The notes below the pieces were generated by a model. The model was not told the DNA's origin. It was given only the letters and a program-made list of their open reading frames with translations, and searched no databases. From Pseudoflavonifractor sp. An44 (lineage in GTDB: Bacteria > Bacillota > Clostridia > Oscillospirales > Oscillospiraceae), in NCBI RefSeq assembly GCF_002161675.1, contig NZ_NFIH01000005.1, forward strand, positions 1 to 64,000: a DNA stretch of 64,000 nt, read 5' to 3'. Of the stretch, positions 1-64,000 are shown in pieces; the first letter of the stretch is position 1, and each line of letters starts with the position of its first letter. The position numbers and the translations under genes were made by a program.

Positions 1-47
1 TCTTGCTTGTTATAATTTGTCTTCACAAACAAATTGTAAAGCAAATG

Positions 48-90
48 AAACGAGAGGCCAACCCCCAAAAAGGTTAGCCTCTCGTTTTGT
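48..90 (-). terminator. Intrinsic terminator downstream of ackA
   Basis: An 11-bp inverted repeat (AAACGAGAGGC at 48-58, GCCTCTCGTTT at 77-87) encloses an A/C-rich loop. T-rich sequence follows the stem on both strands, so it probably ends ackA transcription and could also stop transcription entering from the left. Confidence 0.8.
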
Positions 91-133
91 TGTTCTGGCC
101 TATTTTGCAACAGCCCCTTTGTATCTCTGGAAT

Positions 134-1327
134 TTAGGCCAGCTCGGCGGTGTCCAGGGCGATCATCAGCTCCTCGTTGGTGGGGATGAGCAGCACCTTG
201 ACGGGGGAGTCGGGGGTGGAGACCACGGTCTCCTTGCCGCGGACGTTGTTGGCCTCGGGGTCCATGTGAATGCCCATGAACTCCAGGCCGGAGGCAATGG
301 ACATACGCTCGGCAGCGGAGTTCTCACCCACGCCGGCGGTGAAGATCACGGCATCCACGCCACCCATGGCGGCGGCATAAGCGCCGATGTACTTCTTCAC
401 GGAGTAGCAGAACATGTCCAGAGCCAGAGCGGCGCGCTCGTTGCCCTGCTCGGCAGCGGCGGTGAGGTCACGGAAGTCGGAGGACACGCCGGACACGCCC
501 AGCACGCCGGACTTCTTGTTGAGCACGTTCATCATCTCTGCCATGCTCATGTTGTGCTTGTTCATCAGGTACTCCAGGATACCGGCGTCCAGGTCGCCGG
601 AGCGGGTGCCCATGGGAACGCCGGCCAGGGGAGTGAAGCCCATGGTGGTGTCCACGCTCTTGCCGCCGTCGATGGCGGTGATGGAGGAGCCGTTGCCCAG
701 GTGGCAGGAGATGAGCTTCAGCTCTTCCAGGGGCTTGCCCAGCATGGCGGCGGCCCGCTGAGCCACATACTTGTGGCTGGTGCCGTGGAAGCCGTAGCGG
801 CGCACCTTGTCCTGCTCATAGTACTCGTAGGGCAGAGCATAGGTGTAGGCCTTGGCGGGCATGGTCTGGTGGAAGGCGGTGTCGAACACGCCCACCTGGG
901 GCACGTCCTTGCCCATGACGGCCTCGCAGGCCTTGATGCCGGTGATGTTGGCGGGGTTGTGCAGGGGGGCCAGGGGGATGCACTCCTCCAGGGCGGCCAT
1001 GACCTTCTCGTCGATCTTCACGGAGCAGGCGAAGGTCTCACCGCCGTGCACCACACGGTGGCCCACTGCCTCAATTTCCTTCATGGAGGAGATCACACCG
1101 TTTTTCTCGTCCACCAGGGCGTTGAGCACGGCCTGAATGGCCTCAGAGTGGGTGGGCATGGCCACGTCGGCGGCGTCGATGGTCTCCTTGCCGGGGGCCT
1201 TGTAGGTGAACTTGCCGTCGATGCCGATGCGCTCGCACAGGCCCTTGGCCAGAACTTCCTGGTTGTCGGTGTCCAGCAGCTGGTACTTCAGGGAAGAGCT
1301 GCCGGCGTTGATCACGAGAACTTTCAT
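134..1327 (-). CDS. ackA: Acetate kinase
   Basis: Converts acetyl phosphate and ADP to acetate and ATP in the cytosol, the last step of acetate fermentation. The protein (397 aa, normal length) begins [16 protein letters not shown], the ASKHA-fold phosphate-1 motif. HRVVHGGE, the HNPAN substrate loop, [10 protein letters not shown] and HLGNGSSI follow, ending with the FTAGVGEN adenosine-site motif. The start at 1327 is chosen because AAGGAG lies about 8 nt upstream; a longer frame to 1411 has no ribosome-binding site. No pta neighbour is seen. The gene is divergent from tmcAL, whose product consumes acetate, but the two are separated by a hairpin-filled spacer. Confidence 0.96.
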
Positions 1328-1428
1328 GATTGACACTCCTTCATATTGTGTAAGATAAAATTGTGTTTGCTTCTCTGGGAGAAGTATAATACAATTACTA
1401 GAAAACCGCATTTATTATAATGCGTACA

Positions 1429-1655
1429 GAACAAAGCCGCAAGGGTGAAATACCAAGACTTGAAAGGTCAGTTGGCTTTGTTCATGTTCACGGGTCTCGG
1501 GCAATCCGGCCCGAAACCCGTGAACCTTCCACTGGAACGTCCCAGAGTTCCAGTGGAAATACGCATTGTAACAATGTCCAAATTTCACAAAAAGCACTGC
1601 TTTTGTGAAATTGTGCGGCCTTCGCCGCACGAATAAACCGCTCAGCGGTTTATTC
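1429..1655. repeat. Array of seven abutting palindromes (ackA-tmcAL spacer)
   Basis: The spacer is almost entirely inverted repeats of different sequence: 1429-1438/1474-1483 (10 bp); 1486-1495/1516-1525 (10 bp, with further inner pairing); 1527-1538/1547-1558 (12 bp); 1564-1569/1571-1576; 1581-1595/1599-1612 (14 bp, one bulge); 1613-1619/1624-1630 (7 bp); 1631-1641/1645-1655 (11 bp). The last three abut with no spacing. Open frames crossing the region look spurious. None of the stems has the long T-run of a normal terminator. Function unknown. Confidence 0.8.
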
Positions 1656-1754
1656 AGCAGACATTATTATAATGCCGGAAATAGGAATAAGCAAGGGCTT
1701 TTCTGACAGTTTGGTAAGATATGTGTAAAAATACACCCTGGGAGGGGATGAAGC

Positions 1755-2888
1755 ATGGAAATTGTGGGCATCGTGGCAGAGTATAACCCCTTCCACAACG
1801 GGCACCGCCACCAAATCGCCCAGGCCAGGGCTCTGGCAGGGGCGGGGGCCGTGGTGTGCGCCATGAGCGGAAACTTTGTCCAGCGGGGGGACTGCGCCGT
1901 CACCGACAAGTGGACCCGGGCCCGGATGGCCCTGGAGGGTGGCGCAGACCTCATCTTGGAGCTGCCCACGGTGTGGGCCTCCTCCTCCGCTGAGACCTTC
2001 GCCCGGGGCAGTGTGGAAATCCTCCACGCTGCCGGGGCCACCGCTTTGTCCTTTGGCAGTGAGACGGGGGACGGGGCAGCCCTGGCGCAGGTGGCCCAGG
2101 TCCTGGACGACCCCGCCTTTTCTCAGGCCCTCCAGCCCTTTTTGAGCCGTGGCCTGCCCTTTGCCCAGTGCCGCCATCGGGCGGTCCAGGAGCTGCTGGG
2201 GGAGGAGGTGGCCTCCTGCCTTGGAAACGCCAACGACAATCTGGGGGTGGAGTACCTGCGGGCCGCCCGCCGCCTGGGGTGGAGCCCCAAGGTCTATCCC
2301 GTCCTCCGGGTGGGGGCGGGCCACGACGGGGGAGATCACCCCCAGTACCCCTCGGCCTCCCATGTGCGGGGAGAAATTCGCGCCGGGGCGGTGGCCATGG
2401 ACAACCCCGCCTTTCTCTCCTATAACCAGCGGGGTATGTTGGCCCGGCTGCGCTGCTTGGAGCTGGAGGACTGGGAGCGCATCCCCGACTGCGGCGAGGG
2501 ATTGGCCCAGCGGCTGTACCGGGCGGTGCGCCAGGGCACCAGCTTGGAGGAGATTTACGACCTGGCCAAGACCAAGCGTTACGCCCACGCCCGCATCCGC
2601 CGGGCGGTGCTGTGGGGGGCCCTGGGGCTGCGGGAGCAGGACCGTCCTGCCCAGGTGCCCTATCTGCGGGTGCTGGGGTCCAATGAGCGGGGGCTGGGTG
2701 TGTTGCGCAACCTGGACGGCTCTGTCCCTGTCATTACCAAGCCCACCCACGGAAAAGGCATCCCCCTCATGGAGCTGGAGGCCAGATGCACCGACTTCTA
2801 CGCCCTGTGCCGGGAGACCGTCACCCCCTGCGGGGCGGAGTGGAGCACCAGCCCGGTGATCTTGCAAAAGAGCGGCAATCATGTATAA
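1755..2888 (+). CDS. tmcAL: tRNA(Met) cytidine acetate ligase (TmcAL)
   Basis: Makes N4-acetylcytidine at the wobble position of elongator tRNA-Met using acetate and ATP, as known for Bacillus subtilis TmcAL (YlbM). The N-terminus MEIVGIVAEYNPFHNGH is the family's nucleotidyltransferase-like signature with the HNGH motif. Downstream, FVQRGDCAV, ELPTVWASSSAE, LSFGSETG and the NDNLGVEYL segment are typical. At 377 aa it is close to the usual length of about 400. AGGGGATGA precedes the ATG. The end overlaps or abuts the acyltransferase gene, so the two are probably cotranscribed. Confidence 0.92.
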   Translation: MEIVGIVAEYNPFHNGHRHQIAQARALAGAGAVVCAMSGNFVQRGDCAVTDKWTRARMALEGGADLILELPTVWASSSAETFARGSVEILHAAGATALSFGSETGDGAALAQVAQVLDDPAFSQALQPFLSRGLPFAQCRHRAVQELLGEEVASCLGNANDNLGVEYLRAARRLGWSPKVYPVLRVGAGHDGGDHPQYPSASHVRGEIRAGAVAMDNPAFLSYNQRGMLARLRCLELEDWERIPDCGEGLAQRLYRAVRQGTSLEEIYDLAKTKRYAHARIRRAVLWGALGLREQDRPAQVPYLRVLGSNERGLGVLRNLDGSVPVITKPTHGKGIPLMELEARCTDFYALCRETVTPCGAEWSTSPVILQKSGNHV

Positions 2889-2919
2889 TGGGGAGGATGC
2901 CAGAGAAAGGGGAGAGAAG

Positions 2920-3972
2920 ATGGACAGCCGAGGAGAGGGGAGAGAACGCTCATTCTTTCTCACATTTATGACGGTGATCTCCTGTGTGGCCGTGGTGATT
3001 CTCCACGCCAACGGGGTGTTCTGGAGCTTTTCCTATGAACGGGTGTGGCTCACCGCCAATGCGTTGGAATCCGTGTTCTACTTTGCGGTGCCGGTGTTCT
3101 TCATGATCTCCGGGTCCACCCTGTTGGACTACCGGGACCACTACGACACCCGGACCTATGCCATCAAACGGGTGAAAAAGACGGTCATTCCCTTTCTGGT
3201 GTGGAGCCTGGTGGCCCTGGCCTTTCAGCTGATTTTGAAGGGCTATACCTTTGAAAGGGTGACGGTGTACACCGTGGTGGACACCATCCTCAACTCCCGA
3301 CACTGGGGAGTATACTGGTTCTTTATGCCCTTGTTTGGGGCCTATCTGGCCATCCCGGTGTTCAGCCTCATCCCCAAGGAGCGGCGCAAGAGCATCTTCC
3401 CCTACATCATTGCCGTGGGCTATCTCTTCAATGAGCTGATTCCCTTTGTCAACCGCCTGTGGGGCAACGTCATTCCCGTCAGCGGGGAATTGGGCTTCCC
3501 CATCAGCCGCGGCTACCTGCTCTACCTCTTTGTGGGCTACTACATTTATCACTACCAAGTGCCCCTGTGGCTGAGACGGCTCACCTATGTGCTGGGTGCG
3601 GCGGGATTGGCGGTGCATATGGTGGGGACATGGTACTGCTCGTACCAGGCGGGGGAGATCGTCACCCTGTTCAAAGGCTATATGAATCTACCCTGCTTTT
3701 TCTATTCCACCGCCCTGTTCCTCTTTTTCCGCAACGTGAACTATCAAAAGTGGAACCGCCGGGTGACGGCTGCCCTCAACTACCTCAGCACCGAGACCTT
3801 CAACGTCTACCTGATTCACATGTTTGTCATCACCGGCGTGTCGGTGGTGTTCAAGGTCAGCTGGACCAGTTTTGTAAGCCGAACGGTGGGGGCCGTGGCG
3901 GTGTTTCTGGTGGTCACCCTCATCTGTAAACAAGTAAAAAAGCTTCCCCTGGTGCGGATCGTGCTCCCGTGA
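2920..3972 (+). CDS. Acyltransferase-3 family membrane protein
   Basis: Polytopic membrane protein resembling acyltransferase-3 enzymes, which O-acylate surface polysaccharides or other envelope molecules. The first membrane segment carries SCVAVVILHANGVFW, matching the family's short motif with a catalytic-type His in helix 1. FFMISGSTLLDY and the central GVYWFFMPLFGAYL segment are also characteristic. About ten hydrophobic helices are visible and the C-terminus is basic. The start at 2920 follows GGGGAGAGAAG; an in-frame ATG at 2881 would overlap tmcAL and has a poor site. The substrate cannot be read from sequence. Confidence 0.75.
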   Translation: MDSRGEGRERSFFLTFMTVISCVAVVILHANGVFWSFSYERVWLTANALESVFYFAVPVFFMISGSTLLDYRDHYDTRTYAIKRVKKTVIPFLVWSLVALAFQLILKGYTFERVTVYTVVDTILNSRHWGVYWFFMPLFGAYLAIPVFSLIPKERRKSIFPYIIAVGYLFNELIPFVNRLWGNVIPVSGELGFPISRGYLLYLFVGYYIYHYQVPLWLRRLTYVLGAAGLAVHMVGTWYCSYQAGEIVTLFKGYMNLPCFFYSTALFLFFRNVNYQKWNRRVTAALNYLSTETFNVYLIHMFVITGVSVVFKVSWTSFVSRTVGAVAVFLVVTLICKQVKKLPLVRIVLP

Positions 3973-4021
3973 GCAGCCCGCACAGGTGAAACCATAAACC
4001 AATGAGAAAGGAAGAACCGTT

Positions 4022-5257
4022 ATGCGTGCCTATGAACGCTTTTTGACCTATGCTAAAATCCATACCCAGTCCAGCGAGGACACCGGGGTCACCCCCTCCA
4101 CCCCCATCCAGTGGGACCTGGCCCGGGTGCTGGAGCAGGAGCTCCGCGACCTGGGGGTGCAGGACGTGAAGCTGGATGAGCAGTGGTGCATCGTCACCGG
4201 CCACATCCCCGCCACCCCCGGCCTGGAGCAGGTCCCCGCCCTGGGCTTCCTGGCCCACATGGACACCGCCCCCGCCTTCTCCGGGGAGAACGTCAACCCT
4301 GTGTTCCATGAAAACTACGACGGCGGCGACGTGGCTCTGCCCCGGGAGGACCGAGTCATCCGGGCCGAGGAGTTCCCCTTCCTGGCGGACCTGAAGGGCA
4401 AGACCCTCATCACCGCCGACGGCACCACCCTGCTGGGCGCCGACGACAAGGCGGGCATCGCCGAGATCATGACCCTGTGCCAGCGGCTGCTGGCCGGAGA
4501 GATTGCCCACGGCCCTATCTGCGTGGCCTTCACCCCCGACGAGGAGATCGGAGAGGGCCCCAACCACTTTGACGTGGCGGGCTTCGGGGCCCAGTACGCC
4601 TACACCGTGGACGGCGGTGCCGCTGGCTCCATTGAGTACGAGAACTTCAACGCCGCCTCCGCCAAGGTGGACATCACCGGCGTGTCCGTCCACCCTGGCT
4701 CGGCCAAGGACATCATGGTCAACGCCATTTTGTTGGCCCAGCAGCTCAACGCCCTGCTCCCCGCCCAGGAGACTCCTGCCCACACCGAGGGGTATGAGGG
4801 CTTCTACCACCTGGACCGCCTGGAGGGTACCGCCGCCGCCGTGCGCATGGAGTACATCATCCGGGACCATGACCGGGCCAAGTTTGAGCAGCGCAAGGAG
4901 ACCATGCGCCAGGCTGTGGCCACCATCCAGGCCCAGTATCCCACCGCCCATGTGGAACTGACCATGCAGGACAGCTACTACAATATGAAGGAGAAGCTCA
5001 CCGACTGCATGTTCCTCATTGAAAACGCCAAGAAGGCCGCCCAGGCCGCAGGGGTTACCCCGGAGGTGGAGCCCATCCGAGGCGGTACCGACGGAGCCCG
5101 CCTGTCCTTTATGGGCCTGCCCTGTCCCAACTTGGGCACCGGCGGCTACAACTTCCACGGCCCCCTGGAGTGCATCACCGTGGAGGACATGGACGCCGTG
5201 GTGGACATCCTGGTGCACCTGGCAGACATCCACGGGAAAACATTTACAAATTGTTGA
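4022..5257 (+). CDS. pepT: Peptidase T (tripeptide aminopeptidase)
   Basis: Cytosolic zinc aminopeptidase of the M20B family that removes N-terminal residues from tripeptides. It has 411 aa, the family's normal length. Metal-site motifs are in order: GFLAHMDTAP (first His and catalytic Asp), TTLLGADDKAG (bridging Asp), FTPDEEIGEG (catalytic and ligand Glu) and AYTVDGGAAG (Asp). The region RGGTDGARLSFMGLPCPNLGTGG forms the substrate pocket (quoted here as RGGTDGARLSF plus GLPCPNLGTGG), and HGPLE is near the C-terminus. AAAGGAAGAA lies before the ATG. It stands alone between two membrane-protein genes. Confidence 0.95.
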   Translation: MRAYERFLTYAKIHTQSSEDTGVTPSTPIQWDLARVLEQELRDLGVQDVKLDEQWCIVTGHIPATPGLEQVPALGFLAHMDTAPAFSGENVNPVFHENYDGGDVALPREDRVIRAEEFPFLADLKGKTLITADGTTLLGADDKAGIAEIMTLCQRLLAGEIAHGPICVAFTPDEEIGEGPNHFDVAGFGAQYAYTVDGGAAGSIEYENFNAASAKVDITGVSVHPGSAKDIMVNAILLAQQLNALLPAQETPAHTEGYEGFYHLDRLEGTAAAVRMEYIIRDHDRAKFEQRKETMRQAVATIQAQYPTAHVELTMQDSYYNMKEKLTDCMFLIENAKKAAQAAGVTPEVEPIRGGTDGARLSFMGLPCPNLGTGGYNFHGPLECITVEDMDAVVDILVHLADIHGKTFTNC

Positions 5258-5347
5258 TGTAATTTTCATTTGATCCGTTAGAATGGAGAGGTGCATCGGG
5301 CGCAGCGGCGCCCTAAGAAAAATCCCCTGCGGGGAGGAGGACTTTCG

Positions 5348-6235
5348 TTGATCTATCGAAATCGTGGCTATGGGCCCATTGATCGGTTCTGTGCCAAGCA
5401 TCCCAATTTTGGCATTCCCAATCTGATGAAAATCATCGTCTTCGGCCAGATTGCCGTGTACCTGGTGAATATGCTCACCTATGTGATGTTCGCCCAGAAC
5501 TTTGTGGGTTATTTGCAGTTTGTGCCCGCTTTGATTCTGAATGGTCAGGTGTGGCGTCTGGTGACCTGGGTGGTGGTGCCCAACGCATCCAGCCCGTTTA
5601 TGTTGCTGCTGACCTGCTATTTCTACTACTGGATTGCCGCCATGTTGGAGCGGGAGTGGGGCACCGCACGGTTTACCCTCTTTTACTTGGGCGGTATGGT
5701 GTTGTCTGTGGTGCTGGGTATGGCGCTGGGCTTGGGCCAGATGAACCTGACCCATACCATTGCATCCCTGAACCTGAGCTACTACCTGAACCTGTCCATC
5801 TTCCTGGTGCTGGCGGTGCTGTACGGAGAGATGCAGGTGCTGCTCTTCTTTGTGGTCCCGGTGAAGATGAAGTGGATGGCCCTCATTGATGTGGTGCTGG
5901 TCATCGTGGATATGGTGGACTTGTTTAAGCTGGGCTATTGGATGTTGGCCTTGGTGCCTCTGGCCAGCTTTATCAACTTCTTCATTTTCACCTGGCCCTT
6001 CTGGCAGGCCAAGCTGGGAATTGTGCGCCACAAGACGGACCCCAAGGTCATCCACTTCAAGCAGGCCCAGAAACAGGCTCAGGAGACGAAGGGGTATCAC
6101 CACAAGTGCGCCGTGTGTGGCATCACCGATGCCGACGACCCGGATATGGAGTTCCGCTACTGCTCCAAGTGCGACGGCTACTACTGCTACTGCGCCAATC
6201 ACATCAACAACCACGTGCACATTCACAAAAATTGA
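5348..6235 (+). CDS. Rhomboid-like membrane protein with C-terminal Cys/His motif, probably non-proteolytic
   Basis: Membrane protein of 295 aa with about six hydrophobic helices and a rhomboid/derlin-like N-terminal half (NGQVWRLVTWVVVPN before a helix). The Gly-x-Ser-Gly catalytic motif of rhomboid proteases is not visible, so a pseudoprotease or derlin-like role is more likely than cleavage. The soluble tail has CAVCG, CSKCDGYYCYC and closely spaced His residues (NHINNHVHIH), which look like a metal-binding ribbon. The start is a TTG at 5348, seven bases after GGAGGAGG; the longer ATG frame from 5291 has no such site. No partner is obvious. The rhomboid assignment is inference. Confidence 0.6.
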   Translation: MIYRNRGYGPIDRFCAKHPNFGIPNLMKIIVFGQIAVYLVNMLTYVMFAQNFVGYLQFVPALILNGQVWRLVTWVVVPNASSPFMLLLTCYFYYWIAAMLEREWGTARFTLFYLGGMVLSVVLGMALGLGQMNLTHTIASLNLSYYLNLSIFLVLAVLYGEMQVLLFFVVPVKMKWMALIDVVLVIVDMVDLFKLGYWMLALVPLASFINFFIFTWPFWQAKLGIVRHKTDPKVIHFKQAQKQAQETKGYHHKCAVCGITDADDPDMEFRYCSKCDGYYCYCANHINNHVHIHKN

Positions 6236-6249
6236 TCGTCTGCATGTCC

Positions 6250-6300
6250 AGTGGGCGGACGGCGGAGGAGAGACCCTCTGCCGCCCGCCCACTTGTGTTC
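6250..6300 (+). terminator. Hairpin terminator after the rhomboid-like gene
   Basis: A strong GC stem (AGTGGGCGG at 6250-6258 with CCGCCCACT at 6285-6293, plus inner CGGCGG/CTGCCG pairing) is followed by the short T-rich stretch TGTGTTCTG. Confidence 0.55.
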
Positions 6301-6359
6301 TGTGCCAATTTCAGGTATACTAAGGAAAATCAAAACAGTTGAGTCAGGAGGAATGTCCC

Positions 6360-8249
6360 GTGAGACGACTTCTTTGTCTGGTGATGCTGCTGGCGCTGGC
6401 TCTGTCTCTCAGCGTGTCCCAGGTGTGGGCCGCCGACGAGACGGCGGAGGAAATCACCATTTTATATACCCACGATATGCACTCCAGCTTCCTGCCCAAG
6501 GAGGGGCCGGACGGGCACTCCAGAGGAGGCTATGCCCGGCTGAAAACCCTCATTGATGAGCAGAAGGAGGAGCACCCCAACGCCCTGGTTCTGGACGGAG
6601 GCGACTTCTCTATGGGCAGCCTGTTTCAGACGGCCTATTCCACTTCCGCTCTGGAGCTGCGGGCCATGGGCCAGATGGGGTACGATGTCACCACCTTTGG
6701 CAACCATGAGTTTGACTACCGCGCCTCCGGCCTGGCCGATATGCTCTACGCCGCTGTGGACAGCGGGGACCCTCTGCCCGCCATTGTGGACGCCAACTAT
6801 CTGCCCCCCCAGGAGGATGAAGAGACCTGGGATGCTCTGTACACCTACGGGGTGCAGGATTACCGAATCCTGGAGCGGGGCGGCGTGCCCTACGTGATCT
6901 TTGGCATCACCGGGGTGGACTCCGATGAGTGCGCGCCCATGTCGGGAATGGAACTCCATGACCCAGTGGAGACCGCCAAGCGTGTGGTGAAGGAGGCCAC
7001 GGAGCAGTGCCAGACTGCCTACGGGGCGGACCCGGTGGTGATCTGCCTGTCCCACTCGGGCACCGAGAAGGGGAAGGGGGAGGACTACGAGCTGGCCCGG
7101 AAGGTGGACGGCATCGACGTCATCATCTCCGGCCACACCCACACCACCCTGGAGCAGCCCATTGAGGTCAATGATACCTACATCGTCTCCGCTGGAGAGA
7201 ACAGCAAAAATCTGGGTGTACTCACCCTGACCCGCACCCAGGAGGGGGTGGAGCTGAAGGACAGCCGCCTGGTGCCTGTGGACGAGCGCGTGCCCGAGGA
7301 CCCGGAGATGGCGGCGTGGATTGAAGAGGCCAAGAGCCAAGTGGAGCAGGACTACCTGGCGGACTTTGATCTGGAGTTTGACCAGGTGCTGGTGAACAAT
7401 CCCTACCAGTTCGACACGGTGGATGAGGTGTACGACACCCAGCACGAGTCCACCCTGGGCAATCTGCTGGCCGACGCCTACTACTGGGCGGGGAACCAGG
7501 CCAGCCAGGACCCGGTGGACGTGGCCCTCACCGCCTCCGGCGTCATCCGGGATACCTTCCCCAAGGGGCCCATCACCGTCTCCCAGGTGTTCAACGTGGC
7601 TTCTCTGGGCATTGGTGCCGATGGAGTGCCCGGCTATCCCCTGATCTCGGTGTATCTGACGGGCAAGGATTTGAAAAACGCCATTGAGGTGGACGCCTCG
7701 GTGCCGCCTCTTATGTCGGCGGCCCAGCTGTTCTACTCCGGGGTTGGATACTCCTTTAACACCAACCGGATGATCTTCGACAAGGTGGACTACGCTGTGC
7801 TCATGCGAGAGGGCGGGATCACCGAGCCCATTGTGGATGACCAGCTCTATCACGTGGTCACGGGGCTGTACATCGGGCAGATGCTGGGAGCGGTTGAGAG
7901 CTCTACCTTTAACATCCTCACCGTGACCCCTCGGGATGCCCAGGGCAATCCCATTGATATCTCCCAGCTGGAGGACTACATCCTCCACAACGACGAGGGC
8001 AACGAGGTCAAGGAGTGGTACGCCATCGCCTCCTACCTGCAATCCATGGGTGGCGAGATGGACCAGAAGTACGGACAGACCGACGGGCGCAAGCTGGTGT
8101 ACTCCAGCTGGAACCCGGTGAGCCTGCTGAAAAATGCGGGGCTGCCCACCTCCTTGGCCATTCTGGCCCTGGTCATTGTGGTGGTGCTGCTGGTCCTAAT
8201 GGTGGTGCTGGTGAGAAAATTCATTCTCCGCCGCATGAGAAGAAACTGA
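6360..8249 (+). CDS. Membrane-anchored 5'-nucleotidase / 2',3'-cyclic phosphodiesterase family protein
   Basis: Extracytoplasmic metallophosphoesterase of the UshA/YfkN/CpdB type, expected to take phosphate from nucleotides outside the cell. The N-terminus (MRRLLCLVMLLALALS) is a signal peptide cleaved near QVWA-AD. The catalytic domain (about residues 25-310) shows LYTHDMHS, LDGGDFSMGS, TFGNHEFDY, ICLSHSG and ISGHTHTT, the dimetal ligands in order. The 5'-nucleotidase C-terminal domain follows (NLLADAYYW). Residues about 590-629 form a membrane anchor with a basic tail. The start is GTG at 6360, eight bases after AGGAGG. Confidence 0.9.
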   Translation: MRRLLCLVMLLALALSLSVSQVWAADETAEEITILYTHDMHSSFLPKEGPDGHSRGGYARLKTLIDEQKEEHPNALVLDGGDFSMGSLFQTAYSTSALELRAMGQMGYDVTTFGNHEFDYRASGLADMLYAAVDSGDPLPAIVDANYLPPQEDEETWDALYTYGVQDYRILERGGVPYVIFGITGVDSDECAPMSGMELHDPVETAKRVVKEATEQCQTAYGADPVVICLSHSGTEKGKGEDYELARKVDGIDVIISGHTHTTLEQPIEVNDTYIVSAGENSKNLGVLTLTRTQEGVELKDSRLVPVDERVPEDPEMAAWIEEAKSQVEQDYLADFDLEFDQVLVNNPYQFDTVDEVYDTQHESTLGNLLADAYYWAGNQASQDPVDVALTASGVIRDTFPKGPITVSQVFNVASLGIGADGVPGYPLISVYLTGKDLKNAIEVDASVPPLMSAAQLFYSGVGYSFNTNRMIFDKVDYAVLMREGGITEPIVDDQLYHVVTGLYIGQMLGAVESSTFNILTVTPRDAQGNPIDISQLEDYILHNDEGNEVKEWYAIASYLQSMGGEMDQKYGQTDGRKLVYSSWNPVSLLKNAGLPTSLAILALVIVVVLLVLMVVLVRKFILRRMRRN

Positions 8250-8278
8250 GACCTCACAGGAAGAAAGATGAAAAAGAG

Positions 8279-8322
8279 AAGGCCCCGTGCCCAGAGACAA
8301 CCTCTGAGCACGGGGCCTTTTT
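8279..8322 (+). terminator. Intrinsic terminator after the nucleotidase gene
   Basis: Perfect 12-bp stem AAGGCCCCGTGC (8279-8290) with GCACGGGGCCTT (8308-8319), followed by TTT. Confidence 0.85.
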
Positions 8323-8401
8323 GGTGAACCCTGGGGGTGTGCACCCCATAGGATGGAGTGCCGGATTCCCACCAGGGGAGCCGGGAAAGGAGAGAACTTC
8401 G

Positions 8402-8653
8402 ATGGACCGACAATGGAATTTAGCGGCGCTGGCCGAGGGGGAGAGCGGATACGTGCAGTCCGTGTCCACCCACCTGGCCCTCAAGCACCGTCTGGAAGAT
8501 TTGGGACTCATCCCGGGCACCCGGGTGACCTGTATGGCCCGCAGCCCGGCGGGGGACCCCTGTGCCTACCTCATCCGAGGGGCACTCATCGCCCTGCGTC
8601 AGGCAGACGCCCGCCAGATCGCCCTGTGCCCGGCCCACCAGCGGGGGGCGTGA
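8402..8653 (+). CDS. feoA: FeoA-domain ferrous iron transport protein
   Basis: Small cytosolic SH3-like protein (83 aa) that partners FeoB. The pattern fits FeoA: a short lead, EGESGYVQSV, then LKHRLEDLGLIPGTRVTCMA and a C-terminal beta strand with ALIALRQADARQI. AAAGGAGAG lies upstream of the ATG. The stop is three bases before the feoB start, so the pair is translated together. Confidence 0.85.
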   Translation: MDRQWNLAALAEGESGYVQSVSTHLALKHRLEDLGLIPGTRVTCMARSPAGDPCAYLIRGALIALRQADARQIALCPAHQRGA

Positions 8654-8656
8654 GAC

Positions 8657-10468
8657 ATGGGCTCCTGTGTTGCCCTGGTGGGCAACCCCAATGTGGGCAA
8701 GTCCACGGTGTTCAACGCCCTCACCGGGCTACACCAACACACGGGAAACTGGGCGGGGAAGACGGTGGATGTGGCCACCGGGACCTTTACATGGCAGGGC
8801 AGCGAGGTGACGGTGGTGGACCTGCCCGGCACCTACTCCCTACAGACCTCCTCCCCGGAGGAGGACATCGCCTTGGACTACCTGCTCCACTCTCAGGCCA
8901 ACGGGGTGGTGGTGGTGTGCGACGCCACCTGTTTGGAACGCAATCTCATTTTAGCCCTCCAGGTGCTGGAGGTGACAGGAAATGTGGTGGTGTGCGTCAA
9001 CCTCATGGATGAGGCCCAGCGGCTGGGGGTGCAGGTGGACCTCGCAGCCTTGGCCGACGCCCTGGGCGTGACCGTGGTGGGGGTGTCTGCGGGCACTGGG
9101 GCGGGGCTGGATACCCTGCGGGAGGTAATGGCCGGGCTGGCCAAGGGGGAAGTCACCGGGCCTGTCCGCCCCGCTCAGCCCCCCATGGAGCGGGTGCACA
9201 CGGCCCAGGCCTACGCCCGTCAGGCGGTGGACACCACCCCCACCCCCCAGGCTCGCCGTCAAGCGGTGTGGAACAAGCGGATGGTGAGTGGGTTTACCGC
9301 CATCCCTCTGATGCTGGTGCTCCTGGCCGGGGTGATGTGGCTGACGGTGGCGGGGGCCAACCTGCCCTCGTCTCTGCTGTCCCAGGGCTTTGACTGGCTG
9401 GGGCAGCAGTTGGAGGGGTGGATGGGGGACTGGGACCCCGCCCTTCGGGCCTTCCTCCTGGACGGAGTATACGGGGTGACCACCTGGGTGGTGTCGGTGA
9501 TGCTGCCCCCCATGGCCATCTTTTTCCCCCTGTTCACCCTGCTGGAGGACCTGGGCTACCTGCCCCGGGTGGCCTTTGTGCTGGACCACGCCTTTCAAAA
9601 GGCCAGGGCCTGTGGAAAACAGGCTCTGACCATGTGCATGAGCCTGGGGTGTACCGCCTGTGGTGTGACGGGGTGCCGTATCATTGACAGCCCCCGGGAG
9701 CGCCTGGCCGCTATGCTCACCTCGTCCCTGGTGCCCTGCAATGGAAAATTTCCCACCCTGCTGGCCCTCATTACCCTGTTTCTGGTGGGGCAGGGGGGGA
9801 GCCTTGTGGGGGCGGCAGCCCTGCTGGGAGTGCTGCTGCTGGGGGTGGCCGCCACCCTGGGGTGTACCCGACTGCTCACCGCTACCGTGCTGAAAGGTAC
9901 CCCCTCCGCCTTTGCCCTGGAGTTGCCCCCCTTCCGCCGTCCCCGGGTGGGGCAGGTGGTGGTGCGCTCCCTGCTGGACCGCACGGTGTTCGTGCTGGCC
10001 CGGGCGGTGGCGGTGGCGGCCCCCGCCGGTGGCGTCATCTGGCTGCTGGCCAACATCACCCTGGGGGACACCACCATTCTGGCCCATATCACTGGGTTTC
10101 TGAACCCTGTGGGGCAGCTCATGGGCCTGGACGGGGTGATTTTGACCGCTTTCCTCCTGGGCTGGCCCGCCAACGAGATTGTCATGCCGGTGATGCTCAT
10201 GGCCTACCTGGCCCAGGGCAGTCTGGTGGATATGGACCAGCTCACCGGGGTGGGGGCGCTGTTGGAGGCCCAGGGCTGGACCATGACCACGGCGGTGTGC
10301 ACCCTCCTGTTCACCCTCTTCCACTGGCCTTGCTCCACCACCTGCCTCACCATCTGGCGAGAGAGCAAGAGTATCAAGTGGACCCTGGTGGCGGTGGCGG
10401 TCCCCACTCTGCTGGGAGCGGGGCTGTGTGTTCTGGTCAATGCTTTGGGGAGTCTGTTGGGAATCTAG
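8657..10468 (+). CDS. feoB: Ferrous iron transporter FeoB
   Basis: Fe(II) uptake protein of the inner membrane with a cytosolic GTPase domain. G1 GNPNVGKST, the G2 region HTGNWAGKT, G3 DLPGTYSL and G4 NLMDE are intact within residues 1-160. Two Gate domains follow; the first contains SLGCTACGVTGC and VPCNGKFP, with Cys residues typical of the iron path, and the second contains LLGWPANEIVMPV. At 603 aa it is a compact version; many homologues are 650-770. Its tight coupling to feoA supports the call. Confidence 0.95.
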   Translation: MGSCVALVGNPNVGKSTVFNALTGLHQHTGNWAGKTVDVATGTFTWQGSEVTVVDLPGTYSLQTSSPEEDIALDYLLHSQANGVVVVCDATCLERNLILALQVLEVTGNVVVCVNLMDEAQRLGVQVDLAALADALGVTVVGVSAGTGAGLDTLREVMAGLAKGEVTGPVRPAQPPMERVHTAQAYARQAVDTTPTPQARRQAVWNKRMVSGFTAIPLMLVLLAGVMWLTVAGANLPSSLLSQGFDWLGQQLEGWMGDWDPALRAFLLDGVYGVTTWVVSVMLPPMAIFFPLFTLLEDLGYLPRVAFVLDHAFQKARACGKQALTMCMSLGCTACGVTGCRIIDSPRERLAAMLTSSLVPCNGKFPTLLALITLFLVGQGGSLVGAAALLGVLLLGVAATLGCTRLLTATVLKGTPSAFALELPPFRRPRVGQVVVRSLLDRTVFVLARAVAVAAPAGGVIWLLANITLGDTTILAHITGFLNPVGQLMGLDGVILTAFLLGWPANEIVMPVMLMAYLAQGSLVDMDQLTGVGALLEAQGWTMTTAVCTLLFTLFHWPCSTTCLTIWRESKSIKWTLVAVAVPTLLGAGLCVLVNALGSLLGI

Positions 10469-10476
10469 AAGAAAGG

Positions 10477-10518
10477 GGCTGTTGCAGACATGCGGTTTGC
10501 AACAGCCTGTTTCTGTTT
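10477..10518 (+). terminator. Intrinsic terminator after feoB
   Basis: Stem GGCTGTTGCA (10477-10486) with TGCAACAGCC (10498-10507) and a following T-rich tail (TGTTTCTGTTTT). Confidence 0.8.
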
Positions 10519-10531
10519 TGCAGCGGCTTCT

Positions 10532-10999
10532 TCATAGCCTCCCAATGTAAGGAGATACGGAACGGGGTGGGTCCAGATTGAGCACCCGCTTGCCCATTTG
10601 CTTGGCCAGTGCTGCATATCTGGCTGCATGACCACAGGGATGGGTCACATATGTCACCACATAATCCGACTGTTTTAACATCCAGCGATTTCTCCAGTCC
10701 ATGGCGAATTGCTTGGGAATGGTGTCAATACCGTCTGGAAGAATCAAATGGGAGTCATCTATGGCGTTCTCTCTCGTCTCTTGCCCATGGATGGGGAGAT
10801 GCGCCAGAACAACCCCATAGGTGACGCTTGGATATTCCAGGCAAAGCTCACGGAGGACAGAACAAGCCATGCGCTCAAAACCGCCTTGGTTGCCTACATA
10901 GAATGTACGAACGCCGTGCTCTTCGATGAAATCCATGAGAACTCGGCGCAGTTGCGGCCTTAAATCAGGGGGACATTGACGATGCCCAAAAATGTACAC
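10532..10999 (-). CDS. SLOG-like (DUF1273/DUF2493-type) small protein of unknown function
   Basis: A 155-aa protein with a Rossmann-like layout: an N-terminal strand (VYIFGHRQC), VRTFYVGNQGGFERMACSVL with a Gly-rich turn and acidic residue, and later a parallel-strand segment (SDYVVTYVTHPCGHAARYA). This pattern resembles SLOG nucleotide-binding families found in nucleotide-signalling and conflict systems, but the assignment is by eye. The start is a GTG at 10999 with GGAGGG 14 bases upstream, a rather long spacing. It is divergent from an XRE regulator across a spacer holding three operator-like boxes, so control by that regulator is likely. Confidence 0.5.
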   Translation of the reverse strand: MYIFGHRQCPPDLRPQLRRVLMDFIEEHGVRTFYVGNQGGFERMACSVLRELCLEYPSVTYGVVLAHLPIHGQETRENAIDDSHLILPDGIDTIPKQFAMDWRNRWMLKQSDYVVTYVTHPCGHAARYAALAKQMGKRVLNLDPPRSVSPYIGRL

Positions 11000-11027
11000 G
11001 TTGACATATTGCTCCCTCCAAAGAAGT

Positions 11028-11141
11028 TACCTTTATTCGGGTATATGACAATTGTAAAACAAAATTATTCCACAAGTCAACCCGTATTCGGGTAGGTTCT
11101 CCCTTGTTTGTTGCTATCATCACATCAACCCGTAAATGGGT
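11028..11141. promoter_or_regulatory. Three operator-like boxes and a promoter between the SLOG-like gene and the XRE regulator
   Basis: Three related inverted repeats share the plan ACCC-N6-GGGT: 11028-11043 (TACCTTTATTCGGGTA, one arm imperfect), 11080-11093 (ACCCGTATTCGGGT) and 11128-11141 (ACCCGTAAATGGGT). On the minus strand TTGACT (11074-11079) and TACAAT (11050-11055), 18 bp apart, form a promoter for the SLOG-like gene; the middle box abuts its -35 element. The third box lies just upstream of the regulator's ribosome-binding site. This layout fits autorepression plus repression of the divergent gene (inference). Confidence 0.6.
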
Positions 11142-11164
11142 AATGATTGCAGAGGGAGAAGCCT

Positions 11165-11416
11165 ATGGAATATTACGAGCTATATATTCAGCGCATCCGG
11201 GAGCTTTGCAGACAGCGGGGGATTTCCATCAATAAACTGGCCTCCATGAGCAATGTCAAGCAGTCCACCTTGGACAACATTGTGCGAGGGGTGACCAAAA
11301 ATCCACGGGTGAAGACGCTGCACAAATTGGCGTTGGCCTTCAACATGACGGTGGCAGAGTTTTTAGATTTTGAGTCGCTCAATGAATATTCCTTTGAGGA
11401 TGACGAAGAAGAGTGA
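11165..11416 (+). CDS. XRE-family helix-turn-helix transcriptional regulator
   Basis: An 83-aa Cro/CI-type DNA-binding protein. Residues about 8-66 form the five-helix domain, with the helix-turn-helix around ISINKLASMSNVKQSTLDNI and the following VKTLHKLALAFNMTVAEFL typical of single-domain regulators. The C-terminus is acidic (EDDEEE). GAGGGAG lies before the ATG at 11165. A terminator hairpin follows. Probable target: its own gene and the divergent SLOG-like gene through the ACCC/GGGT boxes. Confidence 0.8.
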   Translation: MEYYELYIQRIRELCRQRGISINKLASMSNVKQSTLDNIVRGVTKNPRVKTLHKLALAFNMTVAEFLDFESLNEYSFEDDEEE

Positions 11417-11479
11417 TTTACCTGGGGGAAACCCGTTGCAAATGATAGTGGCTGAGTCCAAACAGAAAGCTGGGACATG

Positions 11480-11524
11480 AAAAAATGAGTGAGAATCGCC
11501 TTTTGGCGGCTCTCACTCATTTTG
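11480..11524. terminator. Bidirectional terminator between the XRE gene and metK
   Basis: A long stem (AAAATGAGTGAGA with TCTCACTCATTTT, plus CGCC/GGCG) is flanked by A-rich and T-rich ends, so it can serve the XRE gene on plus and metK on minus. Confidence 0.8.
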
Positions 11525-11540
11525 GTTGATGGGATAGGGA

Positions 11541-12728
11541 TTAGCCCTTGCAGGCGTCCAGCAGAGCCTGGGTCATGTCGGTCTTCTCCCAGGGCAGATC
11601 CAGCTCGGAACGGCCAAAGTGGCCGTAAGCAGCGGTCTGGCGGTAGATGGGACGGCGCAGGTCCAGACGGTTGATGATGGCGGTGGGCCGCAGGTCAAAC
11701 ACGTGATTCACGGCCTGCTCCAGCACCTCGTCGGACACCTTGCCGGTGCCGAAGGTGTCCACCAGCACGGACACGGGCCGGGCTACGCCGATGGCGTAGG
11801 CCAACTGCACCTGGCAGCGGTCGGCCAGCCCAGCGGCCACCACGTTCTTGGCCACCCAGCGGGCGGCGTAGGCGGCAGAACGGTCCACCTTGGTGGGGTC
11901 CTTGCCGGAGAAGGCGCCGCCGCCGTGGGGGGCGGAGCCGCCGTAGGTGTCCACGATGATCTTGCGTCCGGTGAGGCCGGAGTCGCCCTGAGGACCGCCC
12001 ACCACGAAGCGGCCGGTGGGGTTGACGTAGATCTTGGTGTGCTCGTCCATGAGGTTTGTGGGGATGGTGGGACGGATGACGTACTCCACCATGTCGGCGC
12101 GAATCTGCTCCAGAGAGGCCTCGGGGCTGTGCTGGGTGGAGATGACCACAGCGTCCACCCGAACGGGGTTCTGGTTCTCGTCGTACTCCACGGTGACCTG
12201 GGACTTGCCGTCGGGACGCAGGTAGTCCAGAGTGCCGTCCTTGCGCACGGCGGTGAGCCGCTGAGCCAGCTTGTGGGACAGAGAGATGGCCAGGGGCATG
12301 AGCTCCTCAGTCTCCCGGCAGGCATAGCCGAACATCATACCCTGGTCGCCGGCGCCGCCGTCCAACTCGTCGGTCATCTCGCCCTCCCGGGCCTCCAGGG
12401 CCTTGTCCACGCCCATGGCGATGTCGGGGGACTGCTCGTCGATGTTGAGCACCACGCCGCAGGTGTCGCAGTCAAAGCCGTACTTGGCCCGGTCATAGCC
12501 GATGTCCCGGATGACCTCCCGGGCCACCTTGGCGATGTCCACATAGCAGGAGGTGGTGATCTCACCCATGATGTGCACCAGACCGGTGGACACGGTGGTC
12601 TCACAGGCCACACGGGCCACAGGGTCCTGAGCCAGAATGGCGTCCAGAACGGCGTCGGAAATCTGGTCACAGATCTTGTCGGGGTGTCCCTCGGTGACAG
12701 ACTCCGAGGTAAAGAAACGTCTTGCCAT
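11541..12728 (-). CDS. metK: S-adenosylmethionine synthetase
   Basis: Makes S-adenosylmethionine from methionine and ATP in the cytosol. The 395-aa protein has the normal length. It begins with [21 protein letters not shown] (quoted in part: [16 protein letters not shown]) for ATP and metal binding. [12 protein letters not shown], the glycine-rich [18 protein letters not shown] loop and the C-terminal DLRP segment follow. An S-box riboswitch and terminator precede it on the same strand, so high SAM should stop transcription. Confidence 0.97.
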
Positions 12729-12763
12729 AAGTAATCTTCCTTTCTTTGTACGGTAAAAGCGTC

Positions 12764-12919
12764 AAACAAAAAATCCGCCGGACAGTCCGGCGGATGGAGA
12801 CAGCGTGTCCTCATCTTGCGCGCGAGTGTAACACTCGTCTCCGCCGGATTTGGCACCTTGCTCAGGTAAGCAGGTTGCCGTGGCTTCATTGGGCCGATCC
12901 CTCCGCCACTCTCGATAAG
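12764..12919 (-). ncRNA. SAM-I (S-box) riboswitch with intrinsic terminator, metK leader
   Basis: Read on the minus strand, the aptamer begins CTTATCGAGAG (12919-12909) and continues GGCGGAGGGATCGGCCC, AATGAAGCC, GGCAACC and GGTGCCAAATCC, the conserved S-box core. CTTATC closes P1 with GATGAG (12815-12810). The expression platform is a 23-nt stem-loop at 12773-12795 (ATCCGCCGGAC/GTCCGGCGGAT) followed by a T-run. The aptamer segment AAATCCGGCGGAG can pair with the terminator's 5' arm and is a candidate anti-terminator. Direct placement before metK confirms the role. Confidence 0.93.
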
Positions 12920-12989
12920 GCAATGTTCAATTGCGGGTAACATTATATCTTTACACCACTGACTTTGTCAATGGCAGAAACATGGAAAA

Positions 12990-13346
12990 TCACTTCTTGG
13001 GCCGGGGTCGAAACAGGAAAGATGCCACAAGACCCAGGGTGATGGCCAGGGCGATACCCCCAGCGGTGGCGGTGAGTCCTCCGGTGAGCACCCCCAGCCA
13101 GCCCTCCTCCTCCACGGCCTTGCGCACCCCCTGGGCCAGGGTGTGGCCGAATCCGGTGAGGGGGACGGTGGCCCCAGCTCCTGCCCAGTCCACCAGAGGC
13201 TGGTACAGCCCCAGTCCGCTGAGGATGACCCCCGCCACCACGTAAAACACTAGAATCCGGGCGGGGGTGAGGCTGGTGCGGTCCAAGAGCACCTGACCGA
13301 TGACGCAGAGAATGCCGCCCAGCAAAAAGGCGTTGAAGTATTCCAT
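12990..13346 (-). CDS. spoVAE: Stage V sporulation protein AE (SpoVAE/AEb)
   Basis: Small integral membrane protein (118 aa) of the SpoVA channel that moves dipicolinic acid into the forespore and out at germination. It starts MEYFNAFLLGGILCVIGQ and has about four hydrophobic helices with ARILVFYVVAGVILSGLG and GGIALAITLGLVASFLF, and a basic end. Its ATG overlaps the spoVAD stop (TGATG) with AAGGAGG upstream, so the genes are translationally coupled. No terminator is evident before the metK leader. Confidence 0.9.
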   Translation of the reverse strand: MEYFNAFLLGGILCVIGQVLLDRTSLTPARILVFYVVAGVILSGLGLYQPLVDWAGAGATVPLTGFGHTLAQGVRKAVEEEGWLGVLTGGLTATAGGIALAITLGLVASFLFRPRPKK

Positions 13347-14356
13347 CAGCTTGCACCTCCTTCCAGCACAATGGCGTGGCAGATGCCGGGGATAGACTCC
13401 CCCTGCATGGTGGACACGGGGGAGAGCAGCGCCCCGGTGGGGCAGAAGAGGACCCGCTTCCATCGCCCGGACTGGAGGCCGGGCAGGACCATGGTGGTGA
13501 GCACGGCGGCGCTGCACCCGCACCCGGAGCCGCCGCAGTGGACGTCCTGGGCCTCCCGCTCAAAGAGGAGCAGGCCGCAGTCGTTGTAGTTGGACAGGGG
13601 ACACCCGTCCCGGGAGAAGAAGTCGGAGACGATCTCCCACCCCAGCTGTCCCAGGTCCCCGGTGAGGATGAGGTCGTAATCGGCGGGACTGCGCCCGGTG
13701 TCCCGGAAATGGGCCCGCAGGGTGTCGTAGGCCGCCGGAGCCATGGCCGCCCCCATGTTGGCGGGGTCTTTGACCCCCTTGTCCATCACCTTGCCGATGG
13801 TGACGGCGGACACCACCGGGCCCTTCTCCCCTTGGGAGGAGAGCACCACCGCCCCGGCGGCGGTGGCGGTCCACTGGGCGGTGGGGGGCCGCTGGCAGCC
13901 GTACTCCAGAGGGGTGCGGTACTGCCGCTCGGCGGAACAGAAGTGGGAGGAGGTCATGGCGGCGGCGTGGTGGCCCCAACCCCCGGAGAGGAGCAGGGAG
14001 GCCAGCGCCAGGCTCTCCCCCATGGTGGAGCAGGCCCCATAGAGGCCCAGATAGGGCACCCCCGCCCACCGGGCGGCAAAGGCGGAGCTGATGCACTGGT
14101 TGAGAAGGTCTCCCGCCAGAAGAAAGTCCAGCTGCTGGGCCTCCAGCTTGGCCCGTTTCAGCGCAGACTCCAGGGCCAGCTGCTGCATGGTGGTCTCCGC
14201 CATCTCCCAGCTGGACTGCTGGAAGGTGTCGTCTTCACAGGTGTGGTCAAAAAAGCGGCCCAGGGGGCCCTCTTTCTCCTTGCGGCCTCCGGCGCTGCCG
14301 TAGCCCACGATGACGGGGGGGCGGGAGAGTTGATAGGTTTGGGACGAGCGGGGCAT
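13346..14356 (-). CDS. spoVAD: Stage V sporulation protein AD (SpoVAD)
   Basis: Thiolase-fold protein (336 aa) that binds dipicolinic acid for uptake into the forespore. Typical segments are PPVIVGYGSAGG near the N-terminus, LGLYGACSTMGESLALAS (site of the thiolase-like Cys), AVTIGKVMDKGVKDPANMGAAM (quoted in part: GKVMDKGVKDPANMG), LILTGDLGQLG and CGGSGCGCSAAVL. The ATG at 14356 follows GAAGGAG; a TTG six codons earlier sits on that site. It is followed by spoVAE but not preceded by spoVAC, which normally heads this operon. A sigma-G-like promoter lies upstream. Confidence 0.93.
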   Translation of the reverse strand: MPRSSQTYQLSRPPVIVGYGSAGGRKEKEGPLGRFFDHTCEDDTFQQSSWEMAETTMQQLALESALKRAKLEAQQLDFLLAGDLLNQCISSAFAARWAGVPYLGLYGACSTMGESLALASLLLSGGWGHHAAAMTSSHFCSAERQYRTPLEYGCQRPPTAQWTATAAGAVVLSSQGEKGPVVSAVTIGKVMDKGVKDPANMGAAMAPAAYDTLRAHFRDTGRSPADYDLILTGDLGQLGWEIVSDFFSRDGCPLSNYNDCGLLLFEREAQDVHCGGSGCGCSAAVLTTMVLPGLQSGRWKRVLFCPTGALLSPVSTMQGESIPGICHAIVLEGGAS

Positions 14357-14390
14357 AGGCAAAGACTCCTTCAAGAAAATGTCTTGCCTC

Positions 14391-14419
14391 TAGTATGCGC
14401 ACCGACAAGGAATTTATCA
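14391..14419 (-). promoter_or_regulatory. Candidate sigma-G promoter of spoVAD-spoVAE
   Basis: On the minus strand, TGATAA (14419-14414) and CATACTA (14397-14391) are 16 bp apart. CATACTA is the usual sigma-G -10 sequence; the -35 match is moderate. It lies 35 bp before the spoVAD start, fitting forespore expression. Confidence 0.55.
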
Positions 14420-14514
14420 CAAAAGCCAGGGAGTGCTAGAAAAATTCACAAAGGGGTGGTATAATGCACTCTGTTGGAAAATTTTTTGAGAAATGTTATG
14501 GGAGGAATCCTGTT

Positions 14515-15132
14515 ATGTCGGAACAGACCAGATACATCGGCTATATCTGTCCCGTGTGCGGCAAGGCTGTGGTGGTGGAGCGCACCGCCTTTGCCCTGGC
14601 CGCCGGGGACCAGACCATCCCCTGTCCCTGCGGCAAGTCTCAGCTGGAATTTCACCAGCAGGGGGAGCACTGTCAGGTGACGGTGCCCTGTCTCTTCTGC
14701 GCCAAGGACCACCACACTGTGTGTTCCACCCGGGCCATGATGGAGGAGAAGCTGCTGGTGCTCTCCTGCTCCGCCTCGGGGCTGGGCTGCTGCTTCATCG
14801 GAGAAGAGGAGGCGGTGTTCGGCGAGATGGAGAAGCTGGAGCGGGCTGTGGACAAGCTGCGCATGGATGACCAGGAGGAGACCCGGGGCACCTTCCTGGA
14901 CGAGATCGTCATGGGCGAGGTGCTGGCGGAACTCAAGGACATTGCAGGCCGCAAGGGCATCTCTTGCGGCTGTGGCTGCGACCAGTACGGTATCAAGGTG
15001 GGGTACTCCTCGGTGGATGTGGTGTGCGCTGGATGCGGTGCCACCCTGCGGCTGCCTGCCGCCACCCTGGACGACGTGGACGAAATTTGCGCCCGCTACA
15101 CCCTCACCATTCCTGGAAAGAAGGAAGAGTAA
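14515..15132 (+). CDS. Cys-rich zinc-ribbon-like protein of unknown function
   Basis: A 205-aa soluble protein not recognised as a named family. It has several paired-Cys motifs: CPVCG at about residue 12, PCPCG, a CLFC with nearby His, GLGCC, CGCGC and CAGCG. These suggest two or three zinc-ribbon modules separated by a charged helical segment (EMEKLERAVDKLRMDDQEE). GGGAGG lies eight bases before the ATG. An extended -10 promoter (TGGTATAAT, 14457-14465) lies upstream. Its stop directly abuts the thioesterase ATG, so they form an operon. Metal binding is inference. Confidence 0.6.
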   Translation: MSEQTRYIGYICPVCGKAVVVERTAFALAAGDQTIPCPCGKSQLEFHQQGEHCQVTVPCLFCAKDHHTVCSTRAMMEEKLLVLSCSASGLGCCFIGEEEAVFGEMEKLERAVDKLRMDDQEETRGTFLDEIVMGEVLAELKDIAGRKGISCGCGCDQYGIKVGYSSVDVVCAGCGATLRLPAATLDDVDEICARYTLTIPGKKEE

Positions 15133-15879
15133 ATGAGTCATCAAATCACTGAAGTCACCTTCCGGGTGGGCTCCTTGGATGTGGACATGTTCAACCAGTG
15201 CCGACCCTCGGCGCTGCTGGGCTATTTGCAGGAGGCCGCCACCCAGGCGGCCATCCAGCTGGGGGCCTCGGGGCCGGAGATTTTTGAGCGGTATCACTGC
15301 CTATGGATGGTGTCCCGCAACTGGGTGGAGCTGTACGCCCCTCTGCGGTGGAACGATGCGTTCACCATTCAGACCTGGCACCGGGGCGGCACCGGGGTGG
15401 CCACCTACCGGGACTTTGACATCTTCCGGGACGGGAAGCTCATCGGCCAGGGTGTGGCCCAGTGGGTGATGGTGGACGCCGATACCCACAAGCTGTTCCG
15501 GCTGCGGGATGTCACCGAGTTCCAGGGCACCGACGGCGGGGAACGGAACAAGTCCATCAAGCTCCACCGGGTACCCATGCCAAAGGAATTTGGTGCGGCA
15601 GGGAAGCGGTATCTCGGGTATTCGGATACCGACATCAACGGCCATATCAACAACAGCCACTATGCCGACTATGCCTGTGATGCCCTCCATATGGAGCGTA
15701 ATGGCAAGGGAAAGTACATCCGGGACATCCAAATCTCCTACATTAGTGAGTGCCGGGCGGGGGAAGAGCTGTCCATGGCCACCGCCGTGGAGGGAGAGCA
15801 CCTCTTTGCCCGTGGCATCGGCCCAGAGGGTGAGGTCCGGTTTGAATACGCCATGACCTTGGCGGACGAGGAACAATAA
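15133..15879 (+). CDS. Acyl-ACP thioesterase
   Basis: Double-hotdog thioesterase (248 aa) expected to release fatty acids from acyl carrier protein in the cytosol. The N-terminal hotdog has GYLQEAATQAA and LWMVSRNWVELYAPLRWND. The C-terminal hotdog has the NGHINNSHYADYACDAL motif that carries the Asn/His part of the catalytic network in this family. Length matches bacterial members. Its ATG follows the preceding stop with no gap, and the P-type ATPase gene begins two bases after its stop. Confidence 0.85.
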   Translation: MSHQITEVTFRVGSLDVDMFNQCRPSALLGYLQEAATQAAIQLGASGPEIFERYHCLWMVSRNWVELYAPLRWNDAFTIQTWHRGGTGVATYRDFDIFRDGKLIGQGVAQWVMVDADTHKLFRLRDVTEFQGTDGGERNKSIKLHRVPMPKEFGAAGKRYLGYSDTDINGHINNSHYADYACDALHMERNGKGKYIRDIQISYISECRAGEELSMATAVEGEHLFARGIGPEGEVRFEYAMTLADEEQ

Positions 15880-15880
15880 G

Positions 15881-18325
15881 ATGATAAAGCGAAACAAGAG
15901 ACAGAGAGGGGACGGCCAGCTCCGGCAGCCCGTCCCCATGGATCGCTATTTTCCCACCCCGGAACAGGGCCTGACCCAGGCCCAGGCCGCCCAGCTGGCC
16001 GCCGCCGGATGGCACAACCGGGTGGAGGAGACCAACCTGAAATCCACCGGGGAAATCATCCGGGAAAACACCCTGACCTTCTTCAACCTGGTGTTTGTGG
16101 TGCTGGCGGCGCTGCTGGTGCTGGCGGGCAGCTTCCGGGACATGTTCTTTCTGCTCATCGCCGCCATCAACTCCCTCATCGGCATCGTCCAGCAGCTGCG
16201 CTCCCGGGCCACCCTGAGCAAGCTGGCTCTGGTGGCTCAGGCCCGGGTCAAAGTGGTGCGGGGCGGACAGCTGGGCACCGTGCCTGTGGACCAGCTGGTG
16301 CGGGAGGACATTGTGGAGCTGGGGGCTGGAGACCAGATTCCCGCCGACGGCCCGGTGTTAGTGGGCCAGGTGACGGTGAACGAGGCCCTCATCACCGGCG
16401 AGGCGGACCCCATTGTGAAGAATCCCGGGGACCCGCTGCTCTCCGGCAGCTTTGTAGTGTCTGGCAAGTGCCGGGCCCGGATGGATCAGGTGGGGGCGGC
16501 CAGCTACGCTGCTCGTCTGGCCCATGAGGCCAAGGCGGACCAGGGAGCGGGCAAGTCCGAGATGATGAAGTCTCTGGACCGCCTGATTCGGGTCATCGGC
16601 TTCGCCCTCATACCCCTGGGTATCGCCCTGTTTTGCAACGAATTTCTGGTGCAGGAGCAGAGCTTCTCCACCTCCATCACCTCCATGGTGGCCGCCCTCA
16701 TCGGCATGATTCCCGAGGGCCTGTACCTCTTGACCAGCGTGGCCCTGGCTGTCTCGGTGATGCGCCTGGCCCAGCGGAAGACTCTGGTCCACCAGATGAG
16801 CGCCATCGAGACCCTGGCCCGGGTGGACGTGCTGTGCGTGGATAAGACGGGCACCGTCACCCAGCCGGACATGTCGGTGCAGGAGCTGGTGTGCCTGGAC
16901 CCCCAGATCTCTCCCCAGCAGGTGGAGGGAGTGCTGGGTGCCTACTACCAGGTGATGGACGCCGACAACGACACCGCCAAGGCTCTGGCCCGGCGCTTCC
17001 AGCAGGGGAACGGCTGGCAGGCCCAGCAGGTGGTCCCCTTCACCTCCGCCAATAAGTGGTCGGCGGTGGTGTTCCAGGACCACGGCTCCTACGTGCTTGG
17101 AGCCCCGGAATTCATCCTCAAAGAGGGCTACCAGGCCATTGCCCACCGGGTGGAGCCCTACCAGCAGGCGGGCTGCCGGGTATTGCTGCTGGCCCAGTGC
17201 GACACGCCTCCCACCCAGGAGGGCGGCTTGCAGGGCGCGGTGGTCCCCGTGGCCCTGGTGGTGGTGGCAAACCCCATCCGCCCTGAGGCCCCGGACACCT
17301 TCCGCTACTTCGCTAAGTACGGGGTGGACGTGAAGGTCATCTCCGGTGACAACCCCCAGACCGTGTCACGGGTGGCCCAACAGGCGGGCATTGCCGGGGC
17401 GGAGCGATTTGTGGACGCTGCCACCCTCAAGGAGCCGGGGGACTATGACCGGGCCGTGCAGGACTATAACGTCTTTGGCCGGGTGACCCCGGACCAGAAG
17501 CGCAAGCTGGTGAAGGCCCTGCAAAAGGCGGGGCACACCGTGGCCATGACTGGCGACGGCGTCAACGACGTGCTGGCCCTGAAAGACGCCGACTGCGGCA
17601 TCGCCATGGCCTCGGGAGCTGAGGCCGCCTGCCAGGTGGCCGAGCTGGTGCTGCTGGACTCCGACTTCTCCGCCATGCCCCGGGTGGTGGAGGAGGGCCG
17701 ACGGGTCATCAACAACATCCAGCGGGCCGCCGCCCTCTACCTGGTGAAAAACATCATGTCGGTGTTTCTGGCCCTCATCACCCTCATTGCCGGGTTCCCG
17801 TACCCCTTTGTCCCCATTCAGCTCACCCTCATCAGCGCCTTGACCATCGGCATTCCCTCCTTTGTGCTGGCGTTGGAGCCCAACCATGAGCTGGTGCGGG
17901 GCCGATTCATGCACAATGTGCTCCGCCGGGCGCTGCCGGGAGGCCTGACCAACATCGTGCTCATTGTGGGCCTGGAGCTGTTCACCTACGCCTTTACCTT
18001 CCAGCGGGCTACCTTGTCCACCCTGTCCACCGTCACCATCGGGGCGGTGGGACTGCTGGTGATCTACTATGTGGCCCGGCCCCTGGACAAGAAGCGGTGG
18101 GCCCTGCTGGGGGCCATGACCGTGGCTATGGTGGTGGCCGTGGTGTGGTTTGGACCCTTCTTCGAGCTCACCGCCCTGGACCTCCAGTCCGCCCTGGTGG
18201 TGACGGTGTTCCTGCTGCTCACCCCCTCGGTGATCTACGCCTTTGAGACTGCCTTTGAGTGGGGCAGCCGCATCAAAGGGGAGTGGCTCAAGCGCAGAAA
18301 GCAGCGTGTTAAAACTGAACAATAA
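15881..18325 (+). CDS. P-type cation-transporting ATPase (CtpE-like)
   Basis: Membrane ATPase of 814 aa that transports a cation using an aspartyl-phosphate intermediate. Motifs in order are NEALITGEADP (actuator loop, TGEA instead of TGES), IGMIPEGLYLLTS in membrane helix 4, DVLCVDKTGTVT (phosphorylated Asp), KWSAVVF in the nucleotide domain, VISGDNPQTV and MTGDGVNDVLALKDADCGIA. The PEGL motif and absence of N-terminal heavy-metal CxxC motifs resemble the CtpE/Ca2+-type group. Ion specificity is not provable here. The stop is followed by a strong terminator. Confidence 0.88.
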   Translation: MIKRNKRQRGDGQLRQPVPMDRYFPTPEQGLTQAQAAQLAAAGWHNRVEETNLKSTGEIIRENTLTFFNLVFVVLAALLVLAGSFRDMFFLLIAAINSLIGIVQQLRSRATLSKLALVAQARVKVVRGGQLGTVPVDQLVREDIVELGAGDQIPADGPVLVGQVTVNEALITGEADPIVKNPGDPLLSGSFVVSGKCRARMDQVGAASYAARLAHEAKADQGAGKSEMMKSLDRLIRVIGFALIPLGIALFCNEFLVQEQSFSTSITSMVAALIGMIPEGLYLLTSVALAVSVMRLAQRKTLVHQMSAIETLARVDVLCVDKTGTVTQPDMSVQELVCLDPQISPQQVEGVLGAYYQVMDADNDTAKALARRFQQGNGWQAQQVVPFTSANKWSAVVFQDHGSYVLGAPEFILKEGYQAIAHRVEPYQQAGCRVLLLAQCDTPPTQEGGLQGAVVPVALVVVANPIRPEAPDTFRYFAKYGVDVKVISGDNPQTVSRVAQQAGIAGAERFVDAATLKEPGDYDRAVQDYNVFGRVTPDQKRKLVKALQKAGHTVAMTGDGVNDVLALKDADCGIAMASGAEAACQVAELVLLDSDFSAMPRVVEEGRRVINNIQRAAALYLVKNIMSVFLALITLIAGFPYPFVPIQLTLISALTIGIPSFVLALEPNHELVRGRFMHNVLRRALPGGLTNIVLIVGLELFTYAFTFQRATLSTLSTVTIGAVGLLVIYYVARPLDKKRWALLGAMTVAMVVAVVWFGPFFELTALDLQSALVVTVFLLLTPSVIYAFETAFEWGSRIKGEWLKRRKQRVKTEQ

Positions 18326-18326
18326 G

Positions 18327-18363
18327 AAAAACAGCCTCTGAGTGCACCTCAGAGGCTGTTTTT
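18327..18363. terminator. Bidirectional terminator between the P-type ATPase and HAD genes
   Basis: A perfect stem AAAAACAGCCTCTGAG with CTCAGAGGCTGTTTTT encloses a short loop. It overlaps the last codons of the minus-strand HAD gene and ends both convergent units. Confidence 0.85.
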
Positions 18364-19009
18364 AGCCCAAAATCTGGGCCAGTTCTTCAAAACTGTGGGC
18401 GATGTGGGTGGACCCGGCCTGGGTCAGTTCCTCCTGGCTGCCATAGCCGAAGGTGACGCCGATGGAGTCCAGGCCGTTCTCCTGGGCCCCGTGGATGTCG
18501 TGGAGGCGGTCGCCCACCATGACGCACATGGCCTTGTCCGGGCACTTTTCCCCCAACCGGGCGAATACCTCCCCAATCACCTCGCCCTTTTTGGTGCGGG
18601 TGCCGTCCAGGCAGCTGCCTACAATCTGGTCAAAGTAGCCGTCGATGTGGAAGTGCTCCAGAATTTGACGGGCGAACACCTCCGGCTTGGAGGTGGCCAG
18701 ACACACGGTCTTTCCCGCCGCTTTCAGCTGGGCCAGAAGGGGCTGGGAGCCGGAAAACACTTTGTTTTCAAAAATACCCTTCTGGGAGAAGTATTCCCGG
18801 TATTTCTCCACCGCTTTCTGGGCCGTGGGAAGGTCAAAATGGTAGAACTCCATAAAGGAGTCGATGAGGGGCGGGCCGATGAAGGGGGTGAGTCGGTCCG
18901 GGTCCTCGTGGATGCCGAAGGAGGCCAGAGCATAGGCCACCGAGTTGGTGATTCCCTCTTTGGGGTCGGTGAGGGTGCCGTCTAAGTCAAAGAAAATGTG
19001 GGTGTACAT
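18362..19009 (-). CDS. HAD-family phosphatase, phosphoglycolate phosphatase-like
   Basis: Soluble hydrolase (215 aa) of HAD subfamily IA. Motif I is FFDLDGTLTDPKEGI with the nucleophile and acid Asp residues, motif II is CLATSKP, the Lys lies near TRTKKGE and motif III is MVGDRLHDIHGA. The alpha-helical cap lies between residues 15 and 85. Gph, PpaX and pyrimidine 5'-nucleotidase relatives share this pattern, so the substrate is uncertain. It is a single minus-strand gene. Confidence 0.85.
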   Translation of the reverse strand: MYTHIFFDLDGTLTDPKEGITNSVAYALASFGIHEDPDRLTPFIGPPLIDSFMEFYHFDLPTAQKAVEKYREYFSQKGIFENKVFSGSQPLLAQLKAAGKTVCLATSKPEVFARQILEHFHIDGYFDQIVGSCLDGTRTKKGEVIGEVFARLGEKCPDKAMCVMVGDRLHDIHGAQENGLDSIGVTFGYGSQEELTQAGSTHIAHSFEELAQILG

Positions 19010-19146
19010 AAGTAGCTTCCTCGTTTGTATGGGATGGAACTATTATACCGGAAGTGGCGGGCAGGGACAAGACCAAGATGGAGTGGTTGAGTTCACCTCG
19101 TCCCTGTGCTATCATGGGGAGCAATGACATTCAAGGAGGGGAGCCC

Positions 19147-19917
19147 ATGAAGCACCAAAACCCATGGTTCACCGTGGACCAGGTGGACCCGGATACCTAT
19201 ATCATCAGCGAATACCGCCACTGGGAGGAGACCCACTGCTATTTGCTCAATGGCAGAGACCGCACCCTGCTCATTGACACGGGGCTGGGCATCTGCCATA
19301 TCTCTCCGGTGGTGGCGGCTCTGGCCCGGGGCCCGGTGACGGCGGTGGCCACCCACATCCACTGGGACCACATCGGCGGGCACCGCTACTACCCGGACTT
19401 TTACGCCCACGAGGCGGAGCTGTCCTGGCTCCAGGGGGGCTTTCCCCAGCCCATTGAGTTGATACGGGGCTATGTGACCGACCGCTGCCAGTTGCCTGAG
19501 GGCTACGACGTGAACACCTACGAATTTTTCCAGGGCACTCCCACCCGGGTGCTCCGGGGCGGGGAGACCCTTGAGCTGGGAAACCGGGCGGTTCAAGTGC
19601 TCCACACCCCCGGCCATGCCCCGGGCCATATGTGCTTCTGGGAGGCGGAGCGGGGCTACCTGTTCACCGGGGACCTCATTTACCGGGGGTTGCTCACCGC
19701 CTGGTTCCCCTCCACCGACCCCCAGGCCTATCTCAAATCCCTGGAGCAGGTGGCCCAGCTGCCTGTGCAGCGACTCTTTCCCGGCCACCATGACCTGGAC
19801 CTGCCCCCAGAGCTGTGCTTGGAGATGCGGGACAGGCTGCGGGAGCTGGACCGGGCGGGGGAGCTGCGCCACGGAAGCGGCACTCATACCTATGGGGACT
19901 GGGCCATCCAGCTGTGA
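19147..19917 (+). CDS. MBL-fold metallo-hydrolase
   Basis: Metallo-beta-lactamase-fold protein of 256 aa. The zinc ligands are clear: ATHIHWDHIGGH (HxHxDH), HTPGHAPGHMCF, FTGDLIYRG and the final FPGHHDLDLP. The overall layout suits a glyoxalase-II-like or general hydrolase; the substrate cannot be assigned. AAGGAGGGGAG precedes the ATG at 19147. The GNAT gene follows after 21 bases and is probably cotranscribed. Confidence 0.85.
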   Translation: MKHQNPWFTVDQVDPDTYIISEYRHWEETHCYLLNGRDRTLLIDTGLGICHISPVVAALARGPVTAVATHIHWDHIGGHRYYPDFYAHEAELSWLQGGFPQPIELIRGYVTDRCQLPEGYDVNTYEFFQGTPTRVLRGGETLELGNRAVQVLHTPGHAPGHMCFWEAERGYLFTGDLIYRGLLTAWFPSTDPQAYLKSLEQVAQLPVQRLFPGHHDLDLPPELCLEMRDRLRELDRAGELRHGSGTHTYGDWAIQL

Positions 19918-19938
19918 TGGAGAGAGGAGAGACAAAAC

Positions 19939-20400
19939 ATGAAGATTCGAGATGTTCAGCCGGGAGACGGCGGGGAAATGGCAGAGCTGTTTTACAACAC
20001 CGTCCACAGGGTAAACGCCCGGGACTACACGCCCCAGCAGTTGGCGGTGTGGGCCACCGGGAAGATGGACCTGGAGCAGTGGGAGCAGTCTTTTCTGGGC
20101 CACTGTGCCCTGGTGGCGGAGGACGAGACGGGCATCTTGGGCTTTGGGGACATCCACCCAGACGGCTATCTGGACCGACTGTATGTGCGCTGGGATTGCC
20201 AGGGCCAGGGGGTGGCCCGTGCGCTGTGTGACCGATTGGAGGGGGCGGTGTCGGGACCTGTGACCACCCACGCCTCCATCACCGCCCGCCCCTTTTTTGA
20301 GGCCCGGGGCTACCGGGTGGTGCGTCAGCAGCAGGTGGAGCGGCAGGGGGTAGCCCTGACCAACTTCGTCATGGAGAAGCCGGTGACAGAGATTGGATAA
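19939..20400 (+). CDS. GNAT-family N-acetyltransferase
   Basis: A 153-aa acetyl-CoA-dependent transferase. It begins MKIRDVQPGDGGEMAELF, has a central strand GILGFGDIHPDGYLDRLYV, and the acetyl-CoA loop WDCQGQGVARAL (Q/RxxGxG/A type). ARPFFEARGYRVV near the C-terminus is the usual GNAT motif B region. The acceptor is unknown. It shares a short operon with the MBL-fold hydrolase. Confidence 0.85.
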   Translation: MKIRDVQPGDGGEMAELFYNTVHRVNARDYTPQQLAVWATGKMDLEQWEQSFLGHCALVAEDETGILGFGDIHPDGYLDRLYVRWDCQGQGVARALCDRLEGAVSGPVTTHASITARPFFEARGYRVVRQQQVERQGVALTNFVMEKPVTEIG

Positions 20401-20418
20401 TTTAGCACAGTGCTGTGC

Positions 20419-20447
20419 TTGACTGACAGGGGAAAAACGTGTAGAGT
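20419..20447 (+). promoter_or_regulatory. Sigma-A-type promoter upstream of the symporter pseudogene
   Basis: TTGACT (20419-20424) and TAGAGT (20442-20447) are separated by 17 bp. A small palindrome (AGCACAGTGCTGTGCT, 20404-20419) overlaps the -35 edge and might bind a regulator. Confidence 0.5.
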
Positions 20448-20504
20448 GTTCGAGTATCATCCCAACTCTGGGAACGAGACAAGAGAAAAGAGGAGTTTGC
20501 AACC

Positions 20505-21093
20505 ATGAAACAACGCGAGAGTTTTTCCTCCCGGCTGGGCTTTTTGCTCATATCCGCCGGGTGCGCCATCGGGCTGGGCAACGTATGGCGGTTCCCCTAC
20601 ATCACCGGCCAGTACGGCGGGGCCGCCTTTGTGGTGGTGTACCTGCTGTTTTTGGTCATCATGGGCCTGCCTGTGATGGTGATGGAGTTTTCCGTGGGCC
20701 GAGGCAGCCAGAAGAGCATGGCCGGGTCCTTCCAGGCGCTGGAGCCGGAAAAAGGCGGTGCTGGTGAATACCGTGGCCATTCTGGTGCTGTCCATGCCCT
20801 GCGTGCTGGGCTTCAACCTGTGGAGCGGATTCCAGCCTCTGGGGGCTGGCACTTCCATCATGGATTTGGAGGACTTCCTGGTCAGCGACAACATTCTGCC
20901 TCTGGGCTCTCTGGTGTATCTGCTGTTCTGCGTCACTCGCAAGGGCTGGGGCTGGGACAACTTCCTGGCCGAGGCCAACACCGGTTCGGGCCTGCGCTTC
21001 CCCCGCAATGTGCGTTTCTATGTGACATTCCTGCTGCCCATTATCATGTTCATCATCTTTGTCATGGGCTATTGGAACCGCTTCTTTGCCTAA
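20505..21093 (+). pseudogene. Na+:neurotransmitter symporter (NSS family), internally deleted and frameshifted
   Basis: The first 80 or so codons encode the start of an NSS transporter: FLLISAGCAIGLGNVWRFPY (Na+/substrate site in helix 1), then GAAFVVVYLLFLVIMG and the loop FQALEPE. The text then jumps, in another reading frame, to the C-terminal part: RKKAVLVNT from 20746 onward, SMPCVLGFNLW and FLLPIIMFIIFVMGYWNRFF. Typical NSS proteins are about 450 aa, so around 250 central codons are missing, with the junction near 20745-20752. The original frame runs on to 21149 as nonsense. Promoter and terminator are intact. Either a true deletion or an assembly collapse. Confidence 0.85.
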
Positions 21094-21095
21094 CC

Positions 21096-21125
21096 AAAAG
21101 GGCCGGGATCTCCCGGCCCTTTTTC
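21096..21125 (+). terminator. Intrinsic terminator after the symporter pseudogene
   Basis: Perfect stem AAAAGGGCCGGGA/TCCCGGCCCTTTT with two loop bases and a T-run. Confidence 0.85.
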
Positions 21126-21162
21126 TGTGTAAAAATGTTGCTTCGCTAGTGTGCGAAAGTGC

Positions 21163-21191
21163 TTGAAATTTTGACGGCCCTGGGTTAAAAT
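21163..21191 (+). promoter_or_regulatory. Sigma-A-type promoter of icd
   Basis: TTGAAA (21163-21168) and TAAAAT (21186-21191) are separated by 17 bp, about 50 bp before the icd ribosome-binding site. Confidence 0.6.
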
Positions 21192-21239
21192 GAAAGCTAC
21201 GAGTACACGCCCGAGGCAAGGGAAAAAGGAGCGATACCC

Positions 21240-22439
21240 ATGAGTAAAATTCAGATGAAGACCCCCCTGGTGGAGATGGACGGGGACGAGATGACCCGCA
21301 TTCTCTGGCAGCAGATCAAAGAGGAGCTGCTGGAGCCGTATATTGACCTGAAAACCGAGTATTACGACCTGGGCCTGCGCCACCGGGAGGAGACCGGGGA
21401 CCAGGTGACGGTGGATGCCGCCGAGGCCACCAAGAAGTATGGCGTGGCGGTGAAGTGCGCCACCATCACCCCCAACGCCCAGCGGGTGGAGGAGTATAAC
21501 CTCTCCCAGATGTGGAAGTCCCCCAACGGCACCATCCGTGCCATTCTGGACGGCACCGTGTTCCGTGCCCCCATCATGGTGGAGGGCATCAACCCAGTGG
21601 TGAAGAACTGGGAGAAACCCATCACCATCGCCCGTCACGCCTTCGGTGACGTGTATAAGGCCACCGAAATGCGCCTGACTGGCCCCGGTAAGGCGGAGCT
21701 GGTGTTCACCGCCGCCGACGGCACCGAGCAGCGCCAGACCATCCAGGACTTCAAGGGGCGGGGCGTGGTGCAGGGCCAGTTCAACCTGGACCAGTCCATC
21801 ACGTCCTTTGCCCACTCCTGCTTCCAGTACGCCCTGGATGTCAAGCAGGACCTGTGGTTCTCCACCAAGGACACCATCTCCAAGCAGTATGACCACACCT
21901 TCAAGGATATCTTCCACGACATCTTTGAAGAGGAGTACAAGGAGAAGTTTGAGCAGGCGGGCATCACCTACTTCTACACCCTCATTGACGACGCTGTGGC
22001 CCGTGTCATCCGCTCCAAGGGCGGCTTCATCTGGGCCTGCAAGAACTACGACGGCGACGTCATGAGCGACATGGTGTCCACCGCCTTCGGCTCTCTGGCC
22101 ATGATGACCTCCGTGCTGGTGTCCCCCGAGGGCTACTATGAGTACGAAGCCGCCCACGGCACCGTCACTCAGCACTACTATCGCCACCTGAGAGGGGAGC
22201 AGGTGTCCACCAACCCCATGGCCACCATTTTCGCCTGGACGGGCGCCCTGGCCAAGCGGGGCGAGCTGGACGACACCCCCGAGCTGGTGGAGTTTGCCCA
22301 CCGCCTGGAGAAGGCCGCCATTGACACCATCGAGTCCGGTGTCATGACCGGCGACCTGGTGGGCCTGTGGGAGGGGAAGGCCCCTGCGCAGAAGGTGACT
22401 GGCCTGGAGTTTATGAAGGCCATTGCAGCGAAACTCTAA
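21240..22439 (+). CDS. icd: NADP-dependent isocitrate dehydrogenase (eukaryote-like type)
   Basis: Oxidatively decarboxylates isocitrate to 2-oxoglutarate. The 399-aa protein belongs to the homodimeric type related to eukaryotic IDH1/2: it starts [15 protein letters not shown] and has [31 protein letters not shown] (substrate Ser and Arg), [12 protein letters not shown] (metal Asp residues) and [12 protein letters not shown], with [14 protein letters not shown] near the NADP site. AAAAAGGAGCGA precedes the ATG. No other citrate-cycle gene is in the window, so supply of 2-oxoglutarate for glutamate is the likely use. Confidence 0.95.
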
Positions 22440-22477
22440 TGTGATCCGTGGCACAGCAAATGTGCCGGATGCCGAAT

Positions 22478-22519
22478 GAAAAAAGGATGCAGTCCGCCCA
22501 GGACTGCATCCTTTTTTTG
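22478..22519 (+). terminator. Intrinsic terminator after icd
   Basis: Stem AAAAAAGGATGCAGTC with GACTGCATCCTTTTTT and a further T-run; it separates icd from the CRISPR locus. Confidence 0.9.
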
Positions 22520-22546
22520 AAACCTATGGAAATGGAAGAAGTTATA

Positions 22547-22605
22547 TGGTATGATAGAAAAAATAACAGAAAAATATACGTAAAAAGTACAATATATTGT
22601 ACTTT
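22547..22605 (+). promoter_or_regulatory. Extended -10 promoter candidate and perfect 22-bp palindrome upstream of the tracrRNA/cas9 region
   Basis: TGGTATGAT (22547-22555) is an extended -10 sequence without a good -35. From 22584 to 22605 lies a perfect 22-bp palindrome centred on ATATAT with arms AAAGTACAAT/ATTGTACTTT. It sits just beyond the tracrRNA terminator and could be an operator for a plus-strand transcript running towards cas9. The binding protein is unknown. Confidence 0.4.
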
Positions 22606-22616
22606 GACTGTGATAA

Positions 22617-22737
22617 AAAGAAAAAGAAGTCCACAAACGTGGACTTCTCGCTCACACACTGTGAGGCCAGTCGAGCTGGCGGGTTTGGCAAAGCCGTATT
22701 TGAACCTGTCGTGTTGTCATAGATGGTAGTCTAGACG
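22617..22737 (-). ncRNA. tracrRNA of the type II CRISPR-Cas system
   Basis: On the minus strand a transcript of about 120 nt would start near 22737. Its anti-repeat (around GACTACCATCTATGACAACA, then CGACAGGTTCAAA) pairs with the CRISPR repeat in two blocks: the repeat's GTTTGA with TCAAAT-side bases, and TCGTGTTGT with ACAACACGA, separated by a bulge as in known crRNA:tracrRNA duplexes. Downstream are stem-loops GCCAGCTCGACTGGC and CTCACAGTGTGTGAG. It ends with the terminator AGAAGTCCAC/GTGGACTTCT (22625-22648) and a T-rich tail. Position upstream of and antisense to cas9 matches other type II-A loci. Confidence 0.88.
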
Positions 22738-22743
22738 CTTTGT

Positions 22744-22772
22744 AGTATAGTTCATTCACCTTCGGTTGTCAA
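22744..22772 (-). promoter_or_regulatory. tracrRNA promoter
   Basis: Minus-strand TTGACA (22772-22767) and TATACT (22749-22744) are exactly 17 bp apart, close to consensus, and would start transcription about 7 nt downstream at the anti-repeat. Confidence 0.8.
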
Positions 22773-22797
22773 TCTTTTTAGAAAGAAGTGGGAGAAA

Positions 22798-25700
22798 ATG
22801 AAGGAGCAGTATTATGTAGGCCTGGATATTGGCACCGAGTCGGTGGGGTGGGCCGTCACCGACACCCAGTATCAGATCAAGAAAGTACACGGGAAAGCCT
22901 TATGGGGAGTGCGGCTGTTTGATGAGGCGCAGAGTGCCCGGGACCGGCGAGGCTTTCGGGTGGCCCGGCGGCGTATCCAGCGGCGGCGTCAGCGTCTGGA
23001 TTGGCTGCAAGAGCAGTTTGCCCAGGCGGTGGGAGAGGTGGACCCGGGCTTTTTCCAGCGCATGGAGGAGAGCCGATTCTGGGAGGAGGATAAGCGGGGG
23101 GAGGTACCTCTGGGGAAATATACCCTGTTTGGGGACAAGTCCTTTACGGATTGGGACTACCACCATACCTATCCCACCATCTACCACCTGAGAAAAGAAT
23201 TGATCTTGTCCCAGCAGCCCCATGATGTGCGCCTGGTCTACCTGGCCATCCATCATATTCTGAAAAATCGAGGCCATTTTCTCTATGGAGATATGTCTCT
23301 GGACGCCATCTCCCTGGACAAGGGGGTGGAACGGCTCAATGGGGCTTTGGAGCGGGAAGAGGCGGATCCTCTGTCTACCCAGCGTTTGGGAGAGGTGCGG
23401 GAGATCCTTCTGGATCACAAAATACGTAAGACTGCCAAGAAGGCAAAACTGCTGGAGCTATTCGGGTTGAGCAAAGAGAAAACCACAACCACCTCTGTGG
23501 TGGAGTTATTGACGGGCAGCAAGGTGAGTTTATCCGCGCTATATGGGGAGGAGGTGTCCTCGGAGGAACTCCAGAAATTGAGTTTGGAAGATGACTTTGA
23601 TGGGGTAGAGGGCCCTTTGCTGGCCGCTGTGGGTGATCGCATCGAACTGGTGTTGGCCGCCAAAGAGGTGTATGACTGGGCATTGCTGGAAAAGATGCGG
23701 GATGGGGAGCAATACCTCTCGTTTGCCAAGGTAAAAGTCTACGAAAACCACCGGCACCAGCTGGAGCAGCTGAAAGAGGTGGTGAAACGGTACGGCGGAG
23801 AGGACTGCTGCCGTGAGATGTTCCATGGGACCAGAGAGGGGAACTACCCCTCGTATGTGGGGAAGGACTGCAAGAGCAGTCGGTGCGATTACGATACCTT
23901 CTGCAAGTATGTGTTAGGCAAGATGAAGGGGTGGAAGGACGCCGACGAGACCACCAAGGAGATCTATGCCCGGTTGGAGCGGCGGGACTTTCTGCGCAAA
24001 CCCACCAGCAAGGACAATGGGGTGATTCCCCATCAGCTTCATCAGATGGAGCTGGAGAAGATTTTGGCCAATGCCCAGGGATATCTGCCTTTTTTGTCCC
24101 AGCGAGATGAAAGCGGCCTGACGGTGGCCGAGCGCATTGTGCGTATGTTTGCCTTCCGCATTCCCTACTATGTGGGCCCCCTGCAATCCGGCGGCCCTCA
24201 CAGCTGGGTGGTGCGCAGCGGGGAGAAGATTTATCCCTGGAACTTTGACCAGGTGGTGGATCTGGAACAGTGCAGGGAACACTTTATTACCCGCATGACC
24301 GCCAAGTGCACCTACATTGGGGAGGATGTGCTGCCCAAGGACTCTCTGCTGTATAGCCGCTTTATGGTGCTCAACGAGCTGAATAACCTGCGTATCAACG
24401 GAAAACCCATTTCGGTGAAGCTGAAACAGGACATCTATACCAATTTGTTTGGGAAAGGGCGGAAGGTGACCCAGGCGGGGGTGAAAAAGTACCTCATGGT
24501 CCACCATGGTATGACCCAAGAGGACACCATCAGTGGCCTGGCCGGCGATTTCCAAGCGACTTTAGCCCCCTGGCGGCAATTTGGCTGGTTGCTGAGCCGT
24601 GACGGCGGAGCGGAGATGGTGGAAGAGATCATCCGCTATAAAGTGTTGTTTGGGGAGGATAAGAAGCTGCTGCGGGGCTGGCTGGACAAGACATATGGGG
24701 ACAAACTCACCCCCCAGGAACAAAAGCAGGTGTTGGGTGTGAAATGCTCCGGTTGGGGCAGGTTGTCCCGACAATTTCTCACCCAGCTGTTCCATGTGGA
24801 CCAGAACACCGGGGAGGCGTTCTCCATCATGGATCTGCTGTGGAACAGCAATGAAAATTTGATGCAGCTGCTCAGCGGGCGGTATACCTTTGCCCAGCAG
24901 GTGGAGGAGTACCGCAAGCGCAAGCAGGCGGAACACAGCCAGACCTTGAAGGAGTATCTGGCGGAGTGTTACGCCTCTCCCGGCATCAAGCGGGGCATTG
25001 ACCAGACCATGGCCATTGTGCGGGAGATCGCCAAAATCATGGGTGACCCACCCGCCCGGGTGTTTGTGGAGATGGCCCGGGGGGAGGAGAAGGACAAAAA
25101 GGGGAAGGTACCCAAGTCGCGAAAGGCGCAGTTGGTGGAACTGTATCAGAAGTGCGGAGAGGAGAGCAGTCCGCTCTTTGAGCAGCTGCAAGGGGAGCCG
25201 GAGGGAAATTTACGCCGGGACAAGCTGTATCTGTACTACACCCAGATGGGAAGGTGTATGTACAGCGGGGATGTGATCTCCATTGCGGAGCTGGACTCTC
25301 GCTATGACATCGACCACATCTACCCCCAGAGCAAGACCAAGGATGACAGCCTGGAAAACCGGGTGCTGGTGCGCCGGGAGCTCAACAGCAAGAAGGGAGA
25401 TACCTATCCCATCAGCGGTGAGATACGGGAGCATATGCGGGCCTTTTGGACCATGCTCAAGGGGAAGGGATTGATCAGCGAGAAAAAGTATCAGCGGCTG
25501 ACACGTGCCACCGGATTTGACGCGCAAGAGCTGTCCGGCTTCATTGCCCGCCAACTGGTGGAGACCCGGCAGTCCAGTAAAATTGTGGCCCAGCTGTTGG
25601 AGCAGACCTTTGGGGCGTCCACCGAGGTGGTGTATGTCAAGGCGGGGAACGTCGCCCAGTTCCGCCAGGATCAGCGGATCACCCCGGACGGACAGTCCAT

Positions 25701-26844
25701 CCAGGCGGGGGAATGCAAGGGAAAAGCCTATCCCCAGGATCCCTTGTTTGTCAAGTGCCGGGAGGTCAACGACTTCCACCACGCCAAGGATGCCTACCTC
25801 AACATTGTGGTGGGCAACGTCTACCATGTGAAATTTACCCGCAGCCCTGCCAATTTCCTGCGGGAGAAGGACAACCGGTATAGCCTCAACCGAATGTTTG
25901 ACTTTGACGTTCAACGGGGAGGAGAGGTGGCCTGGAAGGCGGGGGAGAGCATCCAAACGGTGCGCCGCACGATGGCCAAGAACAACATTCTCTTTACCCG
26001 GCGGGCGGCTATGGAGATGGGGGGACTGTATAAGCAGACAATAAGAAAAGCGAGAGAGGCAGGAGAGTACGAACTCAGCATAAAAAGTACAGATGATAGA
26101 TTGGCAGATGTACAACGGTACGGGTATTATACTGGAATCAAGACTTGCGCTTTTTTTGCGGTTCGGCATACACCAAAAAAGAAAAGCGTGGTGACGCTTG
26201 AGCCCATTTTTACCATGTACCGGGAGCGATATGAGCGAGATCCTATTGGGTACTGCACGGATATTTTGAAGCTGCACGAACCACGCATTCTGGTTCCTTG
26301 CATCAAGATCAACGCCCTGGTGGCCTTTGACGGGTTCCGTATGCACATCTCCGGCCGAACAGGCAGTCAAATTATCTATAAGAATGCCAATCAACTGGTC
26401 ATTGAGCCCACATGGCAGCAGTACATCAAAGGCATTGTCAAATATCTGGAGCGGTGCAAAGTGGCGGGGCGGGAGCTGGAGCTGACCCAGTTCGACGGGA
26501 TTACAAAAGCCAAAAATGTTTTACTATATGATGTGCTTCTGTCAAAGCTGGAAAATCATCTGTACTCTGTGCAATATGACTCGATTGCAAAAGTGTTTAG
26601 GGACAAACGAGAAGCATTTGTTGACCTGAGGGAGGCAGACCAGTGTCGTCTGCTCATCCAAATTCTCATATTATTTAGAAATAGAGCGACTGATATAGAT
26701 ATTAGTTTGATAGGTGGGCCAAAAAATAAGGGAAGAATTCGGACCTCCAATATGGTAAATCCAAAAAAGACAAAGCAATTTACTATCATAAATCAGTCTG
26801 TCACTGGCTTCTATGAGCAGACCGTGGATCTGCTGCGCGTATGA
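22798..26844 (+). CDS. cas9: Type II-A CRISPR-associated endonuclease Cas9
   Basis: RNA-guided DNA endonuclease of 1348 aa. RuvC-I is YYVGLDIGTESVGWAV with Asp10, followed by the Arg-rich bridge helix (residues about 48-75). RuvC-II is VFVEMARGEE with Glu758. The HNH site is YDIDHIYPQS with His840, and Asn854 and Asn863 are present. RuvC-III is FHHAKDAYLN with His995 and Asp998. All catalytic residues are therefore intact. GTGGGAG precedes the ATG. The end overlaps the cas1 remnant by ATGA. Parts of the C-terminal third (about 26040-26150 and 26480-26800) are clearly AT-richer than the rest, suggesting a mosaic PAM-interacting region. Confidence 0.97.
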   Translation: MKEQYYVGLDIGTESVGWAVTDTQYQIKKVHGKALWGVRLFDEAQSARDRRGFRVARRRIQRRRQRLDWLQEQFAQAVGEVDPGFFQRMEESRFWEEDKRGEVPLGKYTLFGDKSFTDWDYHHTYPTIYHLRKELILSQQPHDVRLVYLAIHHILKNRGHFLYGDMSLDAISLDKGVERLNGALEREEADPLSTQRLGEVREILLDHKIRKTAKKAKLLELFGLSKEKTTTTSVVELLTGSKVSLSALYGEEVSSEELQKLSLEDDFDGVEGPLLAAVGDRIELVLAAKEVYDWALLEKMRDGEQYLSFAKVKVYENHRHQLEQLKEVVKRYGGEDCCREMFHGTREGNYPSYVGKDCKSSRCDYDTFCKYVLGKMKGWKDADETTKEIYARLERRDFLRKPTSKDNGVIPHQLHQMELEKILANAQGYLPFLSQRDESGLTVAERIVRMFAFRIPYYVGPLQSGGPHSWVVRSGEKIYPWNFDQVVDLEQCREHFITRMTAKCTYIGEDVLPKDSLLYSRFMVLNELNNLRINGKPISVKLKQDIYTNLFGKGRKVTQAGVKKYLMVHHGMTQEDTISGLAGDFQATLAPWRQFGWLLSRDGGAEMVEEIIRYKVLFGEDKKLLRGWLDKTYGDKLTPQEQKQVLGVKCSGWGRLSRQFLTQLFHVDQNTGEAFSIMDLLWNSNENLMQLLSGRYTFAQQVEEYRKRKQAEHSQTLKEYLAECYASPGIKRGIDQTMAIVREIAKIMGDPPARVFVEMARGEEKDKKGKVPKSRKAQLVELYQKCGEESSPLFEQLQGEPEGNLRRDKLYLYYTQMGRCMYSGDVISIAELDSRYDIDHIYPQSKTKDDSLENRVLVRRELNSKKGDTYPISGEIREHMRAFWTMLKGKGLISEKKYQRLTRATGFDAQELSGFIARQLVETRQSSKIVAQLLEQTFGASTEVVYVKAGNVAQFRQDQRITPDGQSIQAGECKGKAYPQDPLFVKCREVNDFHHAKDAYLNIVVGNVYHVKFTRSPANFLREKDNRYSLNRMFDFDVQRGGEVAWKAGESIQTVRRTMAKNNILFTRRAAMEMGGLYKQTIRKAREAGEYELSIKSTDDRLADVQRYGYYTGIKTCAFFAVRHTPKKKSVVTLEPIFTMYRERYERDPIGYCTDILKLHEPRILVPCIKINALVAFDGFRMHISGRTGSQIIYKNANQLVIEPTWQQYIKGIVKYLERCKVAGRELELTQFDGITKAKNVLLYDVLLSKLENHLYSVQYDSIAKVFRDKREAFVDLREADQCRLLIQILILFRNRATDIDISLIGGPKNKGRIRTSNMVNPKKTKQFTIINQSVTGFYEQTVDLLRV

Positions 26845-27050
26845 GCTGGCGGGTGGTGGTGGACACCGCTCCGGACAGATTTGAAAAGGAAGAAAAAATT
26901 GCACTTTTGCAGCTTCTGAACCGGGAAGTACGGGTAGATGGCAAGAGGCAGTATCTGCTCTACGCCCTGCATCTGTACTGCGCCAGCCTGTTTCGGGCGC
27001 TGCAGGGTGGCGATGTGTCAGAAATCACATGGGTGGAATATGAGTGGTAG
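26841..27050 (+). pseudogene. cas1: cas1 remnant with large in-frame internal deletion
   Basis: A 69-codon frame. The first seven residues, MSWRVVV, match the start of type II-A Cas1. From about residue 12 the sequence (RFEKEEKIALLQLLNREVRV and on to WVEYEW) matches the Cas1 C-terminal region. Full-length Cas1 is about 290 aa, so some 220 codons, including all catalytic Glu/His/Asp residues, are gone while the frame is kept. The ATG overlaps the cas9 stop and the end overlaps the cas2 start, as in intact operons. No integrase activity can remain. Confidence 0.85.
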
Positions 27051-27147
27051 ATTTATGCGGGTGATCGTGTTTTTTGACCTGCCTGTGGGCACATCGGCCC
27101 AGCGGCGCAGCTACAACCAGTTTCGCAGAATGCTGGTGATTTTATGA
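27040..27147 (+). pseudogene. cas2: cas2 remnant with in-frame internal deletion
   Basis: A 35-codon frame, [18 protein letters not shown] and on through [10 protein letters not shown], matching the first strand and helix of type II-A Cas2. It ends LVIL and a TGA that overlaps the csn2 ATG (ATGA). The short end looks like the natural Cas2 C-terminus, so about 65 of the usual 100 codons are missing, in frame. The start overlaps the cas1 stop by 11 bases. Together the remnants keep an unbroken chain of coupled starts from cas9 to csn2. Confidence 0.75.
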
Positions 27148-27836
27148 AGCTGATGCACCCTTTGCTGTCCCGCCCGTTGGAATTGGGACGGAACCGGGTC
27201 CCGGTGCTGGCAGTGGAGTCTCCCCAGCTCTTTCGTCAATGGGTGTTGGATTTATCCGGTCAGAGCCAAGGGGAGGAGGGAAACTGGGTGCTCTCTTGCC
27301 AGGACGAGGTGTTGGACTGCGGCCAGCACCTGCTGGTGGTCAGCGACCTTCTCCACCTCTCTCTGGAGGACCGGAAGCTGCACCATCGCTTTCAGACACT
27401 GGTACACTCTCTGATGTGGGAGGAACTGGAGGTGGAAAGTACACATCTCCAGCAGAGCATTCAGGGCTATCTGGCCCGTTTGGCGTCCCAAATTCCGGTT
27501 CCCGTGGAATATGAGGAGGGGGATGCCGTGTGGCCTCTGCTCAAAGGGTTGAAATTTCAGCCGGTGCTGGATGGTGTGTCTCCGCTGGAGCGCTTGACCC
27601 AATACCTGGAGCTGTACCATCAACTGATGCCCAGGCCCTGTGTCCTGTTGGTGGGGATGCACCTGTACTTTTCCCGGCAGGAGTTGGAGCAGTTTTACCA
27701 GATGGCCCTTTATGAGAAGTGGAATGTCCTGGTGTTGGAACCACACCAGTGCCCTCCACAGCCCCAGGAGCAGTGGTGCATCATAGATCACGATGGCTGC
27801 GAGTTAAGGGTTGATTCCCCGGGAGAAATCCCGTAA
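27144..27836 (+). CDS. csn2: Type II-A CRISPR-associated protein Csn2
   Basis: A 230-aa protein placed where csn2 lies in type II-A operons, last before the array. Csn2 forms a ring on DNA ends and acts with Cas1-Cas2 in spacer acquisition. [14 protein letters not shown], the strand [20 protein letters not shown] (quoted 20 residues), [18 protein letters not shown] and [20 protein letters not shown] fit the family; sequence conservation in Csn2 is low, so order and length weigh most. The gene appears intact although its partners are deleted. Its stop codon lies inside the array promoter's -10 element. Confidence 0.8.
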
Positions 27837-27839
27837 AAT
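27811..27839 (+). promoter_or_regulatory. Promoter of the CRISPR array, inside the csn2 3' end
   Basis: TTGATT (27811-27816) and TAAAAT (27834-27839) are 17 bp apart. Transcription would begin near 27846, giving a leader RNA of about 60 nt before repeat 1. Confidence 0.65.
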
Positions 27840-27857
27840 AGAATTGGTCAAGAGAAA

Positions 27858-27901
27858 ACCATCTAAAACAACACAGCGCAATGTCGTGGCGTACACTCTC
27901 A
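27858..27901 (+). repeat. Inverted, interrupted repeat copy in the CRISPR leader
   Basis: ACCATCTAAAACAACAC (27858-27874) is the exact reverse complement of repeat positions 12-28, and ACTCTCA (27895-27901) is complementary to repeat positions 4-10; a 20-nt stretch interrupts them. In the leader RNA these can pair with repeat 1 (27919-27935 and 27911-27917) to make a 17 + 7 bp structure. It is a closer match to the repeat than the tracrRNA anti-repeat is over the 17-nt block. Confidence 0.85.
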
Positions 27902-27907
27902 TTTGAG

Positions 27908-28659
27908 GTTTGAGAGTCGTGTTGTTTTAGATGGTAGTCAAACACACGCTTTCTCGCATACACGGTTGTTGCCGTTTGAGAGTCGTGTTGTTTTAGATGG
28001 TAGTCAAACCCTCCAAAGAATTCCAGGAGACTCAGGACAGTTTGAGAGTCGTGTTGTTTTAGATGGTAGTCAAACGCACGTAGTCCTTCCCCTCTGCCTC
28101 ATAGAGTTTGAGAGTCGTGTTGTTTTAGATGGTAGTCAAACTTTGGCCGGACTCCTTGAAGGACTGCATGGGTTTGAGAGTCGTGTTGTTTTAGATGGTA
28201 GTCAAACCTCAGCGCCTACATCATGTCGCTCATATCGGTTTGAGAGTCGTGTTGTTTTAGATGGTAGTCAAACCAAGAGCGAGAATGAGCGCACCGCAAA
28301 GGAGTTTGAGAGTCGTGTTGTTTTAGATGGTAGTCAAACCGGACGACATCACCGCCCATGCCATCAGCCGTTTGAGAGTCGTGTTGTTTTAGATGGTAGT
28401 CAAACCTGGAGGGGACAGGACTCTGGGGAGCGTCTGTTTGAGAGTCGTGTTGTTTTAGATGGTAGTCAAACGAGGCCATGGAAAACTTACAAAGGGCCGA
28501 GGTTTGAGAGTCGTGTTGTTTTAGATGGTAGTCAAACGGTCTGCTCCAGCTGGACAAAGGACACTGTGTTTGAGAGTCGTGTTGTTTTAGATGGTAGTCA
28601 AACACGGGAGTGGTCCGTCACTCCAACATCAGAGTTTGAGAGTCGTGTTGTCTTAGATG
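27908..28659 (+). CRISPR. CRISPR array: 11 full 36-bp repeats, 11 spacers of 30 bp, degenerate last repeat
   Basis: Repeats start at 27908, 27974, 28040, 28106, 28172, 28238, 28304, 28370, 28436, 28502 and 28568, each 36 bp, beginning GTTTGAGAGTCGTG and ending GATGGTAGTCAAAC. All 11 spacers are exactly 30 bp. The twelfth unit at 28634 matches for 26 bases with one change and then diverges, marking the leader-distal end. The pairing with the minus-strand tracrRNA shows crRNAs are made from the plus strand. No spacer match elsewhere in the window was noticed. Confidence 0.99.
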
Positions 28660-28668
28660 CAAGGGGAA

Positions 28669-28706
28669 AAAACCTGCGTGCAGCCTTTTCGCTGCACGCA
28701 GGTTTT
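28669..28706. terminator. Terminator between the CRISPR array and the ClpE-like gene
   Basis: Stem AACCTGCGTGCAGC with GCTGCACGCAGGTT, flanked by A-runs and T-runs, so it works for both convergent units. Confidence 0.85.
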
Positions 28707-28710
28707 CACT

Positions 28711-31245
28711 TTATTGGAACGTAGGTGTCAGCACCACCTTGCCCTCCACACACTTGACGTCCAGGGCCACAATGGGCTGGTCGTAGTGGTCGATGAGCAG
28801 GGTGGCGATGGCGTCCTCCAAATCCTTCTGAATCTGGCGGCGCAGGTTGCGGGCGCCGTAGACGGGGGAGAAGGAGGTGTCCACCAGGTAGTCCAGCACG
28901 CTCTGGTCGTAGGTGAAGGTGATGCCCTTGTTGCGCAGCACCTGGCTGAGCTCACCCAGCATGATCTTGGCGATCTCCTGGAAGTTCTCCTGAGAGAGCT
29001 GGTTGAAGCAGATAATCTCGTCCACCCGGTTGATGAACTCAGGGCGCAGGAAGGACTCCAGGCCCTTCATGGCCTTGTCCTTGGCCAACTGGGTGGGGGA
29101 GCGGTCAAAGCCCAGAGAGCCGCCCTTGACGTTGCTGCCGGCGTTGGAGGTCATGACGATGACGGTGTTCTCGAAGTTGACCACCTTGCCGTGGGCGTCC
29201 GAGATATGGCCGTCGTCCAGGATTTGCAGCAGCACGTTGAGCACGTCGGGGTGGGCCTTCTCGATCTCGTCAAAGAGGATGACCGAGTAGGGCTTGCGGC
29301 GGATTTTCTCGGTGAGCTGTCCGGCGTCGTCATAGCCCACATAGCCCGGGGGAGAGCCGATGATGCGGCTGACGGCGTGCTTTTCCATAAACTCGGACAT
29401 GTCCAGACGGATGAGAGACTCGGGGGAGTCGAACAGGTCGGCAGCCAGCTGTTTCACCAGCTCGGTCTTGCCCACACCCGTGGAGCCCACGAAGATAAAG
29501 GACACGGGCTTGCGCTTGGCGGAGATGCCCACACGGCCACGGCGGATGGCCCGGGCCACGGCGGACACCGCCTCGTCCTGGCCCACAATGTGGGTCTTCA
29601 GGCGGTCCTCCAGATGGGCCAGACGCTCAAACTCCTGCTCCTGAATCTGGCTGGCGGGGATTTTGGTCCACAGCTCCACCACACGGGCCAGATGGGCCAC
29701 GGTGAGCATGGGGTCACCCTTGGCTTTCAGCTCCTCCAGCTGGGCATTCAGCTGGGCCTGACGGCTCTTGAGCTCGGCCAGACGGCGGTAGGCCTTCTGG
29801 TTGCACTCCTCCTGGAGCTGCTCCTTCTGGGCGGTCACCTGGGACAGCTTGGTCTCCAGGTCCTGGAGCTGGCTCCGGCGCTCCTCCTGGCGGGTCTGGA
29901 AGGCGGGGTCCTCCCGGTTGGGGGCCTCGTTGTCGTCCCGGCTGATGGCCATTTCCAGGCTGTCCCGCTGCCGCTGGAGCTTCTGCTCCTGCTGCTGCAG
30001 ATCTTGGATTTGGGGATTGTCGGCCCCGGTGGCGGCCAGCACCACGTCCACCTCTTTGGCGTAGTCGGCCAGCTCCTTCTCGATCTCCGCCATACGGGCC
30101 AGGTCCTTGTTGTGGAGGTTGACCTCCGAGGCGGCCTCGTCGATGAGGTCGATGGCCTTGTCGGGGAGGTAGCGGTCGGTGATGTACCGCTCACTCATGG
30201 ACACCGCCAGACGGCAGATGTCCGGGGTGATGACCACGTGGTGGTAGCCCTCATAGTAGGGGGCGATGCCCTGAAGGATTTGGGTGGCCTCCTCCATGGA
30301 GGGCTCCTCCACCATCACAGGCTGGAAGCGGCGCTCCAGGGCGGTGTCCTTTTCGATATACTTGCGGTACTCGGTGAGGGTGGTGGCGCCGATGACCTGA
30401 ATCTCACCCCGGGACAGGGCGGGCTTGAGGATGTTGGCGGCGTTCATGGAGCCCTCGGCGTCGCCGGCACCCACGATGGAGTGCACCTCGTCGATGACCA
30501 GAATGATGTTGCCCAGCTTGCGGATCTCCTCAATGAGGCCCTTCATGCGGCTCTCAAACTGGCCCCGGAACTGGGTGCCTGCCACCAGAGCGGTGAGATC
30601 CAGCAGGTACACCTCTTTGTCCAGCAGTTTATAGGGCACCTGCCGGTCCTGGATTTTCTGGGCCAGGCCCTCGGCAATAGCGGTTTTACCCACGCCGGGC
30701 TCGCCGATGAGACAGGGATTGTTCTTTTGGCGGCGGTTGAGAATCTGAATGGTGCGCTGAATCTCATTGTCCCGGCCCACGATGCGGTCCAGCTTGCCCT
30801 CCTGGGCTTTGCGGGTCAGGGAGATGCAGTAGTTTTCCAAAAACTTGCGCTTGGGGGGCTTGGGCGGGCCAGAGGGCTTTTCCTCTTTGCCGCCCCGGGG
30901 GCCGGAGCCCTCCTGGGGGGGCTGGGAGCCGAAGAGCTTACTGAGGAAGGGGAAGGTGGCGGTGCGCCCCTCGTCCTCCTCCTCGTCGGGGTTCTCCGGG
31001 CGGTCCTGGGCCAGCTGCTCCAGACCCTCGACGCCGCCGAAGGCGGACATCATCTCATGGGAGAGAGAGTCCAGGTCCTCGTCGGAGATGCCCATTTTCT
31101 GCATCATATCGTCCACAGGCTTGAGCCCCAGTTCCCGGGCGCATTTCAGGCAGAGACCTTCGTGTTTGGTCTCGCCGTTTTCAATTTTCGTGATAAAGAT
31201 CACTGCCACGTTCTTGTGGCAGCGAGTACAAAGTGTCGGCTGCAT
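28711..31245 (-). CDS. clpE: ClpE-like AAA+ unfoldase (Clp ATPase with N-terminal zinc finger)
   Basis: Hexameric Hsp100 unfoldase of 844 aa, expected to feed proteins to ClpP or to disaggregate them. Residues 7-10 and about 33-36 form a C4 zinc finger (CTRCH and CLKCA), as in ClpE and McsA, in place of the usual Clp-N repeats. D1 has Walker [14 protein letters not shown] and Walker [14 protein letters not shown] coiled-coil middle domain spans about residues 400-510. D2 has [25 protein letters not shown] and the GAR sensor (SPVYGARNL). AAAGGAG precedes the ATG. No mcsB, ctsR or radA neighbour is present, so it is not the classical clpC operon. Confidence 0.88.
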
Positions 31246-31335
31246 GGTTAAACTCCTTTCGGAAGGTATCCTTTTTGGGGTACCCTACCAGAAGAATGTG
31301 AACTAGGCATGAAGAATCTGAAATTTCCCTGAAAA

Positions 31336-32058
31336 TCACAGGAGAAGCCGATCCAACAGAGCGCCCAGTCCCTTGGGGGTGAACAGGGAGAGGACCGGGG
31401 TGGTGGGGTTGGCGGGGATGATCTCCGCCAGCTGACCCAGCCACACCAGCACAAAGACGATGAGCACTGCCTTCAAAAGCCCTGCCAACAGTCCGCCCGC
31501 GGTGTTCACCGTGGCCAGGATGGGCAGGTGGAAGGCCAGGTCCAGAATGTGGCTGAGCAAAAACCAGATCAGGAGAATGAGCAGGAAGGACAGGGCGAAC
31601 AGGGTGGCCTTGGCCACCAGGTTGGCCAGGTAGTCCGCCAGCGCGCTGGCTACCGTGGTCCCGCCCTCACTGGGGATGGACGCTTCGTTCTTGGCCTGGT
31701 CCAGGAAGTAGGAGAAACCGGCGAACAGGCCCTGCTCCTTCATGGACTCCAGCAGCTGGTCCAGGGTGTAGTCGGGCTCCGCCTGCTGGGTGATGTTGCC
31801 GGGAATGCTCAGGCCGGGGTCACCGGAGTCGGTCTCCTCCCCCTGGGGCTCGGCCCCACGGATAGCCTGGTAGATGGCAGGCTCCATAATGTGAGCCACA
31901 GGGCCGTGGAACTGGGTGGAGATGAACTGTGCCCCGAAGAAGGCCAGAAACAGGCCCAGCAGTCCGCACAGGGTGAGGATGAGGCCCTTTTTGGCGCCAC
32001 GCCAGGCGAAGAAAGCCAGGATAACGACGATGGCGGCATCGAAAATATAAGCGGTCAT
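31336..32058 (-). CDS. CvpA family membrane protein
   Basis: A 240-aa membrane protein with an N-terminal CvpA-type segment (YIFDAAIVVILAFFAWRGAK then KGLILTLCGLLGLFLAFFGA) and two or three later helices. A hydrophilic loop (about residues 65-130) separates the halves. CvpA proteins affect envelope stress tolerance and colicin V export in enterobacteria; the role in Firmicutes is unclear. AAGGAGG precedes the ATG. The DUF5711 gene lies 44 bases upstream and is probably cotranscribed. Confidence 0.8.
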   Translation of the reverse strand: MTAYIFDAAIVVILAFFAWRGAKKGLILTLCGLLGLFLAFFGAQFISTQFHGPVAHIMEPAIYQAIRGAEPQGEETDSGDPGLSIPGNITQQAEPDYTLDQLLESMKEQGLFAGFSYFLDQAKNEASIPSEGGTTVASALADYLANLVAKATLFALSFLLILLIWFLLSHILDLAFHLPILATVNTAGGLLAGLLKAVLIVFVLVWLGQLAEIIPANPTTPVLSLFTPKGLGALLDRLLL

Positions 32059-32102
32059 GGAATCCTCCTTAACTATACGCCCTCAGGGGCAATCTCATTC
32101 GT

Positions 32103-33281
32103 TTAAGGCACGTAGAAGCTGGCACTGTCTGCGGAGATGAGCACGGCAGAGCCGTCCTCCATGAGCAGCACCTGACGGGCGCCCTGGGTGCTGTCCAGGG
32201 TGGCGTACAGCTCCAGGTCCTTGGTGTAGATGTTCAGCTGCTTGCCTGTGAGCACGGCGATATACCGCCCGGCAGCGGACAGGGAGAGCACCTGCTGGTC
32301 GATCTCCAGGCTCTTGTGGGAGCCGTCGGAGGAGACCACCCACAGCTCGCCCTGGCTGCCTGCCCGGTACTTGGCCAGCAGAGCCACGGCGAAGCCGTCC
32401 CCGGCCAGGGAGTAGCGCTTGAGGTGCATGTCGTTCCAGTCGATGACGGCGTTGTTGCCCTCGTGGTCGGTGAGGGTCAGGTTCTGGTCGGAGATGGACC
32501 AGACCTGGGAGACGGTGTGGCGGGTCTCCAGAACCACCGAGGAGCCCAGATCACTGGTGAGGTTGGGCTCAAAGTTCCCCGAGTCCGTGGTGTTCAGGGT
32601 GTACAGGGAGAGGGTGGAGTTAAACACGCCGTCGGTTTGCCCCACATTGAGGATGGACAGGGTTTGGCCGTCGTCGGACAGAGCGGCGTCCATGACATAG
32701 GCGGAGGAAAGGTTGACGCTCATCATGGGCTCATAGTCGGTGCTGTACACCGTCACAGAACCCTTGTAGCCGCTGGTCTGGCTGACTACGGTGAGCTGTC
32801 CGTTTTGGTTGAGGTGGGCGGAGAGGAGGGAGGTCAGGTCGGTGGCCGACCAGATCACCTCCCGCTGGCCCAGCACGTACAGGGAGGAGCCCCCGGCGTC
32901 ATAGATCACAGCCAGAGAGCCGTTGGTGTCCACCACGGGGTTATCCATGTCCACGGACAGGTCCACATACTGGGTGCCGCTGCCGGAGTACAGGGAGATG
33001 GAGGTGGAGGAGCACACCAGCAGGTCTCCGTCCAGCACGGCGAAGGTGTCGTCCAGGCTGCCGTCGTGGGGGAAGGAGTCGGCCTGGCCGCTGTCGTTGA
33101 GCACCAGGGAGCGGTAGTGGAGCCACCGCTTGAAGTTGTCCAGGGACAGCCGATCCCGGAACACCACCACGGCCACGGCCCCCAGGACCACCAGGACGGC
33201 CAGGAGAAAGAGCAGAACCCGCACCAAAAACTTGGGCTTTTTGGGCTGGGTGTTGGATTGGTTATTCGTTGTGTCTTCCAT
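32103..33281 (-). CDS. DUF5711-type single-pass membrane protein with beta-propeller-like exterior
   Basis: A 392-aa protein with a cytosolic basic N-terminus, one membrane helix (about residues 20-40: VLLFLLAVLVVLGAVAVVVF) and a large extracytoplasmic part built from repeated short beta strands (for example FAVLDGDLLVCSS, SLAVIYDAGGSSLYVLG, GDGFAVALLAKY, GRYIAVLTGKQLNIY). This resembles DUF5711 proteins, which are predicted propellers without known function. The start at 33281 follows TTTTGAGG; ten codons of the longer frame lack a site. It is in a minus-strand run with truA and cvpA. Confidence 0.7.
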   Translation of the reverse strand: MEDTTNNQSNTQPKKPKFLVRVLLFLLAVLVVLGAVAVVVFRDRLSLDNFKRWLHYRSLVLNDSGQADSFPHDGSLDDTFAVLDGDLLVCSSTSISLYSGSGTQYVDLSVDMDNPVVDTNGSLAVIYDAGGSSLYVLGQREVIWSATDLTSLLSAHLNQNGQLTVVSQTSGYKGSVTVYSTDYEPMMSVNLSSAYVMDAALSDDGQTLSILNVGQTDGVFNSTLSLYTLNTTDSGNFEPNLTSDLGSSVVLETRHTVSQVWSISDQNLTLTDHEGNNAVIDWNDMHLKRYSLAGDGFAVALLAKYRAGSQGELWVVSSDGSHKSLEIDQQVLSLSAAGRYIAVLTGKQLNIYTKDLELYATLDSTQGARQVLLMEDGSAVLISADSASFYVP

Positions 33282-33329
33282 AATCGTATACCTCAAAAGG
33301 CGGCGGCGCACACAGGCGCCGGAGTATCG

Positions 33330-34085
33330 TCACAGTACGTCCTCGTCATACCACAGGTTGGTCATATACAGCCCGTCCGGCGGGGCGGTGGGCCCGGCCA
33401 AGGTGCGGTTGCGGGAGGAGAGGATGTCCGGGATATCCTCGGGGGCCAGCTTGCCCTCGGCGGCATAGATGCAGGTGCCCACCATGGCCCGGACCATGTT
33501 GTACAAAAAGCCGTCGGCGCACACCCGACAGTCGATGATCTGTCCCTTGCGCTCAATGTCGAAGTAGTGGACGGTGCGCACCGTGGTGCGGGTCTCGGTG
33601 CCCACCGAGCGCACGGCGGCAAAGTCGTGGGTGCCCACAAACTGGGCGGCAGCCGCCGCCATAATGGACTCGTCCAGATGGCGGGGGTAGAACCACACCC
33701 GGTTGACATAGAAGGGGTCCCGGATGCGGGAGTTGTAGATGCGGTAGGTGTATTCTTTTTTCAGACAGGAGCCGATGGCGTTGAAGTCATCGGGCACCAG
33801 GGTGGCCTTGGACACCACAATGTCGTCGGGCAGGCGGGTATTCACCGCCAAAGGCAGCCGCTCCAGGGGGATGCCGGAGGTGGTGCGGAAATTGGCCACG
33901 TAGGTGCGGGCGTGGACCCCGGCGTCGGTGCGGCCCGCCCCGGTGACTTTCACCGGGTGATTGACCACAAAGGACAGGGCCTTTTCCAGAGTCTCCGCCA
34001 CGGAGACGGCGTTTTTCTGCACCTGCCAGCCGTGGTAGGCGGTGCCGGTATAGCTCAGGCGCAGGGCAATGTTACGGGATTGCAT
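33330..34085 (-). CDS. truA: tRNA pseudouridine(38-40) synthase TruA
   Basis: Isomerises U38-U40 of many tRNAs to pseudouridine. The 251-aa protein carries the catalytic Asp in AGRTDAGVHA. YTGTAYHGWQVQ near the N-terminus, the FNAIGSCLKKEYTYRI segment and FLYNMVRAMVG near the C-terminus are family signatures. It lies after ecfA1-ecfA2-ecfT in the arrangement found in many Firmicutes. Confidence 0.96.
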   Translation of the reverse strand: MQSRNIALRLSYTGTAYHGWQVQKNAVSVAETLEKALSFVVNHPVKVTGAGRTDAGVHARTYVANFRTTSGIPLERLPLAVNTRLPDDIVVSKATLVPDDFNAIGSCLKKEYTYRIYNSRIRDPFYVNRVWFYPRHLDESIMAAAAAQFVGTHDFAAVRSVGTETRTTVRTVHYFDIERKGQIIDCRVCADGFLYNMVRAMVGTCIYAAEGKLAPEDIPDILSSRNRTLAGPTAPPDGLYMTNLWYDEDVL

Positions 34086-34116
34086 AGGAACACCTCATAG
34101 ATAAAATGGGGGGCGC

Positions 34117-34923
34117 TCATAGACCCACGTGGGCCAGCAGGCCCACCGCCACGGCCACCACCACCAGGCCCAGGAGAAACAGCCAATCGGCGGGGCGCAG
34201 GTGTAGCTCCCGCATCCGGGTACGGCCCGTCCCGCCGCAGTAGCAGCGGCACTCCATGGCGGTGGCCAGCTCGTCCGCCCGGCGAAAGGCGGAGATGAAC
34301 AGGGGCACCAGCAGGGGAATGAGGGCCTTGGCCTTGCGGATGAGGCCGCCGGAGTCGAAGTCGGCCCCTCGGGCCCGCTGGGCGGACATGATCTTGTCCG
34401 TCTCCTCAATGAGAGTGGGGATGAAGCGCAGGGCGATGGACATAATCATGGCCAGCTCGTGCACCGGCACCTTCACCTTCTTCAGGGGGGAGAGCAGGCT
34501 CTCCAGACCGTCGGTGAGGGCCAGGGGGGAGGTGGTGTAGGTGAGCAGGAAGGTGGCACAGATGAGCATGAGAATGCGTACCACCATGAAAAAGGCGTGT
34601 AAAATGCCCTCATAGGTGATGGTGAAAACCCAGAAGGACACCAGAGGGGTGCCGGGGGTATAGAACATGTTCAAGACAGCGGTGAAGATCAGCAGGAAAA
34701 TCACCGGCTTCATGCCCCCCAGCAGGGTTTTGGCCCGGATGTGGGCCACAGCGCAGCCCCACACCAGCAGGGCCAGCATGATGCCGTAGGTGACAAACCA
34801 GTTGGCCAAAAACAGGGCCACCACATACACCAGAAGCCCCGCCAGCTTGATGCGGGGGTCTACCCGGTGGAGAAAGGAGTTGCCGGGGAAAAATTGCCCC
34901 AGGGTAATGTCCTTGAGGTTCAT
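34117..34923 (-). CDS. ecfT: Energy-coupling factor transporter transmembrane protein EcfT
   Basis: Membrane scaffold (268 aa) of the ECF transporter that links the EcfA ATPases to interchangeable S components for vitamin and metal uptake. It begins DITLGQFFPGNSFLHRVDPR, a typical EcfT opening, has about six helices, and holds the paired Ala-Arg-Gly coupling helices (QRARGADFDSGG; the second near AMECRCY is diverged). Its ATG overlaps the ecfA2 end by four bases. No S component is adjacent, so this is a shared group II module. Confidence 0.95.
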   Translation of the reverse strand: MNLKDITLGQFFPGNSFLHRVDPRIKLAGLLVYVVALFLANWFVTYGIMLALLVWGCAVAHIRAKTLLGGMKPVIFLLIFTAVLNMFYTPGTPLVSFWVFTITYEGILHAFFMVVRILMLICATFLLTYTTSPLALTDGLESLLSPLKKVKVPVHELAMIMSIALRFIPTLIEETDKIMSAQRARGADFDSGGLIRKAKALIPLLVPLFISAFRRADELATAMECRCYCGGTGRTRMRELHLRPADWLFLLGLVVVAVAVGLLAHVGL

Positions 34924-35783
34924 GCCTGCGCCCCCTTTCGGGCCAGCAGGATGGCATCCCGGGCCTGTTCTACGGTGTACACCGAGGCGGGGACCTGGTA
35001 GCCCATGTCCCGCAGCCGGGCGAACACCCGGGTCATCTCGGGCACGCCCAGGCCCATCCGCTCCAGCTCGGCCCCGTGGGAGAACACCTCTTGGGGGGTA
35101 CCGGAGTAGGGAATGGTGCCGTCCCGGAACACCACCAGCCGCTGGGCCTCCCGGGCCACCTCGTTCATGGAGTGGGACACCAGAATGATGGCGGCCTTTT
35201 TCTCCCGGTGGTAGGCCCGGATGTTGCCCAGAATCTGAGCGGCTCCGGCGGGGTCCAGCCCGGCGGTGGGCTCGTCCAGAATGAGCACCTTGGGCTCCAT
35301 GGCGATGACCCCCGCAATGGCCACCCGGCGCTTTTGGCCGCCGGACAGGTCAAAGGGGGACTTTTCCAGGGTGTGGTCGGACAGGCCCACAAAGCGGGCG
35401 GCCTGCCGTACCCGGCGGTCCACCTCGGCCTGGTCCAGCCCCATGTTGGTGGGGCCGAAGGCAATGTCCCGGTACACCGTCTCCTCAAACAGCTGGTACT
35501 CCGGGTACTGGAACACCAGGCCCACCTGGAAGCGCACCTGACGGGTGCGCTCCTTGGAGCCCCAGATGTCCTCTCCCTCAAAGAGCACCTGCCCCGAGGT
35601 GGGGCGGAGAAGACCGTTGAGGTGCTGCATCAGGGTGGATTTGCCCGAGCCGGTGCGGCCAATGACCGCCAGATATTCCCCTGGGGCCACGGTCAGGTCC
35701 ACGTTTTGCAGGGCCACGTGCTCAAAGGGGGTGCCTTGACTATAGATATGGGTGAGTTGTCTGAGTTCAATGATAGGCGTCAT
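34920..35783 (-). CDS. ecfA2: Energy-coupling factor transporter ATPase EcfA2
   Basis: ABC ATPase of 287 aa paired with EcfA1. Walker A is GRTGSGKSTL, the Q-loop VFQYPEYQLFEETV, the signature LSGGQKRRVAIAG, Walker B VLILDEPTAGLDP and the switch His is in LVSHSMNEVA. The C-terminal extension, about residues 220-287, is typical of EcfA proteins. Order ecfA1-ecfA2-ecfT supports the A2 assignment. It is coupled to ecfT by a four-base overlap. Confidence 0.94.
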   Translation of the reverse strand: MTPIIELRQLTHIYSQGTPFEHVALQNVDLTVAPGEYLAVIGRTGSGKSTLMQHLNGLLRPTSGQVLFEGEDIWGSKERTRQVRFQVGLVFQYPEYQLFEETVYRDIAFGPTNMGLDQAEVDRRVRQAARFVGLSDHTLEKSPFDLSGGQKRRVAIAGVIAMEPKVLILDEPTAGLDPAGAAQILGNIRAYHREKKAAIILVSHSMNEVAREAQRLVVFRDGTIPYSGTPQEVFSHGAELERMGLGVPEMTRVFARLRDMGYQVPASVYTVEQARDAILLARKGAQA

Positions 35784-35798
35784 AGATACGGGCCTCTC

Positions 35799-36647
35799 TT
35801 ATCGGGGTAGAATGTGGGCCAGTGCCTGGGCGCAGTCCTCGCAGGTGAGGACGTCCAGGGGCACGTCCAGCCCGGCCTGGCGCAGCTCGTACAGCAGCGC
35901 CACCGAGTCCGGCACTTCCAGCCCCAGGCGGCGCAGCCCCACCACGTTTTGAAAGACCTGGGCGGGGGGGCCGTCCATGACCACGTGGCCGTTGTCCATG
36001 ACCACCAGCCGCTGGGCCCGGGCCGCCTCGTCCATGTGGTGGGTAATGAGCACCACCGTCATACCCAGCTCCCGCTGGAGACGGCATACCGTGTCCAGCA
36101 CTTCCCGGCGTCCCACCGGGTCCAGCATGGCGGTGGGCTCGTCCAGCACAATGCACCGGGGACGCATGGCCAGCACGCCAGCGATGGCCACCCGCTGCTT
36201 CTGGCCGCCGGAGAGCAGATGGGGAGCGTGGCGGGCATATTCCGTCATGCCCACGGCCTCCAGGGCCTCGTCCACCCGGCGGCGGATTTCCGCCGAGGGC
36301 ACCCCCAGGTTCTCCGGGGCGAAGGCCACGTCCTCCTCCACCACGCTGGCCACAATCTGGTTGTCCGGGTTTTGGAACACCATACCCACCGTGCGGCGGA
36401 TGTCCAGCAGCTTGTCCTCGTCGGTGGTGTCCATGCCGTCCACGTATACCTTGCCCGCAGTGGGCAGGAGGATGGCGTTGAGGTGCTTGGCGAAGGTGGA
36501 CTTGCCCGAGCCGTTGTGGCCCAGAATGGCCACGAAGGAGCCGGCCTCAATGTCCAGATTGACTTGGTCCAGCACCGTGGGGGCTACCCCTTCGGCGGTG
36601 GTGTAGCGAAAGGTCAGGTCTCTGGCCTGGATGATGGGATTAGCCAT
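35799..36647 (-). CDS. ecfA1: Energy-coupling factor transporter ATPase EcfA1
   Basis: First ATPase of the ECF module (282 aa). Walker A is GHNGSGKSTFAKH, the Q-loop VFQNPDNQIVASVV, the signature LSGGQKQRVAIAG, Walker B CIVLDEPTAMLDP and the switch His lies in LITHHMDEA. The start at 36647 is preferred since GGAG lies 10 bases upstream; an ATG three codons earlier is also possible. It overlaps the end of the methyltransferase gene, so the five genes from the methyltransferase to truA may be one transcript. Confidence 0.93.
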   Translation of the reverse strand: MANPIIQARDLTFRYTTAEGVAPTVLDQVNLDIEAGSFVAILGHNGSGKSTFAKHLNAILLPTAGKVYVDGMDTTDEDKLLDIRRTVGMVFQNPDNQIVASVVEEDVAFAPENLGVPSAEIRRRVDEALEAVGMTEYARHAPHLLSGGQKQRVAIAGVLAMRPRCIVLDEPTAMLDPVGRREVLDTVCRLQRELGMTVVLITHHMDEAARAQRLVVMDNGHVVMDGPPAQVFQNVVGLRRLGLEVPDSVALLYELRQAGLDVPLDVLTCEDCAQALAHILPR

Positions 36648-37533
36648 GGTAGACATGCTCCACGGAAGATGCCACCCAGCGCCCGGTGGCGCCGCAGGGG
36701 AGCGCCAGCCCGGTCTGGGTCACCGGCAGGCCCAGCTCGTCGGACACGGTGCGCCCGCCGAACTTGCCGCCGATGACGGTCTGCAAAATATAGGTCAGCA
36801 CCGACGGGGCCAGGCCCGTGGTGTAGGAATTGAGAATTACAAAGAGGGGGTCATCGCTGAGGACGTTGGACACCAGCTCCACAAAGGGGTACAGGTTCTC
36901 CTCCAGCTTCCACACCTCACCGGAGGGGCCCCGGCCATAGGAGGGGGGGTCCATGATGATGGCATCGTAGCGGCGGCCCCGGCGGATCTCCCGCTCCACG
37001 AACTTGGCGCAGTCGTCAATGATCCAGCGGATGGGCTTGTCCTCCAGACCCGAGGACTTGGCGTTTTCCCGGGCCCACTGCACCATGCCACGGGCGGCGT
37101 CCACGTGGCACACGCTGGCCCCGGCCGCGGCGCAGGCCACCGTGGCCCCGCCGGTGTAGGCAAACAGGTTCAGCACCGAAATGGGGCGGCCCGCCCGGCG
37201 GATGAGGTCCTGGGCAAAGTCCCAGTTGGCCGCCTGCTCGGGGAACACGCCGGTATGTTTAAAGTTCATCAGGCCCACGTTCAGGGTCAGTTCTTTATAG
37301 TGAATCTGCCACCGCTCGGGCACCTGCTTGGAGGCCCACTGGCCGCCTCCGGTGTGGGAGCGGGAATAGCGGGCGTGGGCCGTCTTCCAGCCCTTGTTCT
37401 GGCGGGGGGTATTCCAAATGGCCTGGGGGTCCGGGCGCACCAGCAGGTGAGAGCCCCAACGCTCCAGTTTTTCTCCACGGCCGCAGTCCAGCAGCTCATA
37501 ATCTTTCCAATTTTTGGCCAACCACATGAGCAC
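36640..37533 (-). CDS. Class I SAM-dependent methyltransferase, RlmI/RlmK-like rRNA type
   Basis: A 297-aa methyltransferase. The SAM-binding Gly-rich motif is VLNLFAYTGGATVACAAAGA (20 residues), followed by the acidic CHVDAARGMVQWARENA. The catalytic-type motif is IIMDPPSYGRGPSGEVW. This arrangement fits the RlmI/RlmK_L rRNA m5C/m7G family catalytic domain without an N-terminal PUA domain. The substrate is inferred only. It uses the SAM that metK supplies and sits directly before ecfA1. Confidence 0.85.
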   Translation of the reverse strand: MLMWLAKNWKDYELLDCGRGEKLERWGSHLLVRPDPQAIWNTPRQNKGWKTAHARYSRSHTGGGQWASKQVPERWQIHYKELTLNVGLMNFKHTGVFPEQAANWDFAQDLIRRAGRPISVLNLFAYTGGATVACAAAGASVCHVDAARGMVQWARENAKSSGLEDKPIRWIIDDCAKFVEREIRRGRRYDAIIMDPPSYGRGPSGEVWKLEENLYPFVELVSNVLSDDPLFVILNSYTTGLAPSVLTYILQTVIGGKFGGRTVSDELGLPVTQTGLALPCGATGRWVASSVEHVYHG

Positions 37534-37601
37534 ATTCTCCTCATTATATAATCAACGTATTATACTACACAGGTGGGAATTAGTCAAACCCGTGGGGGAC
37601 G

Positions 37602-37640
37602 AAAAAACACCCCACGGAAGGGGGAACATTCCGTGGGGTG
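37602..37640 (-). terminator. Intrinsic terminator after purF
   Basis: On the minus strand CACCCCACGGAA (37640-37629) pairs with TTCCGTGGGGTG (37619-37608), followed by six Ts. Confidence 0.9.
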
Positions 37641-37646
37641 AGGGGA

Positions 37647-39011
37647 TTAGACTTCGATGGGGTACTTGCCGGTGAAGCACCCGTCGCAGAACCCGCAGTC
37701 GGCCTGGGGGGCGATCTGGTGCAGGGCCTCCAGAGACAAGAAGTGGAGGGAATCGGCCCCAATCATCTCCCGCATCTCCTCCTGGGTGTAGTTGCAGGCG
37801 ATGAGGGCGTCCCGGTCGGGGATGTCGGTGCCGAAGTAGCAGGGGGCAATAAAGGGCGGGGCAGAGGAGTACATGTGTACCTCCGTGGCCCCCGCCTCCC
37901 GGAGCAGGGAGACAATCTGCTTGGAGGTGGTGCCCCGGACGATGGAGTCGTCCACCATTACCACCCGCTTGCCCGCCACACAGCTGGCCAGAGCCCCCAG
38001 CTTGATGCGCACCGCCTGTTCCCGGCTCTCCTGGCCGGGGGTAATGAAGGTGCGGCCAATGTAGCGGTTTTTCACCAGGCCCACCCCGTAGGGAATGCCG
38101 GACTCCTCAGCAAAGCCCATGGCGGCATCCAGCCCGGAGTCGGGCACGCCGATGACCACGTCCGCCTCCACAGGGAATTCCCGGGCCAGCAGCCGCCCGG
38201 CGTTGCGCCGGGCCAGGTGCACCGACTGGCCGCACAGCACCGAGTCGGGGCGGGCGAAGTAGATATACTCAAAGATGCACATATGGCTGGAGGAACCCTG
38301 ACAGTTCTCCCGGATGGAGCGCACCTGGGTGCCCTCCACCACCACGATCTCGCCGGGGTCCAGCTCCCGCTCGAACTCTGCCCCCACGGCGTGGAGGGCG
38401 CAGCTCTCCGAGGCGAAGATCACCGCATCGCCCCGGCGGCCCATGCACAGGGGGCGGAAGCCCCAGGGGTCCCGGACGGCGATGAGCTTCTGGGGGGACA
38501 TGACCAGCAGAGAGAAGGCGCCCCGCAAGCCCTTGACCGCCCGGCACACCGCCTCTTCGGCGGAGGCGCAGCGCAGCCGCTCCTGGGCGATGGCGTAGGC
38601 GATGAGCTCGGAGTCGGTGGTGGTCTGGAAGATGGCGCCCCGGTACTCAAAGAAGGTGCGCAGTTCCGCCGTGTTCACCAGGTTGCCGTTGTGAGCCACC
38701 GCCAGGGTGCCCTTGACGTACTTGAGGGTCAGGGGCTGGGCGTTTTCCCGCTGCCCGCCGCCGGTGGTGGCGTAGCGCACATGGCCCACGGCCATGGTGC
38801 CATTGAGACGGTCCAGCACGTCGGGGTGGAACACGTCTCCCACCAGGCCCACATCCTTGTGGAAGGAGAGCACACGCTGGTTGATGGTGGCGATGCCACA
38901 GGCCTCCTGCCCCCGGTGCTGGAGGGCGTACAGGCCGTAATAGGTGGTGCGGGCACAGTCCCCGTGGGGGTCGCTGATGCCGAACAATCCGCATTCCTCG
39001 TGAATGGACAT
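37647..39011 (-). CDS. purF: Amidophosphoribosyltransferase
   Basis: First enzyme of purine synthesis, moving glutamine amide nitrogen onto PRPP to form phosphoribosylamine. The protein (454 aa) begins MSIHEECGLFGI, a six-residue propeptide before the N-terminal nucleophile Cys7. GLYALQHRGQEACGI is the glutaminase core. The phosphoribosyltransferase part has VVMVDDSIVRGTTS, and CYFGTDIPD and the final CFTGKYPIEV are typical, with Cys residues for an FeS cluster. The start at 39011 is seven bases after AGGAGG; a strong promoter lies inside the longer frame, which rules that frame out. Confidence 0.95.
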   Translation of the reverse strand: MSIHEECGLFGISDPHGDCARTTYYGLYALQHRGQEACGIATINQRVLSFHKDVGLVGDVFHPDVLDRLNGTMAVGHVRYATTGGGQRENAQPLTLKYVKGTLAVAHNGNLVNTAELRTFFEYRGAIFQTTTDSELIAYAIAQERLRCASAEEAVCRAVKGLRGAFSLLVMSPQKLIAVRDPWGFRPLCMGRRGDAVIFASESCALHAVGAEFERELDPGEIVVVEGTQVRSIRENCQGSSSHMCIFEYIYFARPDSVLCGQSVHLARRNAGRLLAREFPVEADVVIGVPDSGLDAAMGFAEESGIPYGVGLVKNRYIGRTFITPGQESREQAVRIKLGALASCVAGKRVVMVDDSIVRGTTSKQIVSLLREAGATEVHMYSSAPPFIAPCYFGTDIPDRDALIACNYTQEEMREMIGADSLHFLSLEALHQIAPQADCGFCDGCFTGKYPIEV

Positions 39012-39028
39012 AGTCATTCCTCCTGGGA

Positions 39029-39119
39029 AAAAATCAAATGGGCGCTGCGACCACAATGGCCACAGCGCCCTTGCTGTCGTCATACGCCCATTATAGCGGA
39101 GTAGACGGGAGCTTGTCAA
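39029..39119 (-). promoter_or_regulatory. purF promoter with a terminator-like leader hairpin
   Basis: Minus-strand TTGACA (39119-39114) and TATAAT (39095-39090) are consensus, 18 bp apart. Only about 70 nt of leader follow. Within it GGGCGCTG (39070-39063) pairs with CAGCGCCC (39047-39040), and a T-rich stretch (39034-39029) ends just before the ribosome-binding site. This looks like an attenuator, but no purine riboswitch aptamer fits in the space. Confidence 0.7.
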
Positions 39120-39144
39120 TCTGCGAATTGCCGAAAAATGGCTC

Positions 39145-41841
39145 TTAGCGCAAGGTGGCGCCCAGCTCAGAGGCCAGGGCGGCCAGAATGTGCTGCACCT
39201 CGGTCTCCGCCTCCTCGCCGGTGAGGGAGCGGTCGTCGGCCCGGAGGGTGAGGTTGAAGGCCACGGACTTCTTGCCGTCCTCCACGCCCTTGCCCCGGTA
39301 GATGTCGAAGAGGGTCACGTGTTTCAGCAGGCCGTGGGCGGCGTTCTGGATGCAGGCCTCCAGGGCGCCCACGGTGACGGCCTCGTCGCACACCACAGCG
39401 ATGTCACGGGTGACGGCGGGGAACTTGGGCAGGGGGGTGTACACGGGGTCAGCGCCCTTGGCCTGGGCCAACTCGTCCAGGGCCAGCTGCGCGCAGTACA
39501 GCTCGCCGTCCACGCCGTAGTTCTGAGCCACCAGGGGGTGAATCTGGCCGAAGAAGCCCACACAGTCAGAGCCCACCCACACCTCGGCATAGCGGCCGGG
39601 GTGGTAGGACACCAGCTCGGTGAGGCCGGAGCCGGTGCGGAAGGTGACGTCGCTGGCCCGCAGGTCCTTCAAAATGGCCTCAATGCACCCCTTCATGGTG
39701 TAGAAGTCCATGTCGGAGCCATAGGCGCCCAGGGTGAGGGTCTTGGACTCCACCGCCAGGCCATCCTCGCCGCCGGGGGCGTAGGTGCGGCCCACCTCGT
39801 ACAGGCGTACGTTCTGGTTGCGGTAGTTGTAGTTGCGGGTGAGAATCTCCAGCATGGAGGGGAGGGTGGTGGTGCGCATGATGGAGGTGTCCTCGCCCAG
39901 GGGGTTTAAGATCTTCAGAGAGTTACGGCCCAGGTAGTCCGCGGGCCAGTTGATTTTGTCGTAGCAGGTGGGGGAGATGAAGGAGTAGGTGATGATCTCA
40001 TCATAGCCCATGGTGCGGCACATGCTGCCCAGCTGACGCTCCAGCAGCTCCTCATCGGAGTAGCCGCCCAGGGTGGTCTGGCCCCGCATGAGGGTGCAGG
40101 GGATGTTGTTGTAGCCGTAGAACCGGGCCACTTCCTCGGCAAGGTCTGCCATGCCGATGACATCGCCACGCCAGGAGGGAACGGTGACCTGGTTGCCTTC
40201 CACCTGGAAGTCCAGGCTGCGCAGGATGCGCACCATCTCCTCTTCGGCCACATCGGTGCCCAGCAGGGCATTGATGCGGTCGGGCTCCAGGGTGAGCACC
40301 CGGGGCTGGGGCACGTAGTTGAGGATGTCGATGATGCCATCCACCACGTCACCGGCGCCCAGCAGTTCCACCAGCTCACAGGCCCGCTGCACGGCGGGGA
40401 GGGTGTTCATGGGGTCCAGGCCCTTCTCAAACTTGGCGCTGGCCTCGGTGCGCATACCCAGGGCCAGAGCGCCCTTGCGGATGGTGGCGCCGTCAAAGCA
40501 GGCGGACTCGAACACCACGTCCACGGTGTCGTCCACGATCTCGCTGTTCTCGCCGCCCATGATGCCAGCCAGGCCCACGGCCCGGGTCTCGTCGGCGATG
40601 ACCAGGTGGTTGGCATTGAGGGTGTGGCTCTTGCCGTCCAGGGTGGTCAGCTCCTCGCCCTCCTGGGCACGGCGGACGATGATCTTGCCGCCGTGGACAT
40701 AGCGGTAGTCAAAGGCGTGCATGGGCTGGCCATACTCCAGCATCACGTAGTTGGTGATGTCCACGATGTTGTTGATGGGACGCACGCCCATGGAGCGCAG
40801 CCGCTCCCGCATCCACTTGGGGGAGGGGCCAATCTTCACGTTGCGCACCATCCGGGCGGTGTACCGGGGCACCAGATCGGCGGCGGGGGTCTCCACATCC
40901 AGCAGCTCCATGAGGTTGCCCTGGGCTCCGCCCTTCACCACGGGCTCGTGGAGGGTGAGGAGGGCGCCAAAGGTGGCGGACACCTCCCGGGCCAGGCCGA
41001 TGACGGACAGGCAGTCGGGGCGGTTGGGGGTGATTTCAAACTCCACCACGTGGTCGTCGGCGTTGATGATGGGCTTGATGTCGTCGCCGGGCTGGCAGTC
41101 CTCCCGGAGCACGAAGATGCCGTCGGGGATGCAGTGGGGGAACTCTGCCTGCTGGGCGTGGAGGTCCGCCAGGGTGCAGATGGCGTCGGTCTTGGTGTTG
41201 TAGGCCACCAGATCCCCCTCGTGGAGGTTGGGGCAGCCGGTGTCGGGGGCGGCGGTGCCGTCACCGGTATCCAGGCAGGTGTGGAAGGTGCCGTCGGGCT
41301 GGGAGGTGCACTCCAGGACCTTGGCGGCCACCACGGGGCCGTAGATCTTGTCGCCGGGCTTGATATCGGCGGAGATGGAGGGCTTGGCGGGGTCCAGGGG
41401 CTTGTAGTCCCCCAGAATGGCGGCGGGGGTGATGGCGGCGTAGGGGAAGTCCCGCTCGTCCAGGCCCAGCTCCAGCAGGCCGCACATCATGCCGTTGGAC
41501 AACACGCCACGCAGCTTGCCCTTCTCAATCTTCTTGCCACCGGGCAGGGTGGACTTGTGCAGGGCCACAGGCACCAGGTCGCCGGGATGGACGTTCCAGG
41601 CGCCGGTGACGATCTGCACCGGCTCGGCCTGGCCGGCGTCGATCTGGCAGACCCACATGTGGTCGGAGTCGGGGTGGCGCTCCATGGACAGGATGCGGCC
41701 CACCACCACGTTGGAGATCTCGGCGCCCAGGTCGTGGGTCAGCTCCACCTTGGACCCGGACAGGGTCATGGCCTCGGCAAAATCATGGTCATTGGCGTCT
41801 ACGGTGACAAATTCACGCAGCCAGTTTCTGCTTAAATTCAT
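39145..41841 (-). CDS. pheT: Phenylalanyl-tRNA synthetase beta subunit
   Basis: Beta chain of the alpha2-beta2 enzyme that charges tRNA-Phe and edits misloaded Tyr. It begins MNLSRNWLREFV, followed by the EMAP-type tRNA-binding domain (about 40-245), the B3/B4 editing region, the B5 domain and the catalytic-like core, and ends with the ferredoxin-fold anticodon domain (about 800-898). At 898 aa it is roughly 100 longer than usual; the extra sequence lies at about residues 135-235, inside the tRNA-binding domain before IPDGIFVLREDC. GAGGGGAACATTACC precedes the ATG. It is cotranscribed with pheS. Confidence 0.95.
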   Translation of the reverse strand: MNLSRNWLREFVTVDANDHDFAEAMTLSGSKVELTHDLGAEISNVVVGRILSMERHPDSDHMWVCQIDAGQAEPVQIVTGAWNVHPGDLVPVALHKSTLPGGKKIEKGKLRGVLSNGMMCGLLELGLDERDFPYAAITPAAILGDYKPLDPAKPSISADIKPGDKIYGPVVAAKVLECTSQPDGTFHTCLDTGDGTAAPDTGCPNLHEGDLVAYNTKTDAICTLADLHAQQAEFPHCIPDGIFVLREDCQPGDDIKPIINADDHVVEFEITPNRPDCLSVIGLAREVSATFGALLTLHEPVVKGGAQGNLMELLDVETPAADLVPRYTARMVRNVKIGPSPKWMRERLRSMGVRPINNIVDITNYVMLEYGQPMHAFDYRYVHGGKIIVRRAQEGEELTTLDGKSHTLNANHLVIADETRAVGLAGIMGGENSEIVDDTVDVVFESACFDGATIRKGALALGMRTEASAKFEKGLDPMNTLPAVQRACELVELLGAGDVVDGIIDILNYVPQPRVLTLEPDRINALLGTDVAEEEMVRILRSLDFQVEGNQVTVPSWRGDVIGMADLAEEVARFYGYNNIPCTLMRGQTTLGGYSDEELLERQLGSMCRTMGYDEIITYSFISPTCYDKINWPADYLGRNSLKILNPLGEDTSIMRTTTLPSMLEILTRNYNYRNQNVRLYEVGRTYAPGGEDGLAVESKTLTLGAYGSDMDFYTMKGCIEAILKDLRASDVTFRTGSGLTELVSYHPGRYAEVWVGSDCVGFFGQIHPLVAQNYGVDGELYCAQLALDELAQAKGADPVYTPLPKFPAVTRDIAVVCDEAVTVGALEACIQNAAHGLLKHVTLFDIYRGKGVEDGKKSVAFNLTLRADDRSLTGEEAETEVQHILAALASELGATLR

Positions 41842-41861
41842 GGTAATGTTCCCCTCTTTCC

Positions 41862-42887
41862 TTAAAACTGCTCCAGGAAGCGCACGTCGTTTTCAAAAAT
41901 CAGGCGCAGGTCGGCGATCTTGAACCGACGCATGGCGGTACGCTCCAGGCCGATGCCGAAGGCCCAGCCGGAGTACTCGTTGGGGTCGATGCCGCTCATC
42001 TCCAGCACCCGGGGGTGAATCATACCGGCGCCCAGCAGCTCAATCCAGCCCTCGCCCTTACAGGTGGGGCAGCCCACGCCGCCGCACTTGTGGCACTGCA
42101 CGTCCATCTCGCAGGAGGGCTCGGTGAAGGGGAAGTGGTGGGGACGGAAGCGGGTCTTGGTGCCCTTGCCGTAGAGCTTCTCCACCACGGTGTTCAGGGT
42201 GCCCTTCAGGTCGGCCATGGTGACGTTCTTGTCAATGACCATGCCCTCCACCTGGTGGAACATGGGGGAGTGGGTGGCGTCCACCTCGTCCTTGCGGTAC
42301 ACACGGCCGGGGGCGATGATGCGGATGGGCAGCTCCATGGTGTCCATGGCCCGCACCTGCATGGGGGAGGTCTGAGAGCGGAGCATCACCCGGCTGTCCT
42401 CATCAAAATAGAAGGTGTCGGACCAGTCCCGGGAGGGGTGGTTCTCCTCGGCGTTGAGGCGGTCGAAGTTCAGCTCGGCCAGCTCCACCTCGGGGCCGTC
42501 CAGCACGGTGAAGCCCATGCCGATGAAGATCTCCTTGATCTCATCCAGGGCGATATACATGGGGTGACGGTGGCCCATCTTCACGGGCTTGCCGGGGATG
42601 GTCACGTCCAGGGCCTCGTCCTTGAGCCGCTGCTCCAGGGCCTGGGCCTCCAGCTTCTTGCCCTGGGTCTCCAGAGCGGCCTCCAGGTCTGCGCGCACCT
42701 GGTTGGCCAGCTGGCCCATGACGGGGCGCTCCTCGGCGGAGAGCTTGCCCATCTGCTTGAGCACGCCGGTGAGCTCGCCCTTCTTGCCCAGGTACTGCAC
42801 CCGCAGGGCGTCCAGGGCTGCCAGGCTGTCGGCGGCCTCGAAGGCGGCAAGGGCCTGCACACGAATGTCGTTTAATTGCTGCTTCAT
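41862..42887 (-). CDS. pheS: Phenylalanyl-tRNA synthetase alpha subunit
   Basis: Catalytic chain (341 aa) of PheRS. The N-terminal coiled coil (about residues 1-85, with LGKKGELTGVLKQMGKL) contacts tRNA. The class II core has GHRHPMYIALDEIKEIFIGM (motif 1 region, 20 residues), FHQVEGMVID and RFRPHHFPFTEPS (motif 2), then GAGMIHPRVLE and GWAFGIGLERTAM (motif 3). A CKGEGWIELLGAG zinc-like segment is normal for the family. A T-box leader precedes it. Confidence 0.97.
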   Translation of the reverse strand: MKQQLNDIRVQALAAFEAADSLAALDALRVQYLGKKGELTGVLKQMGKLSAEERPVMGQLANQVRADLEAALETQGKKLEAQALEQRLKDEALDVTIPGKPVKMGHRHPMYIALDEIKEIFIGMGFTVLDGPEVELAELNFDRLNAEENHPSRDWSDTFYFDEDSRVMLRSQTSPMQVRAMDTMELPIRIIAPGRVYRKDEVDATHSPMFHQVEGMVIDKNVTMADLKGTLNTVVEKLYGKGTKTRFRPHHFPFTEPSCEMDVQCHKCGGVGCPTCKGEGWIELLGAGMIHPRVLEMSGIDPNEYSGWAFGIGLERTAMRRFKIADLRLIFENDVRFLEQF

Positions 42888-42904
42888 CTATTCTCTTCCT
42901 TTCG

Positions 42905-43158
42905 GGTAAAATATGAAATGAAAAAAGCCTTTCCTCCCTACAAACAGGGACGAAAGGCCAGCCTTCCGCGGTACCACCCGCATTTGTGCGCCATGCGCAC
43001 ACTCTCTTTGCCCCATAACGGAGGGCACACCGTCCTGCTCTCACAGGCCGCTCCCGGGCGAACCAAGCGACACACACCAAGGCGGCTTTCAGCCGGTGAC
43101 CGCCTCTCTCTTCAGATATGCCAGCACGCTATTTTCCCGTTCTTCGCATTTGCACTAA
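42905..43158 (-). ncRNA. T-box leader of pheST
   Basis: The conserved T-box sequence GGGTGGTACCGCGG lies at 42979-42966 on the minus strand. It is followed by a terminator stem (GCCTTTC/GAAAGGC, 42958-42927) and a T-run. Upstream are AGAGAGGCGGTCACCGGC-like Stem I elements; a TTC triplet at 43062-43060 is a plausible Phe specifier. Uncharged tRNA-Phe should favour the antiterminator and pheST expression. Confidence 0.88.
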
Positions 43159-43164
43159 AAACTT

Positions 43165-43193
43165 TTATATCACAATATAGGTTGAAAAGCAAG
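43165..43193 (-). promoter_or_regulatory. Promoter of the pheST operon
   Basis: Minus-strand TTGCTT (43193-43188) and TATAAA (43170-43165) are 17 bp apart, just upstream of the T-box leader. Confidence 0.7.
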
Positions 43194-43309
43194 AGGGAAA
43201 ACTTTATAATGGGGCGTGCACGATCTGACATACCCCCATCTCGTCTTCATATATATGGAGACAGGGGCGGCGGTTTCCGCCCCTCAAGTACGGGAAAGGG
43301 GGGAGCGCA

Positions 43310-43966
43310 TTGCGCAGAGAATTGGCCTGCGGAGCGCTGATGATGACGGTGCTGCTCACAGGCTGCTCCAAGCAGGACCAGCAGGCGCAGCAGCAGGGCG
43401 TGCTGCTGCGGGGCCAGTACCAGGCCATGAGCGGCTGGTCGGGCACCTTCCGGGTCAGCGCCCATTTGGGCCAGCAGCTCTATGAGTTTACCTTGGAAGG
43501 AACGGCCCAGCAGGAGGGAGAGACGGTACTCACCGTAGTGGAGCCAGAGTGGATGGCAGGAGTCACCGCCCGGATGACCGATGAGGAGGCTGTCTTGGAG
43601 TATGACGGAGCGGGGATGACCTTGGGCACCCTCAACGGGGACGGCCTGAGCCCCATAGCCGCCATACCGGAGATGCTGGACCAGGTGGCCCAGGGCTACA
43701 TAGCCCAGTGCAGCTGGGCGCAGGAGGGGGAGGACACCTTCCTGGAACTGAAGAGCCGGGACCCGGAGCAGGAGCAGGGAGCGGGCACGGAGTACACCAT
43801 GTGGTTTGCCCCGGACACCTTTGCCCTTCGCATGGCGGAGGTACAGGTGGAAGGAGTCACCGTGCTCACCGTGACAAGTGATGATTTTACCATGGAGATG
43901 AACGAGGATGAATCAACAGACCATGCGGACCTGGACGGAGATCCGTCTGGACAATCTGGAGCATAA
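43310..43966 (+). CDS. Predicted lipoprotein of unknown function
   Basis: A 218-aa secreted protein. The signal peptide ends in a lipobox, LLTGC, with Cys19 as the lipidated residue, followed by a Gln-rich linker (KQDQQAQQQG). The mature part is beta-strand-rich (YQAMSGWSGTFRVSAHLGQQ, 20 residues; EYTMWFAPDTFALRMAEV), recalling LolA-like or outer-surface carrier folds, but no family is claimed. The start is a TTG after AAGGGGGGAG. Its last 20 codons overlap alr, so it is translationally linked to that gene. The C-terminus is acidic and low in complexity. Confidence 0.7.
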   Translation: MRRELACGALMMTVLLTGCSKQDQQAQQQGVLLRGQYQAMSGWSGTFRVSAHLGQQLYEFTLEGTAQQEGETVLTVVEPEWMAGVTARMTDEEAVLEYDGAGMTLGTLNGDGLSPIAAIPEMLDQVAQGYIAQCSWAQEGEDTFLELKSRDPEQEQGAGTEYTMWFAPDTFALRMAEVQVEGVTVLTVTSDDFTMEMNEDESTDHADLDGDPSGQSGA

Positions 43967-45038
43967 TTACCAGGTACTGCGGGCCTGCGCCCCCCAGAGC
44001 AAGTTCCTGGGCGTGGTGAAGGCCAACGCCTACGGACACGGGGCGGAGGAAGTGGCCCACAAATTGCAGCAGCTGGGGGCGGACTATCTGGCCGTGGCCT
44101 GCCTCAACGAGGCCACCGAGCTGCGAGGGGCGGGCATCACCATGCCCATTCTCATTCTGGGTGCCACCCCGGCGGAGTTTGCCCCCCAGGTGGTGGAGCA
44201 CGACCTGACCCAGGCGGTGTTTACCACCCAGCTTGCTCAGGCCCTGTCCAAGGCCGCTGCGGCCCAGGGCAAGCGGGCCAAAATCCACGTCAAGCTGGAC
44301 ACCGGCATGAGCCGTCTGGGCATTCTGGCCCACGACCCGGCCCAGGCTGCCCGCCAGGTGGACGCCCTGTGCGCCCTGGATGGGCTGGAGGCGGAGGGGA
44401 TTTTCACCCACTTTGCCAACGCCGACGGGGACGAGGGGTACACCATGGAGCAGTTTACCCGGTTTTTGGACACCCTGGATGTGTTGAAAAATACCTATGG
44501 CCGCACCTTCCAGCTGCGCCACTGCGCGGCCAGTGCCGCCGTGCTCAACTTCCCCTGCACCCACCTGGATATGGTGCGCCCGGGCATTGCCCTGTACGGC
44601 TACCTGCCGGACCCCTCCTGCCAGGGGCTGGACGCCGGGGAGCTGTGGCCGGTGATGACCTTGAAGACCCGGGTGGCGGCGGTGCGGGAGCTGCCGGGGG
44701 ACACCCCGGTGAGCTACGGCTGCACCCAGCACATGCCCGCCTCCGGCGGCCGGGTGGCGGTGCTGCCGGTGGGCTATGCCGACGGCCTGCACCGGGTGTT
44801 GTCCGGCCAGGGCACCGTGCTGGTGGGCGGCCAGGAGCGGCCCATTGTGGGCCGGGTGTGCATGGACATGTGCATGGTGGCCCTCCAGGAGGGGGACCAG
44901 GTGCAGCCGGGGGACGAGGTGGAGCTGTTCGGCGCCCACCACTCCCTGGAGGATATGGCCCAGCTGGCGGGGACTATCCCCTACGAGCTGCTGTGCGCCG
45001 TCTCCCCCCGGGTGCCCAGATTGTACCGGGGCGCATAA
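43908..45038 (+). CDS. alr: Alanine racemase
   Basis: PLP enzyme interconverting L- and D-alanine for peptidoglycan. The 376-aa protein has the PLP Lys in VVKANAYGHGAEEV and LDTGMSRLGI in the barrel. IFTHFANADG, MVRPGIALYGYLP (PLP phosphate region) and VSYGCTQ follow, and the C-terminal domain has GRVCMDMCMV. The catalytic Tyr is the one near VSYGCT. The first ATG (43908) sits almost on its GAGG; ATG 43923 is an alternative start. mazF follows, as alr precedes the endoA locus in other Firmicutes. Confidence 0.95.
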   Translation: MNQQTMRTWTEIRLDNLEHNYQVLRACAPQSKFLGVVKANAYGHGAEEVAHKLQQLGADYLAVACLNEATELRGAGITMPILILGATPAEFAPQVVEHDLTQAVFTTQLAQALSKAAAAQGKRAKIHVKLDTGMSRLGILAHDPAQAARQVDALCALDGLEAEGIFTHFANADGDEGYTMEQFTRFLDTLDVLKNTYGRTFQLRHCAASAAVLNFPCTHLDMVRPGIALYGYLPDPSCQGLDAGELWPVMTLKTRVAAVRELPGDTPVSYGCTQHMPASGGRVAVLPVGYADGLHRVLSGQGTVLVGGQERPIVGRVCMDMCMVALQEGDQVQPGDEVELFGAHHSLEDMAQLAGTIPYELLCAVSPRVPRLYRGA

Positions 45039-45045
45039 GATAACA

Positions 45046-45182
45046 CGGGGGGTCGCCCCCGAGGGAGCGGCGAGAGATGGAGCGGCACCCGGTGGCGAAG
45101 GAATCCTGTTCCACCGGTATAAGATCCGCCCCACCGTGGGAGAATGATAGTACCCGGCAGGCATGGCAAGGACCGGGCACTA
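45046..45182 (+). repeat. Densely structured spacer between alr and mazF
   Basis: Of the 169-bp spacer most can fold: CGGGGG/CCCCCG (45046-45061); CCGGTGG/CCACCGG (45089-45117) extended by GCGG/CCGC; CCCAC/GTGGG (about 45130-45140); and TAGT-CCCGG with CCGGG-ACTA (45148-45182). No antitoxin reading frame was found here on either strand. It may be a 5' leader controlling mazF; no known riboswitch was recognised. Confidence 0.6.
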
Positions 45183-45207
45183 TAAATCCGGCGGAGTGTG
45201 AAATCCT

Positions 45208-45573
45208 GTGGACAACAGTGTCAAACGCGGCGATATTTATTACGCCGACCTCAGTCCGGTGGTGGGCAGCGAACAAGGGGGCGTTCGCCCTGTCCTGATC
45301 GTGCAAAACGACACCGGAAACAAACACAGCCCCACTGTCATTGCAGCGGCCATCACCTCTCAGACGGGGAAGGCCCGACTGCCCACCCATATCACCCTGG
45401 CAGCCCACAGCTATGGCCTGCCCAAGGACTCCATCGTGCTGTTGGAGCAGATTCGTACCCTGGACAAACGGCGGCTACGGGAACATATGGGCCGGGTGGA
45501 CGAACAAGTGATGAAGAAGGTGGATGGGGCCATTGCCGTGAGCTTCGGCCTGTCCAACCAACAACTGGTTTGA
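45208..45573 (+). CDS. mazF: MazF/PemK-family mRNA interferase toxin (EndoA-like)
   Basis: Sequence-specific endoribonuclease of 121 aa. The family pattern is complete: [20 protein letters not shown], then [11 protein letters not shown] with the catalytic Arg, [12 protein letters not shown] with the catalytic Thr region, and [14 protein letters not shown]. The start is GTG at 45208, about 11 bases after GGCGGAG. In Bacillus the antitoxin EndoAI is encoded between alr and endoA; here that place holds only structured DNA. The toxin is therefore without a visible partner in the window. Confidence 0.9.
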
Positions 45574-45578
45574 TGCGG

Positions 45579-45804
45579 CGGCCTGCCTGGTTCCTCCAGG
45601 CAGGCCGTTTCAGCGTGTCGAAACAATTCGACACGCTTCTCAAAAATGCCAGCATTTTTGAGAGGGGTTGCAGCCCGCTGCATGCATAATCGGGTCAAAG
45701 GGCGACCCGATTCCACACTGGCGGGCTGAGAAGTGTTTTTTTCGATGCACATGTCCCCGAAAAAAACAGATTTCAATTTATTTTCCCGCCCTCGGGCGGG
45801 AAAA
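45579..45804. repeat. Array of seven hairpins downstream of mazF
   Basis: Consecutive inverted repeats of different sequence: 45579-45607 (GGCCTGCCTGG/CCAGGCAGGCC), 45612-45637 (AGCGTGTCGAA/TTCGACACGCT), 45638-45663 (CTCAAAAATGC/GCATTTTTGAG), an outer stem 45671-45678/45721-45728 (CAGCCCGC/GCGGGCTG) enclosing 45688-45712 (AATCGGGTC/GACCCGATT), 45735-45767 (GTTTTTTTCG/CGAAAAAAAC) and 45781-45804 (TTTTCCCGCC/GGGCGGGAAAA). The first may terminate mazF. It is built like the array at 1429-1655. Confidence 0.8.
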
Positions 45805-45960
45805 CTCTGCCGAGGGCTTTTTGGATGATGCAAGAAACCATATCCTTCTTGTGTGCAAATGAGCTTTTTTGGCAGACTGGCCCTGTGTGTGGACGATTTT
45901 GGGGTTTACAAAAGGTTCACAACTGGTTCCCAAATTGTCTATCATTCGACATGGGGGTTC

Positions 45961-46141
45961 TGGTATCATAGGCCATGTCAGGAAGAGATGTCCAGGCAGA
46001 GCAGTGACCTCCCCTGACAGCGACGAACGAACAACCGGGGCTGCTCTGGCAGCAGTCGGAGCCCCCCGGACAAACAACTCCAGAGACACCCTCTCTGTTT
46101 AGCCTGTCGGAACGGCCAAGCCTTTCCTGACAGGCTTTTTT
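45961..46141 (+). ncRNA. Candidate structured small RNA, 6S-like architecture
   Basis: An extended -10 promoter (TGGTATCAT, 45961-45969) is followed by a segment whose ends pair over 12 bp: GCC-TGTCAGGAA (45972-45984) with TTCCTGACA-GGC (46124-46135), ending in a T-run as a terminator. Inside are a long arm (CAGGC and AGAG with CTCT and GCCTG) and a terminal stem CCGGGGCT/AGCCCC. A closed rod of about 170 nt with an internal bubble resembles 6S RNA, but conserved 6S sequences were not verified. No reading frame fits. 45805-45960 shows nothing else clear. Confidence 0.45.
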
Positions 46142-46260
46142 GTGCCGGGAGAAGGGGGAAAACGGAAAACACTTGCCAAGTTCGCCTGGACGGGGTAGAC
46201 TATGAAGAGATGCCGAATGTCCGGGGACGCCCGGGCCAACCTAGAGAATGGAGAAATCAT

Positions 46261-46662
46261 ATGGATTACTTTCACCTGTCAGTGGGACAGGATATCCTCC
46301 ACCCCATGAGCAGCCTGGCGCTGGCCCATCTGGGGGATGGAGTGTATGAGCTCATGGTGCGCACCTGGCTGTGCCTGAAGGGCAAGGCCACCAACAAGGG
46401 GCTGCACCGTGCGGCGGTGACCTATGTCTCCGCCCCCGCCCAGGCCAAGCGGGTCAAGCTGATTTTGCCCATCCTCACCGAGGAGGAGCAGGACGTGTAC
46501 CGCCGGGCCCGCAACAGCCACACCGCCGCCATCCCCAAGGGGGCCAGCGTGGGAGAGTACCACGCCGCCACCGGGCTGGAGGCCCTGTTCGGCTGGCTGT
46601 ACTTGCAGGGCCGTCTGGACCGGCTCAATGAGCTGTTTGAACGGATGATGACGGAGGAATGA
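46261..46662 (+). CDS. mrnC: Mini-ribonuclease III
   Basis: RNase III-like enzyme without a double-stranded-RNA-binding domain, which matures 23S rRNA in Firmicutes. The 133-aa protein has the catalytic helix LALAHLGDGVYELMVR and the second acidic motif VGEYHAATGLEALFGWLYL (19 residues). GGAG precedes the ATG; a longer frame to 46210 lacks a site. The rqcH ATG begins three bases after its stop. It lacks the cysS neighbour it has in Bacillus. Confidence 0.92.
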   Translation: MDYFHLSVGQDILHPMSSLALAHLGDGVYELMVRTWLCLKGKATNKGLHRAAVTYVSAPAQAKRVKLILPILTEEEQDVYRRARNSHTAAIPKGASVGEYHAATGLEALFGWLYLQGRLDRLNELFERMMTEE

Positions 46663-46665
46663 GCC

Positions 46666-48405
46666 ATGCCCTTGGATGCAATTGTCATGACCGCCCTGGC
46701 CGGAGAGCTGCGGGAACGCATCACCGGCGGAAAGGTGGACAAGATCTATCAGCCCACCCGGGATGAGGTGGTGCTGCACATGCGCACCGGGCAGGGAAAT
46801 GTGAAGCTGCTGCTGTCGGCAAACCCCGCCCACCCCAGAGCCCAGCTCACCACCGTGACCCGGGAGAACCCGGAGACGCCCCCCATGTTCTGTATGCTGC
46901 TGCGCAAGTATTTCCTGGGCGGCCGCATTCTGGAAATCAAACAGCCCCCCATGGAGCGGCTGCTGGAGTTCCGCTTTGAGACCCTCAGCGAATTGGGGGA
47001 CCGGGTGGAGCGGGCCCTGGTGCTGGAGTGCATCGGCCGCAAGTCCAACCTCATTATGCTGGACGGGGCGGGGCGCATCACCGACAGCATGCGCCGGGTG
47101 GACGGGGATATCTCCGCCCAGCGCCCGGTGATGCCCGGCCTCTTCTACCAGTATCCCGTGCCCACGGGCAAGCTGGACTTCACCGCCATGGCAGAGGAGG
47201 AGCTGGAACAGCTGGTGTCCAGCCAGGCGCCCCAGGGAGAGGGCCAGGACAAGTGGCTGCTGGACACCTTCAGTGGCATCTCCCCCCTGGTGGCCCGGGA
47301 ACTGGCCTTCCGGGCCGACGAGACCGCCCAGGGCCTGGCCCGGGAGGTGCTGCGGCTGCGCTCTGTCATCCTGGAGGGCAAGTATGAGCCGGTGGTACTG
47401 AAAAAAGAGGGCAAGGAGATGGACTTCTCCTTCCTGCCCATTCTGCAATACGGCCCCGAAGTGGAATTGACCCGCTGTGAGACCTTCTCCCAGCTGCTGG
47501 ACGACTACTACGCCGCCCGGGAGGCCCAGGAGCGGGTGAAACAGCGGGGGGCGGATTTCATCCGGTCGGTGACCCAGGCCCGCAACCGCACCGCCAAGAA
47601 GATCGCCAACCAGGAGGCAGACCTGCGCCGAGCGGGCAACCGGGAGCAGATGCGGGAGTATGGGGACATCATCACCACCAACTTCTATCAGATGCACCGG
47701 GGTCAGTCGGTGCTGGTGGCCCAGAACTACTACGACCCGGAGTGCAAAGAGGTGGAAATCCCCTTGGACCCCCTGCTCACCCCCCAGCAGAACGCCGCCA
47801 AGTACTATAAGGACTACAAAAAGGCCCAGAAGGCGGAGGAGATGCTGGCCATCCAGCTGGAGAAAAACCGCACCGAGCTGGAGTACCTGGACAGCGTGCT
47901 GCAAATGATCACCCTGTCCGAGGGAGACCGGGACTTGCAGGAGATCCGTCAGGAGCTGATGGACAACGGGTATTTGCGCCAGCACAAGCGGAAAATGACC
48001 GCCAAGGGCAAGGTGAAGATCATCCACGCCAAGCCCATGGAGTTTCGCTCCTCCGCTGGTCTCACCATTTTGGTGGGCAAGAACAACAGCCAGAACGACC
48101 GCCTGACCTTGAAGGACTCGGACAAGCGGGATTTGTGGTTCCATGTGCAAAAGCTCCACGGCTCCCACGTGATTTTGAAGACCGGAGGGGTCCAGCCCGA
48201 CGACCAGTCGGTGACGGAAGCGGCCATGCTGGCCGCCTGGTTCTCCCAGGCCAAGGACTCGGCCCAGGTGCCGGTGGATGTGACCCCTGTGAAAGCCATT
48301 AAGAAGCCTGCGGGGGCCAAGCCCGGTTTTGTCATCTACAACACCTATAACACGGTGTATGTCACACCCCAGGAGGACCTGGTGAAGAAACTCCGGGTGA
48401 AATGA
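46666..48405 (+). CDS. rqcH: RqcH, NFACT-family ribosome quality control factor
   Basis: Bacterial Rqc2/NEMF homologue (579 aa) that binds obstructed 50S subunits and adds C-terminal alanine tails to stalled chains. The NFACT-N domain (about 1-200) has GKVDKIYQPTRDEVVLHM and LVLECIGRKSNLIMLDG. A helix-hairpin-helix region follows, then a long coiled coil (about 270-430) and the NFACT-R domain with ILVGKNNSQNDRLT, DLWFHVQKLHGSHVIL and TPVKAIKKPAGAKPGFV. Older annotation as fibronectin-binding protein reflects the same family. It is coupled to mrnC. Confidence 0.92.
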   Translation: MPLDAIVMTALAGELRERITGGKVDKIYQPTRDEVVLHMRTGQGNVKLLLSANPAHPRAQLTTVTRENPETPPMFCMLLRKYFLGGRILEIKQPPMERLLEFRFETLSELGDRVERALVLECIGRKSNLIMLDGAGRITDSMRRVDGDISAQRPVMPGLFYQYPVPTGKLDFTAMAEEELEQLVSSQAPQGEGQDKWLLDTFSGISPLVARELAFRADETAQGLAREVLRLRSVILEGKYEPVVLKKEGKEMDFSFLPILQYGPEVELTRCETFSQLLDDYYAAREAQERVKQRGADFIRSVTQARNRTAKKIANQEADLRRAGNREQMREYGDIITTNFYQMHRGQSVLVAQNYYDPECKEVEIPLDPLLTPQQNAAKYYKDYKKAQKAEEMLAIQLEKNRTELEYLDSVLQMITLSEGDRDLQEIRQELMDNGYLRQHKRKMTAKGKVKIIHAKPMEFRSSAGLTILVGKNNSQNDRLTLKDSDKRDLWFHVQKLHGSHVILKTGGVQPDDQSVTEAAMLAAWFSQAKDSAQVPVDVTPVKAIKKPAGAKPGFVIYNTYNTVYVTPQEDLVKKLRVK

Positions 48406-48411
48406 GCAAAG

Positions 48412-48448
48412 GGGACAGCTTCCAATTCGGCGGCTGTCCCTCTTTTCT
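48412..48448 (+). terminator. Intrinsic terminator after rqcH
   Basis: Stem GGGACAGC with GCTGTCCC and a T-rich tail (TCTTTTCTG). Confidence 0.75.
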
Positions 48449-48461
48449 GTACTAGGCGCAG

Positions 48462-48921
48462 ATTTGCTAGCGTGGCAAATACGCTCCGCTGGGCCCGATT
48501 TCTCCGCGATGAGAAATCGGGGAAAGAATCGCCTAGGGCGTTCCCCCTAGGTACCCCCTGAGGTCTCCTTGCATGGCGCTGGAGCATCCCCCACCGACGC
48601 TGAGGGAGGAAGGATTGTCTGGTTCTTCTTGCTCCGCTGCCGCTGATATATTCCCCGTATTGCCACGGTGATTCCTTGGGTACAGCGTCGGTGCATGGTG
48701 GAGACTTGCAGTTCCCACCCACCACCGGCCCTGTCCTTCTGGGGCAGTTCCTTCCACTCTGGAAGATTGAGCGGTAGCGGATGTAGCGGCATAGAGGATC
48801 GGCTTACCCCTGGGCCGGTTGGGATTTATCCAGAGTCAAAGGACTACTGACCCAAGCAGGGTACCTAGGGGTGCAACCCCTAGGCGGCTTTTTCGTCTAT
48901 TTTTGGCCGCTCAAAAATAGA
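48462..48921. mobile_element. Hairpin-rich intergenic element, MITE-like, bounded by inverted repeats
   Basis: The core runs from 48532 to 48884. Each end is a palindrome (CCTAGGG/CCCTAGG at left, CCTAGGGGT/ACCCCTAGG at right), and the ends are inverted copies of one another: CCCCTAGGTACCC (48544-48556) and GGGTACCTAGGGG (48859-48871). Inside, CACCGACGCTG (48593-48603) and CAGCGTCGGTG (48683-48693) form another inverted pair. Flanking hairpins lie at 48462-48480, 48494-48521 (CCCGATTTCTC/GAGAAATCGGG) and 48896-48921 (GTCTATTTTTG/CAAAAATAGAC). No transposase or clear target duplication is seen; mobility is inference. Confidence 0.55.
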
Positions 48922-48995
48922 CCCCTAGCGGAGCGTCCCCGCCAGACTGGCAAGTCTGCATAAAGACATTGGAGAAGAGCAGATGATTGACCATA

Positions 48996-49031
48996 GAAAA
49001 ACAGCGGAAGCAACCAAATGGCTGCTTCCGC
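48996..49031 (-). terminator. Intrinsic terminator after gltX
   Basis: On the minus strand GCGGAAGCA (49031-49023) pairs with TGCTTCCGC (49012-49004), followed by TGTTTTT. Confidence 0.85.
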
Positions 49032-49048
49032 CGTAGTTATAGAGGGAA

Positions 49049-50557
49049 TCAGCCTTTCAGCTTCTGGATGCCCAGCTCCATGCGGCGCAGGGTCTCCTCC
49101 TTGCCCAGAATGTAGCACAGCTCCACAGCGCCGCCGGGGGTGACAGTCTTGCCGGCGATGGAGATGCGCAGGGGCCACATGAGGGTGGCGTTTTTCACGC
49201 CCAAAGACTCGGCCAGGTGGATGAGGGTGTCGTGGATGCTCTCCTGAGTCCAGCTCTCCAGAGCGGAGAGGACGGGGACGGTCTTTTCCAGCATCTCCAG
49301 GGACACCTCAGAGTTGGTCTTGGACTTTTTGTTGGTGAACAGCTCCACGCCGTACTCAGGGAGTACATCGAAGAAGTCCACCTTCTCGGGGATGTCGGTG
49401 AGGCGCTCACACCGGGCCTGGAGCAGGGAGGCGATGACGTCGGCGTCATAGGCCTCGTTGGTGACGGCCTGGCGGATGTAGGGCCGGGCCACCTGGGCGA
49501 AGGCCTCGGGGGTCATGGAGCGCAGGTAGGTGGCGTTGAAGTAGTTGAGCTTCTCCATGTCGAAGGCGGAGGGGGACTTGGAGATGCCGGAGATTTCAAA
49601 GGCCTTCACCAGCTCGTCCAGAGTGAAGAACTCCTGCTCGCTGAGCTCACCGTGGGGGGCCCAACCCAGCAGGGAGACGTAGTTGACCACAGCCTGGGAC
49701 AGATAGCCCATCTGGATGAGGTCCTCGTAGGAGGGGTCGCCCTTGCGCTTGGACATCTTGCGCACGGCCCCGGTCTCGGGGTCGGTGATCATCACGGAGG
49801 AGCAGTGCACGTAGGTGGGAATGGCCCAGCCGAAGGCCTCGTACAGCAGGTTGTACTTGGGGGCAGAGGAGAGGTACTCGGCGCCGCGCACCACGTGGGT
49901 GATGCCCATGAGGTGGTCGTCCACCACGTTGGCGAAATTGTAGGTGGGCAGACCGTCGCGCTTTAAGAGCACCTGGTCGTCCAGGGTGTCGTTGTCCACG
50001 GTGATGGCGCCGTACACGGCGTCCATAAAGGTGGTCTGGCCCTCGTGGGGGATGCGCTGGCGGATGACATAGGGGTCACCATTGGCCAGACGAGCGGCCA
50101 CTTCCTCGGGGTCGAGGTTGCGGCAGGGGTCCTCTTCCTTCTGGAAGTTGCCCTCTTCCTCCTCGGTCTCCTCGTGCTTGTCGCAGAAGCAGTAGTAGGC
50201 GTGGCCACGCTCCACCAGCAGCTTGGCGTACTCGGCGTAGAAGGAGCGGCGCTCGGTCTGGATGTAGGGGCCCACGGGGCCGCCCACGTCGGGACCTTCG
50301 TCCCAGGTCAGGCCGCAGGAGCGCATGGTATTATAGATGATTTCGGTGGCGTCCTCCACCAGACGGCCCTGGTCGGTGTCCTCAATGCGGAGGATGAACT
50401 TGCCGCCGGCGTGGCGGGCGATGAGGTAGGTGTACAGGGCGGTGCGGAGATTGCCCACGTGCATGTAGCCCGTGGGAGAGGGGGCGAAGCGGGTGCGCAC
50501 CCCGTCGTGGGGGATGCGGGCTTCCATATCGTCAAACCATTGCTGATTGAGAGCCAT
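49049..50557 (-). CDS. gltX: Glutamyl-tRNA synthetase
   Basis: Class I synthetase charging tRNA-Glu (502 aa). The HIGH-type motif is FAPSPTGYMHVGNLRTALYT (20 residues) and the KMSKS motif is KMSKRKGD. The Rossmann domain, the central GAEYLSSAPKYNLLYEAFGW segment (20 residues) and the helical anticodon-binding region follow in order. A CFCDKHEETEEEEG insertion is acidic. TGGAGG lies 11 bases before the ATG at 50557; the upstream part of the open frame contains the promoter. The gene is convergent with rqcH. Confidence 0.95.
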   Translation of the reverse strand: MALNQQWFDDMEARIPHDGVRTRFAPSPTGYMHVGNLRTALYTYLIARHAGGKFILRIEDTDQGRLVEDATEIIYNTMRSCGLTWDEGPDVGGPVGPYIQTERRSFYAEYAKLLVERGHAYYCFCDKHEETEEEEGNFQKEEDPCRNLDPEEVAARLANGDPYVIRQRIPHEGQTTFMDAVYGAITVDNDTLDDQVLLKRDGLPTYNFANVVDDHLMGITHVVRGAEYLSSAPKYNLLYEAFGWAIPTYVHCSSVMITDPETGAVRKMSKRKGDPSYEDLIQMGYLSQAVVNYVSLLGWAPHGELSEQEFFTLDELVKAFEISGISKSPSAFDMEKLNYFNATYLRSMTPEAFAQVARPYIRQAVTNEAYDADVIASLLQARCERLTDIPEKVDFFDVLPEYGVELFTNKKSKTNSEVSLEMLEKTVPVLSALESWTQESIHDTLIHLAESLGVKNATLMWPLRISIAGKTVTPGGAVELCYILGKEETLRRMELGIQKLKG

Positions 50558-50591
50558 GTCAATCAAAACCTCCAGTTTACAGTGTGTCCCC

Positions 50592-50620
50592 ATTATAGCC
50601 TCCAGGGGACGGTTTGGCAA
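50592..50620 (-). promoter_or_regulatory. gltX promoter
   Basis: Minus-strand TTGCCA (50620-50615) and TATAAT (50597-50592) are 17 bp apart and sit inside the longer open frame, which fixes the gltX start downstream. Confidence 0.75.
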
Positions 50621-50694
50621 GAGGCAGACAGATTGCACAAGGAAATGGCGGGAAAAAGAGTAAAAAATAGATAGGTGAATCTGGGCGTTTTTCC

Positions 50695-50723
50695 TTGACG
50701 AGAGGACGATTTTGTGCTACAAT
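50695..50723 (+). promoter_or_regulatory. Promoter of the ybxF-str operon
   Basis: TTGACG (50695-50700) and TACAAT (50718-50723) are 17 bp apart, 40 bp before the ybxF start. Confidence 0.75.
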
Positions 50724-50763
50724 CCCAAATTGTGCTGATATGCCAAAAAGGAGGTCTGCTTGG

Positions 50764-51003
50764 ATGCTGACCAAACTGGAACAAGCCGGCAAGGTTGTGG
50801 GCGTCAAGCAGGTTCGCCGGGCCCTGAAAGATGGGCGGGCGACGGGAATCTATCTGGCACGAAATGCCGATCCCGCCCTCACCGAGCCACTGGCTCAACA
50901 GGCCCAGGAGCAAGGGGTGGAGGTCCACTGGACGGACACCATGAAAGCTCTGGGACACGCCTGCGGCATCGCCGTGGGAGCTGCGGTAGCGGCGACCGTA
51001 TAA
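50764..51003 (+). CDS. rplGB: L7Ae-family RNA-binding protein YbxF
   Basis: Small K-turn-binding protein (79 aa) of the ribosomal L7Ae family. MLTKLEQAGKVVGVKQVRRAL (quoted to 20: MLTKLEQAGKVVGVKQVRRA), then LARNADPALTEPL and ALGHACGIAVGAAVAATV are the usual L7Ae core. GGAGG lies nine bases before the ATG. Its position in front of rpsL is the same as ybxF in Bacillus subtilis. Confidence 0.88.
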   Translation: MLTKLEQAGKVVGVKQVRRALKDGRATGIYLARNADPALTEPLAQQAQEQGVEVHWTDTMKALGHACGIAVGAAVAATV

Positions 51004-51073
51004 TTTTCTTGATTTTAGCGAATAATCTTATGAGAGTTCGTTAAAATATATATTCATTGAAAGGAGGAAAATC

Positions 51074-51508
51074 ATGCCTACTTTTAACCAATTGGTGCGC
51101 AAGGGCCGTGAGAAGACTACCTACAAGTCCAACTCTCCCGCCATGCAGCATGGTCTGAACACCCTGAAGAACAAGGAGACTGACCTGCCTTCCCCTCAGA
51201 AGCGCGGCGTCTGCACTGCCGTTCGTACTTCCACTCCTAAGAAGCCGAACTCCGCTCTGCGTAAGATCGCTCGTGTGCGTCTGACCAACGGCTACGAGGT
51301 GACCGCCTACATCCCCGGTGTTGGCCACAACCTGCAGGAGCACTCCGTGGTGCTGATCCGCGGCGGCCGTGTTAAGGACCTCCCCGGCGTGCGTTACCAC
51401 ATCATCCGTGGCACTCTGGATACCCAGGGCGTCAATGGCCGTATGCAGGCCCGTTCCAAGTACGGTGCCAAGCGTCCCAAGGCCGGCAAGGGCGGCGCTA
51501 AGAAGTAA
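51074..51508 (+). CDS. rpsL: 30S ribosomal protein S12
   Basis: Decoding-centre protein of the 30S subunit (144 aa). It starts [13 protein letters not shown] and contains [20 protein letters not shown] (20 residues), with the Lys whose mutation gives streptomycin resistance, then [11 protein letters not shown] and the [18 protein letters not shown] segment (18 residues). AAAGGAGG precedes the ATG. Codons such as CGT and CTG dominate, as in highly expressed genes. The 178-bp gap to rpsG holds two small hairpins (GCAAGGC/GCCTTGC and CCCCG/CGGGG) and no gene. Confidence 0.98.
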
Positions 51509-51686
51509 TTCTTACCCCACCTGTGCATCTAACTTGCTTACTGCGCTGACTGCGCAAGGCAAACTGCGCCTTGCCGAGCGTTTATTCCATATATATGGGT
51601 AGACCTCGGACAGGCATGACACAAGCCCCGGCCATCGGGGCCTGAGTACCTATGAATTCTATTTTATTAAGAAGGAGGGAAGCAAA

Positions 51687-52157
51687 GTGCCCAGAAGAGG
51701 AAACGTACCCAAGCGGGAGGTTCTGCCCGATCCGCTGTATAATTCCGTCTTAGTCACTAAGCTCGTTAACAGCATCATGCTGGACGGCAAGAAGGGTGTT
51801 GCCCAGAAGGTCGTCTACGGTGCCTTTGACATCATCAAAGAGAAGACCGGCCAGGAGCCCCTGGAGGTGTTCAACGCTGCCATCGAGAACATCATGCCTT
51901 CTCTGGAGACCAAGTCCCGTCGTGTGGGCGGCTCCACCTATCAGGTGCCCATGGAAGTGCGTCCCGAGCGCCGTCAGACCCTGGGTCTGCGCTGGCTGAC
52001 CACTTACTCCCGCAACCGCGGTGAGAAGACCATGAAGGAGCGTCTGGCTGGCGAGATCATGGACGCCGCCAACAACACCGGCTCCGCCGTGAAGAAGCGT
52101 GAGGACACTCACAAGATGGCTGAGGCCAACAAGGCCTTCGCTCACTACCGCTGGTAA
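51687..52157 (+). CDS. rpsG: 30S ribosomal protein S7
   Basis: Head-domain assembly protein of the 30S subunit (156 aa, normal length). It starts at a GTG with GAAGGAGG upstream. [40 protein letters not shown] and [13 protein letters not shown] are the family's conserved ends. fusA begins 18 bases after its stop. Confidence 0.98.
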
Positions 52158-52175
52158 TCCGGGAGGAACAGAGAT

Positions 52176-54284
52176 ATGGCTACTAGAAAGACTTCTCTGC
52201 AGAATACCCGTAATATCGGTATCATGGCTCACATCGATGCCGGTAAGACCACTACGACCGAGCGTATCCTGTACTACACCGGCGTGAACTACAAGATCGG
52301 TGAGACCCATGATGGTACCGCCACCATGGACTGGATGGCTCAGGAGCAGGAGCGTGGTATCACCATCACCTCCGCTGCTACCACCTGTTTCTGGGCTGGT
52401 TCTGCTCAGCAGTTCCCCCAGACTCGTATCAACATCATCGACACCCCGGGCCACGTGGACTTCACCGTTGAGGTGGAGCGCTCCCTGCGCGTGCTGGACG
52501 GCTCTGTGACCGTCATGTGCGCCAAGGGCGGCGTGGAGCCCCAGTCCGAGACTGTGTGGCGTCAGGCCGACCACTACCGGGTGCCTCGCATGATCTACGT
52601 CAACAAGATGGACATCATGGGCGCCGACTTCTACAACGTGCTGCACATGATCCACGATCGTCTCAAGTGCAACGCTGTGCCCATCCAGCTGCCCATCGGC
52701 GCTGAGGACACCTTCCGCGGCATCATCGACCTGGTGGAGATGAAGGCCGACGTGTACTATGATGATCTGGGCAAGGACATGCGCGTGGAGGAGATCCCCG
52801 CCGACATGATGGAGCTGGCCCAGGAGTACCGGACCAAGCTCATCGACGCCTGCGCCGACATCGACGACGAGATCATGATGCTGGCTCTGGAGGAGGAAGA
52901 GATCCCCACCGATATGATCCGCAAGGCTCTGCGCAAGGGTACCATCGACAACCTGCTGGTGCCCGTGGTGTGCGGTACTTCTTACCGCAACAAGGGCGTG
53001 CAGAAGCTGCTGGACGCCATCGTGGACTTCATGCCCTCCCCCCTGGACATCCCCGCCATCAAGGGCGTGGATCCCGAGACCGAGGAAGAGGACGAGCGTC
53101 CCGCCGACGACAACGCCCCCTTCTCCGCTCTGGCCTTTAAGATCATGACCGACCCCTATGTGGGCCGTCTGTCCTTCATCCGTGTCTACTCTGGTAAGCT
53201 GACCACCGGTTCCACCGTGCTCAACTCCACCAAGAAGCAGAAGGAGCGCATTGGCCGCATCCTCCAGATGCACGCCAACCACCGTGAGGACATCGAGGAG
53301 GTCTTCTCCGGCGATATCGCCGCCGTTGTGGGTCTGAAGAACACCACCACCGGTGACACCCTGTGTGTGGAAGATCACCCCATCATCCTGGAGTCCATGG
53401 AGTTCCCCGAGCCCGTTATCCGCGTGGCCATCGAGCCCAAGACCAAGGCTGGTCAGGAGAAGATGGGCATCGCTCTGGCCAAGCTGGCTGAGGAGGACCC
53501 CACCTTCAAGACCTACACCGACGAGGAGACTGGTCAGACCATCATCGCCGGCATGGGCGAGCTGCACCTGGAGATCATCGTGGACCGTCTGCTGCGTGAG
53601 TACAAGGTGGAGGCCAACGTGGGCGCTCCCCAGGTCGCCTACAAGGAGACCATCAAGAAGAGCGTGGAGCAGGACACCAAGTATGCCCGTCAGTCCGGCG
53701 GTAAGGGCCAGTACGGCCACGTCCGCATCACTGTGGAGCCCAACGAGCCTGGCAAGGGCTATGAGTTCCTCAATGAGATCACCGGCGGTGTCATTCCCAA
53801 GGAGTATATCCCCGCTGTTGACGCTGGTATCCAGGGCGCCATGCAGGCCGGTGTTCTGGCCGGCTACCCCGTGGTTGACGTGAAGGTCCACCTGACCTTT
53901 GGTTCTTACCACGAAGTGGACTCCTCCGAGATGGCCTTTAAGATTGCCGGTTCCATGGCCTTTAAGGAGGCCTGCCGCAAGGCTGGCGCCTGCCTGCTGG
54001 AGCCCATCATGAAGGTTTCCGTCATCGTGCCCGAGGACTACATGGGCGACGTCATTGGTGACCTGAACAGCCGCCGTGGCCAGATTCTGGGCATGGAAGC
54101 TCGTCCCGGCGCCCAGCAGATCGACGCTCTGGTGCCTCTGAGCGAGATGTTTGGCTACGCCACCGACCTGCGTTCCCGCACTCAGGGCCGTGGCCAGTAC
54201 TCCATGGAGCCCCACAGCTATCTGGAGATCCCCAAGAACATCGCTGAGAAGATCATTGCCCAGCGTGGTCGTAAGGACGACTAA
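52176..54284 (+). CDS. fusA: Elongation factor G
   Basis: Ribosomal translocase GTPase (702 aa). G1 is [15 protein letters not shown]2 lies in [15 protein letters not shown]3 is DTPGHVDFT and G4 is NKMD. Domains II to V follow, with the domain IV tip around [12 protein letters not shown] and the C-terminal [20 protein letters not shown] precedes the ATG. It is cotranscribed with rpsL-rpsG. Length and motifs match the translation EF-G rather than a tetracycline-protection protein. Confidence 0.98.
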
Positions 54285-54298
54285 AAATCTTAAGAGCT

Positions 54299-54340
54299 GG
54301 GAAAAAATCTGTTGATTTTTTCCCGGCGATAGGATAAAAT
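54299..54340 (+). promoter_or_regulatory. tuf promoter overlapping a fusA-tuf hairpin
   Basis: GGGAAAAAATC (54299-54309) and GATTTTTTCCC (54314-54324) form an 11-bp hairpin. TTGATT (54312-54317) within it and TAAAAT (54335-54340), 17 bp apart, make a promoter that gives tuf a separate transcript. Confidence 0.65.
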
Positions 54341-54403
54341 AGGCCCATAATGGGTCTGGATGAATGAATCCAATTTTATTGAAGTATAAGGAGGAAACTC
54401 AAA

Positions 54404-55609
<1,206 letters not shown>

Positions 55610-55624
55610 TTTTTAGTTGTTCCC

Positions 55625-55655
55625 AAAAGAGCGGCCTTCGGGCCGCTCTTTTATT
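55625..55655 (+). terminator. Intrinsic terminator after tuf
   Basis: Perfect stem AAAAGAGCGGCC/GGCCGCTCTTTT with a TTCG tetraloop. Confidence 0.92.
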
Positions 55656-55696
55656 TTACACAGCAAAAATAATTTAAAAACAAAAAGTGAAATACG

Positions 55697-55730
55697 AAAA
55701 ATACCGAGAACTGACAGTTCTCGGTATTTT
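55697..55730. terminator. Terminator before the AT-rich gene pair
   Basis: Stem AAAATACCGAGAAC/GTTCTCGGTATTTT with a short loop; it would end minus-strand transcription from the two AT-rich genes. Confidence 0.85.
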
Positions 55731-55781
55731 AAACTTTCCATTTTGAAACATGATTGCAACAACACGGGTGAAAAGAGAACA

Positions 55782-56297
55782 TCAATCTGAGGAAGAATCC
55801 GGGTCAGGTGTTGCTAGACCATTCTTGGTAGATTCAGGAACCTGTATCACTAGGTCGCTTTCATCCGATAGATATTTTTGAGAACTACTTTTGGACAAAT
55901 CATAACTTTGCATGGACTGTATAAAGTCGGTGCTGCTTTGATCACCACCGGAAGGGAACAGATGTTCTGCGATTTTACTAGGAAGTATAATGATAACACT
56001 TAGTATGCTAGCCAGACCTGTGAGAGCAGCACCTAGATCGGCCAAAGAAATATTTTCTTTTTTGGAAACATTTAAAATTGTCTGCCCTCCAAAATAAATT
56101 GTGATAACATAGGTACTACATACAATCAAAAAAAAGAAAATTTTAAGAATGAGTTGAGATATATCCGTACGGCGCTGATTATTTACATAATGTTGGAGCA
56201 GTTTGACATATTCTCGATCACGGTTTAGGTGATTACGAGAATACTCTAAATTTTTGGTATCTATCAAACTTCTTGTATCCTTTTTTTTAACAGTCAT
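55782..56297 (-). CDS. Two-helix membrane protein of unknown function (AT-rich)
   Basis: A 171-aa protein not recognised as a family. The first 45 residues are charged and helical (MTVKKKDTRSLIDTKNLEYS). Two membrane helices follow (ILKIFFFLIVCSTYVITIYF, about 48-70; and LGAALTGLASILSVIIIL, about 87-105). The rest is hydrophilic and Ser-rich, ending DPDSSSD. The gene is much richer in A+T than its neighbours, a sign of recent transfer. It is 32 bases after the other AT-rich gene, probably as one unit. Confidence 0.6.
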   Translation of the reverse strand: MTVKKKDTRSLIDTKNLEYSRNHLNRDREYVKLLQHYVNNQRRTDISQLILKIFFFLIVCSTYVITIYFGGQTILNVSKKENISLADLGAALTGLASILSVIIILPSKIAEHLFPSGGDQSSTDFIQSMQSYDLSKSSSQKYLSDESDLVIQVPESTKNGLATPDPDSSSD

Positions 56298-56329
56298 AGT
56301 AAATCATCATCTTTCGTATAGAGATAGAA

Positions 56330-56785
56330 TCAGCTGTCATATGTGTCCATGTTGGGGTTGGACATTGCGTTTACAATACTAGCAACTTCTACACGAGACA
56401 TACCTTTGCGCTTGATAACAACTTCACTTCCAGCCAGTTGAGCAGGTGTTTCAGCGGTAAATCGTGTGATATCACGTAGAGTTTTCCCAGACTGTCGCCC
56501 AACATAAAGCTCAGCGTTATGTTGAAAGACGATATAGCGAGGCTTTTTATTTTGGCTAGAGGTAGAAACGATTTTAAAGTCTGGTGTTGTGGAGGAAGTA
56601 CGGATGGTTGGGGAGGAATGGGATACAGATACCTCTGCGTTTCTTAGAGAAGTAGTGGGCCTAAAATCTGAAGTAATAAAAGAATGTCTTTTGTGCTGAT
56701 TACGTTTTGGGTTGTTTTGATGATAGCTTTTTTTTCCTAATCTCATATATATTCTCATCTCCTTTGTATAGATGGTAATAAACAT
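56330..56785 (-). CDS. Small protein of unknown function (AT-rich)
   Basis: About 151 aa, unrecognised. After a basic, Asn/His-rich N-terminus (LGKKSYHQNNPKRNQHKRHS) comes a Ser/Thr-rich linker. The C-terminal domain has regular strands and helices (RYIVFQHNAELYVGRQSGKT, then VVIKRKGMSRVEVASIVNAM). The start at 56785 has GGAGG nine bases upstream; ATG 56746 is an alternative. With the membrane protein after it, this makes a two-gene AT-rich islet between the str operon and mscS. Confidence 0.5.
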   Translation of the reverse strand: MFITIYTKEMRIYMRLGKKSYHQNNPKRNQHKRHSFITSDFRPTTSLRNAEVSVSHSSPTIRTSSTTPDFKIVSTSSQNKKPRYIVFQHNAELYVGRQSGKTLRDITRFTAETPAQLAGSEVVIKRKGMSRVEVASIVNAMSNPNMDTYDS

Positions 56786-56985
56786 TTCTATGCACCTCCA
56801 GTTTACCATATTGGAAGATTTACTTCAATCAAGAACCTGAATTTTGTATACACTCCTTAGAAAATCTTTCTCTAGAAATTCAAAAAGTGAAAGAAAGGGT
56901 AGGATTAGTTTGGTGTATTTTTCATTGAGGATACCCTTTGTCTATGGTAATATGATTATATAATAAATAGAAACGAGGGTTGCTT

Positions 56986-57798
56986 ATGCCATGGAACAAT
57001 CTCACGGAATTGCTGAGCCAGTTGGTGGACTTTGCCGTGGGGAAGATTCTGATTATTGTGCCGGTGGTTGTGGTCAGCTTGATCGCCATCAAGATCATCA
57101 TGAAATTGGTGGACCGAATGCTGGGCCGCCTTCCCACAGACGAGACCATCAAAACCCTGGTCCGCACTTCCATCAAGATTCTGCTGCTGGCGGTGGCGGC
57201 CATTGTCCTCATGAGCTGTCTGGAGATTCCAGTTACCTCCTTTGTGGCCCTGCTCTCTGTGGCAGGCTTGGCACTGTCCCTGTCCATCCAGAACTTCCTG
57301 TCCAACGTGTTTGCCGGCCTCCAGCTGTTGGCCTCCAAGCCCTTCAAGGTGGGGGACTACGTGGACGCGGGCAATTGCTCCGGCACCGTGTATGAGATTG
57401 GCCTGTTCTATACCAAGCTCACCAGCGTGGACAACAAGCTCATCCAGCTGCCCAACAGCACCATTGTGGGTTCCAATGTGGTCAACTACTCCAGCCAGAC
57501 CCACCGCCGGGTGGAGATCAAAGTCACCGCCTCCTATGATGCACCCACCGAACAGGTGAAACAGGTGTTGTCCAAAGTGGTGGAGGACAATCCCCTGGTG
57601 GACCGGGAAAAGCCCATCATGGTGCGGGTGAACAATTACCAGGATAGCGCCATCGAGTATATCATCCGGGTCTGGTGCGCCAATGAGGACTATTGGACGG
57701 TGCACTATGATCTGATGGAGGCCATCAAGCCCGCCTTTGATGCCAACAACATTGAGATGACCTATCCACACCTGAACGTGCACATGATGAAAAACTGA
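56986..57798 (+). CDS. mscS: MscS-family small-conductance mechanosensitive channel
   Basis: Homoheptameric channel that releases solutes on hypo-osmotic shock (270 aa). Three N-terminal membrane helices end in the pore helix, VAGLALSLSIQNFLSNVFAG (20 residues), in the Gly/Ala pattern of TM3. The beta domain has KPFKVGDYVDAG and LPNSTIVGSNVVNYS, and a C-terminal alpha/beta domain follows. The start at 56986 has GAGGG upstream; a TTG two codons earlier is possible. Confidence 0.93.
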   Translation: MPWNNLTELLSQLVDFAVGKILIIVPVVVVSLIAIKIIMKLVDRMLGRLPTDETIKTLVRTSIKILLLAVAAIVLMSCLEIPVTSFVALLSVAGLALSLSIQNFLSNVFAGLQLLASKPFKVGDYVDAGNCSGTVYEIGLFYTKLTSVDNKLIQLPNSTIVGSNVVNYSSQTHRRVEIKVTASYDAPTEQVKQVLSKVVEDNPLVDREKPIMVRVNNYQDSAIEYIIRVWCANEDYWTVHYDLMEAIKPAFDANNIEMTYPHLNVHMMKN

Positions 57799-57808
57799 AG
57801 GAAACAGC

Positions 57809-57842
57809 AAAATGGGTCTGTGGAACACCACAGGCCCATTTT
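57809..57842. terminator. Bidirectional terminator between mscS and the DUF4830 gene
   Basis: Stem AAAATGGGTCTGTGG/CCACAGGCCCATTTT around a short loop. Confidence 0.85.
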
Positions 57843-57845
57843 CGT

Positions 57846-58403
57846 CTAGATGGTGGCGGAGGCAGCAGGAGAGGGGGCAGGGGAGGGAGCAGCAGAAGGC
57901 GCAGGGGACGGCGTGGCAGACGGGGCCGCCGATGCGGCGGGGAAGTCCAAGGTGCTGACAAAGCTGCCGTCAGCGGCCTGAATGTGTCCCCCAATCAAGG
58001 TCCCGTCACACACCAATAGCACTGCCTGCACATCCGACCGCCCGGTGGGATGGTTGGAAACCGGATAGACGTACCGCTGGACCCGCTGGCCGCAGTAGTT
58101 CTCCAGGTCAAAGCCCTGCTGACGCTGCAAGGTCTGATAGGAGTCATAACTCTCATCCAGGGTGTCCGGGATGAGCAGTTCTTGGGTGGAAACTGCCTGG
58201 TCTCCCACCGTCCAGCCCCGTTGCTGGAGATAGGTGACCCGGGCCGAGTTGTCCTCCATCCCCGACACAGAGGCTGAGGTGGGCACTGCTCCCCCATTGA
58301 GACTCAGAACCAGTGCCACCACCAGCACCAGACAGCAGCACAGAACACTGACGCCCCCCGCCATCAGTCGGCGCCGGGGAATGCGAGCCGTGACAATGAG
58401 CAT
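57846..58403 (-). CDS. DUF4830-type single-pass membrane protein
   Basis: A 185-aa protein with an N-terminal membrane helix (about residues 15-36: GGVSVLCCCLVLVVALVLSL, 20 residues) and an exterior domain NSARVTYLQQRGWTVG through YCGQRVQRYVYPVSNHP, which resembles DUF4830. It ends in a Pro/Ala/Ser repeat (APSATPSPAPSAAPSPAPSP, 20 residues), a flexible wall-spanning tail. GGGAGG lies seven bases before the ATG at 58403. Function unknown; a sporulation or envelope role is only a guess. Confidence 0.65.
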   Translation of the reverse strand: MLIVTARIPRRRLMAGGVSVLCCCLVLVVALVLSLNGGAVPTSASVSGMEDNSARVTYLQQRGWTVGDQAVSTQELLIPDTLDESYDSYQTLQRQQGFDLENYCGQRVQRYVYPVSNHPTGRSDVQAVLLVCDGTLIGGHIQAADGSFVSTLDFPAASAAPSATPSPAPSAAPSPAPSPAASATI

Positions 58404-58513
58404 GTTGATTCCTCCCGTCTTCATGGACTCATACACAGGATGGATATGTATTTTCCCGGGAAAATATGATACAATTTCTACAACCATACCACACAAGGAA
58501 AAGGAGAAGGGAT

Positions 58514-59218
58514 ATGGAGCGATTGGACAAGCGGCTGGCATCCACAGGACGGTGGAGCCGGAAGGAGGCAAGGGAGCTCATTCGGGCGGGCCGGGTGCAG
58601 GTGCAGGGCCAGGTGTGCCGCAGCATTGACCAGAAGGTGGAGGAGGACGCCCTGGTGGCGGTGGACGGCACTTCCATCGGAGCAGCGGGGCCGGTGTATC
58701 TGATGCTGCACAAACCTGCCGGGGTGGTGTCTGCCACGGAGGACCGGGAGGAGAAAACCGTTCTGGACTTGCTCCCAGACCCCTATCCCGCCATGGGGCT
58801 GTTTCCCGTGGGGCGGCTGGACAAGGACACGGAGGGGCTGCTGCTCATGACCAACGACGGACCGCTGGCCCATCGTCTGCTCGCTCCCAAGCGCCATGTG
58901 GACAAGGTATATTACGTGGAAGTGGACGGAATTCTGGACCAACAGGACGTGGAGGCGGTGTCCCAGGGCATTGTATTGCGGGATGGATACCAGTGCCTGC
59001 CGGGAAAACTGGAACTTCTAGAAGGGAATACTTCGGCTTATATCACTATCCGAGAGGGAAAATATCACCAAATTAAGCGGATGATGGCAGCCCGTGGGAA
59101 ACCGATATCTTATCTAAAACGCATAAGGTTTGGGCCCCTCCAGCTGGACCCGCAACTGGATAAAGGTGGTTGGAGAGCACTAACCCAGGAGGAATTGCAA
59201 GAGCTTTTCCGTCAATGA
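58514..59218 (+). CDS. RsuA/RluB-family pseudouridine synthase
   Basis: Makes pseudouridine in rRNA (234 aa). An S4 RNA-binding domain (residues 1-60, MERLDKRLASTGRWSRKEA) precedes the catalytic domain with the Asp in FPVGRLDKDTEGLLLMTNDG (20 residues). LMLHKPAGVVSA, KVYYVEVDG and EGKYHQIKRMMAARG are further signatures. AAAGGAGAAGG precedes the ATG; the earlier open frame has no site. Whether the target is 16S U516 or a 23S position cannot be read from the sequence. Confidence 0.9.
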   Translation: MERLDKRLASTGRWSRKEARELIRAGRVQVQGQVCRSIDQKVEEDALVAVDGTSIGAAGPVYLMLHKPAGVVSATEDREEKTVLDLLPDPYPAMGLFPVGRLDKDTEGLLLMTNDGPLAHRLLAPKRHVDKVYYVEVDGILDQQDVEAVSQGIVLRDGYQCLPGKLELLEGNTSAYITIREGKYHQIKRMMAARGKPISYLKRIRFGPLQLDPQLDKGGWRALTQEELQELFRQ

Positions 59219-59262
59219 GACGAAAGTTATGGCAATATCACCAAAAAAATTAAAAAAAACTA

Positions 59263-59291
59263 TTGAAGTCGGCGGGACAAACCGATATAAT
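59263..59291 (+). promoter_or_regulatory. Promoter of the PucR/CdaR-like regulator
   Basis: TTGAAG (59263-59268) and TATAAT (59286-59291) are 17 bp apart and lie inside the longer open frame, supporting the start at 59355. Confidence 0.75.
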
Positions 59292-59354
59292 ATCATTTGT
59301 GAAAATAAACAAGGCAGTGGGAAGAGTCAAACTGCCAGGAAAGGGGATTGCGCA

Positions 59355-60446
59355 ATGTCCAGCCGCATTTTCCAGAGCATCGTTCTCCAGATGAAGGATT
59401 GCTCCGACCGAGCCATCGGAGTCATCGACGAGCAGGGCACCGTACTGGCATGTAACGAATTGGCTTACATTGGTGAGAAGTGGGGGAATGTACCCGCACT
59501 GTTGGCTGCCGAAGGGGACAACATGGTGGTGAGCAATGGCTTCACCTTTAAGGCCATGTCCGGTTGGAATGGTCAGTTTGACTATGCCGCCTTTGTCCGG
59601 GGCGAAGATGAGCAGGCTGCCACCATGTGCGCCATGGCCACCATCGCGCTCAACGGTGCCAAGACCTATTATGAGGAGAAGCACGACAAGGCTACCTTTG
59701 TCAAGAACATCCTGTCCGACAACATCCTCCTGGGCGACATCTATGTCCGGGCCAAGGAGCTGCACTTCGTCTCCGAGGTGCCCCGGGTGGTCCTGCTGGT
59801 GCGCCAGCTGGGTGTGCCCGACGTGTCCGCCGTGGATGTGATGACCAACCTGTACCCCGACCGTCAGACCGACTTCGTCCTCTCCCTCAGCGAGACCGAC
59901 GTGGCCCTGGTCAAGCAGCTCAGCGAGCACACCGATGCCCGGGACGTGTACAAGATCGCCCAGAACATCCAGGAGACCCTGCTGCGGGAGCTGGGAATCA
60001 AGACCGTTGTGGGTATGGGCACCGTGGTGGGCCATGTCCGGGATCTGGCCCGGTCCTATAAGGAGGCCCAGGTGGCCATCGAGGTGGGCAAGGTGTTTGA
60101 CACCGAGCGCTCCATCATCAACTATGAGAACCTGGGTATTGGCCGTCTGATCTATCAGCTGCCCACCACTCTGTGTGAGATGTTCCTGCAAGAGGTCTTT
60201 AAGAAGAACCCCATTGATGCCCTGGACCAGGAGACCCTGTTCACCATCAACAAGTTCTTCGAGAACAACCTCAACGTCTCCGAGACCGCCCGTAAGCTGT
60301 TTGTCCACCGCAACACCTTGGTCTATCGACTGGAAAAGATCAAAAAGCTCACCGGCCTGGACCTGAGAGAGTTTGACGACGCCATCACCTTCAAGGTGGC
60401 CCTGATGGTCAAAAAGTATCTGGTTTCCCGGGGAATTGAGTCCTAA
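59355..60446 (+). CDS. PucR/CdaR-type helix-turn-helix regulator
   Basis: A 363-aa regulator. The N-terminal part (about 1-130) looks like a sensory domain of the sugar-diacid type (QSIVLQMKDCSDRAIGVIDE, 20 residues). A GGDEF-like CdaR middle domain and a C-terminal PucR helix-turn-helix follow (NVSETARKLFVHRNTLVYRL, 20 residues, then EKIKKLTGLDLREF). AAAGGGG precedes the ATG. It stands directly before ftsE in its own transcript, so control of cell-envelope genes is possible but unproven. A terminator follows. Confidence 0.85.
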   Translation: MSSRIFQSIVLQMKDCSDRAIGVIDEQGTVLACNELAYIGEKWGNVPALLAAEGDNMVVSNGFTFKAMSGWNGQFDYAAFVRGEDEQAATMCAMATIALNGAKTYYEEKHDKATFVKNILSDNILLGDIYVRAKELHFVSEVPRVVLLVRQLGVPDVSAVDVMTNLYPDRQTDFVLSLSETDVALVKQLSEHTDARDVYKIAQNIQETLLRELGIKTVVGMGTVVGHVRDLARSYKEAQVAIEVGKVFDTERSIINYENLGIGRLIYQLPTTLCEMFLQEVFKKNPIDALDQETLFTINKFFENNLNVSETARKLFVHRNTLVYRLEKIKKLTGLDLREFDDAITFKVALMVKKYLVSRGIES

Positions 60447-60460
60447 TTTGTCACCCGTTC

Positions 60461-60490
60461 AAAGAGCACCTGGTTCCAGGTGCTCTTTTC
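60461..60490 (+). terminator. Intrinsic terminator after the PucR/CdaR-like gene
   Basis: Stem AGAGCACCTGG/CCAGGTGCTCT with a T-run. Confidence 0.88.
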
Positions 60491-60516
60491 CTATTTACAT
60501 ATATGGGCATAAATTG

Positions 60517-60545
60517 TTGACACAGGTCAAAGGGCAGTATATAAT
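60517..60545 (+). promoter_or_regulatory. Promoter of ftsEX operon
   Basis: Consensus TTGACA (60517-60522) and TATAAT (60540-60545), exactly 17 bp apart, 58 bp before the ftsE ATG. Confidence 0.88.
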
Positions 60546-60602
60546 GAGAAAAGATATGTGTAACAAATGGTTACAAATAGTTACTACGGAGAGGTCAATT
60601 CC

Positions 60603-61283
60603 ATGATACGAATGGTGGACGTTTATAAAGAATATGACAACGGCACAAAAGCCATAAAAGGACTGAATTTACGGATAGATGACGGAGAATTCGCTTTTCT
60701 GGTGGGGCCTTCCGGCTCAGGTAAATCCACCATCATCAAGCTTTTGACGGCGGAAGAATTTGCCACCAAGGGACGCGTGATGGTAAATGGTTACAACCTC
60801 AGCACCATCAAGCGCCGCCAGATTCCCAAGATGCGCCGCACCCTGGGTGTCATCTTCCAGGACTTCCGACTCATCGACAAAAAGACGGTGTGGGGCAACC
60901 TGGAATTTACCATGCGCATCATCGGCGCCACCAACCGGGAGATGAGAAAGCGCATTCCTTACGTACTGGACCTGGTGGGCTTGAGCGACAAGGCAAAAGC
61001 CTACCCCAACGAGATGAGCGGCGGCGAGCAGCAGCGTGTGGCCATTGCCCGAGCACTGGTGAACAATCCCCAGATGATCATCGCCGACGAGCCCACCGGC
61101 AACCTGGACCCCCAGCGCTCCCTGGAAATCATGACTCTGCTGGAGCGCATCAACTCCATGGGCACCACCATGCTGGTGGTCACCCACGAGCGAGGCCTTG
61201 TCAATCATTTCTCCAAGCGTGTGGTGGCCATCCAAAACGGAGAACTCATCAGCGATGAAGAGGGAGGCTACTACAAACTATGA
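60603..61283 (+). CDS. ftsE: Cell division ATP-binding protein FtsE
   Basis: ABC-type ATPase (226 aa) that with FtsX gates peptidoglycan hydrolases across the membrane. Walker A is [13 protein letters not shown], the Q-loop [14 protein letters not shown], the signature [15 protein letters not shown], Walker [14 protein letters not shown] and the switch His lies in VVTHERG. GAGAGG lies before the ATG at 60603. It overlaps ftsX by four bases, so they are coupled. The downstream M23 hydrolase is the likely client. Confidence 0.95.
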
Positions 61284-62170
61284 GAAAACGGCGAACCAAC
61301 CTTGGATATTTTATCAGCGAGGGATTTCACAGCATCTTCTCCCACGGGCTGATGTCCTTTGCCGCTGTGTGCATGATTGTGGCTTGCCTCATTATCATGG
61401 GCTCCTTTAGTTTGCTGGCTCTGAACGCCGACCAGGTGATGAGCCAGTTGGAGAGTGAAAACGTCTTTTACGCCTACATCGACGAGAACTATACCGACGA
61501 ACAGATTACCGAGCTGGAGGCCAAGGTCAAACAGATTGACAACGTGGCCTCGGTGGAGTTTGTCAGCCGGGAACAGGCCAAGGAGGAATACCTGGGAGGC
61601 CGCACCGAGGAGATGTTTGTGAACATGCCCGACGAGGTGTTCCGGGACCGCTTGGTCATCCACGTCTATGATCTGGAGAAGTTCTCCCAGACGGTGGATG
61701 AGGTGTCCGCCCTGGAAGGGGTGGCAGATCACCGGGCGGAGCAGGACTTGACCGATGCATTTATCACCGTTCGAAATGTGGCCACCGCTGTGGCAGGCAT
61801 TCTGATCGGCATTTTGGCGGCCATCTCCCTGTTTATCATTGCCAATACGGTACGCCTGGCGGCCTTCGCCCGCCGGGAGGAGATCGCCATCATGAAGATG
61901 TGCGGTGCCAGCGACAGCTTCATCCGCTGGCCCTTCGTCATTGAAGGTATGCTGTTGGGCCTGTTTGGAGCCCTGTTGGCCTTCTTTGCCCAGTGGGGCA
62001 TTTACGCCGGGGTGTACAAAGCGGTGATGACCAGCAGTGCCGCTACCATCGTCATTCCGGTGACCTTCGGGGCGGTTTGGTATTGGGTGCTGGGGGTCTT
62101 TGCCCTGGCAGGTGTCCTCATTGGTGTGTGCGGCTCTGGCTTGGCCATCCGCCGCTTCCTGCGTGTGTAA
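61280..62170 (+). CDS. ftsX: Cell division protein FtsX
   Basis: Membrane partner of FtsE (296 aa) that passes ATP-driven motion to extracellular hydrolases. One N-terminal helix (about 25-48) precedes a large exterior domain (about 50-165; NVFYAYIDENYTDEQITELE, 20 residues). Three helices follow at the C-terminus, with the conserved ARREEIAIMKMCGASDSFIR loop between them. Coupled to ftsE by ATGA. Confidence 0.95.
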   Translation: MRKRRTNLGYFISEGFHSIFSHGLMSFAAVCMIVACLIIMGSFSLLALNADQVMSQLESENVFYAYIDENYTDEQITELEAKVKQIDNVASVEFVSREQAKEEYLGGRTEEMFVNMPDEVFRDRLVIHVYDLEKFSQTVDEVSALEGVADHRAEQDLTDAFITVRNVATAVAGILIGILAAISLFIIANTVRLAAFARREEIAIMKMCGASDSFIRWPFVIEGMLLGLFGALLAFFAQWGIYAGVYKAVMTSSAATIVIPVTFGAVWYWVLGVFALAGVLIGVCGSGLAIRRFLRV

Positions 62171-62180
62171 AAGGAGTGTC

Positions 62181-63512
62181 ATGATGAAAAAAACAGGAAT
62201 CCGAGTCATGGTGTTGCTTCTGGCTGTGGTCATGCTGTTGTCCGTACTTATGCCCGCCATGACCACGTTGGCTGGCGCAGCTGTGACACAGCAAGACATT
62301 GACAACTACAAGAGCAGCCTCCAAGATGTCCAGGGTCAGCGGTCTGAGCTGCAAAAGAAGCTGGATGCCCTTCAGGACGACAAGGAGGCCACGCAAGAGA
62401 AGCTGGCTCTGCTCCAGGAGCAAATCCTCCTCACCGAGCAGCAGATCGGCGAGAGCCAGAAGCTGCTGGACAGCTATGACCAGCAGATCGAGGACAAAAA
62501 GGCCGAGATCACCGAGCTGGAGGAGCAGGAGGACCAGCAGTACGACGAGTTCTACACCCAGACCCGCTGGATGGAAGAGAACGGCGGCGCCTCCTTTATC
62601 TCTATCATTTTCCAGGCCTCCAGCTTTTCGGAGTTGCTGGACTACATGATGCTGGTCACCGACATCATGAACTACAACGATAAGATCATCACCCAGCTGG
62701 AGCAGACCCAGGCAGATCTGGCCCAGGCCCGGGATGATCTGCAGAGCGCCCGGGATGAGCAGGCAGCTGCCCAGAGCCAGCTGGAGACCGCCAAGGCTGA
62801 TTTGAACAGCCAGAAGAAAGAGGCGGACGAGTACTATCAGCAGCTGCTGGAGGATGAGAAGAGCTACGACAGCGAGGAAGCTCAACTGGAGGCTGAACAG
62901 AAGCAGATCGAGGCAGATTTGGCTGAGGCTGAGGAGAAGTATAAGAAGCAGCTGGAAGAGGCCAAGAAGCCCAAGCCCACCCCCACGCCCGCTCCTCCCA
63001 GCAATGGTGGCAACACTGGTGGCGGTAGCAGTACTGGTGGTGGAGGTAACTCCGGTGGCGGCAGCAGCAACCCCGTGGTGGACCCCTCCGGTAACTGGTA
63101 TTGGCCTTTGCCTGGCTACTATTACATCTCCTCTGTGTTCGGCGGTCGTTATCATCCCATCACTGGTGTGTGGGAGACCCACACCGGCACTGATGTTCCC
63201 GCTCCCGGCGGTACCCCCATCCAGTGTGCCAAGGACGGTGTGGTGACCACTGTGGTGCCTGAGAGTGCCGGCAGCAGTTACGGTAACTACTGCATTGTGT
63301 ACCATGGAGATGGCTATGCCACTCTGTACGCTCATATGCAGAGCACACCCAGCGTCAGTGTGGGTGAGTCTGTGTCCGCCGGTCAGGTGATTGGTTACGT
63401 GGGCACCACTGGCAGCTCCACCGGTAACCACCTGCACTTTGAGCTGCGTATCAACGGCCAGCGCGCCAGCGCCCTGGATCTCTATCCCAACCTGAGCTTC
63501 AGTGGGCTGTAA
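62181..63512 (+). CDS. M23 peptidoglycan endopeptidase with coiled-coil domain (EnvC/PcsB-like arrangement)
   Basis: Secreted cell-wall hydrolase (443 aa). A signal peptide (MMKKTGIRVMVLLLAVVMLL and on, cleaved near AGA) is followed by a long coiled coil (about 35-265) and a Pro/Gly/Ser linker (about 268-305). A LytM/M23 domain has the zinc ligands in ETHTGTDVPAPGG (His and Asp) and HLHFELRING (HxH). Coiled-coil hydrolases next to FtsEX are activated by FtsX, as with EnvC and PcsB. AAAGGAG lies upstream of two adjacent ATGs; either may be used. Confidence 0.92.
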   Translation: MMKKTGIRVMVLLLAVVMLLSVLMPAMTTLAGAAVTQQDIDNYKSSLQDVQGQRSELQKKLDALQDDKEATQEKLALLQEQILLTEQQIGESQKLLDSYDQQIEDKKAEITELEEQEDQQYDEFYTQTRWMEENGGASFISIIFQASSFSELLDYMMLVTDIMNYNDKIITQLEQTQADLAQARDDLQSARDEQAAAQSQLETAKADLNSQKKEADEYYQQLLEDEKSYDSEEAQLEAEQKQIEADLAEAEEKYKKQLEEAKKPKPTPTPAPPSNGGNTGGGSSTGGGGNSGGGSSNPVVDPSGNWYWPLPGYYYISSVFGGRYHPITGVWETHTGTDVPAPGGTPIQCAKDGVVTTVVPESAGSSYGNYCIVYHGDGYATLYAHMQSTPSVSVGESVSAGQVIGYVGTTGSSTGNHLHFELRINGQRASALDLYPNLSFSGL

Positions 63513-63527
63513 AGTATGATTTCTCTG

Positions 63528-63567
63528 AGGGGGTGCAGACTGGTTCTGCACCCCCTGGTTCTTTTTT
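63528..63567 (+). terminator. Intrinsic terminator after the M23 peptidase gene
   Basis: Stem AGGGGGTGCAGA/TCTGCACCCCCT followed by GGTTCTTTTTT. Confidence 0.88.
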
Positions 63568-63617
63568 GAAATGTGGGTGTATGGTCCCGCATAAGCATAG
63601 GCCAAGGAGGTTATCAC

Positions 63618-64000
63618 ATGGAGGAACAACAAAAAAAGCGCCGCCGGTTTCCCGGCTGGGCGAAGATCGTCATAGCGGTGGTACTGACTCTGGTGCTGAC
63701 ACTGGGAGCCGTGGCAGGCGCCGCTGTGGTGGTGTTTGGTAAGGATGGCATCGCCCTGATGCAGGGATATCTGCTGGCCAAGTTCTCCTTTGTGGAGACG
63801 GATGCAGACCTGTCCAAGGCGGTGGACAGTGCTCTGGACGGCATGGTGGAAGGGCTGGGAGACCGTTGGTCCTACTACCTGGACCCGGAGAGCTACCAGA
63901 ACACCTTGCAGAGCCGGGCCAACAACTATGTGGGCATCGGCGTCACTGTCAGCTATGACCGGGAGGATGGCCTGTTGGTGCAGGAGGTCACCGAAGAGGG
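63618..64000 (+). CDS. S41-family C-terminal processing protease, cut by the window end
   Basis: The first 127 codons are present. MEEQQKKRRRFPGWAKIVIA leads into a membrane anchor (about 15-42). ALDGMVEGLGDRWSYYLDPE (20 residues) is the usual CtpA lead-in, and YVGIGVTVSYDREDGLLVQE (20 residues) opens the PDZ domain. The catalytic Ser/Lys part lies beyond 64000. CAAGGAGG precedes the ATG. Position after ftsEX and the M23 hydrolase matches the ftsEX-envC-ctpA order common in Clostridia. Confidence 0.88.
   Translation, partial: MEEQQKKRRRFPGWAKIVIAVVLTLVLTLGAVAGAAVVVFGKDGIALMQGYLLAKFSFVETDADLSKAVDSALDGMVEGLGDRWSYYLDPESYQNTLQSRANNYVGIGVTVSYDREDGLLVQEVTEE

Follow-up and report, generated by a model that had tools for sequence, protein, structure and literature searches.

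The window, which is the whole 64,000-nucleotide stretch of Pseudoflavonifractor sp. An44 DNA analyzed here (contig NZ_NFIH01000005.1, positions 1 to 64,000), carries a type II-A CRISPR-Cas9 locus in which two short open frames occupy the places of cas1 and cas2. This raises the question of how both adaptation genes came to be shortened while the reading frame was kept, and what such a locus may still be able to do.

Locus organization and classification

The features of the locus are listed in Table 1. Its Cas9 matched TIGR01865 (5.6e-280) as well as the Pfam families Cas9_REC and Cas9_PI, and it contained the RuvC and HNH motifs. Residues D10, E758, H840, N863, H994, H995 and D998, which occupy invariant columns in an 8-sequence alignment, were all retained. 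Csn2 scored 118 bits against a cut-off of 35 for its family profile, the array lay on the strand of the cas genes with a leader ending in ATTTGAG, and a putative tracrRNA with an anti-repeat was located upstream. The anti-repeat matched the array repeat at 92% over 24 nt, and the predicted tracrRNA fold was closed by an 11-bp hairpin with a U run after it (z -3.1). These features are those of type II-A. However, Cas1 and Cas2 comprised 69 and 35 codons versus 291 and 106 in the sister locus described below, which sets the locus apart from adaptation-competent members of the subtype. With effector and array present and the adaptation genes gone, its sequence is that of an interference-only CRISPR locus.

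Table 1. Features of the type II-A locus, in positions of the window
Feature	Position	Strand	Description
Putative tracrRNA	22620-22740	-	Anti-repeat 22708-22731; terminator-like 3' hairpin
cas9	22798-26844	+	1348 aa, type II-A
cas1 remnant	26841-27050	+	69 codons, start MSWRVVV; sister codons 1-7 fused to ~230-291
cas1 deletion junction	26853-26862	+	One copy of 10-bp direct repeat GTGGTGGTGG; 666 bp missing relative to sister locus L004
cas2 remnant	27040-27147	+	35 codons; Cas2 codons 1-33 plus last codons
cas2 deletion junction	27132-27139	+	One copy of 8-bp direct repeat GCTGGTGA; 213 bp missing relative to sister locus L004
csn2	27144-27836	+	230 aa, intact; TIGR01866 4.6e-34
Putative array promoter	27811-27839	+	TTGATT-17-TAAAAT; spans csn2 3' end
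Leader	27837-27907	+	Terminal ATTTGAG; anti-repeat 27858-27874
CRISPR array	27908-28669	+	12 repeats of 36 nt (last degenerate), 11 spacers of 30 nt

A first-pass annotation, made from the letters of the sequence, had described a 69-codon Cas1-like and a 35-codon Cas2-like frame with intact overlaps to their neighbors, and each of these elements was recovered. Residues 4-63 of the cas1 frame corresponded to positions 241-301 of 335 in the PADLOC profile Cas1_II (2.2e-9), that is, to its C-terminal region, and residues 2-32 of the cas2 frame to the beginning of Cas2 profiles (best 2.2e-13). The Cas1 and Cas2 profiles matched the remnants at one end only. Other collections gave less: Pfam had no match for the cas1 frame and a Cas2 match below cut-off for the cas2 frame, and NCBIfam found Cas1 only at E 0.12 and Cas2 below cut-off. 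The overlaps were ATGA for cas9/cas1, 11 bases for cas1/cas2 and ATGA for cas2/csn2.

Two deletions between short direct repeats

Of the 41 other members of the genus whose genomes were searched with Csn2 as bait, one had the locus: the metagenome-assembled genome (MAG) Candidatus Enterenecus avicola (DVKO01000109.1; the same sister locus is labeled L004 and L070), which has complete cas1 (291 aa) and cas2 (106 aa). Alignment to these full genes, as the first-pass annotation had proposed, located the deletion ends and revealed short direct repeats at both. The missing segments are both multiples of three. Each of the two repeats occurs in two copies in the sister and in one copy at the corresponding junction here, and they are the longest non-tandem direct repeats in the respective sister genes. 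The remnants differed from the intact sister genes at 1 of 287 aligned bases. A substitution relative to the sister lies 17 bases to the right of the cas1 junction.

The cas1 deletion removes codons 8 to approximately 229, including E147, H203 and E218, which were invariant in 14 aligned Cas1 sequences and which we take to be the catalytic residues. The cas2 remnant retains the first 33 of 106 residues. The comparison thus shows two separate deletions, one bounded by the 10-bp repeat of cas1 and the other by the 8-bp repeat of cas2, which took away the catalytic portion of Cas1 and about two thirds of the Cas2 sequence. Most likely they arose by replication slippage or a similar process. With these parts gone, the proteins of the locus can add no new spacer, and its own spacer uptake is almost certainly dead. 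Both the near identity of the remnants to the sister genes and the intact csn2 make the losses look recent. Exactly these deletions were seen in one genome only, and they may have arisen within this strain or in the laboratory.

It had also been suggested that the strain has full genes that collapsed during assembly. The genome is indeed a draft of 51 contigs. However, the 8- and 10-bp direct repeats fall far below usual assembly word lengths, and one copy was retained at each junction. The contig is 139 kb long, the genome is rated 100% complete and 0% contaminated, and its sole full Cas1 and Cas2 belong to a different locus. Assembly error is therefore very improbable.

Interference parts, leader and stored spacers

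Cas9 showed a dN/dS of 0.12 relative to the sister over codons 1-1066; the whole-gene value was 0.33 because the PAM-interacting part is very different from that of the sister. The Csn2 protein was 99% identical to its sister counterpart, and the stretch 27127-27866, which includes csn2, showed 98.4% identity. Since the locus retains cas9, a putative tracrRNA and array promoter, the leader and 11 spacers, the stored spacers can probably still be transcribed and used by Cas9. Thus, of the earlier statement that the locus can interfere but not adapt, the second half is well supported by the missing parts of Cas1 and Cas2, and the first is plausible as a prediction from sequence. Considering deletions and retained parts together, we give a probability of about 85% to the reading that this type II-A locus lost its own spacer acquisition by two direct-repeat deletions and kept its interference parts.

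The leader anti-repeat could pair with the first repeat in a 17-bp stem (z -6.0), and a similar leader-repeat stem could be drawn by eye in seven relatives, six of them showing bulges or mismatches. Hairpins between leader and repeat have been described for II-A systems (Liao et al. 2022, cited in the available part of PMC13187072). According to the accessible text of PMC5382924, a Streptococcus thermophilus locus requires ATTTGAG for uptake, and the motif is conserved in 87 of 167 II-A loci. The sister, despite its full cas1 and cas2, lacks the 41 bp with which the leader ends here (27867-27907) and with them ATTTGAG, which suggests that its own spacer uptake may be impaired as well.

Spacers 4 and 7 matched one phage-like IMG/VR contig at 28 of 30 and 27 of 30 positions, respectively, whereas the other nine spacers had at least 10 mismatches to it and 220 shuffled spacers at least 9. 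Both targets were located within one frame of that contig (7232-8644), which resembles a DnaB-type helicase gene (named by eye), and their 3' flanks read TAGGCGG (spacer 4) and GTGGCTA (spacer 7). Spacers 1-7 and 11 were also compared with IMG/VR by exact scans of their final 22 nt, and one of these eight reached a contig; the match of spacer 7 to that contig contains mismatches and so was invisible to such a scan. Searches of plasmid records with the region gave no match at the sensitivity used, and searches of phage records with the array gave two chance-level matches (E 0.8 and 3). Self-targeting was considered as a driver of the loss and rejected: no full self-target of the spacers was seen in the genome itself, where matches were short and at chance level.

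Recurrent loss in related type II-A loci

The first-pass annotation had also proposed a search for the same remnants in sister genomes. The exact deletions were seen in this genome only, and other deletions of cas1 and cas2 turned out to be recurrent. A Csn2 search of 400 genomes of the family gave a match in 11: the window, nine genomes with full cas1 and cas2, and G124, in which cas1 is cut after codon 20 and followed by the csn2 end. When Cas9_PI was searched in 394 genomes of the order, 21 had a match, and 16 of these had full cas1, cas2 and csn2. The five loci without the full set were the window, G236 (cas1 runs into the array), G689 (cas1 codons 1-58 and two repeats remain), G754 (cas1 joined in frame to the csn2 end) and G498, where cas1, cas2 and csn2 were not found by profiles and no array was found within 13 kb. 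Cas1 as bait in 394 genomes drawn likewise yielded 16 full Cas1 proteins (413-499 bits), all in the Cas9_PI genomes, and seven further proteins of another kind (183-217 bits), five of them beside a Cas9-like frame (tblastn), one beside a long frame with a similar end and one without. Uptake lost with Cas9 retained was thus found five times in the 394-genome samples, and the reverse not once.

In a wider scan, a Cas9 alignment was run against 84,980 species and the best 80 of 496 loci were analyzed. Among these, as judged by profiles, 59 had full cas1, cas2 and csn2, 13 had lost cas1 and cas2, three had full cas1 and cas2 and ended within or before csn2, and five ended within or at the end of cas9. 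The 13 losses among 75 readable loci, a proportion that may overstate how often cas9 outlives cas1 because the scan favors long cas9, represented 11 deletion patterns. L138, L139 and L148 had one pattern in common, L111 is the same locus as G124, and the deletion ends of the sister loci L087, L094 and L095 differed. The counts take the binning of MAGs as given and include L107, L130 and L139, whose organism names are doubtful. A FastTree tree of 89 Cas9 sequences with 18 lost rows required at least 12 state changes, nine of them forced by supported branches, versus a mean of 16.5 when labels were shuffled on the same tree, in which L102 and L058 form long branches. Losses are therefore many and partly clustered. 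Judged from these sequences, related type II-A loci have lost cas1 and cas2 on many occasions and through different deletions.

A promoter-like site with shuffle p ≤0.05 was present in 10 of the 15 lost loci examined, compared with 24 of 54 other loci (in L117 the leader-repeat junction was absent by the pattern used for this count). That the array promoter may act as a right-hand limit to deletions in other loci is suggestive only.

Preservation of the reading frame

Two explanations invoking function had been offered for the retained frame. The first is selection for translational coupling, by which ribosomes would pass through cas1 and cas2 into csn2. It would fit the observation that both deletions are in frame with every overlap intact, and that csn2 is intact with a dN/dS of 0.07 relative to the sister. 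Frame is also kept in two other loci: L080, where the deletion lies inside cas1, and L051, at the junction of cas1 with csn2. However, Csn2 is not known to act outside spacer uptake, and without Cas1 and Cas2 there would be little reason to maintain it. Besides, five of six cas1-to-csn2 junctions in other loci were out of frame.

The repeats themselves offer a simpler account. In the sister cas1, 15 of 16 direct repeats of at least 8 bp (tandem ones included) were in phase. In the wider scan (best 80 of 496 loci), 62 full cas1 genes contained 690 repeats of this kind, 418 of them in phase; for cas2 in the same scan the number was 25 of 54. Considering only the longest repeat of each gene, with ties split, 43.1 of 62 were in phase in cas1 and 29.2 of 62 in cas2 (best 80 of 496 loci), or about 70% and about even, respectively. 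The frame was probably preserved because the longest repeats in these coding sequences are often in phase. If the longest repeat is the one used, the chance of two in-frame deletions would be near one in three. Their occurrence is then unremarkable and selection is not required, which leaves the coupling proposal unneeded and, in our view, improbable.

The second explanation was that the short peptides do something of their own. Both frames are open and have plausible starts. However, they were found in a single genome, the catalytic part of Cas1 is absent, the junctions are accounted for by direct repeats, and the remnants differ in other lost loci. We regard a function of the 69- and 35-residue peptides as the least probable of all explanations considered.

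Array length and spacer uptake in trans

Arrays were present in 16 of 18 lost loci and none was seen in L053 and L139. The median number of repeats was 7.5 in lost loci (n = 14) and 19 in the comparison loci (n = 30; Mann-Whitney p 1.2e-5). This count covered 84 loci, from which 31 with cut or no arrays were excluded, including the lost L077 and L138; nine more (L139 and eight cut loci) had been dropped beforehand, and L053 was not entered. Its k-mer method misses degenerate repeats, for example in L148, where five repeats were counted and seven are readable. When nine independent pairs were compared, a threshold of 12 repeats gave 5.5 to 0.0, one of 15 repeats gave 5.7 to 0.0 (median p 0.03 in both cases) and one of 9 repeats gave 5.3 to 0.5 (median p 0.125). 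The direction of the difference thus holds across independent pairs, and it is weaker after correction for kinship.

These short arrays are also relevant to whether the array still acquires spacers in trans, through the second Cas1-Cas2 pair in this genome or because strains exchange arrays with one another. The sole other Cas1 and Cas2 above cut-off in this genome are full proteins at G000:C20:17702-18950, in a gene order resembling type I-C (named by eye). They adjoin a large array whose repeat is unrelated and occurs 128 times in the stretch that was read. Uptake between unlike repeats has been reported for the VI-B and II-C loci of Flavobacterium columnare (accessible text of PMC8092290), and array exchange has been proposed for cas9-only Campylobacter coli (accessible text of PMC4607530). 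Also, L138 and L148 occupy the same genomic place and have the same deletion junction, and their spacers (four seen and six, respectively) have none in common. No Cas1 was found in either assembly. This pattern could reflect differential trimming of a long ancestral array, array exchange, repeated deletion with the same ends, or uptake without a Cas1 of their own. On the other hand, the repeat of the window is unrelated by eye to that at G000:C20, and among the 17 other lost genomes, 10 had no Cas1 match, three had their own remnant only and four had another Cas1. Together with the short arrays of lost loci, this makes continued acquisition in trans improbable, if slightly less so than selection for coupling.

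Fate of Cas9 after the loss

Loss of adaptation by direct-repeat deletion is compatible with a further scenario concerning what follows, in which the whole locus is decaying and cas9 is next. Several observations point this way: losses are scattered over the Cas9 tree singly or in small clusters, the csn2 still intact here makes them look recent, and the arrays of lost loci are short or, in the two loci mentioned, not seen at all. In contrast, each of the 17 other lost loci has one long cas9 frame (at least 1314 codons from stop to stop), which is partly a matter of ascertainment. The dN/dS of Cas9 was 0.11-0.16 in the trio L138/L139/L148, close to the 0.04-0.13 of eight intact pairs, some of them saturated at synonymous sites. 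It was 0.11-0.15 in L087/L094/L095, which have different deletions, and 0.08 in L111/L117, which is saturated. If the trio inherited its loss from a common ancestor, Cas9 remained under selection afterwards. Decay of the whole locus is a possibility to be taken seriously, and we nevertheless hold it doubtful.

A bolder proposal is that loss of uptake with Cas9 kept is a regular state of gut-Clostridia type II-A loci, a fixed inherited memory under selection, and that the spacers of L138 and L148 were replaced without Cas1 by array exchange or a route not yet recognized. We consider this unlikely, more so than decay, and mention it only tentatively.

Significance and comparison with known systems

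The locus is a clean natural example of a Cas9 system with frozen memory, for which both the deletion ends and an intact sister are known. The two sampling schemes (5/21; 13/75 among the best 80 of 496 loci) suggest that approximately one in five type II-A loci of this group lost uptake with a long cas9 frame kept, which bears on the cost of adaptation and the useful lifetime of a fixed spacer set. Data sets requiring all four cas genes, as described in the accessible text of PMC5382924, would miss such loci. In the literature searched, which covered few subscription papers, no work surveying natural cas1/cas2 deletions across type II-A loci was found. Interference-only CRISPR loci are already known, and it is their frequency and repeated origin in type II-A that is the point worth following.

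The locus shares with the type II-A systems of Clostridia (Cas9-Cas1-Cas2-Csn2, ATTTGAG leader group) the gene order, overlaps, csn2, Cas9 domains, 36-nt repeat, ATTTGAG leader end and upstream tracrRNA, and differs from them in cas1 and cas2, which are remnants here. The following comparisons refer to the accessible text of each paper. The VI-B locus of Flavobacterium columnare (PMC8092290) is likewise an interference locus without its own Cas1-Cas2 in a genome with a second system. That locus borrows Cas1-Cas2, whereas here the repeat of the other system is unrelated and borrowing is unsupported. In the type I-B locus of Bacteroides fragilis (PMC5704556), cas1 was similarly truncated by a deletion and at most eight spacers are left; unlike here, effector genes were lost too. 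Campylobacter coli (PMC4607530) also has cas9 without cas1 and cas2, but in subtype II-C rather than II-A, and relative to that text in-frame remnants are described only here. Finally, the cas9-cas1-cas2-csn2 locus of Mycoplasma gallisepticum from house finches (PMC11893278) is another case of natural loss of function; there cas9 was truncated or the cas block lost, whereas in the locus described here cas9 is intact and cas1 and cas2 were lost.

Comparison with the sister species and related loci

When the locus was compared with that of the sister species Candidatus Enterenecus avicola (L004), the stretches from cas9 to the leader were mostly 95–99% identical, against 86.6% in the upstream segment. 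This difference suggests, from the sequences compared, that the CRISPR locus was exchanged between species. The PAM-interacting part of Cas9 was a mosaic in the same comparison: the synonymous distance was 0.05 for codons 1–1066 and 1.05 for this part, within which one stretch was conserved. The PAM may differ between the two Cas9 proteins.

The sister locus has full cas1 and cas2, but its leader stops 41 bp short and so has no ATTTGAG, the motif in which the window's leader ends. This observation raises the possibility that uptake was lost, by different routes, in both locus copies seen in the genus. The window leader also carries an anti-repeat that could pair with the first repeat in a stem of 17 bp. 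By eye, similar stems were seen in the seven relatives compared, with bulges or mismatches in most, and that of one relative (L071) had one apparent compensatory change.

Coordinates of the compared features in the window
Feature	Position
Whole comparison with L004	12352-27866
Upstream segment	12352-19055
PAM-interacting part (cas9 end)	25998-26792
Conserved stretch within it	26247-26501
Leader anti-repeat	27858-27874
Equivalent of leader end missing in sister species	27867-27907

Two loci of the wider Cas9 scan that lost both cas1 and cas2 (L138 and L148) had the deletion junction and genomic place in common, with 99% identical cas9; their arrays shared no spacers, and Cas1 was not found in either assembly. 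Another contig of the window's own genome (G000:C20) carries a second system, of type I-C appearance. The part of its array that was read held 128 repeats, many more than the II-A array with its 12.
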